From Golubevia sp. BC0850 (Eukaryota > Basidiomycota > Exobasidiomycetes > Golubeviales > Golubeviaceae), in contig JAAVVG010000007.1 in assembly GCA_012976225.1 (NCBI GenBank), positions 186,001 to 250,000 of the forward strand: a DNA stretch of 64,000 nucleotides, in the 5' to 3' direction. Both the position numbers and the translations under genes were made by a program. How positions within the stretch are numbered: position 1 is the first letter of the stretch; each line of letters opens with the position of its first letter. The notes below the pieces were generated by a model that worked only from the letters and a program-made list of their open reading frames with translations, did no database searches and was not told where the DNA came from. Positions 1 through 64,000 of this stretch are shown piece by piece.

Positions 1-578
1 CTTTCCATGAGGTGACGATGTGTGAGGTGTGAAGCTGTCCTCTTTTCTATTAATTTTTTTTTGAAACAGTCCAACGGGTGAGATGGGGAGACGGGGAGAC
101 GGTGGGAGCTCTTCGCTTCAGCTTAGCGCTTCAACGCCAGGGGTGTGTCCTTTCTAGTGCTCCAGGATTCAGCGCATCAGATTTCAAAGCATTCTTCCAG
201 TAAGCTTCAAGATTTTCTCACCCTAGATGAGGTTGCCTTTGAATCCGATCGCCTACTATCGAAACGGCTTGGAGTGCAGAACACAGCGGTGAGGCGGTGA
301 GGATTGTAAGAGCAAGAAGCTGTAATGACAATAAGAAATCTAAAGAGCAAAGGAAGAAACTCAAAATTCTATGTCAAAACTGGTACGAAAAAAAGCCTTC
401 TTGCTCTAGGTACGTGATTCCACTCGTAACACTCCACCCATGTTTTTGATCTCGGAAGTATCTTTAGAATCGACTAGAATCTATCTGTCCGCCCTCAACT
501 CATCCTGAGATGTAACAAACCAATGCAATCTGCAAAAAACTTAGCAATGATAAAAATACAATCATCAACAACTTTCTA
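1..578. other. Intergenic stretch at left edge
   Basis: No convincing coding exon was found on either strand. It contains a short G-rich direct repeat around 80-105 and otherwise ordinary AT-balanced sequence. It lies 3' of the COG7 gene and probably holds its terminator and the flank of a gene outside the window. Confidence 0.5.
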
Positions 579-3500
579 TCAGTTCCAACCTCTCATCCTC
601 TTCACCCCTTCAAACACCTTACAATCTCTCAACCTCCCCAATCTCCTTCTTTCCAATTCAACCTTCTCATTCCTCAACCTCGATTTCCTCTCCTCTTCAT
701 TTTCCTCCCCCAAATTCTCATCCAAGTGTTTCTCCAAATTTTTCTCCTCCTTCTTCTCCCCAAATCCAATTCTCTCCATTTCACCTCTCTCTTTCTTCTC
801 CAAAGACAAGCTAGCTAAATTCCTCAGCTGTTCAGAATTTTCACCTCTCTTCAACAAACTCAATTGGTTTGAGATCTCTTCATCCAAATCTAAAATGTCT
901 AACCATTTCTTGAGAGTTTTGAAACCATCTTGAGATTCAACTTCATCTTCATCTTCGTCATGGTTAGCAACCATTCCTAGAGCTTCAGCCACGTTGCTCA
1001 ATCCTTCGCAATCAGCTTTCAATTGGCTTTTCCCAGCTGAAGAAAGTACCTTAATTTGAGGTAATACTTCGTTTGTATAGTGATTTAGAAATGTAAGAAG
1101 TAATGACCTTAAATAATGAGGTAAAACCGTTTCAGAAGACAAGAATTCACCAGGACTACTTTCATCAATTGAAGTTGAGCTTGAAGAGATATTGGGAACC
1201 TGTTCCTGATGACTAGAATTTGAGGTCTGCATTGGCTCTTTAGTAGCACCAACGACCAAAGATTTCCTTTTACTTCCTCCTTCTTTTCCACCACTACTTC
1301 TTCTCTTCTCATTCTTATTTCTTTCATTCTTTTCTTTTTGCAATTTTCCACCTTCCAACCATTCAGCACCCCAACCCATGAAATCACCACCACCACTTCC
1401 TAAACCCCATTCCAACAATCTAGGTAAATTTAAACAATTCTCTAAAACCTTGTTCATTTCTTCAGTTTGAGAGATTGAAAATTTTGGCATGTTTAATTGA
1501 TATTCGTTTTCCAAATCGTTTGAAGATTGAGAAGAAGACCAAGAATTGAGGTTGGAATAATTAGAGAGATTTGATAAGATTGGTGAAAGAAGTAAGGAGT
1601 GAAGATTGGAATGTAGGAGTTGAAGATGTGAGAAAAGCAGTTTCTTTGAAAACGGGAATAAATTGGAAAGGTTTGGATTCAGAGGAATAGAAGTTGAATT
1701 TGAAGCTCGAGAATCTAAAGAAAGTAAAAGACCGATTTCTCCTGTCACTGTTCCATGTTTCTCTCCCAATTTTTCTAGGTCTTGTCGAAGCTTGCTTGTC
1801 TTTTGTGAGTTGAGTTTTGAATCTTGAGGTTCTTCTTTTGTGTCTTCTATCTCTTCGATAACCAAGTTTTTCAACTTCTCCACTCCTGATTCTCTTTCAC
1901 TCTCTACAATACCATTCCATTTCAACTTCAACTCCTCCAATTTACTCCAACCTTCTTTGTTACCTTCCAACAATCCCACTAGATTTGAGAATTTCTCCCA
2001 ATCAATTTCTTCTTCTTCTCCACTCCTCTGGTTCTCCTTGCCATTTGTAGAAGGTCCAATTTCTGAATCAAGGTCCTCAATCCTTCCAATTTCTTCCTTC
2101 AAAGCTCTTCCCCAAAGATCGTCTAAAGCTTCGAAATTCTCCACCACCTTGAAGTTGAAAGTCAAGAGTTTGGATCGCTTTAAAGAGTCCAATGAAAGAT
2201 TGAAAGATAGATTGATTCGATCTTTGAAGATTTGAGGGAAGGATGATAGTAGAGTAGGAGGAGGTGAAGAAACTGAGTCTAGTTTTTTGAACATCATTGA
2301 AAGTTGGTTTGATTCTAGTTCTAGATAGTTCTCTTGATAACTGATAAAGGTAGAAAACAAAGACCTCTCCCAAATTGAGATCAAGAAAGATTTGGAATCT
2401 TGAATTGAAGTAGTTGATTCTTCTGAGTTAAACCCTAATTTTCTTAGGATTTCTCTAAAGCTGATCGAGAAGTCCTTGACGACTTCATGGGTTTGAACCA
2501 GAAGCTCCATACCACCTCGTTCATCTTTCTGGCTTGAAGATTCCAGACTTGAAGTTGTAGACTTAGTCTTTGTGGCATTCATCGATTGTTGAAGTTGCGA
2601 ATCCCAAATTTTGAAGCATCCATCCAATCTCTCCTGCAAAGCCGGCTTTAGAGAACCCAAAAGATAAGTTAACAAAGAAGTCAGAACTTCAACTTGAGAG
2701 TTAGAGTTTGATTTGGAGTCTTGATCTTCCAATTCCGACCCATTCGAAACTGAATGAATAGAACTCAGGAACAATTTCTCCTCATTAATCAATGCTAAAA
2801 CCTCATTGAAGAAATGAGGCAACCAATCCTTAAAAGCGATTTTATAAGCTCCAGGTTCTTTTGAACTCGGATCGTCAAGCTCTTCCAACAATTCAACTTT
2901 ATTCCATTCCTGCTTAACTTTCTCAGTTCTCTCTTCTCTCCACCATTCTAACCATTGGTTTTCCATTCCAACTTTCATCATCCCCTCTCTCAAGTTCCTG
3001 ACCAATCCAATGTTAATAGGTTTTTTCTTCAAAGCTTCTGTTAATTTCTGCTCTACTATCTCTGAAAATTGACTCAATAAAGAAGTTAAAAGTTGACTTC
3101 TTTTAGAATGAGTTGAAGAATTGGAGAAGAATGAAAGCGATGAAATGGCGAGTGACAAATGGGTGGATGCTGAGATTAAATCTGGTTCTGAAGAATTAGA
3201 TGTTGAAGAGGGAATGGAAAGTGAAAGAGAAGGTAAATTAGAATCTGGATAATCACTGTCAGATGAAGCTTTAACTTTGATTCCAAGAGCTGATTGAACG
3301 TCATAAGCTAAAGTGCTCCATTTCTCTGCATCTCTCAGTACATCTCTAGAAGAAGATAATCTAGAAGATAGTAGGGAAAGGGTGGTCAATCTAGAGAGAG
3401 AGTTTGAGATTTCTTCCTGGTTCTGATTGGCGATAAGACTTTGCTCTCCTTCCTTCTCATGAATTACATGGATGCCATTTCCATTGAGTTGTAGTCCTTC

Positions 3501-4004
3501 TTTACTTTCCATTTCATTCATTTGTTCCTTCTGCTTATTTGCTGGAACATAAGCCAGACTACTCTGCTTAAGCTTTTCCAATTTGAGTAATGATCTCTGA
3601 GCATGGTTTGAGATTGAAGAAATCTGATTCGATAACTTTGGAATCGAATTTGAAGCATTGTTGATTTGAATTGAAGTTTGTTGAGAGGCTCTAGAATGAT
3701 GAAGATGAAGTTGAAAGGATAAAGTTGAGAGGTGCTCATCTAGACAACTCAGTGATGAGATTGACAGCTGGCTGTTGCTTGAGTTTGGGATGCAACTTGA
3801 AATTGAATCGTTTAGCCAACTTGAGATGTCATCCTCGTAAGAATCGAAATCTGATACTAAAGAGGAAGGAGTGGAAGTAGAAGTGGAATGGCTGGAGGAT
3901 TGAAATCGATGATTAGAGATGGCGGGAGATGCAGATGGAGAGGCTGAGGCTGGATTAGAAGTTGTGCTTAAAGATGCCTTTCTTCCTGCGGTTGAGGTCG
4001 TCAT
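579..4004 (-). CDS. COG7: Conserved oligomeric Golgi complex subunit 7 (COG7)
   Basis: A single uninterrupted frame of 1141 residues. The N-terminus has the COG7 pattern: an acidic SYEDDISSWLND segment, a long predicted helical region, and a DAEKWSTLAYDV segment matching the conserved ADKWSTL block of animal COG7. COG7 belongs to lobe B of the COG tether, which acts in retrograde vesicle traffic within the Golgi at the cytosolic membrane face. The protein is longer than the human one (about 770 residues) because of serine/asparagine-rich insertions and a highly charged C-terminal tail rich in Glu and Lys, as often seen in fungi. It is intronless although its neighbours are intron-rich. The start is the first ATG after the divergent promoter. 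The assignment rests on the N-terminal third; the rest is divergent. Confidence 0.8.
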   Translation of the reverse strand: MTTSTAGRKASLSTTSNPASASPSASPAISNHRFQSSSHSTSTSTPSSLVSDFDSYEDDISSWLNDSISSCIPNSSNSQLSISSLSCLDEHLSTLSFQLHLHHSRASQQTSIQINNASNSIPKLSNQISSISNHAQRSLLKLEKLKQSSLAYVPANKQKEQMNEMESKEGLQLNGNGIHVIHEKEGEQSLIANQNQEEISNSLSRLTTLSLLSSRLSSSRDVLRDAEKWSTLAYDVQSALGIKVKASSDSDYPDSNLPSLSLSIPSSTSNSSEPDLISASTHLSLAISSLSFFSNSSTHSKRSQLLTSLLSQFSEIVEQKLTEALKKKPINIGLVRNLREGMMKVGMENQWLEWWREERTEKVKQEWNKVELLEELDDPSSKEPGAYKIAFKDWLPHFFNEVLALINEEKLFLSSIHSVSNGSELEDQDSKSNSNSQVEVLTSLLTYLLGSLKPALQERLDGCFKIWDSQLQQSMNATKTKSTTSSLESSSQKDERGGMELLVQTHEVVKDFSISFREILRKLGFNSEESTTSIQDSKSFLISIWERSLFSTFISYQENYLELESNQLSMMFKKLDSVSSPPPTLLSSFPQIFKDRINLSFNLSLDSLKRSKLLTFNFKVVENFEALDDLWGRALKEEIGRIEDLDSEIGPSTNGKENQRSGEEEEIDWEKFSNLVGLLEGNKEGWSKLEELKLKWNGIVESERESGVEKLKNLVIEEIEDTKEEPQDSKLNSQKTSKLRQDLEKLGEKHGTVTGEIGLLLSLDSRASNSTSIPLNPNLSNLFPFSKKLLFSHLQLLHSNLHSLLLSPILSNLSNYSNLNSWSSSQSSNDLENEYQLNMPKFSISQTEEMNKVLENCLNLPRLLEWGLGSGGGDFMGWGAEWLEGGKLQKEKNERNKNEKRRSSGGKEGGSKRKSLVVGATKEPMQTSNSSHQEQVPNISSSSTSIDESSPGEFLSSETVLPHYLRSLLLTFLNHYTNEVLPQIKVLSSAGKSQLKADCEGLSNVAEALGMVANHDEDEDEVESQDGFKTLKKWLDILDLDEEISNQLSLLKRGENSEQLRNLASLSLEKKERGEMERIGFGEKKEEKNLEKHLDENLGEENEEERKSRLRNEKVELERRRLGRLRDCKVFEGVKRMRGWN

Positions 4005-4136
4005 TTAGTTTAGTAGTCTCAAGTTAAGGGTATACCATGAGATTGGCGAGGAAACTGAACTAAGCTAGAAACAAGGTAGCTGGTGGGAAGAGGAAGCAAG
4101 ATTCAATCTTCCTCTCAACGTTCTCAACACTAAACC
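4005..4136. promoter_or_regulatory. Divergent promoter between COG7 and the RS-rich gene
   Basis: Only 132 bases separate the two start codons, so both transcription start regions must share this spacer. No TATA box or other specific motif was recognised. Confidence 0.5.
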
Positions 4137-5732
4137 ATGAATTCCTCCTACCAGACCTCGATTTCTGATTCAAATCGAAAAGAAAAAGATTCTCATGATT
4201 CAGATCGTCATCATCGATCATCTCACTCCTCTCATAAGCATCGCGATCGTTCTCGTTCTCCAGAATCTCGTAGTCATAGAGATCGAGATGATAAGCCTTC
4301 GAGTAGCAAACCAAGATCCAGGTCAAGATCAAGCTCACCAAAACCAAAGGATGATTCAGAAAGAAGATCCAGAAAGAAACAAAAGAGGAGGAGGGATGAA
4401 TACGGATCGGATTCAGCTTCAGAAGGAGAAGATCAACCCCATCCGAAGTTGCTCAAATTCAATGTGGATCCTTTAGATTCAAACGATTATTTCCAGAAAT
4501 CTGCAGAGCTGAAAGCTTGGTTAGCAAGTGGGAGTGCTAAATCTAGTGGAAAGAAACTTTATTTGGATGAGATGAAGAGCAAAGATGCTAGGAAATGGTT
4601 TGGTAGATTTTGTAAAGCATGGAATAGAGGAGAGTTGATCGGTGAGTAATCAGGCATAAGTTTCGAACTATGTTCAGATTGGAAAGATCTATCAGGAGAA
4701 GGAAAAAGAGGAATTGGGTGGCATATATCCTACTTGAGGAAGAAGAGCTAGCATGTTCAACTCAATCCTCCCTCTTCCCCATTCACTTCTCTGCAACAGA
4801 TGCTTTCTATCAAGGTCAAATCAGAACAGCAGCTTCTTCAGCTTCATCTCAAACTCGTCATAAATGGAATTTCACCTCTACCTCAACTTACACTTCCAAA
4901 GAGAAAGAAACTTTAGAAAGCATCAGAGATTCAGTTGATACTTTAACGAATTCAACTACTAGAGGTGCTATTGAAGCCAGAGAATTAGAGAGAAAAATTG
5001 GGAAAGGAAAGAGAATGACTGAAAGAGATGGAGAATCAAATAGAGCATCTGGTTCAGCCTCTGGGAGTGGGTCAAATGTTGGTGCTAGAGATCAAGGTTG
5101 GGGTTCAAAATCTGAACTCGAGAGACCAGGAGCTCATTCTTCAGATATCAAATATCAACAAGAACTGAAATCTGAATTCAATGCTAGGAAAAGAGCTGAA
5201 GAAAGAAGAGCTGAAAATCGTGATCTTAGAGACGAGAGAGAAGAATTATTTCCAAAAGCTACTGGGAGAGATGCTAAGATTGAGAAAAGAAGAGATATTA
5301 ATCAAAGTAATAGGAAATTTGAAGAAAGAGGAGATGATGGATTGGAAGTGAATGAGGATGTTTTGATGGGAAATGGTGGGGATTTCGCTGCTGCGTGAGT
5401 AACAGACGACTTGGACCTGAAGCCCCTGTTGCATTGGCTTCGGCTTGGGTGTATAGGCGACTGTTTTCAACGACTGAAGAGATTCTTCTTTTTTCTTTTT
5501 CTTTTTTTTTTTTTTTTGCTTTTCGGGGGGTTCATCACCGAACAGTCTGGCTTCAAGAGATCAACCTAAACATCAGAGAAACGATAAACGAGCTGAGAAA
5601 GCTGCGGAAAGGAAAGAACAGAGAGTTGCCGAACAGAACGAGAGGTTCTCTACGTTGAAAGCTAAAGAAAGTAGTACGATGGAAATGTTCAAACAGTTGG
5701 CTGCTCAAAGGTTTGGTGGGGGTTCTTCTTAA
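4137..5732 (+). CDS. Arginine/serine-rich nuclear-type protein, family unnamed
   Basis: Three exons (4137-4641, 4800-5394, 5546-5732) give 428 residues, and the joins keep the frame. The first about 110 residues are an RS/HRD-rich low-complexity domain typical of splicing-associated proteins. Next comes a compact block with DYFQKSAELKAWL, KLYLDEM and ARKWFGRFCKAWNRGEL, which reads as a conserved domain seen across eukaryotes in poorly named RS proteins. The C-terminus is a charged coiled-coil-like region ending in ESSTMEMFKQLAAQRFG, another conserved-looking tail. I infer a role in pre-mRNA processing from composition only. Intron 2 carries a long T tract before its acceptor. I cannot assign a symbol. 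Confidence 0.75.
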
Positions 5733-6539
5733 ACTTTAGTAACCTGACATCAAATACTGAAGAACATTGTCGAGAATTATTTTGAGCTGAATGACTGTCA
5801 CTGATCTGCTTGAAAAGATTGCTGAGAAAGTGGGAAATGAGTGTGGTTCGGTTCGAAGGAGAGAGAGATAGTTGAAGGGAATACCGAGGGTTAAAGAGAC
5901 TGGGTCCGAAGTAGAATGCTAAGAGTTGATAGATCTCGTGCAAATCTTTCAAAAGCGATCTCAACTCTGTTCGGCAAGTTCGTGGAGGAGGTCTTAGTGG
6001 AGCAAGTTTAAATTTTTTTGAAGAGGAGGAATGGTGAAAAGGGGGGTTAGGACGGGGTTAAATAGATCAAGGGCGCCTGTGCAAGTTCGAATACCGAATC
6101 AGCTTTTACGCTTTGCTAGAGTCTCGTTCTTGATTACATTTGAATCTGAAAAATTCGAGTCGGATTGAAGTCTTTCTAACTGGCTAGAAGCATCTCTGGA
6201 GACGTGCGAGAAGAGACGACATCAGCCCCAACACAGTACATGCACCCTTACCCGACCTTGAAACTCTTATTTTTTCAATAAGCTTATATCCCAAAAGAAA
6301 GTTCTTAAATCCAACTTGTGGGCTCTTTGAGCTTTTTTCCGCCCCACATCTGTCTAGCCGCCTTCCTGATCGGACACAGTCAAAGCGAGCTTCAGCAACA
6401 TTGAAAAATGAGGACAAAGAGATTGAATTTCAATTTTCGACACTTTTTCAAAGTGAGAGAACAGGCTGAGCTGATGATTCTATCTTGCCAGCGTCATCCT
6501 TCCCAGCTTTCCGCTTCTCATCTAGCTTTGAGTTCCCCT
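5733..6539. other. Intergenic region, convergent 3' ends
   Basis: About 800 bases between the ends of the RS-rich gene (+) and the RING gene (-). Short open frames here have no splice logic or recognisable motif. No RNA gene was recognised. Confidence 0.5.
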
Positions 6540-7892
6540 CTAACCTCGAATTTCTGACTTCAAAATTCTTCTGGGAAGTAAGCCTGTTGAAGCACCTGTA
6601 ATCCCAAGCGTAATGAGAATCTCATCTTTTCTACTTTGTCTTGGATTGTCTAGAAAGCAGCTTGTGATCAAAAATTTCTGTCGATACGAAGCGAAGATTG
6701 AAAGCATTTCGGTCAACAGCATTTGCGAGTTGGGCTCTCTTCTTTGAGAGGATTCGACGAACATTTTGAACGATTTCTTATGGGGGAATAGAAACTCACC
6801 ATTCCACAAAGCGTATCCAGAATCCAACTCGTCACCTCTTTGAGCCTTTGCCGCTCCTTTATCACTCCCTCTAGCTGCCCTGCCTCCCAACCCAGTTTTT
6901 TGAGCTTCTTCGATCTGTTGAACTACTGATTTGATAGGCCAGATTTCAATAGGAGCAAGCTTTACGGTTTCATTACAGATAGGGCAGTGCTCGACTGACT
7001 GCGATCTGGTTCTGAATGCAAATTTCCAAGGAAAGACGATATTTGATTGGAGGTTCTCCTTCTTGAGGTTTGCAGAAGTAAGTGAGAAGACACTGAATAC
7101 AGAGCATGTGTCCGCATGGAGTCAATCTTATTTAGAAGAGGAGAGTATTGGCGAAAGAGTGAGAGTGCGTCAGCGAGCTGAAAGCAAGGGGCCAAGGACG
7201 ACTTGCTCTATTTCTCGCGTCCTGAAGTACAATTTACTCACGTAAAGGGTCTGGACGGAGATTCCTGACAAATACCACATGTAAGTTGTGCTTGAACCTT
7301 ACTAATAACCCTTCTTTGAGCTTCGATTACTTTGTCCGAGGAGTAAGAAGAGCCAGAAGCATTACCGTTCATTTTACCTCCATCTGGGAAACTTTCTCTC
7401 AATGTAGCAGCCTGAGATTGAACCTGATTCTCTGTTCTCAAAGTCTCCAATGCGATATTCTTACGAGAGCTTTCCTTCTTCAAAACACCAGCTTGTTCAT
7501 CATTATAGTCCATTGCTTCTCTGCACTGCTTCAAAGCCTCTTCTAAAGTGGATAACTTGTTTTGAAAATCACGTTGAAGTCTACCTCTTTCTCTAGATTT
7601 GAAAGCTGATTCATCCTTCAAAGTCTTGATTTCTGATTTATTTTTTCTCTCTCAACTCTGCTTCTTTTCTTGAAAGCTCTGCTCTCAGAACTTCATTGCT
7701 TCTTCTGACGTCATTTGCGTCAGCTACTCTTCTAGCCATTTCAGTTGAAATTTCATGCTCTACTCTAGGCTCTCTTCTGACCATAACTCCTCTTGCATCA
7801 TTGTGATCGAAGACATCCGCGTCCCTTCCGGTGGAGGATCCTGCCATCAGTTGGCTGAACAACCCTCTGAGATCTGTATCGGAGACATTCAT
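6540..7892 (-). CDS. RING-finger protein with coiled coil; frame interrupted
   Basis: The ATG at 7892 starts an acidic N-terminus followed by a charged helical segment. The frame then stops at an A6 run near 7645 and continues one base out of register as a coiled-coil region (FQNKLSTLEEALKQ). The zinc ligands follow: CGIC near 7250, an intron, then LTPCGHMLCIQCLL near 7100 and HCPICNE near 6980. The last pair is again one base out of register with the CGH/CIQC part, and no standard intron explains the change. The C3HC4 layout suggests a ubiquitin E3 ligase. It may be a decayed gene, or the assembly may have single-base errors. The 3' end is uncertain: a donor-like gtgagt after ALWNG near 6800 suggests another intron, although the frame stays open to 6540. 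Confidence 0.55.
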
Positions 7893-8711
7893 TGCTAGAA
7901 TAGTAATGACAGATGTCACAATGGAGTTAGAAGACTGATGGGGGAGAATAGAAAGGAAAGGAGGGTGCGAAAGAGAGAGCGAAGAGGGAAAGCAAGTCAG
8001 AGTCACACCCGTTGGATATTGAATAATAGAGTCAATTGGATCAAAGGGGAGGTCGCCAAATTTTGATTTTCTTATGTCGTTCACTTTGCTGGAAGATGGA
8101 GTGCTGTATTTGGCTTTGGTTGAAATTCTCTCTGGCCCTCAAATCTTCGCTAATGCTTCTTCAATCTTATCATCTGCAACGTTGGATGATGACAATGCAC
8201 TCTACTACTCATGGCTTGACTTCCACCTCTGATTGTGTGACTTATACCGCGTGGTGGACTCATCGTGAAGAAGTTTGATTGCAGTGCGATTTGGAGGAAT
8301 GGGCGGAGGAAGAAGGTAGGAAAAAAGCTCAAGCCCCTTGTTCTGTTCCTCCTCTCAAGCCTCCAATTGAAATCCAACAATCTCGACAGTTTCAACTGTT
8401 TCTGCTCAAAAGTCCAATTGACTGACACTATAGGCATTGACTCCGCGACATGACCAGGAAGGAATCGCGATTGCGAGCCCACCGACGACAGGTTCACACA
8501 GAGCCAAGCAACAATCAAAGTCGCCCGAAAAGATTCGATCCTATAGATTGAATCTGTAGTTCAAGAACATTGAAAGAAACAACAGAGTAATAATTACGGA
8601 AGGAAATGAGGAGTTTTTGGAGGAGGAGATTTTGATTTGAGATTGGACTTTCCAGTTCGATAGAAGAAGTTGAACTTTGATGCAGAAGCAAGCAATGAAA
8701 TGATTGATCTC
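7893..8711. other. Region between RING gene and zuotin, no firm gene
   Basis: About 820 bases lying upstream of the RING gene and downstream of zuotin. Plus-strand pieces from 8074 to about 8230 and from 8283 to about 8420 look weakly protein-like. Joining them would need a stop to be skipped or introns of about 20 bases, so no gene is called. Confidence 0.4.
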
Positions 8712-10603
8712 TTAATCGAAAGCACTTCCACTAGCCTTCTCCTTCAAAGCAGCTTTAGCGTCTCCCTTTTCACATTTCTCTCTCAAAGCCATGACCTCCT
8801 CTGGTTCCAACTTTGAGCAAATAGCGTCCAATTCATTAAGTTGAGCTTCGATGACATTAGCATCAGGAGTGACCCCCTCAGCCAAAAAGTAATTCTTTCC
8901 AGTAATGATGTTTCTCAAATTCTTCTTTTCCTTTTTCAAATTTTTCTTAGCAGCTTCCTTTAATTTCTTAGCGTCGGCTTTACCAGCTTTTTCAAGTTCA
9001 GCTTTCTTAGCTTCTTCTTCCTTTTGAAGTTTTTCAGCTTCTTCCTTTTGTCTCTTTTCTTCAGCTGCTTGAGCTGCCTTTGAAACTGATCCGCTAGAAG
9101 CACCACCCTTTGATTTCTTGGCATCTCTAGCTGCTTTGGCTTCTTGTTTGAATTTCTTGATACGTGGATCTGATGCCATGGCTCTGTCTACAATTTCTCG
9201 AACACGAACATTGTCCGCTTTCTTTCTAGATGCACGTTCTGAACGGTTCTTCTTTTCTTGATAACGTTTCTCGTCACGGCTGGAGGGAGAGGAAGAAAGT
9301 TGTGGGTCAGGAAGAGGAGACAAAAAAGGAAGGGTCAAAGACTTGGACTAGAATATAAGAAAGCGAAAATGAACCCCAAGTCGGATCACCAACTCCTCTT
9401 TTCTTTCAGAAACTCACTTGTCACTTCCCTCATTGATTTCCTTGTCCTTGTATTCGAAACTTCTCCAACTATCAAAGCTGTAAAAGAAATCATAAAACCT
9501 ATCCACATGATCTTTTTCACTATTTTCATCCCCAATAGTAGGAACGACTCCATTCTTAGGTTCACTAAATCTACCTTCTCTCTCAAAGACTGGACCCCAA
9601 AGTTTATAGAACTTCTCCGGAGCTTCTTTCCCACTTGGTAAACTTGTCATCTTGTCATATTTCTCAAAAGCAGGATCGACGGAATCGAATTGTCTTCTCC
9701 TTTCTGGATTGTTAAGGATCTCGAAAGCTTTGGCGATACACTTGAAGAAGGAATCATCGTTTGCTAAACCTGATTGACCTGCTTTCTTGTCCGGATGATG
9801 ACGTAACACTTTACGACGATGAGCGATGGCGATTTGTTTGGGAGTGGCTTTGTAGCGAAGAGATTGGAGTCCTAGGACTGCGTAGTGGTCTTGTTCCTGT
9901 GAGAGGGGAGAAGAAGGGAGGGAAGAGTCGGTGAGAAAAATGCGCTTTGGAGATGAACCGAGTCGATACTGAAGACCATTTAGGTTGAGGAGGTAGCTCA
10001 TGGATGAGGAGGTCAACATTCGAGAAGATGAGTGAAGGCCAGGTTGGTGTAGAACACCCGAAGGCTTCTAATCTAATCTAATCGGAACTCGAAACGAGTT
10101 TATAAAGCAACCTTTCTTCAACTGAGATGGAGCTCGGCTTCGAGTCGAACTGGTAGTCTTTCAAATTGGGAGAGAGAGAAACTTCTTCCCCTCTTGCATT
10201 GTGATCCTTCTCTCCTCCCGAGCTCCTTCAGAGCACTCGAGACTTCCTAGCAATCAATCAACATCACTGGGTCTCCCTCTCTCTTACTTGTTTCACTCAC
10301 CTTCCATTCCTTTGGATCGTATTCCAAAACGTCCTTGCTCTCTTCTTCTTCACCCAATCCAGCTAAATCTTCATCTTCTTCAACTCTGTTGGCATCACTG
10401 ATGGCTTGCAATCTTTCCATTTCAGCTAAATCATCCTTTGAGAAATCCAATTGTCTCAATTGTCTACGAGAGTGAGAGACATAATCTTGACCGATTGGAA
10501 GAAGAGTTGCATTGGAAGGTGAAGAAAGAGAAGAAGGTTGACCTGGCTTGAATGAAGATGGCGTAGATCCTAGAGCGTAGGGAAGTGAAATGATGGCTGA
10601 CAT
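8712..10603 (-). CDS. ZUO1: Zuotin, ribosome-associated J-domain co-chaperone
   Basis: Three exons (10603-10301, 9896-9418, 9279-8712) give 449 residues; yeast Zuo1 has 433. Exon 1 supplies the zuotin N-terminus (LPIGQDYVSHSRRQLRQL, acidic linker) and ends in DPKEWK. It splices in phase 0 to EQDHYAVLGLQSLRYKAT, the diagnostic zuotin junction. The J domain has the HPDKK catalytic loop. The zuotin homology domain follows (DRFYDFFYSFDSWRSFEY), then a long Lys/Glu/Ala-rich charged helix used for ribosome binding. Zuotin pairs with the Hsp70 Ssz1 in the ribosome-associated complex and stimulates Ssb on nascent chains. The C-terminal bundle seems short. The first intron (about 400 bases) hides in-frame ATGs at 10019 and 10001 that would give a false shorter start. 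Confidence 0.9.
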
Positions 10604-10820
10604 CTTGTAATGAAAATTAGATGTTTGTGGTAGAGGACAGAAAGAAGGAGAAGAAGAGCAGAAGAAGAGGAGAAGAAGAGGAGAAGAAGAGGAGAAGAAG
10701 AGGAGAAGAAGAGGAGAAGAAGAGGAAGAAATGTTTGACCTCCGTCGGGAATTCAACTCGACTCGCAGCAACTTGAAAGACCAACTGACTACAGTACATT
10801 TTGCACCATTAACACTAACG
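10604..10820. promoter_or_regulatory. Divergent promoter of ZUO1 and seryl-tRNA synthetase
   Basis: 217 bases between two divergent translation genes, which suggests co-regulation of ribosome-associated functions (inference). It contains the 11-base purine tandem repeat listed separately. Confidence 0.5.
10660..10725 (+). repeat. Six copies of an 11-base purine repeat (agaagaagagg)
   Basis: Perfect tandem copies, read as pyrimidine-rich sequence in the ZUO1 direction. The array begins 57 bases upstream of the ZUO1 ATG, so it is likely in the promoter or 5' leader. The flanks (10640-10660 and 10726-10735) are degenerate continuations. Confidence 0.9.
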
Positions 10821-13309
10821 ATGATTGATCTAATTCGTGAGTTAATAGATTCTTATCTGTTGGATAACCCCTCGATCTCACGATAGCCCGTCCTTGAAAG
10901 AGAAGAGGAAGCAATCGCTCCTTGACCTCATCTCGTCGAGTCAAGCCTGACCACCTCTCCCTCCTTCTTCTCTCTTCTTTCTCAGAGCTTCAAACTGAAA
11001 AGGGAGGAGATCCAGAAGTAGTCCGAGCATCTCAGAAGAAACGTTTCGCATCAGAAACGTTGGTAGATGAAGTTTTAGCTCTCTACAAAGAATGGACTCA
11101 ACTAGAATTCAAATTGAATGGACTTTCTAAAGATATGAGATTAGCCACAAAGGCCATCGGAGAGAAAATGAAGAAGAAGGAAAATGCAGATCAAGAGAAA
11201 GCTCAAAAGGCTGAATTGGATAAACAGTTCGCTGAACTCAAACCTAAAGTTGGTGAAGCTGAACTTGAAATGAAGAAGAAAGCTGGTATGATTGGGAACA
11301 TTGTTGGCGAGAAAGTTCCTATCAGTGATAATGAGGTCAGTTGTTGAGTAAAGCATTGAAAAATTGAGGTCAGAGGAAAAGGTAGGGGATGGAACGGGTC
11401 GAACTAGAGAAGCGAAAGATAGCATGAAGGTAGAGGTAGAGCGAACAAGGCAGCTCCTCTTGGCTTTGAGGTTCTACCTCATCTTCTATTGAATCTTCCA
11501 AATGGGGGTTTGAAAACTTAATTCCGATTGCGTTCGAACTTTCGTGGCCTGGCTTGACTTCTTTAGGGCTCAACTCTGGAACCTCTCTCCCTGCTCCCTC
11601 CTTTTTGATCTTTCTTTGGCCCCCACCCCTTCGATATTATTGTTTTTTCTCCATTCTAGGACAACAACGTCGTAACCAGAACATGGCATCCAGATGGACC
11701 GGACGCTCAAGTAGTCAAGAAGACGTGAGTAACTATCCCTTGTTCAAAATCTCTTTCTCTTCAAGCTTTCCATGCCACCCTTTCATCTCCCCACTCATTC
11801 CCTCCTTTCACCTATTACTTCCTCTTCCCTTCTTTTGCTTCTACTCCCCTCCTCTCTCTCCCCCCCCCTCTCTCTTCTCTGCCACACTTTCTTCTCTCCC
11901 ACAGCGACATCATCTCCCACCACGAAGTCATGCATCGTCTAGAAACCTTTGATCCAGAACGCGGTTCCAAAATTGCAGGTCATCGAGGATTCTTCCTAAC
12001 AGGTGATGGAGTCGATCTAAACCAAGCTCTAATCAATTATGGACTTGACTTTTTGAGAAAAAGAGATTTCAAAAAGATGATGACTCCCTTTTTCATGAAG
12101 AAAGAACAGATGAGCAAGACTGCTCAATTGGATCAGTTCGATGAGGAGTTGTATAAGGTCAGTTTTTGAGATCGAAGAAGTGGTAGGAAGGAGTCTTTGA
12201 TGACGTTTTTCGATTCTCGAAGGTGAAGAGGAAAAATCGTGAGGTTACTAACGCAGTCTCATCCTCGATCTCTCTTTCTTTCGATTCGATGTTCTCTTTT
12301 CTTCTTCCCTCTCTTTTTATTCCCTAGGTCTCAGGAGGTGATTCAGATGAAGACAAATATTTAATCGCCACTTCTGAACAACCGATTTCAGCCTATCATT
12401 CAGATGAATGGTTTGATAAACCTTCAGAACAATTACCGATCAAATATGCTGGATATTCAACATGTTTCAGAAAGGAAGCTGGTGCTCATGGAAAGGATAC
12501 TTGGGGAATCTTCAGAGTTCATCAGTTTGAGAAGATTGAACAGGTAAGTTCTCCCTTCCTCCGACAAAACAACTCGAAGAAGAACTCTCTCTCATTTCGT
12601 TCAAGTTCTTTCTTTGCGCTGATCTTTGTTGATCTCTCATTTCAACTTTTCTCGAAACCAGTTCTGCATCACAGATCCATCTTCTTCTTGGGAAATGTTA
12701 GATCAGATGTTATTGAACTCTCAAGATTTCTATGAAACTTTAGGTTTACCTTATAGAGTTGTTGCTATTGTTTCTGGAGCTTTGAATAATGCTGCTGCTA
12801 TGAAATATGATTTGGAAGCTTGGTTCCCTTATCAAGGAGAATATAAGGAGTTGGTCAGTTGTTCTAACTGTACTGATTATCGTGAGTAAAAAGAGAGACT
12901 GTTAAAGAAAGGAAACTCGAGCTTTCAGATCTTCCCTCTCTTACCCCGTTTTTGTTCCTTTCAGAATCTCGTCGACTAGAAGTTCGTTGTGGAACAAAAA
13001 AGCCTGGAGACACTAAGAAACATTATGTTCATATGTTGAAGTGAGTTAATCTCTCTCTTCCTTTTTTGATCATCTCCCTCTCTTCCGGATTTATTCTAAC
13101 TCGAAACCATTTTGTTCAATTCTCCCTTCCTCAGTGGAACTCTATGTGCTACGGAACGTGCTTTATGTTGCGTTGTCGAAAACTGGCAAACTCCAGAAGG
13201 TCTAAACATTCCTCCAGTTCTTCAACCTTACATGCAAGGTAGAACTTTCTTACCTTTCACTAGGGAATTACCAAAGGATTCTACTACTAACAAGGCCAAG
13301 AGGCAATAG
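10821..13309 (+). CDS. SES1: Seryl-tRNA synthetase, cytosolic
   Basis: Eight exons (10821-10836, 10986-11335, 11660-11724, 11905-12157, 12328-12543, 12662-12881, 12965-13040, 13135-13309) join in frame to 456 residues. Exon 1 encodes only MIDLI plus one base; the join to [10 protein letters not shown] restores the conserved SerRS start. The N-terminal arm is a long antiparallel coiled coil (about residues 30-105), which binds the tRNA extra arm. Class II motifs follow: motif 2 near [23 protein letters not shown], abbreviated here as FRKEAG...GIFRVHQF, and motif 3 near [31 protein letters not shown] and the C-terminal basic tail (NKAKRQ) fit the eukaryotic cytosolic enzyme. It charges tRNA-Ser (and tRNA-Sec) with serine. 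Confidence 0.95.
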
Positions 13310-13782
13310 AGCATCTCAGAGTTTGGAGGTGATAGATTTGGAGGCAGAAACTGGGGGGCGTGGAAAGAGGGAAGTCGAGGGAATGGAAAAGAAATGAGTT
13401 GATGAACTCTTCTAAAAAAGAATCGAAATAGATTCCCTGCACTCAACTTATTTTACTGTGGCTCAATTCTCATGAAATGTTTCTTTGTCAAACGAAAAAA
13501 ATCGAGTGCGGGTTACGTTCGAGTTCTATCCGTTCCTCATTATGCTCATCGCTTCGATCCTCAGACAAGATAGCAGCCGACTTTGAGAAACAATTGTTTT
13601 GATCAATTAAAGCGGTTAATTCGGGACTTATGGAAATGGTGGTGACAGGAAATCTCATGAAAGGAGCCTGGAGAGTGGAACAAGAGGTTTTAGGGAGAAG
13701 GCTGGGGGGCGGAACTTGAAAGAGAAAACAATAAAAAAGGGGTTAGTCTTGATTCCAGAAGGGTATCTGGTATAGAAGAGTC
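13310..13782. other. Convergent intergenic region
   Basis: About 470 bases between the stops of SerRS (+) and the RhoGEF (-). It presumably holds both 3' UTRs. Nothing else was recognised. Confidence 0.5.
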
Positions 13783-16700
13783 TCAATCATCTTCGTTTGC
13801 TGCATGAGCTTCAGGAGAAAGGAAAGTCGAGATCGAAGTAGTCTTTTCGTAACCTGCTTTGGGAGCGAAGGGGGAGTCGGATTCCAGAAAAGTGATCTTG
13901 AGAACAGAAAAGGTGTCTGAGTTGTGTTCGTCCTCCTTGAAAGCCATAGAAGATGATTCAGTACTGGTTTGAGAGACGTAACGAAGATCTGAAGGCTTGA
14001 AATTGAAGATTGGAATCCCGTTTGTAGAATCTCTGACCTCCACGAAAGAGCTGTGGAAACCAAAGACATAAGGGGCTTGAAAGGCAACTGGAAAGGTGAA
14101 CCAAAAATCAGCAAGCGAATCGAAGTTGAAAAGATGTGACAAGTACAAAAAGAACTCACCAGATTGGACCTCGCCGCTCCACTCGATTACACATTTCGAC
14201 AATATAGGCTGCCCGTCCAAGCTCACTAGAGTGTGGGAAATGATTGAAGTCAGTATCAGGAGGTCAGCTTTCTCGCCTTTTTCACATCACTCACTGTAGA
14301 AAGCAAAGTCTCGGTAACAGAGCAAGAGCTCCTCAGCTGAGCTCTGAAAGATTCCTAAAGGTTGAGATCCCTGAAGTCTCTTCAGAAGATCGAGAAGTCT
14401 AGGATGATTTCCGGAATAGTGTGAGATGCCTGGATAAGCACTTGTTCTGAAAGTGTCTAGATCCATGATCTCGAATCCGTCAGCTGTGGCGATGAAAAGC
14501 TGAGCTCCGAGAAATTGGACTCCATAGAAGGCTTTCTCGATAAAGATAGTCTGAAATCAGAGATCGAAATAGAGTGAACAGGAGAACAAGAGAGTTAGCA
14601 ACACATCGACCGCCAGAAGCGGGATCGGATTTGGGGATTGAGTACAAATCACTTACTTACCTGACAGACTCTAAAGTTCTGCGAGAAGGTGCACTCTTCT
14701 TTCTCCTTTCCAAAAGTACGAATTCGACCAAGCATGGAGTTTCTCTGAGGACCTTTACCACGAGAAGCAGAATCTTGTCTGACTGGTTCCAAGATTCTGA
14801 AATTGAAGTAGTCCGATTTATGAGCCAAGTAAACCAGGAGAGTTCGACCTTCGAAGGATCCAACGCTGAAGAAGAGAGCTCTCTCTTGATTGAGAGTCTG
14901 TGGGGTTGGCTTCGGATGAAATCCACTCGATGAGGATGGGACGAGAGATTCCAAAGAGTAAGAGGTCAAAGTCTTGTCTGCCAGAACGAGGAAGAGCCCA
15001 ATCGATTCCAGTACGGCAGCTTGAGAGACCGATTTGAGATCCAGCACCTTCCTCAAAGATTCAGGTTGACTTGGCGACCCGACCCAGACTCCTTCTGAGC
15101 AGCCGATGGCGACGTGCTTTCTTCCATCTAGAGTAGTGAAAGGGACCACGGCGGTGATCTTACTTGGAAAGACAGAGGAAGAGATCTCTCGAGACTTGCT
15201 GGAACTTGAGACTGTAGTGACGTTGGAACGGAGAATTTGATTCTCGTAGATGTGTCTCGCCTCTTCGACTGTAGATCGGATCCCCTTAATTCCCATTGCT
15301 TCGTCCAGACTGGCCTTCCAGTCCACCCTGCCTTTTTTGAAGAGCGGTTGTAGAAGGAGAGGTCCAACCTTGCGTCCGACGTGTTTGACTGAGAAGAGCC
15401 AGAGATCTTTGTTCGGTTTCTTCTTGATTTGAAGAGCGTAGGAGTTGAATCCGAGGACATGACTGGCGATGAGTTTGGAGACAGTTTCTGCCTTAGATCT
15501 CTCGTCGATCGTTTCGTCCAATTTTGCTCTCCACTCCTCTCTCGCCTCCTCGGAGAGTGAGTAAAAGGTGAGAGGTTTCGTCTTACGTGAGACGTGTTGG
15601 ATAGTGAAGGGCCAAAGTTCCTTTCCGGATTCTTGAACTGGAGGGTCGTCGAAGCCCCTGGATTCCAACAGTTCGATAGGGATGGGGTTTCCGACGAAGG
15701 TGAAGTTGGGAGCTGGAAAGACACTTTGTCTAGAAGTTTCGCTTTCAGCTCCTTCCCTTCTTCTTGACCTGACCAAGACGAGGTAGTTGTCTAGGAGAAT
15801 AGCTTTGAGACTTGCGAGCTCAAAGGAAGTGAGGTCTTTTTTCCCGAGTACTTTTGCATCGTGAACTAGCTTTCTTGAGGGTTGAAGAAGATCCAAATCA
15901 TGAGAAACGGTGTCACTCTTCCTGGCCACTCCTTGGGCCAAGTCCAAGATGTTGACTCTTCTCTCACTGTCGATTAGCCCCTTCTGACCTGCATTGAGTT
16001 GTGAGTCGATGAGCTCGGTCGCTTGAGTTAGAAGGTCTCTATCTTCGTTTGGGTTCTCCGTATACTTCAGAATAGTCTCGAAGTGAAGATGGTATCTCTG
16101 TAACCGAGTCGTAGGTCTGAGAAGGAAGCTTGCCAGCTCGTGCTTGTGGGCCGAAGGATGTTTACGGCATGCCTCGATGAATTCCTTGAAAGCTGGATTG
16201 AGATGAACTTCTTCCTCTACTCTTCTCTTGGCGAAGGGGAAGTTGACGATGTTCGATTGATAGGCTTCACCCCATCCACGAGCGGCTTCTAGGAAGAGGT
16301 CACCTATCGATTGAACGATAGGGTGCTGCTCTTCCCGTCTTAGACGAAGTCTCTCCACTAGACGTCTGATGTGAACAGCGAGAGCTTTGTGGTGTGGGAA
16401 AACATCTACTAAGAAAGCTTCTCTAGCTGGTCCTTCGGGAATTGGCCTGTGATGAAGAATGAGAGAGAAGCGAGAGTCCGCATCTAGTCCGAGCCTTCTT
16501 TCGAGAATCTCGAGGACTCACGAAGACTCATCCTCCAATCCCCTCACGAACAGCTCCTCCAACAGATCAATATCAGCCAAGAATTCGCTCTCCTTTTGAA
16601 TGGTCTCTTGGATAGAGTTCTGTCTATTGACCTCCTTTGCTGTCAACGATTCAAGCAGTTCTCTCGAAACTGTCTCGGCCCAAGCTTTGGCATTGACTCT

Positions 16701-17439
16701 CCCTTCTGTTCTATCAACCATTATGATGGGAGCAGAGACGGACCTGAGAACTTCGGGAGTAGTAGGTGGAGAGTGCATGCCATCTTCGGTTGCGTCTTGA
16801 GACCTATCCTCTCTTTCGTAGCAGCTGTTCTCTCTGAGGTCGATAGGAGTAGATGGAGGAACGAAAGGAGAAGGCAATGGAAACCTTTGAGAGTTGAAAC
16901 GAGAGCTGGGAGGTTTAGAGTGATCCTGCGAGTGGCCTTGCCGATGAGCGTGTTTGACGCTTAGAGAGACTGGCAGGGATGGCGAAAGAAGGAGGGGAGG
17001 TCTCCCATCCCTGGGTGGTGAGATCCTAGATTGAGTCTCTGGCGAAGATGAATTAGAGTCTGTGTGCTCAGTGTAGTGACGAGTAAGCCATGGCTGTAGG
17101 TAGGAACGTGGCAGATGGGAAGAATGGAAGCGCATGAAAGTCAGCTCTGCTTCTCAGTTCTCGGTGGTCGGGCTTGTAAGCATTTCTCGCTTTCCACGAT
17201 TTGACTATACAATAGATTCTGTATTGAACTCAGCAGTTAGCCTAGGTTTGACAATGGAGTTCTGAGATCTTACTCTCTTGACTCACATGACTGGGAGCGT
17301 CTGAGCTGGAGGAGACTGCATCTGGAGACAGCACCTCTGACTGAGACTCCTGATTGAAACCCTCGAAAAGAGACCTGTATCCAGTCGTTTTGTGACGTCC
17401 CAAGTTCGAGTGGGCAGTCTGAGGTCTGGAGAGAGACAT
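13783..17439 (-). CDS. ROM2: Rom2-type Rho guanine nucleotide exchange factor (DH-PH-CNH)
   Basis: Six exons (17439-17287, 17093-16522, 16446-14661, 14550-14295, 14225-14160, 14087-13783) give 1045 residues. A disordered Ser/Pro-rich N-terminus (about 1-180) precedes the DH domain, which starts near RQNSIQETIQKESEFLADIDLL and includes LASFLLRPTTRLQRYHL, the conserved DH helix. A PH region follows (KAILLDNYLVLVR). The CNH (citron) domain fills the C-terminal third (GCSEGVWVG, CYRDFAFYMSLDG, APYVFGFHSSFVEVR). Such proteins activate Rho1 in cell-wall integrity signalling at the plasma membrane. The PH region carries an apparent internal repeat (see findings). The start at 17439 is the first ATG of exon 1, with no upstream extension seen. 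It could be the paralogous role (Rom1/Rgf) rather than Rom2. Confidence 0.85.
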
Positions 17440-18391
17440 GACGCGCAGAAGAAACAGGGAAACCTGGAGCGAAGAATGATTGACAGTGAAGGAGAGAAAG
17501 ATGTGGGCACTTTATTTCAAAGGCTGTGAAGAAGAAGATGCCAGTGCAAAGGAAGAGAGGGACGAGGATCGTTTGACTGCAAGTCGAATCTGCATTGGTG
17601 GGCTACTGGGCTCAGAAGATGCTTACTGCTTCGGGACTCACCTTTCGATGCTATCTGCTATCCAATATGATGGATATTTTGTCAAAGTACTTGATAAATG
17701 GATGAGATTCCTTCCTCTAACACTTTTGTGGGATGAGCTTGAAGAGGGAATGATTGGAGAATGATTGGAGAATTGGGGATTACTAATCAAGCTGATCAGG
17801 GTCCCAACCAGAGGTCGTGAAACGATGAAGAGATTCTCTGAATAAAAGAAACGACTTGAGAGGGAAGAAAAAGAAATATCGAAAGGGAAAGTAAGATTTT
17901 ATTGAACGGAACTCGTTGGCGGAGTCCAGATCTCGCAGTTCTACGCAAACTTCGACCCATTCAGTGAAGTCCCTCACCACCTACTGAAGCGAAGATGCAG
18001 ACAACCTTTCCTTTCTTTCGATTGAATCTGGATGTTGCTTCAAGCTCGCCTTGAAGAATTGCGAGTGGGGCTTTCTCGACGCTTCTCACCCGTTTAAGCG
18101 CCAGAAGAAGCACACGCACACCAAAAGCGAACCAAAGAATAGAAAAGGAAGAGAAAACAACGTATCTTACACCATGCTAGGTTGATCTTTTATCGAGAAC
18201 ATGAGGAGGTATTCAAAATAAGAGCAGTAGGAAGAAGAAGCGAGAGGTTCAAGAAGGGATTTTACACATCACAGATTGTGGTAGAGATCATGAAGTGATT
18301 GTTTTGTTGGGAAGAAGAAGCGCTTCCGAGAGTGAACAGTTGAAAGATTGGATAGCTCTTGAGATTGAGGTCAAGAAAGTTCTGGATCAAC
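17440..18391. other. Intergenic region between RhoGEF and GIS2
   Basis: About 950 bases upstream of the RhoGEF start and downstream of the GIS2 stop. Open frames on both strands are short and lack splice partners. It probably holds the RhoGEF promoter and the GIS2 3' UTR. Confidence 0.5.
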
Positions 18392-20229
18392 TTATTGGTT
18401 GGCTTGAGGGCAGGCAGCTGACAAGTGGTCGTTACCTCCACAGGTCTTTTGCATGAGAGGAAGCGGAGAGGGAAAAGGGAATCAGTCTTTTGATTTAAGG
18501 AAAATGGTTGAAGAGCGATGGAAATGTCTTGGAAGAATACTCACGTAACAAGCACGTTGAGATGGCTGTCCACATTCTCTTGAGATGTGTCCGCTATTGT
18601 TCGAGTTTATGAGAAGAACGTCTGTGATCAGAATACAGGCTTCGGGGACAGGTAGAAAGAGAGGGTGAATCAAAGAACTCACGTTTCTCCACAATTGTAA
18701 CACTTTTGTCCAGCACCTGGAGCACCTCCACCAGAAGTACAATCTCTAGAAAGATGTCCTACACCTCCACAGGTCTGTAAAGAAATGGAACATGAAGGAA
18801 AGAAAGAAAGAAAGCGAGGTCAGTAAATCATCTTTCCACTTTCCTCTCGCCTCATTTCACTCACGTAACAACTCTTTGGAGCACCATATCCAGCTCCTCC
18901 ACCATATCCACCTTGTCCACCGCCTTGAGTAGGACAAGCTCTAGCAATGTGACCAGGTTGACCACAAGTGTAACAAGCAGCTCCTCCTCCACCGGCTCCG
19001 TATCCTCCTCCGTATCCACCAGCTTAAGAAAGGGAGAGAGATGCAGGAGAGTAAGAGACGAAGACAATCTAGAAAATTGATTACTTTAACTCACCTCCTC
19101 CAGCGTTGGAAGGGCAATCCCTAGAAATGTGTCCTTCTTGAGAGCATCTGTAACAAGTCTTTGGAGCTTGAGGTTGGGTACACGCGGAGGAGACGTGACC
19201 TGGTTGGTTACAGTCTGAGAAGAGATGGGAGGATGGAAGGGAGGGAGAAGTGGAAAGAGGGTCAAATGGGTGGGAGAGAGTGAAAGGGCAGCTGGGCAGT
19301 GGGGAGGAAAGATAATCGGATCACTTACTGTAACAAGTTGGAGTTCCGGCTTGAGGGCAAACGGAAGCTTGGTGACCTTCTGTAGAATGGAAAGATCATG
19401 CGAGTTGATTGGGAAATGTGTGTAGGTAGAAAATGCAGAGAAGTCAGATCCAGAAGAGTTCCCCATTGGAGAGGATTTCAGACGAGGTTTAAAGAAGAGA
19501 GATTGATTGTTCGAATTGCAAGTTTAAAAGAAGAAGGAAATAAGACATGACGCCTCTCTCTCTCTCTCTTCCCAACAAACGCCGAGGAATGCTAGGGAGG
19601 GGATTGGAATGGTGGAAAGGAAGGAAGGAAGTCGGCTCTCGCCGAAGCGGGAGGAAGATGGAAGGGTATCTAACGCCTTTCTTTGTGTCTCTTTCGAGAG
19701 CTCTCATCTCTTGAAAACCCCTGCCCACCATTTCCTCGATGATGAGCCGCCTAGTATTGTTGAGTTCGTGGATAGATCAGAGGATGGATAGAGATGATTT
19801 GGTCGCTTCGAGAAGTGTTCGCATAGACCTGACAGCCAAGCTACTTCTTTCGGAACCCAGTCTCATCTTGTCTCCTCCGACCACATCACCCACTTCAAAT
19901 GAACTCGTCTTCATCAACCCTAGAGTGATGGCTACCGCAGGTATCATCCTCATCTTCGACCCTCCTAGCCTTCATTTCAAACCCAGCACCACGTCATCAA
20001 CCACTACACCTCATCTGGTTCGAGCGCTCCTCTGCGTTTCATTTCCAATTCTTCTAAGGATCCATCAAGAGAATTGAGATACTAACGGCCACCACAGCTG
20101 GGAAGAAGAAGAAGAAGGTGGAGGGTCAGTTTAGGTTGGATGCGAAGAAACTTTCGGTGTCGTGCGACAGTGGAAGGATATGCAAAGTTGGAATGAAACT
20201 CACTTGTAACATCCACGAGCGTAAGACAT
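18392..20229 (-). CDS. GIS2: Gis2/CNBP-type protein with seven CCHC zinc knuckles
   Basis: Eight exons (20229-20204, 20097-20087, 19379-19329, 19214-19095, 19022-18865, 18774-18683, 18593-18545, 18445-18392) give 186 residues. All seven knuckles follow C-x2-C-x4-H-x4-C, starting CYNC, CYNC, CYRC, CYTC, CYTC, CYNC and CYTC. A Gly/Tyr-rich linker separates knuckles 3, 4 and 5. Exon 2 is only 11 bases but is needed for the second cysteine and GG of knuckle 1; without it the first exon cannot join in frame. Family members bind single-stranded G-rich nucleic acid and mRNA, associate with polysomes and affect translation (Gis2, Byr3, CNBP). Intron 2 is unusually long (707 bases). The final knuckle has Asp before His (GGNDH) instead of the usual Gly. 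Confidence 0.92.
20087..20097 (-). other. GIS2: 11-base microexon of GIS2
   Basis: Flanked by ...cccag upstream and gttagt downstream on the coding strand. It adds the bases that turn the exon 1 remainder into N-C-G-G and completes CYNCGGQGHQASVC. Frame and zinc ligands both depend on it. Confidence 0.85.
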
Positions 20230-20444
20230 CTTGTGTTTTGGAGTTTTGAAGGGGATGGAAGGGGGAAGTAGAAGTTGGTGGAAAGGATGATTGGAGGGAA
20301 GAGAAGTTTGAAGAGTGCGACTTTTCAGAAACAATGCGACTTTTGATCGCTGAAATTTCAGCGTTTCGCGTCAACTTTCGCGGTTCAATTGCTCTTCTTG
20401 CCCAATCACAACATCGATAATCGACAACACCACAGACTTTCTCA
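20230..20444. promoter_or_regulatory. Divergent promoter of GIS2 and NDUFA12
   Basis: 215 bases separate the two ATGs, so they share a bidirectional promoter. No specific motif is assigned. Confidence 0.45.
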
Positions 20445-21685
20445 ATGTCTCTTCCACGAACGATCAAGAACATCAGAGCTTCAGGATTCAAGAAATTTTG
20501 GAGGGATTTGAATTATATCGGTGATGCCAAAGCCGGAACTCTGGTTGGAATCGATAAGAATGGTAACAAATTCTATGAGAACTTGGAGGAACAACCTGGT
20601 AAGTAGAGTCTCATTCTTTCCAACTCTCTTCCACCAAATAGTGTCATTGAACTTACGTCAGATTCTTCGACCCCTTTCCCCTCTTCAATCGTCGACTGAC
20701 AGGACGTCACAGATGGGTAGACTATGCTCAACATGATTTTAATGCTTCACAAGTAGAACCAGTATGGCATTCTTGGTTACATCATATCAGACAGGACGTT
20801 CCTGATAAGGATCCTGTAGTGTTGGCTAGTCATCAGACTTGGGAGGCCGTGAGTATACTCAAGGACGTCACACGCAGGGGAGGAGGGAGGAACACCAGAG
20901 CATGAGGAAGCCGCTTCATGTGGCTGCAGACTCTTGTCCGAATAACGTGTGTGGCTAGAATGAAAGCAGAGGTCTGTTGAGTGATGCAGGTTCGGAGGTG
21001 ATGGCGGGTCAGCTTGGGAGAGAGGAGGGGTCTCAGTCCTTTGCTGTGAGGCTGTCTGCTCCATTTACTGCTTTGGGACACAGGAAGTATCTCTATCAAA
21101 AGCAGATCCAGTAAAAGTATCTTCTTAGCTTCCATCTGCATGCGCCTTATCTGTTAAGGAAGGGCCGGACGATCAAGAGCGGCAGAGAAAGAGTTTCCTC
21201 TCCTCTCTCTTCCTTGTCTCCCTCTCTTCCAAGGAACTTTAGGGCCGGCTTCAACCATCTTTGAAGAGCCTCGAACTTTGGTCTCAAGAACTTCTTTGGG
21301 CTCCCCTTTAAGATCTGAGTGACGGAAACCTACAACATTTCAGTTAAACTTCTCTCCTCTCCCTCTCTGGATTTCAAAATTTCAACCACCAAAGCCTCCA
21401 AAAGAGAACCTAACAGGAACTAGAGGTGGTTTCAGAACTTATGATACTACTAAACCGAAAGTTGTAAGTCTTTTTCTTTTCTCCCTCTTCCCTTAGCCTC
21501 CTCCATGTCGTTTCCTTCCGACCTCTCTCTTTCCCCACTCCTGTTTCTCTCGCAAATTTTATTCTGACAATGACCTCTTTCTTCGGTTATCTTTTTCCCT
21601 CTCAATTATCGAATTCTGCGTCTTTCACTTTTGGTTTGGCAATCAACAGTCAGCTTGGGAACCAAAAGTTGCTGCTCGCTCTTAA
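20445..21685 (+). CDS. NDUFA12: Mitochondrial complex I accessory subunit NDUFA12 (B17.2)
   Basis: Four exons (20445-20598, 20703-20848, 21344-21463, 21650-21685) give about 151 residues, close to the 145 of mammals. Family blocks seen: GTLVGIDKNGNKFYEN, then RHRWVDYAQHDFNASQVEPVWHSWLHH (hallmark R-W-V-x-Y and W-H-x-W-L), and the C-terminal ENLTGTRGGFRTYDTTKPK...AWEPK. The protein sits on the matrix arm of NADH:ubiquinone oxidoreductase. Its presence implies a respiratory chain with complex I. The acceptor of exon 3 is the least certain point: the chosen site keeps the frame but adds a short stretch (LNFSPLPLW) not typical of the family, and an alternative acceptor downstream is possible. Confidence 0.9.
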
Positions 21686-22206
21686 AGGGAAGGGAAGGGA
21701 ATCTTGGAAACAGTCGGGAAACTTCAAGTTGAGGATTAATTTCAAGTAATCGGATGATCATGCATAGGTTTGAGTTGGTGGGGAATCATAGGTCTACTTA
21801 AATCGATGAATGCAACTTCTTGAAAAGACGAAAGTTTCTGATTGGAGAAGGAGCAATCCTCGAGTGTCTGAGACACAAATCTCCGATGAGAAAGATAAAG
21901 ATAAACCCTATATCATTTCCATCTCAAAAGCAAGTCAAAGGAACAACCAGAAATCAATCCCCCTAAACACATCCTTTCTTTCCAACACACCGCCAAACCT
22001 TCTCTCCTTGATTTTCTCCAGTCATTTGACAATTCATTTCATTAGCTTTGAGTTCATAAATCATTTCTCCTTGCAAGGTGATGGTCAACTTCATAGTTGT
22101 TTCGATTTGACGGGAGGGGCTGGAAAGGTTTTAGCAGTGAGACGAGATTTTTCTTTAGTCTTTGAATCTCTCGCTCTTTTCAAAAGGGAAATTTGGATCA
22201 AAAAGC
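21686..22206. other. Convergent intergenic region
   Basis: About 520 bases between the stop of NDUFA12 and the stop of the small secreted protein gene. A plus-strand open frame (21810-22247) overlaps coding sequence and has no family features, so it was not called. Confidence 0.5.
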
Positions 22207-22811
22207 TCACAAAGAAACGTGACTGGTCCAAAGTCCATCTCCAGTAGTCCAAGTCCAACTGGAATTCCAGCTGCCGTTGTCAGAGATTGCTTGGGACGTT
22301 CCTAAGAAGAGAAGGTCGAAAATGGTGCTTAGTCCTTTGTGTCTTTTCTATGAGCTCTAAAGTATCCCCTGGTGGTAAGGAACTCACCTCCTACAGCTGT
22401 TTCAGAATTTCTTGGGCCATTCCAAAAATTTCCACAACTTGCATTCACATTCCCAAAAGGAGGTAAGTTACCAGCAGAGGTTGCACGGTTTGATCCACGA
22501 GAGTCATCTCCGGAAGGTTGGATTTGTTCGGTGTAATTAGCTACCATAGCGGTGATCTGACAGGAAGAAAATGGGCAAAAGAAGGGAAGAGATTTTTTTC
22601 AGTAAAGCATCGCTCGATCAGGGGGTGAAGTCGCCAACTAGCTTTTACTCACGTTTGGTAAACCGTTGTTATAGTTTAAGGGAATGACAGGACATGCATT
22701 GATAGGCACGGCATTACTTGGACCAGTGACTAAGAAAGAAAGTAGAAGAACCAGGGTGATTGGAAGAGCGAAGGAGAGAAGGACGAGGGGTAACTTGATG
22801 AATTTGTGCAT
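22207..22811 (-). CDS. Small secreted or membrane-anchored glycoprotein, unknown function
   Basis: Three exons (22811-22653, 22556-22388, 22301-22207) encode 140 residues. The ATG at 22811 is chosen because it gives a classic signal sequence: a short basic start (MHKFIK) and a long hydrophobic core (about residues 7-28). A longer upstream frame exists (to 22997) but would bury it. The mature part has two early cysteines, several N-glycosylation sequons (NYT, NAS, NGS, NSS) and a Trp/Ser/Thr-rich C-terminus (SWNSSWTWTTGDG). I do not recognise a family. Extracellular or cell-wall location is inferred from the signal sequence. The last intron and stop are supported by frame only. Confidence 0.55.
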
Positions 22812-23246
22812 GTTCAGTGATGAATTGGGAAGGACGAGGTGAGGATTATAGTAGAAATTTATTTTTCTCGTATTTGAGGAGGTAGATGAGGTCGAAGCTA
22901 TAGAGAAGGAGTGAGCTCCTCCGATAATTGAAGAGGATGACGAGTTGACGGCGACAAGAGGCTGAAGCGCTTCGTTTAAAAGCTTCTCCTCGGCCAAGTG
23001 AATTCCTGGAAAGGGTTTGAAAGTGGTTCTATATCGAACAAAAAGACGAGAAGATCAGGTCAGCAAGTGATTCTTTCCAGTTGGAAGTGAAGAGAAAATG
23101 TCGACTCCGTCTATAGGACAACCTACTCTGGGATAACTCACATTCTGGCGAGACTGTAAGTTTCTTCTTGGAAGGAAGTGAAAGAGAATAAATGGCCATT
23201 TACAGAATGGTACATTTACCTTTGGTACCTCTGGTGCCTCTTGCGC
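22812..23246. other. Spacer between secreted-protein gene and Rho-like gene
   Basis: About 430 bases, upstream of the secreted-protein start and downstream of the Rho-like stop. It contains an apparent gta...cag intron-like segment (about 23150-23220) past the Rho stop, but no coding continuation that yields a CAAX tail. Confidence 0.4.
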
Positions 23247-23963
23247 TTAAAGAGTAGCCCGAATTACAGACTCAAAGACTTCCTTTACCCCTTGTCCACT
23301 CTTTGCTGAACACTCCAAATAGTATAAAGCAGCAATTCTCTGTGCGACAGCCAGGCCCTGATGAGAGAGGGAGAGAGGGAGAGAGAGGGAGAGAGATCAG
23401 CTTTGGGGAAAAAAAGACTCTCGGAAAGCGGGTGAAGACCAAGATCAGCAAAGCATGCATTGAATTGAGAGTTTTATTAAGTCGAGTAACTCACTTCCTC
23501 TGGACTGACTGTTCTTTGATTAGTCTTTCTCAATTCCTCAGTAATCTGTGGAGCGTCACGTAGATCAACCTTGCAGCCAATCAAAATCAAAAGGATTGGA
23601 AGCTCTGGACACCAACCTCTGAGCTCGTAAGCCCACTTTTCAGACTTAAAAGAAGTCGGAATGGATAAGTTAGAAGAGAAATGGAGTTTTTTTGGGGGGG
23701 CGAAACAGAGGTCAGTAGTAGACTAGTAGGCTGCCGTCTACCGGTGTGGACCATCCTTGCCTCACCTTCTTCTCAGCATTCTCGAGAGAGTCAGGACTGT
23801 CAACGGCAAAGCAGATCAAGTTAATGTCAACACGACGATAAACCATTGGTCTTAAACGATCATAATCTTTTGATTCGGCAGTGTCCCAAAGATTCAGTTC
23901 CCTGCTCTTTCCATCAACTTCAACAGTTGCAATGTACTTTTCGAAAAGTTTAGGAACATAATC
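23247..23963 (-). CDS. Degenerate Rho-family GTPase lacking P-loop and CAAX
   Basis: Three exons (23963-23766, 23635-23495, 23357-23247) give 149 residues that align with RhoA/Rho1 from switch I to the end of the G domain: [61 protein letters not shown] and [16 protein letters not shown]. Splice joins are in phase and no internal stop occurs. Key positions differ: switch I Thr37 is Lys, and the DTAGQE block reads DTAESK, losing Gly62 and Gln63. No exon encoding a GxxxxGK(S/T) P-loop was found in about 1.1 kb upstream, and the stop precedes any prenylation motif. It may be a decaying paralogue of Rho1 or a pseudo-GTPase. A functional 5' exon further away cannot be excluded. Confidence 0.6.
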
Positions 23964-25423
23964 CTGTAAGATTGAAAAGACGGAGGAAAAACAGATAGGA
24001 AAGTCAGAAAGCAAACAAGGTTAAACAAATCCCGTTCTTTTTGGAAGAAAGCGAGGGCAACCTTTGAATCGATCAATCTTGATCTTGAGAAACTTTGAAA
24101 GAAGTCAAAGCAATATGGATGCATGTCATTTCGGGAATCACCTGGCTTTTTTTTAGAATCTGAAGGGGGATCGAAGGGGGAAACACTCACCTCTGGGAAT
24201 GAAAGAGAAGGGTGGGGGCAGAAAAATCAGGATGGATGGAGTCGTTGGGAAGGGTCAAGGGACCGCTGGAATGAGCGTCTTGGTTGTTCCTTTTCAAATT
24301 TCGAGTCGAATCAACTTGTTCATCTTGAGATTGTACTGCATGTCAATCCGAACGTTGCAGAGACGAATGATGTGCGTGTCATGCGGTGGAGAAATGCGGT
24401 GGAGAAGTTCAACTTTGACTCACAGGTGACGAATGATTTCAGTCGTTCTTTTTGAGCCGATTCGATTTGATTGGATGTGAGAGATCAATAGATAGAATTT
24501 GAGAAGAGACAAATAGATTGAGAGAAGGGTTGATGCGAGCTGTTGAGATATTGAGATTTGACGGCGGTAAAGAAATTCTTCGCTCCTTTCGATCCTCAAC
24601 ACTCCAAGAGCTCAATCAATTCAATCCGAAAAAGAAGGATGAAACAGATTCGGAAGCAACAGAACCAATGGTTCGAATCAAGGAGCTGTTCAATCAAAAT
24701 GCCCTCAAATTATCCATTTACTCCTCAATTCCGACAAGATGAAAGTCGACTATGAGCTGTGAACAGTTCTGACCTCAAAGAAAGGGACTGAAATTAAATT
24801 GACAACAGAAGGTTACCAAAGATAGGAAAGAGAAGAAAGAAAAGATATGCAAGAACTGAACAGAAAGAAAGGTGAGAGACGGGGTGGGAGCGATGGAAGA
24901 AACAAAATCAAGAAGAACAGCGAGAGGAAGGAAAGAAGAGGCAAAAGGAGAAATTGTTGAAGAAGAAATGAAACGAGCATACTTGTTCTGCGAGTCTTTC
25001 AACTCAGTCTTTCGGATGTTTAGGGTGTGAGAGTGAAGACAGATTTGAAACTTTTCAATGAATGAGACGTGTTCTCGCCATACTTTATTGATAAAAGGAA
25101 GCTTGAATTTATATCTTCGTCATAGTTGGACCCTCGTGGAGTAGTTGGTATGGCTTGAGGAGACCTGTTGCGGCTGATGCTTTAACCTCGACCGTATGTC
25201 CATCATCTCTTGCAGCTTTAAGAATTCATTCGTCGATCAGAGAAGATAGAAACCAGATTGATCTTTAAAATTAATCTCAAGAGAAGGATCATTCCTCCTT
25301 AATCAATTGTCTTCTTAAATGGGGAGACTTGAAGTAAAATTGTTGTCTCTGAAATTTAGACAGAAGATATAGATTTCCAGCACTCAGCTGCGGATACGAG
25401 AGTGAAGAACAAGATCTCAAAGA
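23964..25423. other. Region upstream of Rho-like gene, no firm gene
   Basis: About 1.46 kb. It was searched on the minus strand for the missing GTPase N-terminus without success. A basic plus-strand frame (about 24558-24755) has no upstream ATG until midway and no recognisable family. Nothing else was recognised. Confidence 0.4.
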
Positions 25424-26772
25424 TCACTTTGATTTGAATTCCAGCCATAAGCACGATAGTCTTGGAAGAGTGAAAGAGTCTAAAGGCCACTTTCGCTCTC
25501 TTCTTTTCCTAGCCTCTCTATCAGAAGCTTTCTTCAACTGTTCGTCCTTTGTATTGTAATCCCTATCAGACCAGAATTCGGGAGTTTTGTCGGAGACGAC
25601 AACGTAGGTGATGTCTTGACGGCAGGCTTTGAGAAACTTGACAACCTTTTCGTGATTAATTTCCTCGTCGTCTTCCTCGTTCTCCGCGTAAATGTGGAAA
25701 TCAGAAAGAGAAGGGCATCGAACGGAAGTGACGAGATCGATAAATCGAGCAGGTCCTTGAATGTTTAACCGGGACATCTTTGGAAACTTCAGGGACTTGA
25801 GAGACCTTCGAGTGAAAGAAAAAGCGGCAGTAAGTCCAGCGAGGTCCAGGGTTTTGAGACTTGCACTTGAAGCTTCCAACAAAGACCTTAAATGAAGAAG
25901 ATTCACAGGTTCTGCCCTTGTTTCCGATCCTTGACAAAGAATTAGCTTCTCTAGCTTGTTTTCCGCCCACCTACAGAAAATCTCATCTATCTTAATCCTT
26001 CATCTACAAATAGCTCCAATGATCTCAGGCTGGTAGCTGATGTAACATTACATCCGGAATTTTGAATACCCAATTCCGTTCTTGTACACTGATTGCCAAT
26101 TTGACTAGGTTCGGAGCTGAAACTGAGAAGTTAAAGTAACCCAAACCGTATTCTTTGGGTCTCATTTTCAAATCGAGACTTCTCTTAGAGTCAAAACTGG
26201 AGAGGTTTAGTTGAGAAGTTACAATCTTTTCCTTCCCATTCAGAGACCTCACTTATACCAGCTCCAGTGTATTCGCGCACCTTCCTTAATAAGTCCGAAT
26301 AATCTGAGGAAGCATCTTAAGTGTCTTCATCGGACTCAGACTCATAGGTCGTACTGACTGAAAAGTATCTCTTAGTTGATTGAGACAGGAAACTGAATGG
26401 TACGGCTGCCTCTATTAATTGTTCGAAGGGATGAAGATGTTGAATGATTGTCATGATAACTTCTGAAGGTTTCGGATAACTCCAATGATTTGTCAACCAA
26501 GGTAAACGTAAATGAAGGCGCTTGTGAGTAGAGTTAGGGGATGCGAGTAGGTCGAAGATCATTGAAAATTCGGTAGATTCCCAAGAGTCACAGATTGATT
26601 CCAGATCACGGTCGAAGCAAAATAGATTCATATCGACACTCTTTAATCTGTGGTTGCTAAGAGCTGAATGTCTGAGTAGCTTCTTCAAGGCTAGATGCAT
26701 CTCTTCTTCGTTTCCATCTTCTTTTGATGGTCTTTCTAGTACGAAGTGAGAGAACAGATCTGGATGACTCAT
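25424..26772 (-). pseudogene. Broken F-box/LRR-type gene (locus 1)
   Basis: Protein-like blocks lie in register along the strand but in three frames: 26772-26317 (starts MSHPDLFSHF, ends in an acidic SESDEDT), 26252-26025 (SAPNLVKLAIS), and about 26030-25424 (ATSLRSLELF, SASLKTLDLAGL, RRSLKSLKFPKMSRL). The L-x-x-L-x-L spacing resembles the leucine-rich repeats of fungal F-box proteins. No standard introns bridge the frame changes, so I read it as a decayed gene. A clear F-box is not seen at the N-terminus. Similar broken loci occur at 31.7, 36.6 and 43.1 kb. Some changes could be assembly errors, though nearby housekeeping genes read cleanly. Confidence 0.5.
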
Positions 26773-27009
26773 AATCGCCTTTCTCCAGGAGAGATAGAGA
26801 GAGAGAGGGGGGGGGTACAGGATATGATGGAAGAGAGATCAGAGATAGAGAGACAGTCGTTCGAGCTCTATCTCATCAGCTATGATAAAATGATTGGGCG
26901 TTCAGCCTGTTTAAATCGACATCTTGATAAGTTGTTGTACTCACTTTTGTCTGTTGGAGTTTCAAAATTTCAAATTAGATGTTCAAGTTGAGAAGAAGAA
27001 GCTTGGGCG

Positions 27010-30000
27010 ATGCTTGGAGATTGGAGCTTGCTCCATCTTCTCTCCCACCGCCTTGCCCCCCCCCCTCAGAGAAAGACTCCTCCACTCCACGCTCATTTCA
27101 GTTCATTCTACTCGACCTTTTGGCCAAATCTCAGCCATCTTTCAAGGATTAGGCGAAGTAGCTTACAGTTTCAAGGTATGCCAACTCCTTCTACTTTCAC
27201 TTCCCTCTATAATTCTTCCACACGTTCACTTCCACAGACGACTCAATTCCAACCTTCTTTCTCAAGTAAAGATGCGATAAGTGCGTTTGAAACGAGTTTA
27301 ATCAGCTCTGAGAATGCAACTACATCTCAAGGAAGGTTAAATGTAATTCTGAGAAGTAGAAATGGAGTCCTAGCCATGTTAACCACTCTAGTCGCTTTAC
27401 AATGGTCTATCTCTAATATCACAGCTGCTTCTGCTACCAGTCCAATCAATAATCCCATCAAAACTACCTATCGTCAGACTGTCAACTTTACACCCTCAAC
27501 CTCGACCCTCCAACGAGCTTTAGCGTTCCAACCGACCCGACCTTTCTCCAAATGCAGCAACAGATCTCAAATCTCACTTCGAAGTTATCTCCAATCTAAT
27601 CCTTCAATACCTACCTTAAGCTCCAATCGCTTTACTCAACCCTGGGCAGGACAGCAAGTCAGAAATCTGTATCACCAATCTCCATCTCAATCTGGCTCCT
27701 CCACTTCTTCGATCTTCCAAAGGTTCCCTGAGTATTTGGTTTCTCCCGCTAGAGTGTTGGCCTGGTGGAACAACAGGAATTTGATTGAAAGAGGGAGCGA
27801 AATTACGAAGGAGAAAGAGAGCGTGCGGAGTTGGAAGATGCGGAAAGGCAAAGAGAAAGAGATAGGTGGTAAGAGTGAGAAGAATGGGGTACTCTCTCAA
27901 GATAGCTCTAGAGTTGAGACTCTCAAAAGCAAATCTATCGATCTAGAAATTGAGAATAGTCGGAAGGATTCACCTTCAATGAGGTCATCTGTTGAAGGGA
28001 GGACAAACTCTTCTGTACCCTCAAGTCCTTCGCAGCAGACCTCAAATCCCAATTCAACCTCCAAGCCTTCGACTTCTAATTCTAACATCAGTGAGAGCTC
28101 TTCAAAGTCTGATTCACTTCCTTCAAGCTCTTCAGCACCACCCAAACCTTCCTCTTCATCGTCTCTCTCCAAGTCCTCCAATTCAAGTTCATCCTCTGAT
28201 TCAAAGTCAGGCCAATCCTCCAATCCAGGCTCTAGCAATGGTTCTTCATCTTCATCCTCATCATCCTCATCATCTTCAACTCCCCTACCTCCACCTCACA
28301 AAGGTGGCAAGGGCTCTGGAAGAATCCACGAATTAATGAGACACCCAGCTTTGTATTCGCCGGTTAGAGCTCCTAGATATCCGATTGTTTTATGTCATGG
28401 TGAGTCAAAGACTACTCTACTACGAACCAAGCTCTGTGTTTCCTGCGTTCATTCTGGGCAGAAGAAGCTTCAGAGGACGAACCAGACGCGTTGGAGCTCA
28501 TTTCAACTATTCCTTTCTTTCAACAGGTCTTTACGGATTCGATGTCAGGGGTCCTTTCTTAGGCCTGGAAATTCATTATTGGGCTGCCACTTTGGATATC
28601 CTAAGAAAGAAGGTTGGGGCTGAGGTGATTGTTAGAGGAGTTCCTGGGTGAGTGTTCCTTTCTTCTCTCGAAGTTTCTTCTTCTCTTCAATCCTTGAGCT
28701 TACAAGAATCGCTACGTGTCGATCCATTTTCTCTCTTTTTTGCGACGAACAGTACCGGATCGATTCAATCAAGAGCCGAAAGCTTACACGAATATCTTTG
28801 TTCAAAAGAAGCTGGAGTTAGAGGGAGGAGACTGAACTTCGCTGGTCATAGTATGGGAGGATTAGATGTGAGTAGAAAGCAAGGCGTTGCTGAAAACAGA
28901 TCGGGAAAGACCCCTGTCTTTTTGTGTCTCTTCTGCTTTCAATCCCTCTAATCTCTGTTTCCTTTCTCTTTCTTAGGTCCGACATCTACTCTCTCACATC
29001 CAACCTTTACCTTCAGAATACATACCAATGTCATTAACAACGATCTCAACGCCTCATCGAGGTTCTCCGTTCATGGATTGGTGCAATGCAAACGTAGGAG
29101 TCGGGAACGACTTAGTCGAGGAAGCAATCAAAGAAGAAAGAGAGGGTAGGAACGGAGCTGTCTTAGGCGAAAAAGCAAGAAACTTTCTAGAAGACCGACA
29201 ACGGGAGCAACTTGAACGAAAGAAGAAGAATGGTGAGGAGAAGTTTTATGCTGGAGTTGATCTAAGTAAGGAAGGTCAAGAGAATCAAGAGATCAAAGAA
29301 GATGATGAAGAAATCGTCAGACCTCCATTCACTCTCAAGACCCCACTCTTCGTTAGACCAAAGAATGGAAAGAAAGCAGAGAAGAGAGTTGAAGGAGATT
29401 CAAAACCTCAAGCATTTAGTCAAGATTCAATTGATTCTTCCAACAAGATTACTAAAGCTGCAAATGATTCTGTGAAGATTCTCAATCTAGGTTCCTCAAC
29501 TTCAGAAGATCAAGAATCCCATTCACAGTCACAAGCCAAAGCTAAGGAACTACTTTCTTCTACTGAAGAAAAGGAGAAGGACATCAAGTCGAAGGGCAAG
29601 TCTTCTTCGCTTCCTTTTGGTTTCTCAACTTTATCTTCAGCCTTGAGTACCCTCACTGGCAATTTCTCCTCCTATATGCTGTCTTTGTTAGATCAACCAG
29701 CTTATGCTATGTTATCAACTCGATACATGTCAAAAGTCTTCAATCCTCGAACTCCAAACGTTCCATCAGTCAAGTATTATTCGATAGCAGCTAGAACGCG
29801 TAAATTAGCGATTTATCATCCTTTATGGTTACCCAAAACGATTTTAGACTCTGCAGCCGAATCAAGAACTATAGGTGGTGAATCAGATGGATCTGCTGAA
29901 GCTTTAGGATCTGAAAATCAAGGGAACGATGGTTTGGTCAACGTTCAATCTGCTAAATGGGGAGAATTCCTAGGCGTAATGGAAGGTTGTGATCATTGGG

Positions 30001-31694
30001 ATCTGAGAGGAAGTGGCGGTCCTAGATGGAAGAATGACAGATTAGACCCTAAAACTGGTAGAATCAGAGAAGAGCATGAAGAGAAAGAGAAGAAGAAAAT
30101 GGAGATTAAGGATAGAAAAGAAGTGGAGAAGATGGAGAAGCAGAGAAAGAAAGAAGAGGAGAAAATCAAGAAGGAGAAAATGAAAGATGAGGAAAGGGAT
30201 CAAAGTTGGATTGATATTAATAAGTTGCTGGGAAGTTGGATCTCTAAAGGCGATGCTGAGAAGAAGTGGAAGAACGAAACGGGATATAAGGATCAGGAAG
30301 CAAATAAGTCCAAGCTGACTGCCTCTGCAAAAGACAAGAGCTCAACTGTGAAAGAATCTACGTCAAAGACTACCTCAGGTCCGACATCAACTTCGACGGT
30401 TTCTGAGGCCGCCAACTCCTTCTTAGAGAATTATGCTACTTTAAGCTCTCCAGATGAAGGCTCTCAAGACCTCTCGAGATCTTCCAAACCTTCCTCTGAT
30501 GCTTCCACTCCAACTTCTGAAACTTCGGTCACCTCTATTGTCCCGAATCCATTAATCCTAACTCCAGATTCAGCTCTGATCAACGAAGTCGCCGCTTGGA
30601 TATCAGATAGATTACCGGAGAGAGATCAAGAGAGAAGAGATTTGGCAGAGAAAAGAGCTGAAATCCAAGACAGAGATGGCTACGGGTTGAGAAACGCTAA
30701 TGGGAATGAAGGTCTAGGCTGGAGAGGTGCAGAGACTTTCAACAATCAAAGTGAGATCGGTTCCAAGAGTAGTTTGGCAGGAAATGAAATCGGACAGCAA
30801 TGGGAAGGAAGTGACGTTGCCGGAATTCCAAATGAACCTACTGATGGAGCTGAGAACAAGGAAGCTGAAGAAAGGTTGACCCTTGGTTCAGTTCCTATTT
30901 TAGACGAGTTGAATCCTCCTCCAGGTTCAATCTCTCAACCAAGTCCAACTACTCTATCCTCAATGTCAACGTCAGCGCAAGAAGCTGCAAGTCCTTCGGA
31001 ATCCACAGAAGATCTCTCATCAAGATTTGTCAAGCCGACAGATTCTTCTTCCTCATCCAAAAGAGAGACCAAGCTCAGAAGAGATGCTGAATGGATGGAG
31101 GCTTTGGGAGAAGGTGCTCAAGGTAGAGAGCTTAGAAGAGAACTTCAATGGCATAGAGCTCAACATGTTGAACTCAAATCGAAATCCAAAAGTCAAATTC
31201 AATCCTCTGAAACATCGAGCTCAGATTCAACTTCAAGCAACAACAAGTCTCTTGGAACCGATCCAGATGCTCCAATCATTCTAGACGAACCAGATATCCC
31301 ACCCAAGTTATCCGGTATCAGAAAACCAAGTGATAGATACGATGCTTACGATTGGGATGTTCCGAATAAGAAGAGAAGGAGAGAGCTTCTAAGCGCTATG
31401 GGAATGAGTGAAAATTCATTTTCTGAACTTTCCACTTCTTCCTTCGGAATCGGAACTTCGACTCAACTCGATGCTGATAGTAGAGGCATCTCGGATCGAA
31501 TGTTGGTCGGAACGAGAGATTTCAATGGTGGACTTATTGGACGATCAGGATCTCATTCTTCTTCCAGTCTCAAACACGATGGAAGGAAAGAAACCGAGAA
31601 GCAGAGGAGGGAAAGAGAAATCAAGGAAGAAGAAGTAGAGTTGGAGAGGTTTTGGTTGGCTATCTGTCGACATCTTTGGCTGGAAGGATTTTAG
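27010..31694 (+). CDS. Large alpha/beta-hydrolase lipase with long disordered regions
   Basis: Four exons (start-28399, 28527-28647, 28753-28867, 28977-31694) give 1391 residues from the ATG at 27178, or 1447 from 27010; the choice is open. A Ser/Pro-rich N-terminus contains a possible membrane segment (GVLAMLTTLVALQW) and a polyserine tract. The catalytic core follows: YPIVLCHGLYGFDVRG (oxyanion HG motif), YWAATLDIL, VPGTGSIQSRAESL, and the nucleophile elbow GHSMGGLD, then TTISTPHRGSPFMDW. This core resembles bacterial family I lipases and eukaryotic DUF676-like lipases. The remaining about 850 residues are charged, Ser-rich and mostly disordered, with a conserved-looking piece around SMLSTRYMSKVFNP and GEFLGVMEGCDHWDLRG, the likely catalytic His region. 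Substrate is probably a neutral lipid ester (family inference). Its stop lies 13 bases from the convergent stop of F-box locus 2. Confidence 0.75.
28226..28280 (+). repeat. Polyserine-coding (TCT/TCA) microsatellite in the lipase
   Basis: A run of serine codons (tct tca tcc) encodes about 14 serines just before a proline-rich PLPPP motif. It is in frame, so length changes in threes would be tolerated. Confidence 0.75.
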
Positions 31695-31707
31695 AGACTT
31701 CTCTGTT

Positions 31708-32923
31708 TTATGTAGTTCTTTCAATACCTGCACGCCATCCGAGACTCTGGAGTCCAGGATTAGATTGAAATAGTCGATGTAGCTTGCTGAGCGATATCCC
31801 TGAGACAGGCTGCTCGCTTTGGACTTGATCTAGATCCAGAGAGAGATTCTCTAATTTTGTTCCAATCCAAGTCAACAGAGAGGGAGCTTCCCAATCCAGG
31901 AAAGAATTGACGAAGCCCAAGCGTAGATTTCTCAACTCAGATGTGACGACGTCACTCGGAAAGGAGAAGATTCTCTTCACGTCTTCCTGCCCAGCCTTGA
32001 CTTGTGAAGTGAAGTTGAGCTCTAAAGATTTGAGACTAGGGCAGTTGGTGACCAGTTCTAGAGATTCCGAAGTGATAGAATTTACCTGGATGAACAGGAC
32101 TAGATCCTCCAAGATGTCTCTGTGGAGCCAGATCTCATTGAATACTTCTATACAGCCCTGTAGCTGCCTCTGAAGCTCCTCTCCGATCAGATGTTGAGAC
32201 TCCACATCGATGAAAGACTTGGAGTGGAGAGACAATTGCCGGAGTCCTGTTCCTGTGAATCCAGAAATGCCTCTTAGGAGACGGATGCAGCCAAAAGGTC
32301 CGAACTGAGAAGACTCCAAGGAGATTTTCGCGATAGTGAATCTCCTTGAACCATTTCCGTTCTCTCCGACCGGAGATCGGAAAGGAGAAGTCGAAAGCCA
32401 GCTCTCCAAGATGCTCCATGACGTCGTAAAGAGCAAACCCACCCAACAGAATGACCTCTCTGAACCTGATGAATTCACTCGTTCTACTGGAATAACATCC
32501 TCTCGGTACTTGCATGGCTAGCTTCTGCAGCTTTCCGTTGGTGCCTAGGGCGATGCTTGTGATGAGAGAGGTGTAGGTGGGCAATGCAGCTCTCAAGAAG
32601 ATTGGGCGAGGCATGTTACCATAAACCGAAGAAGAAAGAGTTCCGGCAAATTCCTCCCATAAGATAGAGAGGTCTACGTGGATTTCATTATCATGGCGAG
32701 AGGAAAGCAGAGCTAGATGGTGGACCACCTTGACTTGATCCATTCCTTCCAAAGGGCGTTTGAGTTGGGTGAGATCGATAACTCGGTTGAGAGAAGGGTC
32801 CGCTAAGAGTGTGCTTCTCCAGTCTTGAGAGATGTCATTAGAGAGAGCGAGTTGAGGAGTGGAGATGAAATGGAAGGCATGAGTGATGAGTTCAGATGGT
32901 AGCTTCCTGATTGGGTCGACCAT
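31708..32923 (-). pseudogene. F-box protein gene with one frame change (locus 2)
   Basis: The N-terminus (ATG 32923) is an F-box: RKLPSELITHAFHFIS, ALSNDISQDWRSTLL, then a predicted LRR-like body. The frame continues to about 32335 (ERKWFKEIHYRENL), after which the homologous-looking reading switches by one base (KISLESSQFGPFGCIRLL) and stays open to 31708 with regular leucine spacing (CPSLKSLELNF, LRNLRLGF, TKLENLSLDLD). No standard intron accounts for the shift. If intact it would be about 400 residues, a typical fungal SCF substrate receptor that binds Skp1. It is probably a recent pseudogene or a gene with a single sequencing indel. It is convergent with the lipase. Confidence 0.6.
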
Positions 32924-33275
32924 TGGAGTTGCTGTAGATTGTATTGAAGATGAAGATGGAAAGAATCAAAGAAGAAAGGGATTCAAAACTTTTTTTTGAA
33001 GAGAGTGGATGGGGAGAGAAGGAAGAAAGAGTCTTTTGAAGGAGTGACGTATGAAGAGAAGAAGACCCCTTCTTACAGTTAGAGCGAGCAACCTTAAAGC
33101 AAGTACCTCTTTCCTCTTGCCTATCCCATCCTCAACTTTGAAGGTTGATCTTTTCTCACCAGAATAGTGGTAAGGTTACAGATCTCAAAGCCTTTTGAAA
33201 CACATCGCTGAAACACGACTCCTTATATTTCATCTCTCTCCCGCCAGCTATTACTACGATTCACGAATTAGCAGC
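32924..33275. promoter_or_regulatory. Divergent spacer between F-box loci 2 and 3
   Basis: About 350 bases between two head-to-head F-box genes. Contains short T and purine runs; no motif recognised. Confidence 0.35.
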
Positions 33276-33956
33276 ATGAACGTTCCAGCTCCAGCTCCAC
33301 CTCTACCCCTTCGTCTCGCCTCTCAAGCTCAGCGTCTTTCATCCGAACTTCTTCAGAACGTCTTCATCCACAACTCAGTCCAAGAGAGAGCCATCTTCTC
33401 TAGATCGTGCAAGCGCTGGAGAGAAGCTGTGATCGAACACGAGCTGTTCTGGAGAGTCCTCGAGATTCCAAAGGGAAAAGACTTGAAGGTGTTTATGCTA
33501 GAATACTTCACCAAGTTCTCCAAGAGCTCTTTGACCAGTGTCATCATCAACGCCAAAGTTCCAGAAGAGGATCTAGAAGGTATCCTCGAGATCTTGGAGG
33601 AGTCTTGGGGAAGTCTCTCGGAACTCCACATTACTCAGCATCCTAGTCTCAACTCTAGAACTAGAACATTTGCAAGAAACAAACTTTTGTCGCTTCAGAT
33701 TCTCTCAACTACCAGCTTGGGCTATCGAGGAGGTAAAGGTTCTGAGAAGCAATTTTACTTGAAAACCTTGCCCACTTTTGAGACAAATCAATTTGGGCGA
33801 CAAGTTCGATTTCATGGTGATGTCCTTTACAACTTCCAGAAAGAGAGAAACGTCTTTTTAGATCAACAAGTAGAAGCTGGTGCAGTTAAGAGATCCTTCA
33901 AGTTCTGGTTCACTGATCCAGAGATGAAAGCTCAATGGGAAAGGAGGAGGAAATGA
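33276..33956 (+). CDS. Short F-box protein (locus 3)
   Basis: A single intact frame of 226 residues from the ATG at 33276. The F-box is QRLSSELLQNVFIHNSVQERAIFSRSCKRW, abbreviated as LSSELLQNVF...SRSCKRWREAV, followed by FWRVLEI, as expected for a Skp1-binding motif. Next is LTSVIINAKVPEEDL and LHITQHPSLNSRTR, both matched by the broken locus at 43-44 kb (QVIINSKIPES, YITQHSDLNARTR), so the two are paralogues. The protein lacks the long LRR tail of the others, so it may be C-terminally truncated. An upstream in-frame ATG at 33195 is less likely because it precedes an unstructured start. Substrates are unknown. Confidence 0.7.
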   Translation: MNVPAPAPPLPLRLASQAQRLSSELLQNVFIHNSVQERAIFSRSCKRWREAVIEHELFWRVLEIPKGKDLKVFMLEYFTKFSKSSLTSVIINAKVPEEDLEGILEILEESWGSLSELHITQHPSLNSRTRTFARNKLLSLQILSTTSLGYRGGKGSEKQFYLKTLPTFETNQFGRQVRFHGDVLYNFQKERNVFLDQQVEAGAVKRSFKFWFTDPEMKAQWERRRK

Positions 33957-34602
33957 GAAGAACTTAGGGAATGGAAGATAGGCGAGTAGATTTCAAGAAT
34001 GATTATCACTTGCTGAATTAGAAGTCACATCTTCTTCTGCAGATAAACCTCGAGTCTGGCAATACCTTTTGTCTTCCTTCCCATGTCGTCAGATCCTCAC
34101 CAGAATGCAAGTACCTACCGAGCCAAAGGATAATGTATGCTCTCAAAAACGACCTTCAAAATCAACCGTCAAAGACCTCAATTCCCAGAGACTAAGAGAA
34201 AGCCTCAACATTCGATTCGCAAGCCTGACTCTTTGTCGCTTTCAAGCTGTTCCCCGTTGACCCCTCCTTTTTTGAAACGTCTGTCACCTCCCTTTGTCGA
34301 ATGTTTCGAATTGTCACAGTCTTGTATGATCCTGTCTTGTTGATGTTATGTTAAGCTTACTTCTTATGGCGATCCTTGTCGAATCAAAGCGGCTTTCATC
34401 TTCCTTCGTTCTGACTTTCACCCTCGATCTCGATCTCCCGTTTCCATAAAGAAAAAAAAAAATCGGCAAGCAATGAATCAAAAAGAATGCGATGAAATTA
34501 TCATCATTAAAACCAAAGATAGAAGACGAAAAAAACGGTAACCGAAATAAAACTAAAAACAAAAGGCGAACCCTCGCTAACCACAAAACCTCTAATCAAT
34601 CT
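33957..34602. other. Convergent intergenic region
   Basis: About 650 bases between F-box locus 3 (+) and BMT2 (-). The plus-strand part (33957-34260) could be a remnant of a longer F-box tail, but no clear homology was seen. Contains an A-rich run near 34450. Confidence 0.4.
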
Positions 34603-36368
34603 CTAAACCCCAACCTTGATACAGAAGTTGTTCAATCTAACTCCAACCTTAACCTCATCCTTAGCCCATTTCTTTCCATCCCAACCTAACTTAGCGCCAC
34701 CAGTTTTCTTCCCCTCATCAATGAGTTTCACAGTCTTGGCGACACCATCCTTTTGTTTCAACAGCCATCTAGTTAATCTTTTAGAATCATCTTGTTTAAC
34801 AACATTCCAACCACAAGAAGAAAGAAGAGTTGTCAAACGTTCATGAGTTAAATAACGAGAGTTTGAAACGCAAGCTAGAGGCAAAACTAAGTAGAGATAT
34901 CCTGAAGGCTTGATGAATTGATGTGGACGAATTAACATGTCACCTGAGTGAAAGAAAGAGAGAATGGAAAGGATGAGGGAGAAAGTCAGTGAATTGGTGC
35001 GAGATTCCGTTCTCATGCTTCGACAGTTCTTTCTTTCTTACTCACCTCTCTGAGTCAAATCTCCAACAAAATTCACTACTAGACTCAAGCCGACGACATC
35101 AAACTTCTCTTCGGCAGTCTTTGGGGGTGCATAGGTAAAGAAATCTGCTTTTTCGACATTTGGTCCAACTGGATTCAAATCGATGTAGGTTGGGACGATT
35201 GAGGAAGTGAATTTAGAGTATGAGGTACCGGACAGAGCTCCTACATCTAGAAGTGTGAGTGGCTGAGCAAAAGTGAATGAGTTGAAAAGAGAGAAGCAAA
35301 AAGAGAGGATCAGAACATTGCTCTGGGAAAGGTGGAGTACAGCTTTTTGGAGACTGTATCGAAGAAGCAAAGAGCTTCTTCTGCCTGGTTTGACTCGTAT
35401 ATGATCTCTATGAGATCCTTGCAACTTCCTTGGTGGTTGTATGCTGGCTTTCCTCTCAGCTGATGGCTTTCGAGAGCTCATGAGGGCTCGTTGGGAGACA
35501 GGCTCAGAATGCTGATGACGAGTTGCAGTTGAAGAGAAGGCTGCACCTTCATGAAGCCTCAGCAATTTCTTGTCGACTCTGATGGGGAGCAACTTCAAAG
35601 CAAAAGTGTAGACCCTTGCTGAAAATGCCCAAGTTTTCCATAGGAGGGGGTGTCCTGTCTCTCCTCCTCTCTCCTCCAAATCTTCCTTCCACAACTTCCT
35701 GTGTTCACTCAATACCTTTTATTTTTTCAAAGAGATTCAATCGTGAACTGTCTTGCCCGAGCAAAAGAGCCTTGATCCAATCCCTTGCACTCCTCCTTCC
35801 CCCCTTCACCCAAATCAAACACACTCACCTCTTCTCTCTCCTTTTCCAATTCCATCAGACTCTCAGCGCACCATTTCCCACTTTCCCCAAGTTCAGCTCC
35901 TTTCTGACTAGCCAATTGATAAGCCTCCAACCCACCACTTTCATTCCTCTTCTTGATGAGAAGAGCTTTTTGAACAGGATCACTTTCTCTTGCAATCTTC
36001 TTTTCCAACATGTGGAAAGCCCCTATTGAAAGTGAATGTTCTGAAGGTAAGACATCAGAGGCTTTTCCTTTGGCTTTGGTTGAACTTGAGGCTTGAGCAT
36101 TCCCCTCTACTCCTTCAGCCTTCTTCTTCCCTTTGGATGACTTTTCTCCTTTTTCTCCTCCTTGCTTTCCACCAACTATAGAAGATTTTGAATCACTTTT
36201 TCTGTTCTTTGCACCACCTCTTTTACCTCTGGTTCTGATTAAACCTTTCTTTTGACCTCCAGTCTTTTTGATCAATGAAGCAGCTGAACCTGGAGCTGGA
36301 ACCGCTGGGACGGTGGCTGGTGCAGTTGAAGTCGATGCAACTGGTGCCGCAGCTGCAGTTCCTGACAT
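34603..36368 (-). CDS. BMT2: 25S rRNA (adenine-N1) methyltransferase, Bmt2 family
   Basis: Exon 1 (36368-35829) has an Ala/Pro-rich, then Lys-rich nucleolar-type N-terminus and ends after GGLEAYQLASQKGA, a Bmt2 hallmark. Later exons carry the methyltransferase core: LTLLDVGALSG (SAM-binding motif I), YIDLNPVGPNVEKADFF (acidic motif II with IDLNP) and FDVVGLSLVVNFVGD (catalytic loop), then GDMLIRPHQFIKPSGYLYLVLPLACVSNSRYL, abbreviated as DMLIRPHQFIK...NSRYL. The family methylates N1 of an adenine in helix 65 of 25S rRNA in the nucleolus. The intron between about 35600 and 35262 is not fixed, so an inner stretch may be intron read as exon. The last splice (35055-ish to 34945) joins RG to DML cleanly. 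Confidence 0.8.
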
Positions 36369-36609
36369 GTTGAAGTGAGAGAGGAGAGGAGAAGAGACAG
36401 AGAGACAGAGAGACAGAGAGAGCTAAGATCAGATCGATGTTGGTGTCTTGGGGAAAAATTTGCACAGCCAGAGAGGAAGAGAGGGAGGGTTGCTTATGTC
36501 ATCAAACAGCAACAGCAACAGCAATCTGCAACTCGCATTGGAGATTGGTCTCTTTCCTTCCTTTCTGATCATCAACATCAACTTTCTGTATCTACACCGT
36601 TAGTACACG

Positions 36610-37736
36610 ATGATTGAAAACAAGATTAAGAGTGCAGAGCAAGTTGAATGGAATAATCCTCAAATAGCCCTCCCGACTGAGACGTTCATTCACCTACTCT
36701 CTTTTCTCCATCCATACTCAATCGCTGCTTCAGGTTCTACTTGTCAAAATTGGAGATCACCAATTCTGGAGCATTCAACGCTTCATCAAGTAGTGCATTT
36801 AGCCAAACTGGGACTAACAGTCACAACTAGCAACATTCGGGACCACCTTCAGCGCCTTTCCAATCGCTCCCTTCATCGTCTCATCCAAGTCAATCTTAAC
36901 TTATCCTCCTTCTTGAGAGACTTCAATCAACTTCAACAACTCGATCCTTTTTATGACATCCTTGAAACTCTGATGCAATCCAGACAAAGTTTGAAGTATC
37001 TCTTTTGAAATTAGAACCTGCACCCAACTCATTCAACCATGCTCTGAATTTGCTTCTACCATTAATGCATCAGCTAGAAAGTTTTTATAATCTCAAAGTT
37101 CTGGAAATAGTAGCTCCCACTCTCGTTAACATTACTTCTGGAGAAGATTCAAGTCTTACTAAAAAGTTCGTTCTGAAAGACAATAGTGACATCATTGCCA
37201 ATAGATCGGTCATTAGCGATCGATCAACGATTCCAGATTTCATGAAGAGTATCCAGCAGTTCACTGGACAGGGTTTAAAATAATTCTATTTCTCTCATGC
37301 TTATGGTCCCCCTGAACAAGAAGCAAGTTGTCAAATCCTTGAACAGCTTCTTAAATCTAGAGCTACTCTTCAAAAGTTAGATGCCAAGGATCTTGATTTG
37401 TCAGTCAGTCCTTTGCTATGGAAATACGCAATGAGTTGTTCATCTCTTGTTGAGTTTGGGTTCCGTCAAGTGCAAGGACAGTGGGACCAGGAGGAAGATC
37501 CTAACTTTAGAGACATAATAGCACTGGAGGTTCCGGAAGGAGTAGCGGCTGGTAGCTCAAAATTCAAAACAATCGCTTTGTCCTGTCAAGCCAACTTCCC
37601 TACTCCTTGGGAACGGTTTTCAAACTGGGTTGGAAATCAATTGGAAGAGTTAGTGCTTTTTGATGGGCGTCCTGAGGAGTTCCCGCCGATTATCTTTATC
37701 GATTGTGTCACTTTAAGATCTTCTACTAACCTGTGA
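36610..37736 (+). pseudogene. Broken F-box/LRR-type gene (locus 4)
   Basis: The N-terminus (ATG 36610) is an F-box: IALPTETFIHLLSFLHP, AASGSTCQNWRSPIL, then a helical/LRR body. The first frame ends at 37008. A second frame (37005-37283) continues with NALNLLLPLMHQLESFYNLKVLEIV-like text, and a third (37398-37736) with SCSSLVEFGF and NQLEELVLFDGRPEEFPP. The frames follow each other in order without usable introns and with a stop-rich gap near 37283-37398. I read it as a decayed paralogue of the F-box family in this window, with at least two breaks. Confidence 0.55.
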
Positions 37737-38156
37737 GCTCCGTCTTAAGCTCGTCCTATCAAGGAAGAAGAGAGCAGAAATGTAGAAGTAAGGGAGTCAG
37801 AAGAATTGAAGTGAAAAAGATCGATGCTCAAGCTTTGTAACTCACACACAGGGAAGAAGGAGAACATTCTTGTTCAAGGTTCCAGGGAAACTCAAAGTGA
37901 CTGGGATAGAATCTCCCACGCGAGTCAAATCTGGCTTGATTCCGTACCTTCTCGGTGGCTGAACTGGCGGCAGTGTAGTTCCCAGTGTAATTCCAGTGGG
38001 CTGGATCAGCCAACCAGGGTTTTACTCCCGGCTCGGCAGTAATCTCCATATCAGCAGCTGGCCTGCTTGGCAATCAACCTAATCTTTCTTCCAACTATTT
38101 TCCTAGCTTTTCTGTTAATTCCTTTGGAGAACACCTCACGAGGGACTATGAAGCTG
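37737..38156. other. Spacer between F-box locus 4 and RPC2 fragment
   Basis: About 420 bases. The expected next RPC2 block (QH-D-SFNYF) was searched for here on the minus strand and is absent. A minus-strand frame at 37828-38073 is open but unrecognised. Confidence 0.45.
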
Positions 38157-38696
38157 CTACCACCAAATCTTACCTCGCAATTTCACCAAACCCTTAACCT
38201 GTAAGAAGGCGGGTAAAAGCTCCCACTTAGCCTCTACAGCAGGAATCGGAGTTGAAAGGTTCTTCCCATTATAGATAGCAGCAGAGAAGTCGGCTTGAGA
38301 AGGGAATTTAGTTGAATCGAAACCAACGTTGAAAGGTGGGTCAGGTTCCAATTCTTCCTCTTTCTGTTTCTGTTTCTGTCTTTGAGATTGAGTGATAGTC
38401 TCACTGGTTGGATTTAATTCATCTTGGACTGCTTGCATAACTCGAGGAACATCTTGAATTAATTCTGCATTGTTAGATGGATCTGATTCAATCAAAGTTG
38501 TTCCTTCACCTGAACCATCTCCTTCGGCAGGTTTCCCATTCGTTTTACGAGTTGACTGCTTCCGAGGAGCCGTAACAGATTCAGAGATAGAGATAGAGAT
38601 AACGATGCAGGAGGAGGATCGCAGAACAAAGTGTTGTGGTTTGGGCAGCAAGATGAGATTCTTCTTCTCTCTCCCCTCATCAAGCTCATCTTCCAT
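38157..38696 (-). pseudogene. RPC2: N-terminal fragment of RNA polymerase III subunit 2 (RPC2)
   Basis: The end of this frame reads YNGKNLSTPI...VEAKWELLPAFLQVKGLVK, which matches the start of RPC2 (yeast Ret1 has YKGKKLTDEI, KWHLLPAFLKVKGLVK). In intact RPC2 the next residues are QH-D-SFNYF; here the sequence changes to LRGKIWW and stops. None of the remaining about 1,100 residues of the polymerase subunit is present. The upstream part is low-complexity (Gln/Lys/Glu-rich) and its start is uncertain, since the frame runs to within 10 bases of the ATG10 start. It is best read as a partial duplicate or broken remnant. The complete gene should be elsewhere in the genome. Confidence 0.6.
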
Positions 38697-38706
38697 CCGA
38701 AAGTAG

Positions 38707-39818
38707 ATGCCTATAACTTCTCAAGTTTCTCTGGACGAATTCAAGATAGCTTGTCAATCTTACCTCTCTCTTCACCAAGTCTCAAGATCTCTGGCCTCGC
38801 CTCCAGCTCAGGCTCATCATTCTCACTCCCTAGACGTTGGAGCTCATCAATTCTCCAAAGGTTGGCAATGGGTCGAGAGCCCAGTAAGTAGCAAAAGTTT
38901 GGGTCAGTAGATGAATTTTCTTATCAAATCAGACTGACGAATCCTTCTTTGCATTCACTCCAGGCCTTTCCAAGAGCGGCTCATCTCTTTCGACGTTTCA
39001 CTCTCGTCAATCAAGTGATGACTTCTTCTACTGCTTCTAACGAGGTGGATCGATCGATATTCAGTCAGAGCTTTGTTTCAAAGAAGAAGCAATCGAGCGA
39101 ATACGACAAGGAGGAAGCTTTGGTTCAAGAGATTCCGGACGATCTCGAATCATACGACGAAGCGACTCATCTGAGCGACGTGATTCCTCCCTCAGGAATG
39201 AAAGAAGACTCTTCTCAGTCTTCTCTCAGACAAGAATGCCTGATCCAAGTCGAGCAGAGCATTGTTTACTCGTCTACTTGGAGAGTTCCTGTCCTTTACT
39301 TTTCGGCCTATTCCACGGGTGAGTTCTAGCTCTCTCTTCTCGAGTACCAGCTTCCTCTCCAAGGTAAGAAAGCTCATCTAGCAAATCGCCTTTCTGTCTT
39401 CAACCCAACAACAGACGGCTCGCCCCTTTCACTCCCTCAACTTCTCCAATCCTCAGTCTTCGTAAAACCCAGCTCTTCCAGTTTACCCTTTGAGACTACA
39501 GCTCACGACGGTCAAGCTTCTTTTTCTTTGAGGGAGGTGAGACACACGGATCGTATTCTAGAGAAAGAAGTACTCGACTCTCAAGCAGAAGATGAAAGCC
39601 AAGAAGAAGAGACCGCTTCTTTCCTGCCTCTCTCTCAAGGTGAACACCCCATTTCTGGACTCTCTTCTTTCTATCTTCATCCTTGTGAAACTGCTACCTG
39701 GTTAGAGACTATTAGAAAATTCAACTGTAGAGATCTACAACCTGAAGCTGAAATGGCTGCATATCTAGAAACTTTTGTAATGCTTTGTTCCAGTGCGGTC
39801 GAAATGAGAAGTGAATGA
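38707..39818 (+). CDS. ATG10: Autophagy E2-like conjugating enzyme Atg10
   Basis: Three exons (38707-38883, 38964-39318, 39415-39818) join in phase to 311 residues. The N-terminus (SLDEFKIACQSYL, GWQWVESP) and core match Atg10: WRVPVLYFSAYSTDGSPLSL, then SFLPLSQGEHPISGLSSFYLHPCETA, abbreviated as SQGEHPISG and HPCET. The cysteine in HPCET is the catalytic residue that forms the thioester with Atg12. Atg10 transfers Atg12 to Atg5 in the cytosol during autophagosome formation. The protein is longer than the yeast enzyme (167 residues) owing to acidic, Glu/Ser-rich inserts between the conserved blocks. The start is the first ATG, 10 bases from the edge of the RPC2 fragment's open frame. Confidence 0.9.
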
Positions 39819-40151
39819 GAATTGATCACTCGGAACCTTCGTTCCAGTCCATTCGAACAAGGAGCAGTGAATGAAAGAGAATCGTTTGAATCACAAGTAT
39901 GAGTCTGAAATCCAACTACATCGGTGTCTCATTCAACAAAGAAGATGCTAAATGTCGGATCAACAGGGAGATCAGTTTCTCTGTAACAAGCAAGGCTGTA
40001 GGATGATACTCTGTTACTGAAAGGGGGTTCTGAGACTGAGCAAGAAGAACTCGATTGAAAAAAAGTGGATACGGTTACATGAGTCGAAATTGATTTCTGT
40101 TCTTGCACTTTGAAGCAATGGAAAGTAAATGAGGCATCGACGAACCCTTCT
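39819..40151. other. Convergent intergenic region
   Basis: 333 bases between the stops of ATG10 (+) and the MFS permease (-). No feature recognised. Confidence 0.5.
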
Positions 40152-42733
40152 TCAGAGAGAGTAACGGAAACTGGGGTGCTTATCGCCCATTGAGATGACT
40201 TCCTTATCGGAGAGATGTTCTAATCCATACTTCTTTTTCTGTTCTGAAGAAGTCACGAGGAGGGCGAGCGTGCCACTCGTGGACCCGTACTTCTCATCCC
40301 TCGATTTGTTGATGCGGTAGTTGGTAAAGCAGAGAATGCAAGCACAGATTACGGCTAAAATGGCAAACGCTAGACTGATCGAATGTCCTTTGACGTAGCG
40401 TGGAGCTTCGGCTGAGGAGGAAAGGCGCGGCAGGAAGAGGAGAGAGGTCAGTGAAGCTCGCTAGACGGAAAACCCTTTCTGGTGATCTTTGAACTCACTC
40501 TTGGGATAGATATTGGAAGCGATCAACCCGCAGCCGTTTCCTATGGTGAAGAAGAATCCCATAGCAGCTCCTCTCTTGTAGACTCTGGAGAGGGAAGTAG
40601 AAAGGGGGAGAAGGATGAGGTAGTCGGGCGTCACTGAGTCTGTTTTCTACTTCCCTTCACCTCTTTCTCAGAAAATACTCACGGACCGAATGAAGTTCCC
40701 ACCCAAGTGATACAGAGGGCTATTGATGGCGAGACTCCAGCAACAGCAAGGTGGATAGCAGCATATCTTCCGTTGGCTGGGGCGTCAGCTAAAAGAACAA
40801 TGTACGCGATGACTACGATCGACATCCAAAACATGATGAATGGAGATCGAACGCCAAATTTGTCAGAAACATAGGCTGTGACGATAGTAGTTATGAAACC
40901 TGAGGGCGAAGCGTGGGAGAGTCGAGGCGCGTCAACGAGAGAACAATTATCAAAAGAATAGTGGACAGTCTCCTCGATCGAATCCTTCAAGTATAGAGTT
41001 CGATATCAGACTCCGAATCAAAAGAAAGAGAGCTCGACTAACCTAGCACGTAAGGAGGAACAGAGAGAAGGTTCGCAGACGCTCCTGTGAAGTCGAGATC
41101 GCTGATGATCTGAGGGGTGAAGAGTGCGAGGGAATATAGAGGAGTGGCAACAGAGCCGTACATCAAGGCATAGGTATACCTGTAACGTTACGATGGGGAG
41201 AAAGGTGGGAGAGGTGAGACGAAAGAGATCGAGTCCTCTCCTCATCATCATCTCTACACCAAGACGCCTCTTCTTTGATAAACTCACATCTTCCAGTCGG
41301 TGAAGGCAGCTTTGACCTGACCCCATTCAAAGTCAGTCTGAGCAGTAGCGATTCCCTGAGACCTTGTAATTCTTCTGATCCACTTTCTAGAGTCCTCTTC
41401 GCTGAGCAATCGAGTGTTGTCACCAGGGAAGTCTACAACAAACCAGTAGCAGAACAAAGCTACGACAAACGTCACGAGGCCCTCTACTATGAAGATCCTG
41501 AAGAAAGGAAGGGAGGTTCATTTGATCAGAGAGCTGAGCAGAGAACATCGGCGTCTGACGTTCACTCACCATCTCCAACCTTCTTCCAAGCCAGAGACTT
41601 TCCCGTTAATGTGGCGTAGTCCAAATCCAAGGATTCCTCCAAAGGCTTTAAAGCGGGAGAAGTAATGCAAGGTGAGTCAGAGCGATCGAGGAAGCTTCAC
41701 CAAGAGATCTCCTGGACTCACCTCCACTCAAGGTGGCACCAGCAAACAAGATTCCGATCCTCAGATTTAACTCTGATCTTTTGTACCAGCAGACGAAGAT
41801 GAAGTTCAGGCTGAGTGGGTGAGAGTTGGAGAAGGGTCAGAGGTCTTCGAACAGGGAAGAGTTGTGCCGATCCTGAGCCCTATTCTACCAAAGAAGAAAA
41901 TTTAAATGACTCACGCTGGATATAAACCACCTTCGAATAGCCCTAAGAGACATCGTGTGGCAACCAGGCCTCCAAAGTTCTGAACTACACCCATCAGAGT
42001 AGCGGTGATAGCCCAGCAGATCATGATCACGGTGATGAATCTATGCGGCTTAAAATACTTCAAGAGTAAGTTGCTAGGAACCTCGAAGACGATACTGGGG
42101 GAAAGAGTCAAGCCAAAGTTAAGAAGTTCTTCCCGTTACTGCTCCTATCCGAACCCATACTTCTGCCCCCTCTCTCTGCTCACAGTCTACTCACTAGAAG
42201 ATGAAGAACACCGAAAGAGCGACTCAAAAGTTCGAAAGAGTTCATCGGTCAGCCCAGCGAATGAGGAGCTGCAGATAAAAGGTTGTGCTCACCTTGGTAT
42301 TGATCCCCCTTAAGCTCCAATGTCGTAGTTAGCGAAGGACCAGGAGATCCAGCATTTGCTTGACCAATGTTTACTCTATCCAAGAATGAAAGTCTAGGAG
42401 AGTGGAACAAGTGCCTCCATGAGTCTTTCTCCTCTTGCTCTCCCCCACTTTCTGTCCCGCTACCTCTACCGGCGGTACTCACAAATAAAGAAGAGAAGAG
42501 AATGGAACCAAAGCCAAATCAATCTTCCTGAGCATAGCTTTCTCCTCCTGGGGTGTCATTTCATCTTCGTCTTCCTCCAAGACTTGATTGATCTCTGCTT
42601 TTTCTTGATCTGAAGGAGATGGTGCAGAAGAAGAGTCATCTAGGTGCAAAGCTTTGACTTGCTCTGACTCTGGACCTAGAACCGCCTCTGACGCTTTGGT
42701 CGAATTGTTCAGAGTTGTTTCCTTTTCGTGCAT
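40152..42733 (-). CDS. MFS transporter, Dal5/allantoate-permease type (ACS family)
   Basis: Several exons, with introns at about 42480, 42250, 42080, 41900, 41700, 41560, 41280, 41180-41040, 40900, 40680-40590 and 40500. The start is the ATG at 42733 after an acidic cytosolic N-terminus; the stop is at 40152. Blocks in order: SFLDRVNIGQANA (TM1-2 signature DRVNIGNA), VPSNLLLKYFKPHRFI, GLFEGGLYPA (TM4 signature R-x-L-G-x-x-E-G), GGILGFGL, a long central loop (DFPGDNTRLLSEEDSRKWI), TDWKMY, then GFITTIVTAYVSDKFGVRSP and a last pair of TM helices ending in a charged cytosolic tail. Family members are proton symporters for anions such as allantoate, nicotinate, pantothenate or other carboxylates, usually in the plasma membrane. 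The substrate cannot be told from sequence. Confidence 0.85.
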
Positions 42734-43092
42734 TGAGTGGGTTAAATGGAGGAAGAAGGATGGGGAAAGGAAAGAAAGGATGGAGAAGGCAAAAAGGCTG
42801 GTTTCGGATTATCGGGGTTGGGTAAAACCGTTGTCTCCTCCTATCTGCGCAAGCTTTTGAGGTTTGAAGCTTTGAAGCCCCAAAGATCAGGTGCTACATT
42901 TGGGGACTCTCTGCAGAGCTCCTGGGGTTCCAACGAGGTTCAAATTCCATCCAGACAAAGTCAGTTAGTTCTTTGGCCATGTCTTTTGTCTAGCAAGTTA
43001 GTTCCCAGCTCGAAAGATCACTCTTCTCCTCTAGAGGAATACCACTCGGGGGAACTTTGATTCACGAAACCGAGACTGAAGATTCAAGAGAA
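42734..43092. other. Spacer upstream of the MFS permease
   Basis: About 360 bases, presumed promoter of the permease and the 3' flank of F-box locus 5. No motif recognised. Confidence 0.45.
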
Positions 43093-44423
43093 TTAAATGG
43101 TTGAAAAAACGAAGAAAAAAGCAACTGTGATTGTCCCTGAGAGATCTACTGGCCCATCCCAAACAAACCCTGCCTCCATAGATCTTCCATCCTTTTCTCC
43201 AAAAACTCGAATTCGAAAAGTTTCCTCCTCTAATCTCTCTCTGCGAATCAACATTTCTTCTAGTACTGAGATTGAAGAGTTGCTGCATGTCAAAGTCAAA
43301 GTTGTCGTAGAGGCAGATTGTAAGTAATTGGGGACAGGGTAGAGCATTGTTTCTGGATTTAAACATTCCAAAAGTTCGTCTAAATCTGGCAGAAAGACTT
43401 CATTTCCAAAATTACGGAACTTCAAGGCCAAGTTCTCTAATGAAGGGAAGAGTTTCAAAATGGCTGGAACATCATAAACCTGAAGAGCCTCTACATCTGC
43501 CAAAAAATCGACTTCTGGGTCTTCATAAAAAACAACCAACGCCGATTCTTTGATATTGGAAAGCATTTGAGGTTCGAAACTAGTGGCTATACCGAAATCA
43601 GCTGGCGCTGTCAAGTGTGAAAGTGAAGGGAAGGGACCAGCGAAAGAAGATGTCAGGAAAGATAGGTGGACTAAACACTGTAATGTAAGGTAAAGTGATG
43701 GCTTGACTAATTCCTAGACTATCAGAGCCTCTGTAAAACTCTAAATCTAAATCCTCCAGGCTGTCTTTCATACAATTTAAGACTTCGAACAAAGAAGTTC
43801 TAGACTCAAACTCTTCCACCTGTAGAGAAGAGTTACAACTCAAGCCATCCACTCAAGATCTAGTGTATTAATTTGCGTTCAACTTGTACTGAAAATGGCT
43901 GCTAAGAAATGATGGGTTTCATCTTCTTCTTGAGCTGAAGAGGAGTCCTGTTGGCGAGCTTTTGTTAAGGCATACTTTTTGTAACCTCGATGTTCAGAAG
44001 GTTCACCTCCTTGATACCTTAATGAGGTAGTAGATAAGATTTCTAAGAAAGTAAAGCTCTTCTAGCAAATTTCCTGGTTCTAGCGTTGAGGTCTGAATGC
44101 TGGGTGATGTAAAGGATCGATAATTCTGTGAAAGAAGGTTGTATGACGTCAAAGATCTTCTCTCAAGGCGATTCTGGAATCTTTGAATTGATGATAACCT
44201 GGTTTAGAGTGCTTTTAGAATGTTTAGAGAAGACTTCTAACATTTGAATGACTCTTTCCATGCTGAGAGTTCGAGTGGTTTCTACGATTCCCCAAAAGCA
44301 TTGAGTATCAGTTAGTGTTGCTCTCCAATGCTTGCAAGTTCTTGATGCGAGTGCGCTTTCTGCTGCTGGCATTTGACTGAAGATTGAGCTTAGAAGTTCG
44401 AGGGGCAAGTCTTGAGCAGCCAT
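43093..44423 (-). pseudogene. Broken F-box gene, paralogue of locus 3 (locus 5)
   Basis: The ATG at 44423 starts an F-box (DLPLELLSSIFSQM, ASRTCKHWRATL, FWGIVE) and then LNQVIINSKIPES. Past the first stop the homology continues in other frames: LYITQHSDLNARTRKFARRALLS, then EILSTTSLRYQGGEPSE, then downstream LRR-like text (SLEDLDLEFYRG, FPSLENLALKFRN). These blocks follow the order of F-box locus 3 at 33.3 kb (LHITQHPSLNSRTR, LQILSTTSLGYRGGKGSE), so it is a longer, decayed paralogue. At least three frame changes or stops are present. It sits between the MFS permease and exportin-4. Confidence 0.65.
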
Positions 44424-44751
44424 CTGAGAGTTGAGACTGACTGAGAGAGAGATGAGCAAGTATGGGATGGGATGCTCGAAAATTGGTCAGTGGTTGCTTC
44501 AAAGTTGTAGAAACGTATCTGTCTGATGCACACCTACCTTCGAGAGGAAGGCTGTCAAGTTGAGTGAAAAGGTCCGATGGTTAGGAAGGAAGATTCATCT
44601 AACAGTACAGTATAGAGAACAACACCAACGATCAAAAAGTGCAAAGTCAGAGGAGGCTCATCACAATTCCGACAGGAGACAGATTCAGGATAATCTTGAA
44701 GAACTGGTCTTACCAGCAAGTCTATAAAACAGCTGGCAGTTGGCAGCCATC
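44424..44751. promoter_or_regulatory. Promoter region of exportin-4
   Basis: A tataaa sequence lies at 44722-44727, about 25 bases before the chosen ATG (44752). That distance suits a TATA box only if the transcript leader is very short, so its role is uncertain. Confidence 0.35.
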
Positions 44752-47700
44752 ATGTCCATGTCCATTTCCACCTCTACCTCTAATCTTCCGAGCTTAATCT
44801 CAAGCAATTCAAACCTAGAGTCAGCTTTATCTCACGTTGAACAAGCATCCAATCTTTTCAATTCACCAGATTCAGCTTCGAGAACTCAGGGAGAGAACAC
44901 CTTCTTGGAGTTGAGAGCTTCTGAAAATGCATTGGATTTGGCTGCTTTCTTCCTTCGTGAGTATGACAGCCCAGAGATCAGATGGGAGAAGACAGACAGG
45001 CTCATGAGATGCAGAGTGGCTGTCAAAAGATATTATAGGACAGAAAGAAAGAGTGGTTGCGGGTCGATGAGGAGTGGTAGAGCAGCAAGAAGAGATGAAT
45101 GAGCTTCAGTCTATTCAAGTTTCATTCCTACTTCTTCTACTCCCCTGTTGCACAGATTCTTACTCTTTATTATCTCTTTATTTCCTCCAGAGCGAAGTTC
45201 AGACCCTTTCGTTCTCTTCCAATCCCTAGAAGTCATCTTGCATCTACTTCCAACTCTACCTCTTCAACAACCCACCCCAGAGATCCAATCTCTCTCACAA
45301 CTACGAGATTTCATTCTTCAAATCGCAATCTTACGAGGTCAAAATGCAGTCCAACTTACTCAACCATCTCAGTCATCTTCTCAACATGGACCCTTCCCTC
45401 TCTATCTACGATCAAGATTCTACCAAGTCTTCTCAGCCTTAGAGAAAAGATGCCTTGGTTTAGAGCTTTCAAAGATGGTCGGAAATCAACCTGATGAGAT
45501 CATCAAAGAATACATGAAGAACCAAATGGAAGTTTTAGGAGGAAAGAGCTTAGGATTAATAGATCAAGAAGGGAAAGATCTGAACTTGGTTTACGAAAGT
45601 TATTTGACTGGTTTATCGATTGTCAAAGCTATCTTGGACGAATTTGGTCTATCGATTAATGATGGTGGTGCTAAACTCTCGGAAGAGACCAAGTCCAAGA
45701 GTGAAGGGAAATCAAAAGAAGTTGTCAAAGGCTCGAAAGTGGGTCTAGATTTTTTACAACATCGATGGTGTAAAACCACTTGTCAGACTTACCTTTTACC
45801 TAAAATAGTTAGTCCAAGCTTAACGATGTTGAACGAGGTATTGGCCAAGATCTCTAACACTCAAGGTCAGCCAAATGATTTCACAATCTTCGATCTTTTG
45901 ATTTCAACGATTGAGAGGCTTCTGAGTTGGAACTTTGTTCTGTACATTAGTGAAGCTGGGCTTCTTTCTTCTGCTACGCATGGTCAGGATTTGGATATCT
46001 TCAAATTGATGGAACAAGATGAAGAGACCTCAGAGGGATCGACTTCAAGTGGCCGAATAATACCTGACACAGAGATTCAATATCCACTTCTCTCCAATGA
46101 TTTGAAATTATTGCTATTCAACTCTTATCGGTTTTCGATTTCCTCTTTCAATCAAAACTTTCAGTCATCTTCAGTCTCGAACTTCAATAACAGCAACGTA
46201 AAGCAACCCTCAGTGTCATCAATTACAATTCATAATCTGAGACAATCTTTGTTGATGACTGCAACCTTCAAGGTCGATAACTTTTACTATTCAGAGGCTG
46301 GTAGACTAGAACGAGCAAACACTCAGATTGTTCGGAATCAGATCTTCTTAAGCATGATCAAAAGTTTAATTGAGCAGGAATGCTCTCAAAGCAGTGGAGG
46401 TTCAGTAAATAAGGGCAACAACTTCCTATTCCTGATCCAATTGCTTCAAGCATTTATCAGCATCAATGGTTTTGATGTGGTCCTGTCTTCGAACTCAACT
46501 CCAGTCCCTTTAGCTTTCAATGATCCAAGTCAAAACGATCCAACCCTTCTCATCACCGAGTTCTTCACTTCTCTTTCAAAATTTTCAGTCGCCACCTTCG
46601 ATTTCACTTCTTCAAAATCCATGAACTCAGATGAGGAAGATGATTTGAAAACGATCAACGAAGAGCTGGTTGAATCTTTGTTAGCTTTTTGGGTTTCTTT
46701 GATTATGTCTTCGAAGACTTGTATTGAAGAACAAGGAGATCCTTCTGCTTCTTCTGCTGAACGAATATCGACTCTCAACACTTTCTACCAATTATCAATC
46801 CCTTCAGTTCGTCAAGATGTGGTCTTCAAATACATCGACTCAAGACTAATATTCATTGAAAGAGATATTGGATCCAACGATTCTGATGATCATTCGGAAC
46901 AAGGATCAACAATTCTTTCAGATCAAGAGGTTTATGCTGAGCAGTTGAAGAATTTGAGTCTTTTAGCGAGGATTTCGGCTGGTGAAAGTTTAGGTCATTT
47001 GATTGGTAGATGTGGTCCTGTGGTCGAGAAGTTGCTGGGAATTGCTGGTGGAACTTGGCAGCCGAGGAATGATATTACTCAGGAAAAGGAATTGGAGATT
47101 GTTTGGGAGCAAACTCATTGGTTGACCATGATCGTTGGACATGTTTTGACGGATGACTTCAAGGGTGAAACTGTGGAGATTCCAAGAGAGATTGAGGAGC
47201 TTCGGAGTCTGGTGAGTAGAGTTAAGAGTGGACGTGACCTTAAGTCTAGTTCGATGTTTGGTTTCCCATCTTAATGGATAATCAATGCGCTGATGGATTC
47301 CAGGAGCTGAACTTTCAACACTATCTCTTCTCTCCTCTCTTTTCTCTAGCCTGAAAATCCAGCAGGCATTCTCATCAACCAACTAGGAATCAATCTCTTT
47401 CATCAGTTACTCAACCCTCAACCCAATACACCTCAGACGAGTCCTCAACTCATTCAGACTATTCTTTGGTTCAATTCTCGATGGCTTCCGATCTACCTCT
47501 TTCCCTCCCCGAGTTCCAACCAACCGGCTCAAGACAATCTCGAAGCAACTTTTGGATCCCAAATTTCTCTAGGGGCTGGAATCCGATTGCTTTCTTTCAT
47601 TCTTCAAAAGATAAGTGAAACTTTGTCTGCCTGGTTATCTGATTCAGACATCGTTTCAGGAGTCTCTACTCTCATCCTTTCAATGACCAAATCGGAATCC

Positions 47701-49377
47701 ATTATGAAGATTCTTCTGAAAAGACCTGAGATGGAATCGTTACTCAAGAACCTAGTCCAAAACCTAGATTCTCTACCTACTGGAACTCATGGGAAAATGA
47801 TCGAAAGCTTAGTGAAATGTATCTTTGGAAGTCTCAGGAGCTCAGGTGAAGCTTCTACTACTCAAAATCAAGGTCCGGAACATTTCTTTGGTTTATTGAC
47901 ATCAGCAATCGAATTCAGGTTTAACGATATCATACATCAATACTCTTCGAACTTCCAAAAGAACTCTCAAAGATCAGATTTAATTTTTAACTTACAGACG
48001 TCTTTGGAAATGCTAGAGGGGTTATCTTCCAGTATTGAACCGCATTCTTCAGTCCAACCCATTTTTGACTTCGTTTCAAAGCTCTTTCCCACCTTGGTCG
48101 AGCTGGTCAAAGTCTATAGTGTGAGATCAGAACTTTTAATCTCTATTGTCAAAGTCTTCCAAACTCTGACAAGGTCTTTGGAAATCGATTTCGGTTGTTC
48201 AGAATCTATCCTTACAAACCTCAATCATACCTGCTTGAGTTTACTCGACACCATCAACACTTCCGGAGCTGGTGAAACTTTGGTTGGCAACAAAAACGAC
48301 AGCGCTCTAGATGATGACGTCCCCTTTGAAGGACTAGGGCTAATTATAGAGTTATTAAACGACTTGATGAAAGGAAATGCATCGAATGAGTTTCAAGAGC
48401 AAGATCTTCGAGGCTGGTTAAATCCAACTCTTGACAACAGAAAGACTTCAGATGTTTGTCTTTTTGGGTTCTCAGTAATCGTTCCTATGGTGTTAGTCTC
48501 TCATCCTCCCTCTTCAGGACCTTTAGAGATCCCCTCAATCAAACATTTGTTTGGGCAGCTGAGTTCAGGTTTGATCACTACTTTTCCTTCTAGATTGATC
48601 GGGCTGGGGCTGTCCGGATCAAGTATTCAAGACGGAACGACTTCTGGAATGCGAGTCTTCGAAAATTCTATCAAAGCCTTGACTTTGATCCTAGAGACTG
48701 ATGACAGCGAGGTTTGTCTCAAAGCTTTGGAAGCTATTCAACCTTTCTGTCAGGCCGCTTTGGAGGTCGCTGAAAAAGGTGAGTCAATCTCCAGAACCTC
48801 TGCTTCAGTTTGAACAGACTTCATAAATCTCTGAATTTTCTCTTCGTCTGTTCCAGTGCAATCTTCTCCTACTTCTACCGACCTACTTCAACACGCCTTG
48901 GACCATCTTCTAGTTACACTGCTGCGATCAACACTTCTAGAACCTTTAGACTCCTCTCTATTAGATTCTCATCTGGCTGCAATCAGGACTCTCATTCACT
49001 CTCGAATTTCTCAAAACTTGGGCGGTCAAGCTTCTCTGATCGCAATGTTGAAGAACTTCTGCTCAGAGACTTCTTTGATCTCAACAAGAGATGCAAAGAC
49101 TCGAAGAACTTCTTCCAAGAGCATTGGGATTGGAGCTCAAAGTGATTTCAAGCTGAGTCCAGAAATCGAATCCTCAAGAAGACAGATTTTACACCGAACC
49201 ATCGAGAGGCTCGGAGAGAACGTTTTCGATTCGCCTTTGGTTAAGATTCCCAGCCCCAGGTTGGACCGAATTGGCTATGCAATGGCCAGCAAGGAGGAAT
49301 ACAAAGTCAGGTATCTTTTTTGTTCAAATTCAAGAGCTGTCGTTGGGAAAGCTAGAGGAGTCTTGAGAGTTAGATGA
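44752..49377 (+). CDS. XPO4: Exportin-4-like karyopherin
   Basis: Four exons (44752-44956, 45191-47211, 47350-48778, 48857-49377) join in phase to 1391 residues; human XPO4 has 1151. The N-terminus has an importin-beta-like repeat start (SALSHVEQASNLF, GENTFLELR, DLAAFFLQRSSDPFVLFQSLEVI) and a segment with IERLLSWNFVLY, matching the VLSWNF block of XPO4. The rest is a long series of amphipathic helices fitting HEAT repeats. XPO4 exports cargo such as eIF5A and imports others in a Ran-GTP-dependent way at the nuclear pore. The ATG at 44752 is used because the first frame's further start is not ATG. The C-terminal end is less certain: a donor-like site near 49311 could add an exon. Confidence 0.75.
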
Positions 49378-49692
49378 GAAAGCGTAGATGTGGCACTTCT
49401 CTTTTCCCAATCCAATGCTTATAGAACTCACATTTTAATCTCGATTTTTCAATCCAATTGCATCCCTTCCCAAGAGCTCATTCTCTATTTAGTTCAACTT
49501 GCCATCTGAGATCTGAAATCCTGAAATCCGAACCGTCGGTTTCCATCTCCGATACGTCGGCTGCGTGGTAGATTGCAATTCCCTCGTGCACGTACTGTAT
49601 ACAAACCCTTTCTTCTTCTTCTCCTTTCCTTCCTTCTCTTTTCTCTCAGACCTTTCGCTCAGACCATCATTCATCATTCTACTCAAACAATC
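49378..49692. other. Spacer between XPO4 and the CoA-transferase gene
   Basis: 315 bases, pyrimidine-rich toward the CoA-transferase start (tctttcttcttctcctttcc), as is usual before fungal transcription starts. No gene. Confidence 0.5.
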
Positions 49693-51404
49693 ATGCCCAA
49701 CGACACAGATCCTTCCACCAGAGCGATCTACGAATCCCTTTGCTCGTCAATCGGCCTCGAGCCTATGGGAGATAGACTGAAACTTCAAGGTCAGGATCCC
49801 GTCACTGCCTCTACCCATAGGATCGGAGACGCTACAGCTGCAGCGTTGGCGTTGCTAGGTACCTCGATGTCCTCTTTGCTCTACGAAAGAAGCGGTCTCT
49901 TGGACGAGATTCGTGTCTCCGTAGAGGACGCTATCCTTCAGCTCAGTGCAGCTTTCTTCACAACAGTGAATGATGTAGGTCTGATGAAGTTCTTTGAAGA
50001 TCCAAAGTTGTTTTCGGAAAGGTAGGTGATAGGACTTTCCTCCCTCTCTCCTTTTGCCTCTCCTTCCCTGCTCAATTTTTCTTGCTTTCCTCTCTCTATA
50101 TTCCATCCTACCTGTACCTGGTACTTCACCTCATACAGCGACTTCTATAAGGCAAAAGACGGACGCTTCGTCTTTCTCCTTCTCACCTATCCTCAACTTC
50201 GAAACGTGGCCTGTGAAATCCTAAATTGTCCTCCTTCCCGTCAACACTACCAGGAGGAGATCGCCAAGTGGGACGCGTTCGAGTTAGAGAGAAGTATCTA
50301 TGCTCAAGGAGGTTGCTGCATTGCAATTAGAAGTCGGGAGGAATGGAGAGACTCTGAAGTGGGCAAGGCAAGCATGGCCACTCCACTAATCTCAATCGAA
50401 AAGATTGGAGACTCAGTAGCAGAGCCACTTCCACCGCTTCCGAAGTCTGCTCAAGGAAAGGCCAAACCTCTAGAAGGAATCAAGATTCTAGACAATACTC
50501 ATGTCATCGCAGGACCAATGTCATCGCGGATCGGAACCGAACATGGAGCAGAATGTCTCCACATGTCTACCCCAGATCATCCCGATCCTGCTGCGATGGT
50601 CAACGAGACCTGCATCGGAAAGAAAAACGTTTTCTGTGATCTTCTCACAGAAGAGGGTCGTTCTGCGTTCTGGGGAGTTCTCAAAGAAGCAGACATCTAC
50701 GTCAGCTCTTATCTTTCACTCGACAAGAAAGGACTTTCAGTCGAACAGCTCATCAAGACAAGACCTGGACTCATCATTCTAGAGTATCATGGTTGGGACT
50801 TCAATGGAGAATGGGCCGAAAGAGGAGGTTTCGACCAGCTCGCTTGCAGGTGAGACGAAGCAACTGTCGCCATTTGAGGAACAAGAAGGGGTATACATTG
50901 ACATCTTTTCCATTGCTTCCTTCGTAGCGCAACTGGATTCGCAGCTGAAGAGGGAGGGTTTGATAACCCAAGGCTTCCACCTACCTATCTTCTTAACGAC
51001 TACCTGGCAGCAATTTTAGGATCAGCCGGCATGGTCGCAGCTCTTCAAAGGAGATCGAAAGAAGGTGGAAGCTATCGCGTCTGTCTCAGTGAGTTTGTTT
51101 CTAAATAAAGACGATTCGTAGTTGAGAGCTCGAACTCTCTTTCGTTCCCTTATCTCATTCCCTTCTCTTGACAGATCTGGCGAGAGTCTGTACTTGGGTT
51201 CAAGATCTGGGCTCTTTCCAACACTCGGAAGTCGAGCACCTTCCACCAGTCGATCACCAAGCACAACCTGGAATTCTGAAGACCGTCGAAGGTCCAGTTG
51301 GAACCACTCAGTACCTTCCAACTTGTGTCCACTACAAAGAAATTGGACTCAATCTTTCGGTGGGAGCTGAACCGCTGGGAGCTTCGAGATTCAAGTGGGC
51401 CTAG
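49693..51404 (+). CDS. Class III (CaiB/BaiF-type) CoA-transferase, two-half fungal form
   Basis: Four exons (49693-50021, 50139-50849, 50928-51088, 51175-51404) join in phase to 476 residues. The first half has SIYAQGGCCIAIRSREEW and LPKSAQGKAKPLEGIKIL; the second half starts the Rossmann-type repeat (ILDNTHVIAGPMSSRIG, NVFCDLLTEEGRSAF, EADIYVSSY) and continues with GFDQLACSATGF and PPTYLLNDYLAAILGSAGMVAAL. The Asp in LLNDYLAA sits where family III enzymes keep the aspartate that forms the acyl-anhydride intermediate. Such enzymes move CoA between acyl groups. No PTS1 is present at the C-terminus (RFKWA). It is convergent with the carboxylase beta gene (about 210 bases apart), which suggests a role in activating the same substrate (inference). 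Confidence 0.85.
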
Positions 51405-51612
51405 TTCTAAAATCTTAGATCGCCTTTCACCTCTTGCTTCAGAATCTGTCTTCCTTCCGTTGTTCCAAGTCTCGTCCTCGAGCTTTCCATCGAAATTCAT
51501 GCTTTCATTCTGTCTTTCACTCTGTCTTTTCCTTAAAAATTTCTTCTCATCAATTCAATCTAAAATAGTCTATTACAAATCTGAGAGTCACGAACGAGTC
51601 ACGTACGGCTTC

Positions 51613-54081
51613 TTACATTCTGGAAACTCCACCGAATCCTGGATTCCCTCTGATTTCTTCTTGAGCAAAAGTGGCAAGACAGAAGGCGACGACGTCCCTA
51701 GTGTCTCTGGGATCGATGAGTCCGTCATCCATCAGTCTGCTTGAAGTGTAGTAGGGATTAGACTCCTCTTCGACTTTGGACCTCAGCAGATCGGTTTTCT
51801 TCTGTTGCTTGACTTCGTCGATGACCTTTCCGCTACGAGCCGCGATATTACGGTCCACACTAAATGAAAGGTAGAAGAAGAGAAGATTAGACGACAGAAA
51901 AGAAGGGGTCTGCAGCAATAGAGTTGAAACTTTACTCACAGGTCCATGACTCCTGCCATTGCATCTGGTCCCATTACAGAGCATCTAGCTTGAGGCCATT
52001 GAAAGAGAAAACGAGCTCGGTAGACGCGTCCACACTGGGAGGAGAGGAGAAAGTGACGATGTCAGACTCAGAAACGGACCTCAACGTTACCTTCCCCAGC
52101 TAAGCCTCTCTGGACTTCAATGAAACGACTATAAAACATACCATAGCTGGGTTTGAGGCGCCAAATCTAAAGGACAGAAAAAGGCAGAAGAGGTGAGTAA
52201 GAAAAGAGGTGAGTAAGAAGTACTTAGGAGGCGAAAGGCCCAGACCCTTCGTGGCGGATGGCTGTTCCTAAATTGTATCCTCTCGGCACCTCCGCTTCGC
52301 TCAATCTATTCTACAGTTATAACACAAACGAATCATACTCACGAAGCTCCCACCAAGATAGAGATGTGTGGAACGCGAGAATTTGAGACGGCGTTGATAA
52401 GTAGTGAGCCATACTTGATCGATCCAGCCTTCTCGTATTCTGCCCCAACCATAAAACCCGAGACATTATGGAGGAACAGAATTGGACTGTTGTTTTGATT
52501 GCAAAGTCTGATAAATTGAGTCGCTTTTTGGGCGTCGGAGGGCTGTTGAAAGAAAGATAGAGGGGGGAAGAAAGCAACTAGGTTCAGAATTGAAAAAAGA
52601 CAGAGGTCACTTTCGAGGTCTCGATTGAACTCACATTTAAGACTCCGTTGTTTCCAAGGAATCCAAGTGGATATCCAGCGACATAACCAAATCCACAGAC
52701 AGTGTTGGATCCGTAGAGAGGCTTGAAAGCGGAGAATCTTGAGCCGTCAGTAATCCTAGCCACGAGATGGTTGATGTCCCAAGGTTTCTTGTAGTTCGCT
52801 TGAGCAACGTCGAACAAGGTCTCCATCGTGTGAAGTGGAAGGAGTGGATCCCATTTTGGAGGTTGAAGAGCTTGAGGTCTTCCCATTGAATCAGACCAAT
52901 TGAGAGTTGCTACCCAATATCTAGCGAACTTGATAGCCTCCACCTCGTTTCTAGCCAGAGCATCAGAAACACCTGAGATTTTCGAATGCAGATCTGCGGA
53001 ACCGAGCTGGTCAGCAGTTGATTCTTCCCCAGTAGCTAATTTAACGATAGGTGGCCCTCCTAGGAAGAGTTTGGCAGCGTTCTTGACCATTATCTTGAGA
53101 GGGGGAGGGGGGAAGTGTCAATTTTCCTCGATCCTTTTCTACCAAATAAGGCCAACTCACAACCATATCACTCATTCCTTCAAGATAGGGTACAAACAGA
53201 GAGCATAAGGTCAGAAAACGATCAAAAGTGGAACTGTATTGAACGAGGACGTGCACGGCAATGTTCCACCGAACAAGGGGAAGGAAAAAGACGCTCTCCC
53301 CCCCCTTTGTTGAACTCAGTTCCTCGTCTCACCTGGAGTATAGGCTCCGGCCGCCGGACACTCTCCGAAGACAACCGAGCAGGTTGGGATCCCATCTTCA
53401 GACCGACGTGCCAGATCATAAAATTGAGCTGCACCTTGATGGAACTCGAACTGGTGACGGAGATTGACCCCAGCAGAGTGTACTAAGAAGACTATTGGAA
53501 TCCTGTTCTCATGAGCGATCTGACCTAGTCGTTGTATCTTCTGTATTTGTGCCCTGTTCGCAGTAGCCCCTTGAAGGAGGCATAGTTGAAGAAAGGTGAG
53601 AAGACCTGACCGAAAGTAGTGTTTGAAGACACATACTTACCTTGTATTGTGGGTATATGTGCAATACACATAGTCAAAGTTGACCTGTCAATAAGATGAG
53701 AAGAGCGTCAGCGAAAGCGTGGTACACGAGACCGAATCGATTTACTCACGAAACCAATCCGATTCCTCCTACGACGCTCCCTGAAGGGGTGCAGTCCTTT
53801 TGTCCATATCCAGCAAAGGTACATAGCTCTAGGAAAGGAGAGTCTTGATCCAAAAGAAGTGTGAGTCTGTCACGAGCTAGAAGTTGACCTCTAGAAAGAT
53901 GAAGATGTTGACTTTTGGCTCCACCTTGATGGATGACTTCTTGGGTCTTTTTATTCAAGTCTTCAACGGTGGCTAGATTCTCTTCCCTGTTAGCGAGGAC
54001 TGCATCGTCGATGGAGATGGGGGGAAGTTCCATTACTGGAAACCTGAGAGCCGGATGAGCATTCTGAACTTGTTGATGCAT
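51613..54081 (-). CDS. Acyl-CoA carboxylase beta (carboxyltransferase) subunit, MCCB-like, PTS1-like tail
   Basis: Nine exons (54081-53750, 53684-53641, 53569-53333, 53177-53161, 53093-52635, 52542-52343, 52166-52142, 52034-51940, 51859-51613) give 551 residues, close to human MCCC2 (563). Exons of 17 and 25 bases are needed to keep the frame. Family blocks: ARDRLTLLLDQDSPFLEL, FGECPAAGAYTPGMSDMV (equivalent of GSCTAGGAYVPAM), FLGGPPIVKLATGEE, GSADLHSKISGVSD, ITDGSRF, GFLGNNGVLN, FLHNVSGFMVG, FGASNPAMCGRVY, FQWPQARCSVMG, ESNPYYTSSRLMDDG and DPRDTRDV. It transfers carboxylate from biotin to an acyl-CoA, with the alpha subunit at 56.7-59.8 kb. No mitochondrial presequence is evident, and the end is Ser-Arg-Met where MCCB usually has Phe-Arg-Met. 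It is more divergent from MCCB than a plain orthologue would be, so the substrate is open. Confidence 0.85.
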
Positions 54082-54885
54082 AGTGCTTGATCGAGAACCA
54101 GCAATAGTTGGGTTGATGAATCGTAAGTTTTGAAAGAAGAGAGAAAGTTGGAGAGAAAGTGATAAGATGATGGATACGAAAGTGAAAGGAAATAATGAAA
54201 TAAATCTTCAACTTTTGACGATGCAAGCAGGACGGAACGTGAGCAAAGATGAAAGTTAGATTGATTCCCTCGCATGATGGACATAATTAGACTAGATCTT
54301 TCTTATCTAGATTCTCACAGAAGGCTGGATGGAGTTCACCTTGTACGTAGGTGAGGCGAGAAGAAGATACGTCAGATAACTTGGCCGGAAAATTCTTGTC
54401 TACCTAGGCGGTACGCCAAAGGAAGGCGCAAGATAAGGGTTCGCTTCCTGCGCCACGATTCCCTTTTCATTTTGATTGAAATTCTAATTCAGCCATCGCT
54501 ACTTTGTTGGTCATCGGGAGTGAAAGAGAGCGTTCCGAGCTGCGCACAGTTTGTCCTGCTGGTATTTTGGCTGGCCGGCGGCAACGCAGGGCAAATCTTC
54601 CTCTTCACTTGCACGTTCTGACATTCATTATTCATGCGAAAGACTACTGTGAGCTTCGAATTTTGCAGGAGAGAAATCCGCAGAGAGGGCTTGAAAGTCA
54701 CAGTTGGCTCGAGCGTTGGGACTGGGTCCTCAGGCCTCAGAAGGCAGATTCAGCGCAAGAGAAGATGATTCTAAGGTCTATGATTGTATTCAAAAGATAC
54801 AGAAAGACAAACTGAGAAATGTGAGAGAAATGTTTAAAATGAACCGAAAGTGATTAATGGGAAAGAGAATTCGTATGAGGAGGTC
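54082..54885. other. Spacer between carboxylase beta and hydrolase genes
   Basis: About 800 bases holding the beta promoter and the hydrolase 3' flank. A plus-strand frame (54504-54815) shows no family features. No RNA gene recognised. Confidence 0.45.
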
Positions 54886-56043
54886 TCAGAGTTTTGAAGG
54901 TAGATCAATTCCTTTTAGGCCCATGCCATTCAATCTTATCTCTCTGGTTGTCAATGATTTAGATCCAGATGAACCAGAATTGATTTGAACATGATACCAA
55001 TCACGAATTGTGTTTGCGACCTCTTGGTAATGTCCTCTGAACATGTGGTCTGCGTCTTCAACTAAATGTAGCTTGACGTTTTGTTTAGGATTCTTTTGAA
55101 GAGCATCTACGTATGCGAATGAGTCTTGAAGAGGTACGGTGTCGTCTGACTTTCCATGAACAATGAGACTGAGGACGAAGGAGGGAAAAAAGGTGTCGAT
55201 GGATGAGAAGAAAGAAGTTGCTGTCAGTTCAATTTCAAAAACGAAGTTAAGTTCAAACCAAATTCTTTATCGAACCACAAGAAGGAAGATTCGAGCCTAA
55301 ACTGACACTCACACTTTAGTCTCGGCAGGGAATTTCTTGACGATCTCATGGATTGGGAAACGGGAGAACCTTTCCACCCCAGAACGTTGAATCTCGAATT
55401 CTTTCAGCTCTCCAGATACCTTAACTCTCAATCTAAATACACCATCTTTTTCTAAAGCCTCCTTCTCCTTTCTGTTCCTGCTTTGAGCACGAGATAGATC
55501 CCAACGCGAAGAGAGAGAGACGAAGTGTCTGGGCTTGTCCAACAAATCCCTGTTAAATTCTTCACAGGAAGAGAAATAAGTCCAAGCTGCTAATGCTCCT
55601 CTTGAATGGGCGATAATCACATCTACTTCATAACCTAGATCGTTTTGTAAGAATTTGATGACCGAGCGAATGTCTTGCAGATCATTCAAAACCCCATCCA
55701 CTTTCCACTCTCCTCCAGTTTCTCCGTTCCCTCTGAAGTCGAAGCGGAAGCTGTCAATTGGAAGTTGAGCTGATAGCTCTCTATGGTAGCTTTGGTTCTT
55801 GTGGGCTAGAATTCCATGAAGGATCAGGGCTATCTTCTGAGAAGGATTTCCTAGCTTCTTGATGTTGAGGAGACCAGCGATGTCGACCCCTTTCTCTGAG
55901 GATGGAATGTGAATTTTTGCTTCTTGATCGGAATGATAGAGATTGGGGATTGAGCCTTGAAGAGTGGCTTTTGGGATCGAAATGATAGCTGGATTCTCAT
56001 GTGAGATGATTGGAGTGTGGAAGAGCTCTTGGTGGGTCGACAT
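54886..56043 (-). CDS. Alpha/beta hydrolase with SKL peroxisomal signal
   Basis: Two exons (56043-55313, 55168-54886) join in phase 2 to 337 residues. The fold markers are ALILHGILAHKN (oxyanion HG), DFRGNGETGGEW, the nucleophile elbow IIAHSRGALAAW, the acid in HGKSDDTVPL and the histidine in EDADHMF, so the catalytic triad is complete. The protein ends PSKL, a canonical PTS1, and the stop follows directly. It belongs to a serine aminopeptidase-like/esterase family; candidate roles are an acyl-CoA thioesterase or ester hydrolase, but the sequence does not decide. It lies between the two carboxylase subunit genes, transcribed in the same direction as beta and divergent from alpha (about 700 bases), which supports a shared pathway. 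Confidence 0.82.
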
Positions 56044-56748
56044 TGTTGCGAAGAGAGATGCTGATCTGGGTTGGAAGAGGTTGGAAGATGGGATGGAAAG
56101 GAAGATGTTCGAGTAAGAAGTCCGAAGGAAAGCGCAGACTTAATTCGGAGAACAGTTCAGTTGTCATGTAACGTAAAAGTCAATTTCACTCTCCTGCTCG
56201 TCGGGTCAATTCGCGTGAAAGAACTTTCTCGGATTTCTCCTGCTGATCTTTCTGTCTACGTAATCGAAACCTTACTGCACGTTATCGCTTCTGGGTCCAA
56301 AAATACGAGAGGTGGTATGTAGGATGTGGATTGGGAAAAATGAAGTTCTTGAAAAGATAAGGTCGCGACCGCGTTTCGTTGGCCGCCACGTAGATTAAAT
56401 GTTGGCGTACCGGCGTACCTCGAAGTTTGCCTGCGCCTTCGAAACGTTTTGTTTTCCATCCCGTCATGACGATAAACAAAATGGGCAGGAACTTCCTGCT
56501 TGTCCCACTGCCTTCAAAAAGAAGATCGTGAAAGATCTCGATGTCTTTACCGTCTCGGACCCAAAAAGAGAAGCCAACCTAACTTTCCACTTCAAGCATT
56601 TTTTCACTTCTTCTAAAGATTCCTCCTCCCAACTTCTAACTTCTCAGCAGTCCTCAGAAGTGAGTCCGAAGAAAGCTTCCTAGAGTTTTGAGCTTTTGCG
56701 ACGACTAACTTCCTCTTTCCCTTTTTTTCTATAGACGACAGTCTTTAA
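56044..56748 (+). promoter_or_regulatory. Divergent region between hydrolase and carboxylase alpha, with a possible spliced upstream ORF
   Basis: An ATG at 56399 opens a frame through 56659. There a gtgagt donor can pair with the acceptor ending at 56734. After splicing this frame ends at a TGA whose bases overlap the alpha ATG (ATGA at 56749). A stop lies directly before the alpha ATG in its own frame, so the alpha start at 56749 is secure. The upstream frame may be a leader ORF or chance. Confidence 0.4.
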
Positions 56749-59700
56749 ATGATATCTTATCTACCGCCATGCCCACCAACTTTCAGAAGAGAAGATCTCT
56801 ACATCGCTCCTACTGGTCCAAAGCCTCTCAAAAGAGTTCTCATCGCCAACAGAGGGGAGATCGCATTACGAATCATCCGTACATGTCAACAGCAAGGTGT
56901 TGAAACGATCGCCGTCTACTCAGACGTAGATTCTGATGCTCCTTATGTCCTCAGTGCCACGCTTTCTGTCTTTATAGGATCCATGGAAGGTGACATCAAC
57001 CCTTACATGAACGGAGACCTTCTAATCAAGACAGCAATCACTCACCAAGCTGATGCAATCCACCCAGGATACGGATATCTCAGCGAGAACGCGGACTTCG
57101 CTGATGCTGTTCAGGCTACCTCTCGACTCATCTTCTTAGGTCCTCAAGGTGAGACGATGAGACAGATCGGAGAAAAAAGCCGCTCCAAGCAGCTTCTTCG
57201 CAAAGCCTTTGGAGCGAAGGCGCCACTGGTACCAGGATACGACGGTTCGGATCAGAGCGACGAGGTTCTTCAAGCGGAAGCTATCAATATCGGATTTCCT
57301 CTCATGATCAAAGCCAGTTTCGGTGGAGGAGGAAGAGGAATGCGCATTGTTCGCGACGTTTCCAATCTTGGTTCTGAGATATCTCGTGCTCGTTCTGAAG
57401 CTCAGAGATATTTCGGCTCTCCTACTCTCTTGATGGAGAAGTACATCGAAGAAGGTAAACACATCGAGGTCCAGATTTTCGGAGACGACCATGGAAATGT
57501 CTATGCTCTTGGTGAGCGTGAGTGCAGCGTTCAGAGGCGTCATCAGAAGGTGAGTTTCATGGATCGGTCTTGAATTGATACTGCGGTTGTCATTGTGGAT
57601 TCACCTCAGCAGTAACTGAGCTTAACTTTCTCTTTCCTTCTCTCAATCAGATCATCGAAGAGTCTCCAAGCGCCTGCCTCACCTCTAAGGTCCGTAAAAA
57701 TCTGTTCAAATCTGCTATCGAGATTGGAGCGCTCCTTTCGTATCGTGGAGCCGGAACTATCGAGTACATAGTCAAAGAGGACATGTTCTCTTTTCTAGAG
57801 GTCAATACTAGGTGAGAACTTGGTCGAGAACTTGAAAGTGAGGTGGAAAGAGAGTGGTGACGCGTTTCATTTATCACTTCTTCTGACATTGCCCACCCTT
57901 CATTCTCATTTCTCAGGCTTCAGGTCGAGCATCCCGTCACCGAAATGTGCACAGGACTCGATCTTGTCTCTCTTCAAATCTATGTTGGTGGCAACGGAGA
58001 TCTTTCGCTTCTACCTAACGTCGCAGACAATCAAGTTTGGGGACATTCAATTGAGTGTCGTCTATGCGCGGAAGAGCCTGGAGCCGTGAGTGTAGATTCA
58101 GGAGTGAGATTCCAATAGATTTTGGGACATTCAAAGCTGACAGACTTGTCATCTCCTCTACCATGTCAACCAGGATTTTGCCCCTAGAACAGGCACGATT
58201 CGAACTATGGCTGTTCCTACCCTTGCACAACCGGGAGTCAGGTTTGACACTGGAATCTCGACTGGATCGACAGTTTTAATCCATTTCGATGCCATGTTAG
58301 GAAAGCTCATCGTCCATTGTGAGTCCGGCCTGCCCTATGCCCTCTCGCTTCTTTCCCAGCAATTTGCTGACCAAGTCGGGATCCCTCTGCCTTTCTGATC
58401 CTTTTTCTCAGCCTCGACTCGTGAGCTAGCTATTCAGAAGATGCAACAGGTTCTTCAAAGCAGCGTTTTCATCGGAATTCCAACCAACACGACTTTCATG
58501 AGCTCCTGTCTGGCTCACTCTACCTTTATGGATGGGACCTACAACACTTCTTTCGTTCCAAAGAACCTCGATTGGCTTCTTCAAAGACCAGTCAATCTAT
58601 CCCGTTCCGCCTTTTGTTCCGTTGTCAATTCTCCCAACATTCCAATCGGAGCCATCGCTCCAGCCTTCCATTTATTCCAACATCTACGTACTCAACTTCA
58701 TCCAGCTCGTGCAGGTCTCAATCGTGGATTTAGACTCTCTCAACAGACCGACCTTTCCATCTTCTCACAAAAGGAGAACTACGTCGTCTCTCTACCTGAC
58801 GGTGGAAAGGAATGGGAGGTGATGGTCGAGTACAAGGGAGCCGGAGCCGGAGCCGATTCTACAGCCACTTTCGATCTTTCTCTTTGGATGAATCTTTCTG
58901 AATTCGCTGGTGAAGCTGCCGCTGAGGAAGTCACCAAGCGTTACGGTTCCAAGCTCAAACCAAAAGCTTTGGAAGCTCAGAAGAACAACGCAAGGAAGAC
59001 CGCTGGCTACTACGGAGCTCTACCCAATCGCGATGGTTTGGAAGGACGTAAACTCGGAGAATGGAATCTAGGAGTTAAGGAAGAAGATGTTACCCGAATC
59101 CGTTCCACTCTCATCTCTTCCGATGTTTCAGTAGCTTCTCTTCCCATTTCTGCGACCAGAAAACCCGAAGGAAATAACCGATGGATCAACGCTTCGATGA
59201 AGGTCGAGTTGAATGGATCTATGGCTCTCTATGTCATGTCGACTGATCATTCTTTCGAAGAGCACGAGACAGGACCTCAAGGTAAGTCTATTCTTAAGAT
59301 TCCGCTCCTTCAAAAAGGCGTCGACACTTACAGCCTTCATCCCCTTCGGTCCACAGTCGCCTGGCTTTGGTCTCCAACTCTAGCTGGACCTATCAAAGTA
59401 GTCAGAAAATGTCTTCGTGTCTACGCTGATGAGGTCCAAGTTGCTGATGAAGACGAAGCTGCCAAAGGAGCTTTTGTTACCCCCATGCCCGCCAAGGTTC
59501 TTCAACTAATGGTCAAGGAAGGAGAGAAAGTCGAAGCTGGACAGTGAGTATCAGTTGTTGAATCTCTTCCCAGGTAATAGTGGAATTGATCTCTTATCTC
59601 TCTTACGATTGACAGAGCTCTTCTCATCTGCGAATCGATGAAGATCGAGACCACCGTCAGAGCCTCCAAGAGTGGCTTCGTTTCTCTAAGTGCTAGAGCT

Positions 59701-59802
59701 GGAGACACTGTTCCACAAGGACGTGTTCTATGTTCGATCTCTGACCAAGAGATCGTTAAGAAGAGCTCAGATGCTGCTGGAAACCCTGAAAAGGCGATTT
59801 GA
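56749..59802 (+). CDS. Acyl-CoA carboxylase alpha subunit (biotin carboxylase plus biotin carrier)
   Basis: Six exons (56749-57549, 57651-57811, 57917-58085, 58174-58318, 58412-59543, 59616-59802) join in phase to 864 residues. Biotin carboxylase: [53 protein letters not shown] (ATP loop), [28 protein letters not shown] and [18 protein letters not shown]. The C-terminal biotin domain has [17 protein letters not shown] and the lysine in CESMKIE, where most relatives have AMKM. It hydrolyses ATP to carboxylate biotin for the beta subunit. It is about 140 residues longer than human MCCA/PCCA, the extra lying between the two domains. The start ([13 protein letters not shown]) does not look like a mitochondrial presequence. 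It may be an MCC paralogue or another acyl-CoA carboxylase. Confidence 0.87.
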
Positions 59803-60235
59803 GGTCTCGATTCTACTGTCACTTCTGCCTTGTCCCTACTTTTTCTTCCGATTTGATTCTCTTCTCTCTTCGATTCTTTTATAGACTTACTGAGACCCTG
59901 GATTCACGATCATGTGCTTCTGACTTCTTGCTTGTCGACTGACCTTTTCCTTGCGACCTCCACGACCTTCGAGAAGAAGGGGCGAGAAAAGAAAAGTGAT
60001 CAATCTATGAGAATGTGATTCATTGCTTTCAAAATGAGCAAAACAAAATGTATGAGTAGTTGTGAAAAAGGAAATGGGAGAGTTATGAACAAGAGGAGAA
60101 AGAAAGAGAGAGAGAAAAAAAAGGAAGGGGATCTAAACAATATGAGCAATCCCAAAAGGGTTGGAAAGCTTGTTCTGGGACCAAAAGAAGCGAAGCTATT
60201 GAAAGAAGAAGAGTCTCACCATTCAACTACAAACC
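59803..60235. other. Convergent intergenic region
   Basis: 433 bases between the stops of the carboxylase alpha gene and the desaturase. A short plus-strand frame (60034-60261) is purine-rich and overlaps the desaturase end; it is not called. Confidence 0.5.
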
Positions 60236-62251
60236 CTAATGATGTAATTCTCCCTTCCTAGCCGCCTCAGCCACCTCGACCAAAACTCTAACCTGCGCAG
60301 CAACTCCCTTCAGAGTGTTCAAAACTTTTCCATTTCCTTCTGCAAAACCATATTCAACATAATCCAAACCCCATTTCTCAGCAAAAGGTCTCACGAACCT
60401 ATCTCTACATTCTCTTAAGTTGTGTCTTGGTAATCTTGGAAATAGATGATGAGTCACTTGGAATTGAAGACCTCCATGAATGAAATCTAAGAAAGGAGGA
60501 CAGAGCACATCCATGGTGGTTCTGATTTGACGTGAAGGGAAGGATTCTGAGAGTCCTAGATCTTGAGTTGATCTGGCGAAATGAGAGAGGACGATCTGTA
60601 GAGAAGAGAGAAAGAGGATGGGATATTAGAGGGAGACACGCAGAGAGAAGAAGAAGACATAGAGAGGTTGAAGGAAGTTACTGATGGTTGGAAAACTCAC
60701 CTGAACGTGCAATGGACTTGTAACGATATGACTTGTCAAAGTGTAAGCTAATTTCACTTTCCAACCTTGAATTCCAGCGATCACTATTCCACCAAACCAA
60801 CCCCAAAAGAGAACCAAACCCAAAACTTCAGCAAGCAACCATCTATCTCTCTTAGCTTTCAAAGCCAAGAAAGAATAAGAATTGGCATACAAATTGAATC
60901 TACCCAAAGACATGATTGGATAATAAAGATAATGTTGGAATTTGAGTAAGAAAAGTGAAGGAGCATCTAAAGCTATGAATCTACGATAATAAGTCGAGTA
61001 AAGGGAGAGTGAAAGATAGGAAGGAGTTGAGGATTTGGGTTGAGCTTGAGCTTGAGAGTCATTTGACTCTTTAATCTTTTCATCTGTTCTGTCAGTCTTC
61101 TGTTTTTCACCTTCCATCCAATCACCACCTACGAATCGATCACTTATAGCAAAGAAGGGCATGTGTTGAATATCAGGATCATGTTCAGGATGATTGGTAA
61201 CTAAATGATGAACGTCATGATTATCAGTCCACCAACCTATTGAAAGTCCACCAACGTAATCTGCTATGAAAACTCCTATGGCTCTATCTGCCCAATGAAT
61301 ATGTGTGATTCCTGAATGTCCAGAATCGTGAGCTGTGAAAGTTAGTTGATGCCATAGAAGACCTAAGAAGAGAGAGGAAAGTAGAAGTAGAGGGGTTGAT
61401 TGTTCTGAAGTTGAAGTTGCTGATTGATAGAAGTAGTAACTTAAATAGGCTAGAAATGAATAACGAAGGACTTCTCTGAAATAGCCAACTGGTTTTAGAT
61501 CGTACAGACCTGAAGCTGTCACTTCTTTGTGAAGTTCTAACCATGCGTTTGAGAGTTTGGATTCGTAGGAAGGTGAAACTAGGCTAGGTGGCGAGGGAGG
61601 TTCTAGTAAATAAACTGGAATTGGAAATGTCATTGGTCTGCTTTCAGATTCTTTAGAAGATTCAACTTTAAGAGGTTTAGAATCTCCAGCTAATAAATCA
61701 TCTACCGATCTCTCTTCCTCTTTCAAATCCAACTCCTTCCTTCTCTGATTCCACATTTCTAGTTGAGCGAATTGATTTTCTAGTTTACCATTTCTATAAC
61801 CTAATTGAACTGGGGGAGTCAAAGGTTTCCAAGCTGTAGCTGCCCATTCCGATTCGGATTCCTGATGACTATCCTTATCCTTATCCAACTGAATACTCAT
61901 CTCTTTCCTCCTTTTCAAATCATCTTGATCATACCAATCTTCTTCTCTAATCCAACCAATACAGAATCTTTTCATTCTCTGCAAAGTGAAATCTGAATGG
62001 TAAGCTTCGATTTCGCAAGTGGCATCTCTACCTACGAAGTGTAAGATGGCTAAATCACCACCTGGATGAGTTTTTAACCAAGAATCTAATTTGTAAACTC
62101 TTCTACGATGAAGAACTAAAGTTTGACCTTGGGAGATTAATTCAGCTAATCTACAACGTGACAATGGAACCGATTTTGTGGAAGTTGATGATGATTTGAG
62201 GGGTAAATTGGATGGAATTGAGGAGGTTGACGGTCCAGATCCGTCTGGCAT
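60236..62251 (-). CDS. Cytochrome b5-fused front-end desaturase (delta-8 sphingolipid type)
   Basis: Two exons (62251-60701, 60595-60236) give 636 residues. The N-terminal cytochrome b5 domain has the heme motif KTHPGGDLAI and YHSDF. The desaturase has three histidine boxes: HDSGH, HDVHH (in NHDVHHLVTNHPEHDPD) and QVTHH (Q-x-x-HH), the last typical of front-end desaturases. Hydrophobic segments surround the boxes (LLLLSSLFLGLLW; LGLVLFWGWFGGIVIAG). The architecture matches fungal delta-8 sphingolipid desaturases and acyl front-end desaturases in the ER. A Ser/Glu/Lys-rich linker (about residues 110-220) and an acidic loop after box 2 are extra. The fungal delta-8 enzyme, which makes 4,8-sphingadienine in glucosylceramide, is the best guess. 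Confidence 0.85.
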
Positions 62252-62495
62252 GATGAGAATTTGACAATAGATCTAACTTTGAGCAGTTAGAATAGAAGTA
62301 ATTGGAACTAGTCTTAAGGAGGAGTGGTTAAGAACAAGCTGCAGCAGCTGTGGCCAAACGTTGCTGTCTCCCTCTCACCGCACCACCACTTCTATCGTCA
62401 GCGTCAACTAACGTCAAACTACTTGAAAATCAACCTTCGGGAATTCAGCCTTTATCCTCCAGCCTCCCTCAACTTCCCCTTCCCTTCCCTTCAAG
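62252..62495. promoter_or_regulatory. Divergent promoter of desaturase and SmE
   Basis: 244 bases between the two ATGs. Pyrimidine-rich just before the SmE start (ccttcccttcccttcaag). No specific site assigned. Confidence 0.45.
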
Positions 62496-62869
62496 ATGTC
62501 AGCTCGTCAAAGGGTGATGGTTCAGCCCATCAATGTCATCTTCCGCTACCTTCAACAACAAACTCCTGTCTCCGTTTGGCTTTATGATAACTCCGATTTC
62601 AGGATTCAGGGGAAAATCGCAGGGTTCGATGAGTTCATGAACGTCGTCATGGCAGATGCTGAGGAAGTGTGGCAGGCAAAGGGTGACAAGGCTGAGAGGA
62701 GGGAAGAATTGGGTGAGTTGGAGTTGGGATAGTGAAAAGCTGCGTAGGTAGCGGATTTGACTTCGATACGAGGAGAAGGACCATCGAACAAATAAGCTAT
62801 CGGAAAGTCTGTAGGAATCTGATTTGGATTGGTGGAGAATGAAAGCTGAGATGAGGAGGGAAATCGGAT

Positions 62870-62919
<50 letters not shown>

Positions 62920-63326
62920 CTTTGCGACTCTTCCCCCGTCGCGTGCCAAGCGATTGAGCCGTCAGAGTTTCAAAAGATGTGGGCTTTGTAGAGCGCAGGG
63001 AGAAGGATCGGAGGAATGCCCTTCTGCTGAGACTTTCTACTGACCCTCCCCCATCTTCTGAACTCTCGTCTCTCTCTCTCTCTCTCTCTCTCGATCACCC
63101 CTCTTGCAGGTCGCATACTACTTAAAGGAGACAATATTGTGAGATTCAGATGACAAGCAGTTCGATTTCGAAGGGCTAGCATCGTTCAATCTCTCGAGCC
63201 TATCTACTGACTTCCCTTTGACCTTTCCTTCTCTTTCCTGCTCCTTCCTCTTCTCCCCTCAATCTTTTATCTCATCCCCTTTTCGAAATCCGTCACTTTC
63301 AGACATTAATTCAACCTCTAGTCTAA
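62496..63326 (+). CDS. SME1: Small nuclear ribonucleoprotein E (SmE)
   Basis: Three exons (62496-62712, 63110-63138, 63303-63326) give 89 residues, near the 92 of human SNRPE. Sm1 is clear: VMVQPINVIFRYLQQQTPVSVWLYDN, abbreviated as QPINVIFRYLQ, with FDEFMNVVMADAEEV. Sm2 is RILLKGDNI and the last exon completes GDNITLIQ, the SmE ending, in 24 bases (TLIQPLV). Without that exon the frame would end at a false stop (VRFR). SmE is part of the Sm ring on U1, U2, U4 and U5 snRNAs in the nucleus. The first intron is long (397 bases) and carries the CT repeat listed below. An insertion of several residues (WQAKGDKAERREEL) lies between Sm1 and Sm2, as usual. Confidence 0.93.
62871..62916 (+). repeat. 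(CT)23 microsatellite in the first SmE intron
   Basis: A pure 46-base CT run. A second, shorter CT run lies at 63069-63092 just before the acceptor of the same intron. Both are on the coding strand and pyrimidine-rich. Confidence 0.9.
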
Positions 63327-63767
63327 ATCTCACGTCCTTTCCAATCTCGTTTCTTGGTCTAGAAAACCCAAAATGTAACACTTTCTCTCTCTCTTTGCAC
63401 TATAAGATTCTCCATTGCTATCTAACGTCTCAAATTTCGAGTTGTGTCTTTCATCATTTGATCCTCACCTTCGCCTTAAGGGAGAAAGTTTCAAAACCTT
63501 CGAATTCAAGAAGAGATGTGCCATAATCATTGCGTTGTGCTACAAAAGAATGTTCTACAAATCAGCAAGAAAAGCGGGATTGAAAGACCATAAACAGAAG
63601 AAGAAGACTAGAGAGAGAACGGAAGAAAAAAGATATGAAAGAAAAAGATGTTAGAAGGCGCAAGAGAGAGAGACAGAGAGAGAAGAAAGAGTTCATAAAA
63701 AAAAAAAGACAAATACAAGATGACGATCGGTAGTGATTGGTTTGTGTTTGAACAAGTGAATATGAAA
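63327..63767. other. Convergent intergenic region
   Basis: 440 bases between the SmE stop and the stop of the last gene. Short frames on both strands lack features. Confidence 0.5.
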
Positions 63768-64000
63768 TTAACGAGCTCTTGAAAGATCTTGAAAGGCTGA
63801 TTCAATGCAGTTTTTGATCTGCAGAAAACGAGCAATGAGAAAGAAGAGAGAGAAGGTCAGGCTGAAGGCAACCTTTACCTCGAAAGAGAAAGGATACTCA
63901 CTTCTCTATAACTGACTACTAAACAACTAATCTCATCTCTAGAAGTCAACATGATTTTCTCCTCAACTCCAGCGTCTAGCTTGTTTAGATTAGTTAAAAT
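63768..64000 (-). CDS. C-terminal end of an unidentified gene, runs off the window
   Basis: The last coding exon (63818-63768) reads IKNCIESAFQDLSRAR then stop. It joins across a gtgagt...ttctgcag intron in phase 0 to an upstream exon open from 63902 to the window end (LDAGVEEKIMLTSRDEISCLV...SYRE). The text is helical and slightly acidic. The family cannot be told from about 48 residues, and the 5' part lies beyond base 64000. Confidence 0.5.

Follow-up and report, generated by a model that had tools for sequence, protein, structure and literature searches.

Divergent acyl-CoA carboxylase genes with a PTS1-type tail on the beta subunit in the fungus Golubevia sp. BC0850

Gene content of the block

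The stretch of DNA analysed here (the window) comprises 64,000 nucleotides of Golubevia sp. BC0850 (contig JAAVVG010000007.1, positions 186,001 to 250,000). An initial annotation had placed within it four adjacent genes for acyl-CoA metabolism: a class III CoA-transferase, the two subunits of a carboxylase and an alpha/beta hydrolase. All four are present, and spliced models and Pfam matches agree on their families:

49693..51404, plus strand: class III CoA-transferase, 476 aa, four exons (49693-50021, 50139-50849, 50928-51088, 51175-51404), ending KWA
51613..54081, minus strand: carboxyltransferase beta subunit, 551 aa, nine exons, ending GFGGVSRM (PTS1-type)
51616..51624, minus strand: codons specifying the SRM end of beta, with the stop codon at 51613-51615
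54886..56043, minus strand: alpha/beta hydrolase, cinnamoyl-esterase-like, 337 aa, exons 55313-56043 and 54886-55168, ending PSKL (PTS1)
56749..59802, plus strand: biotin carboxylase / biotin carrier alpha subunit, 839 aa, seven exons, biotin site ESMKIE, ending EKAI

Splice sites of these predicted models were picked by eye and homology, working from genomic sequence alone; all 18 introns are GT-AG and the reading frames are intact. No upstream in-frame Met occurs in the 60 codons preceding any of the four starts, and an in-frame stop immediately precedes the ATG of alpha. The beta and alpha genes are divergent, and the hydrolase gene sits in the interval between them.

Among Pfam families, the CoA-transferase matches CoA_transf_3 (1.3e-37) and beta matches Carboxyl_trans (2.2e-110), with alpha matching Biotin_carb_N, CPSase_L_D2, Biotin_carb_C and Biotin_lipoyl. 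The pair therefore carries the biotin carboxylase, biotin-carrier and carboxyltransferase domains of a biotin-dependent acyl-CoA carboxylase, together with the biotinylation Lys in the ESMKIE of alpha. The hydrolase matches several alpha/beta hydrolase families, Peptidase_S9 being the best (1e-10), and resembles cinnamoyl esterases. Like the class III enzymes formyl-CoA transferase and YfdE, the CoA-transferase belongs to PF02515, but it differs from them in the swapped order of the profile halves, apparently an arrangement found in some bacterial CoA-transferases; bacterial CoA-transferases match it end to end, in one piece. The Asp of its LLNDYLA motif is aligned with an Asp in two of three printed alignments and lies one place off in the third; the Asp so aligned is presumably the catalytic residue of class III CoA-transferases.

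Relationship to known carboxylases

Both subunits had been described as divergent from mitochondrial 3-methylcrotonyl-CoA carboxylase (MCC), with the suggestion that a conventional MCC pair with presequences be sought elsewhere in the genome. Such a pair was found: the beta on contig C5 has a presequence-like start, Phe at the 191 position and a three-residue insertion, and the alpha on C3 has a presequence-like stretch upstream. MCC shares with the window pair its architecture and the long N-terminal part of beta, and differs in its place in the trees, its pocket and its presequences. Contig C11 holds a second divergent alpha-beta pair of the window's kind, with 345 bp between the starts and identities to the window pair of 58% (beta) and 50% (alpha). 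Both alpha subunits are long for their type (839 and 872 aa), but no weight is put on their length, as the C3 MCC alpha too is extended in the same place.

The divergence is borne out for both subunits by trees, and for beta also by a pocket residue. In the available part of PMC4673880, MCC is distinguished by beta Phe191 (human numbering) with a three-residue insertion before it, and geranyl-CoA carboxylase (GCC) by Gly162 and no insertion. The window and C11 betas both have Gly at this position and lack the insertion, as in GCC and not as in MCC. The same Gly is found at 71 of 80 loci in the non-MCC group (the best 80 of 119), and being so common it argues against an MCC pocket and names no substrate.

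Bacterial relatives of beta were scanned at the best 80 of 119 loci, with phyla assigned from record titles. A 41-row beta tree (27 of those 80 loci, seven plasmid beta loci, L137-L143, and seven others) places the fungal pair alongside 14 Bacteroidota rows (99/94) and sets MCC apart (100/99); an 85-row tree left out the fragments L123 and L125. AU tests rejected a union of the fungal betas with MCC (p 0.0037) and with the fungus's own MCC on C5 (p 5e-8). Alpha matches were obtained at 29 of 34 loci, and in a 34-row alpha tree the fungal pair falls with 11 Bacteroidota rows (100/97), its union with the C3 MCC alpha having p 0.0005. Many rows of the alpha tree, C11 alpha included, are of odd amino-acid composition. 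Both trees, midpoint-rooted for drawing, show a long fungal branch. Leucine-pathway MCC as the identity of the window pair was discarded on the beta AU tests and the pocket residue.

It is worth asking whether the pair could nonetheless act as a second, leucine-type MCC, relocated to the peroxisome and working on 3-methylcrotonyl-CoA. Its domain make-up is identical, window beta scores alike against MCC beta and GCC beta structures in the PDB (2.3e-126 and 7.8e-126), and a PTS1-bearing HMG-CoA lyase, described below, could consume the product. The rejected union and the missing Phe191 and insertion make this very improbable, as does the very weak activity of wild-type GCC (Gly) on 3-methylcrotonyl-CoA reported in the part of PMC4673880 available.

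GCC (AtuC/AtuF) of Pseudomonas and relatives resembles the window pair in its BC-BT-BCCP alpha, its CT beta, its Gly162 position and the absence of the MCC insertion, and a plasmid-borne Sphingobium relative has AtuA and a hydratase in one gene run. The fungal pair, by contrast, is eukaryotic, intron-rich and SRM-tailed. Comparison with both MCC and GCC had been proposed at the outset: the placement outside MCC stands, and the best tree sets the fungal pair outside GCC as a separate clade, yet the AU test does not reject their union (p 0.107). For both subunits the nearest group is the acyl-CoA carboxylases of Bacteroidota, with those of Actinomycetota further off; these bacterial enzymes, often near AtuA, share with window beta mostly the Gly pocket and mostly an xRM end. 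Three actinobacterial genomes with carboxylases of this group were checked, and two of them also encode a beta that shares 69% or 71% identity with Pseudomonas MCC.

The two fungal pairs have not diverged evenly. Window beta deviates at 13 of 98 near-invariant columns, compared with 5 in C11 and 9 in the fungus's own MCC beta (a crude model), and its changes near the active site include G172A, T197P, G199A, G434S and Y436P. As active-site residues lost here are kept in C11, window beta may be specialised or weakened. A reading in which the C11 pair does the work, while the window pair is a copy that has become specialised or is decaying and its beta is weak or changed in function, draws on this contrast, several of the changes lying in active-site loops. 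However, the intact frames across the 18 introns of the four genes and the near-unaltered alpha (1 of 76 near-invariant columns changed, against 2 in C11) argue against simple decay, and we regard this reading as somewhat unlikely.

Carboxy-terminal tails and genomic company

PTS1-type tails had been claimed for two of the four proteins. The pattern [SAC][KRH][LM] does occur on window beta (SRM) and the hydrolase (SKL), with alpha and the CoA-transferase ending outside it (KAI and KWA), and the beta tail is common to the C11 paralogue, which also terminates GFGGVSRM. As a background rate, the window together with 18 loci of the same genome has 443 stop-to-stop ORFs of 100 aa or more, of which 6 end in the pattern; two of these six are the block's own. 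Ser at -3 is present in both fungal betas and in none of the 79 bacterial betas with a readable end (among the best 80 of 119 relatives), whose ends are FRM (60), WRH (8), YRM (5) and others (6), never SRM. Of seven plasmid-borne bacterial betas, two have Ala at -3 and a further one, GCC-like and from Sphingobium, ends ARL, a match to the pattern in an organism that has no peroxisome; the pattern can therefore arise idly. Inspection and residue counts revealed no mitochondrial presequence on window alpha or beta, as had been noted earlier and unlike the fungus's own MCC beta. The first 30 residues of C11 alpha contain three Arg and no acidic residue, those Arg sitting where the conserved domain begins. 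From these predicted termini we infer a peroxisomal carboxylase, in which beta would be imported by its PTS1 and alpha carried in with it.

That all four genes form one pathway, as the initial annotation proposed, is weakly supported, because the CoA-transferase and hydrolase are both absent at the C11 locus, which has alpha and beta alone, and neither has a match near the bacterial carboxylases (0 of 80 loci, the best 80 of 119). There is close to an even chance that the four are neighbours by accident and that only alpha and beta cooperate; set against this are the position of the hydrolase between the divergent subunit genes, with an SKL of its own, and the fact that the CoA-transferase is an acyl-CoA enzyme.

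Evidence on later steps comes from further afield. Among the best 80 of 119 bacterial loci, AtuA is matched within the fetched flanks at 36; for loci of at least 17 kb, it is near at 27 of 32 in Actinomycetota and 4 of 14 in Bacteroidota. Acyl-CoA dehydrogenase and enoyl-CoA hydratase are often nearby too. The sole AtuA match region in the fungal genome (C11:512.8-515.0k) lies on a different contig from the window and 33 kb from the C11 pair, a linkage noticed post hoc with a calculated chance of about 0.5%. Since the ten best plasmid matches of fungal AtuA, among those listed, are proteobacterial, and only 4 of the 14 Bacteroidota loci with full flanks have AtuA nearby, AtuA and the carboxylase may differ in origin. 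Adjoining fungal AtuA is a divergent ECI2-like gene ending ASKL; it was rejected as an AtuE ortholog, two exon pieces matching none of the 80 bacterial loci and the nearest PDB entry being ECI2.

One HMG-CoA lyase was found in the genome (C22), starting 'MLPLALSLRSLAPRSLRPISRGW', which is presequence-like, and ending SSKL; other such matches were by eye isopropylmalate and homocitrate synthases (C55, C6) and by domains pyruvate carboxylase (C63). No HMG-CoA lyase lies near the bacterial carboxylases (0 of 80 loci, the best 80 of 119). Twelve bacterial-operon queries (ligase, thiolase, hydratases, dehydrogenases, HMG-CoA lyase and others) were run against the window and 18 loci of the same genome, and one kind matched: acyl-CoA dehydrogenase-like pieces at L037 (C11:495-505k).

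Proposed role and significance

Our preferred reading, to which we give a probability of roughly 0.57, is that alpha and beta form a third kind of biotin-dependent peroxisomal carboxylase, acting on a branched enoyl-CoA by a GCC-like mechanism, and are neither the fungus's own MCC nor a clear GCC ortholog. Family, pocket residue, paralogous pair and PTS1-type tails are firm at the level of the predicted proteins. Alpha would carboxylate its own biotin using ATP and bicarbonate, and beta would transfer the carboxyl group to a 3-methyl-2-enoyl-CoA of greater bulk than methylcrotonyl-CoA, attaching it at the gamma carbon; hydration, followed by lyase cleavage, would then remove the blocking branch and allow beta-oxidation to continue. 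The substrate would be branched and isoprenoid-like, with later steps probably falling to AtuA and to the HMG-CoA lyase, given its presequence-like start and SKL. By virtue of adjacency, activation of the acid could be the task of the CoA-transferase, and the hydrolase, adjacent and with its SKL, could free an ester or thioester.

A fuller scenario is tentative and, taken whole, unlikely: a complete peroxisomal route, resembling the acyclic terpene utilisation (Atu) of bacteria, for removing beta-methyl branches from isoprenoid acids. Its carboxylase would have come from a bacterial, Bacteroidota-like source, been retargeted by a Phe-to-Ser change (ancestral FRM to a PTS1) and duplicated in this fungus, one copy then gaining a CoA-transferase and a peroxisomal esterase as neighbours.

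We consider it distinctly unlikely that the pair is instead a promiscuous acyl-CoA carboxylase of a non-isoprenoid substrate, such as a short-chain, hydroxy or aromatic acyl-CoA. No known substrate turned up for the relatives in Bacteroidota and Actinomycetota, the hydrolase is similar to cinnamoyl esterases, and such enzymes, fungal ones included, are termed simply acyl-CoA carboxylases in the available part of PMC3199775. Nevertheless, the acyl-CoA dehydrogenase, hydratase and AtuA at many bacterial loci fit Atu-type removal of beta-methyl branches.

That same available part of PMC3199775 describes GCC activity as confined to bacteria. Were the preferred reading correct, a PTS1-tagged fungal carboxylase would bring biotin-dependent carboxylation into peroxisomes and offer fungi a route to degrade beta-methyl-branched acids. 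A literature search found no description of such an enzyme; most subscription journals lay outside its scope, and it leaves novelty unproven. The system is testable in one fungus, with two gene pairs, one AtuA and one HMG-CoA lyase bearing two predicted targeting signals. Neither CCTCGG nor CCGAGG, which we take to be a fatty-acid response motif, occurs in five upstream regions; the single 9-mer shared among them, in three of the five, is of low complexity.

Carboxylases of the Golubevia genome and their placement

Searching the 25.77 Mb genome (64 contigs) with a carboxyltransferase profile gave matches in five gene regions: one each on C5, on C13 and in the window (C62:186001-250000), and two on C11. 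A separate conventional methylcrotonyl-CoA carboxylase (MCC) was sought and is present, its beta and alpha genes unlinked: the beta gene on C5 has a presequence-like start, ends in GVYRM and carries the MCC phenylalanine and insertion in the alignment, and the MCC-like alpha gene on C3 has a presequence-like stretch upstream and clusters with human MCC alpha (100/97 in the alpha tree). A second pair of the window's kind lies at C11:547.9-553.9k, with divergent beta and alpha genes whose starts are 345 bp apart; the two pairs are 58% identical in beta and 50% in alpha, and both betas end in GFGGVSRM. The regions at C13:440-450k (L033) and C11:177-187k (L034) each combine biotin carboxylase with carboxyltransferase parts in what seems to be one large gene; from domain order only, both appear to be of the acetyl-CoA carboxylase type. 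A urea-carboxylase-like gene, named by eye, lies at C5:520.5-527.5k (L031), with a biotin carboxylase part and a long open frame.

For comparison with bacteria, the best 80 of 119 relatives were used. The beta tree (41 rows) resolved an MCC clade (100/99), a geranyl-CoA carboxylase (GCC) clade (100/100), a mostly Actinomycetota clade (99/97), and a clade joining the window and C11 sequences to 14 Bacteroidota rows (99/94). AU tests of the beta subunit gave p = 0.0037 for a union of the fungal sequences with MCC, 5e-8 for a union with the genome's own C5 MCC and 0.107 for a union with GCC, and thus exclude an MCC placement under the model used, but not a GCC placement. The separately built alpha tree (34 rows) agrees, placing the fungal sequences with 11 Bacteroidota rows (100/97) and giving p = 0.0005 for their union with the C3 MCC alpha; both trees show a long branch to the fungal sequences, and many rows of the alpha tree, C11 alpha included, have odd amino-acid composition. 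The divergence of both subunits from MCC, proposed in the initial annotation, is therefore borne out, and on these sequence comparisons the placement of the window carboxylase outside MCC is firm (estimated probability about 0.9).

According to parts of Jurado et al. (PMC4673880), MCC beta has Phe191 preceded by a three-residue insertion, and GCC beta has Gly162. Both fungal pairs align with glycine at this position and lack the insertion. Across the 80 bacterial loci the residue is Gly in 71, Ala in five, and Ser, Thr, Phe and a gap in one each; as glycine is usual across the whole non-MCC group, it indicates the kind of pocket rather than the substrate. A bulky branched enoyl-CoA is a plausible putative substrate, and somewhat favoured here. 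Among 98 beta columns near-invariant in the 38 other rows, 13 are changed in the window beta, five in C11 beta and nine in the genome's own MCC beta, the last from a crude gene model. Five of the window's changes fall in or near the glycine-rich loops of the active site: TAGGAY has become PAAGAY, GAGNY has become GASNP, and the position just after the pocket glycine also differs. The 13 altered columns would count against the window beta being an ordinary enzyme. Alpha is little changed (one of 76 such columns in the window, two in C11). In the sections concerned, PMC3199775 describes GCC as observed only in bacteria, and fungal enzymes of the broad class have already appeared in trees; a passage of PMC13343957 names the endogenously biotinylated proteins of Histoplasma as pyruvate carboxylase and MCC.

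The four-gene block and its predicted location

All four genes of the block, for CoA-transferase (+), beta (-), hydrolase (-) and alpha (+), are spliced and intact; their 18 introns are all GT-AG, and each identity is backed by Pfam. The respective C-terminal tails are KWA, SRM, SKL and KAI, so that the two peroxisomal (PTS1-type) tails claimed earlier are those of beta and hydrolase. No presequence was seen by inspection at the N-termini of the block proteins, as had also been proposed for the two subunits, and an in-frame stop immediately precedes the alpha ATG.

Bacterial beta ends (n = 79, L123 being a fragment that misses its end) are FRM in 60, WRH in eight, YRM in five, FRP in four, and FRE and FRL in one each, with serine at -3 in none. 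The fungal tail is thus of the usual xRM form, and its serine at -3 turns it into a PTS1 pattern; its presence in both pairs is most simply one inherited change. Caution over such tails is warranted, since among seven plasmid betas (two of which end in ARP) the GCC-like one of Sphingobium (L139:7971-9563) ends in ARL, which fits the pattern in a bacterium lacking peroxisomes. In the window and 18 other loci of the Golubevia genome, six of 443 frames have PTS1-like ends, three being genes discussed here. Peroxisomal targeting is likely.

The CoA-transferase has the class III profile halves swapped (residues 35-197 match profile 153-315, and 221-425 match 1-218); bacterial CoA-transferases align to it without interruption (99% cover at 33% identity, 100% at 29% and 83% at 45%), so the arrangement has been there before in other proteins. 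The hydrolase most resembles cinnamoyl esterases. Neither has a relative at the C11 pair: CoA-transferase profile matches in the genome are confined to C64, C7, C3 and the window, and hydrolase matches to the gene itself and C5:224k. The roles of both within the block are guesses from adjacency, and a single pathway of all four genes is a tentative reading, slightly disfavoured.

The next gene rightward (window 60236-62272, minus strand) resembles a cytochrome b5-fused fatty-acid or sphingolipid desaturase, its motifs judged by eye; at 62499-63094 a simple GA-type repeat makes minus frames read as long RERERE runs.

AtuA, HMG-CoA lyase and the bacterial gene neighbourhood

Two further loci of the genome may bear on the proposed later steps.

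Related genes elsewhere in the genome
C11:510841-514962 (L038), divergent pair: acyclic-terpene-utilisation (AtuA, DUF1446) gene and ECI2-like enoyl-CoA isomerase gene
C22:859959-861331 (L130:1122-2494), minus strand: HMG-CoA lyase; the genome search found no second one

The single AtuA gene found, which has a ferredoxin-like tail domain, is separated from the C11 pair by 33 kb and from the isomerase gene by 0.3 kb. The isomerase has a presequence-like start and ends in ASKL; pieces of its gene matched none of the 80 bacterial loci. The HMG-CoA lyase starts with a presequence-like stretch and ends in SSKL; it looks as if addressed to both mitochondria and peroxisomes. DUF1446 genes are given without function for Aspergillus nidulans and Moniliophthora in portions of PMC5371717 and PMC3948071.

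The fungal AtuA query found a relative in 36 of the 80 bacterial loci; in loci of at least 17 kb the link is strong in Actinomycetota (27/32) and weaker in Bacteroidota (4/14). Matches to acyl-CoA dehydrogenase lie near 46 of the 80 and to hydratase near 35 to 37, and an HMG-CoA lyase match near none. The AtuA link and the lack of a nearby lyase match together hint that AtuA may take the place of HMG-CoA lyase in this carboxylase family. In L055 and L080 the open frames for beta and alpha are accompanied by AtuA, identified by its match to the fungal query, and by a hydratase and a dehydrogenase, both named by eye and then used as queries; L050 has beta and alpha with no AtuA match, and L067, its open frames unclear, has AtuA matches.

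The best 10 of 161 plasmid record matches of the fungal AtuA are proteobacterial. By record annotation, beta, alpha and AtuA occur with dehydrogenase on a Rhodococcus plasmid (L137), with hydratase in Dietzia (L142), and in the order beta, hydratase, alpha, AtuA in the GCC relative of Sphingobium (L139); AtuA is about 7 kb away in Mycolicibacterium (L143), and none is annotated within the stretches from Tistrella (L140) and Pseudoalteromonas (L141). The MCC operon of Azospirillum (L138) has HMG-CoA lyase and no AtuA. Co-occurrence with MCC was checked in seven genomes holding the window-type carboxylase: two of three actinobacterial genomes additionally encode a beta with 69% or 71% identity to Pseudomonas MCC, and all four Bacteroidota genomes have two betas each, at 48-51%.
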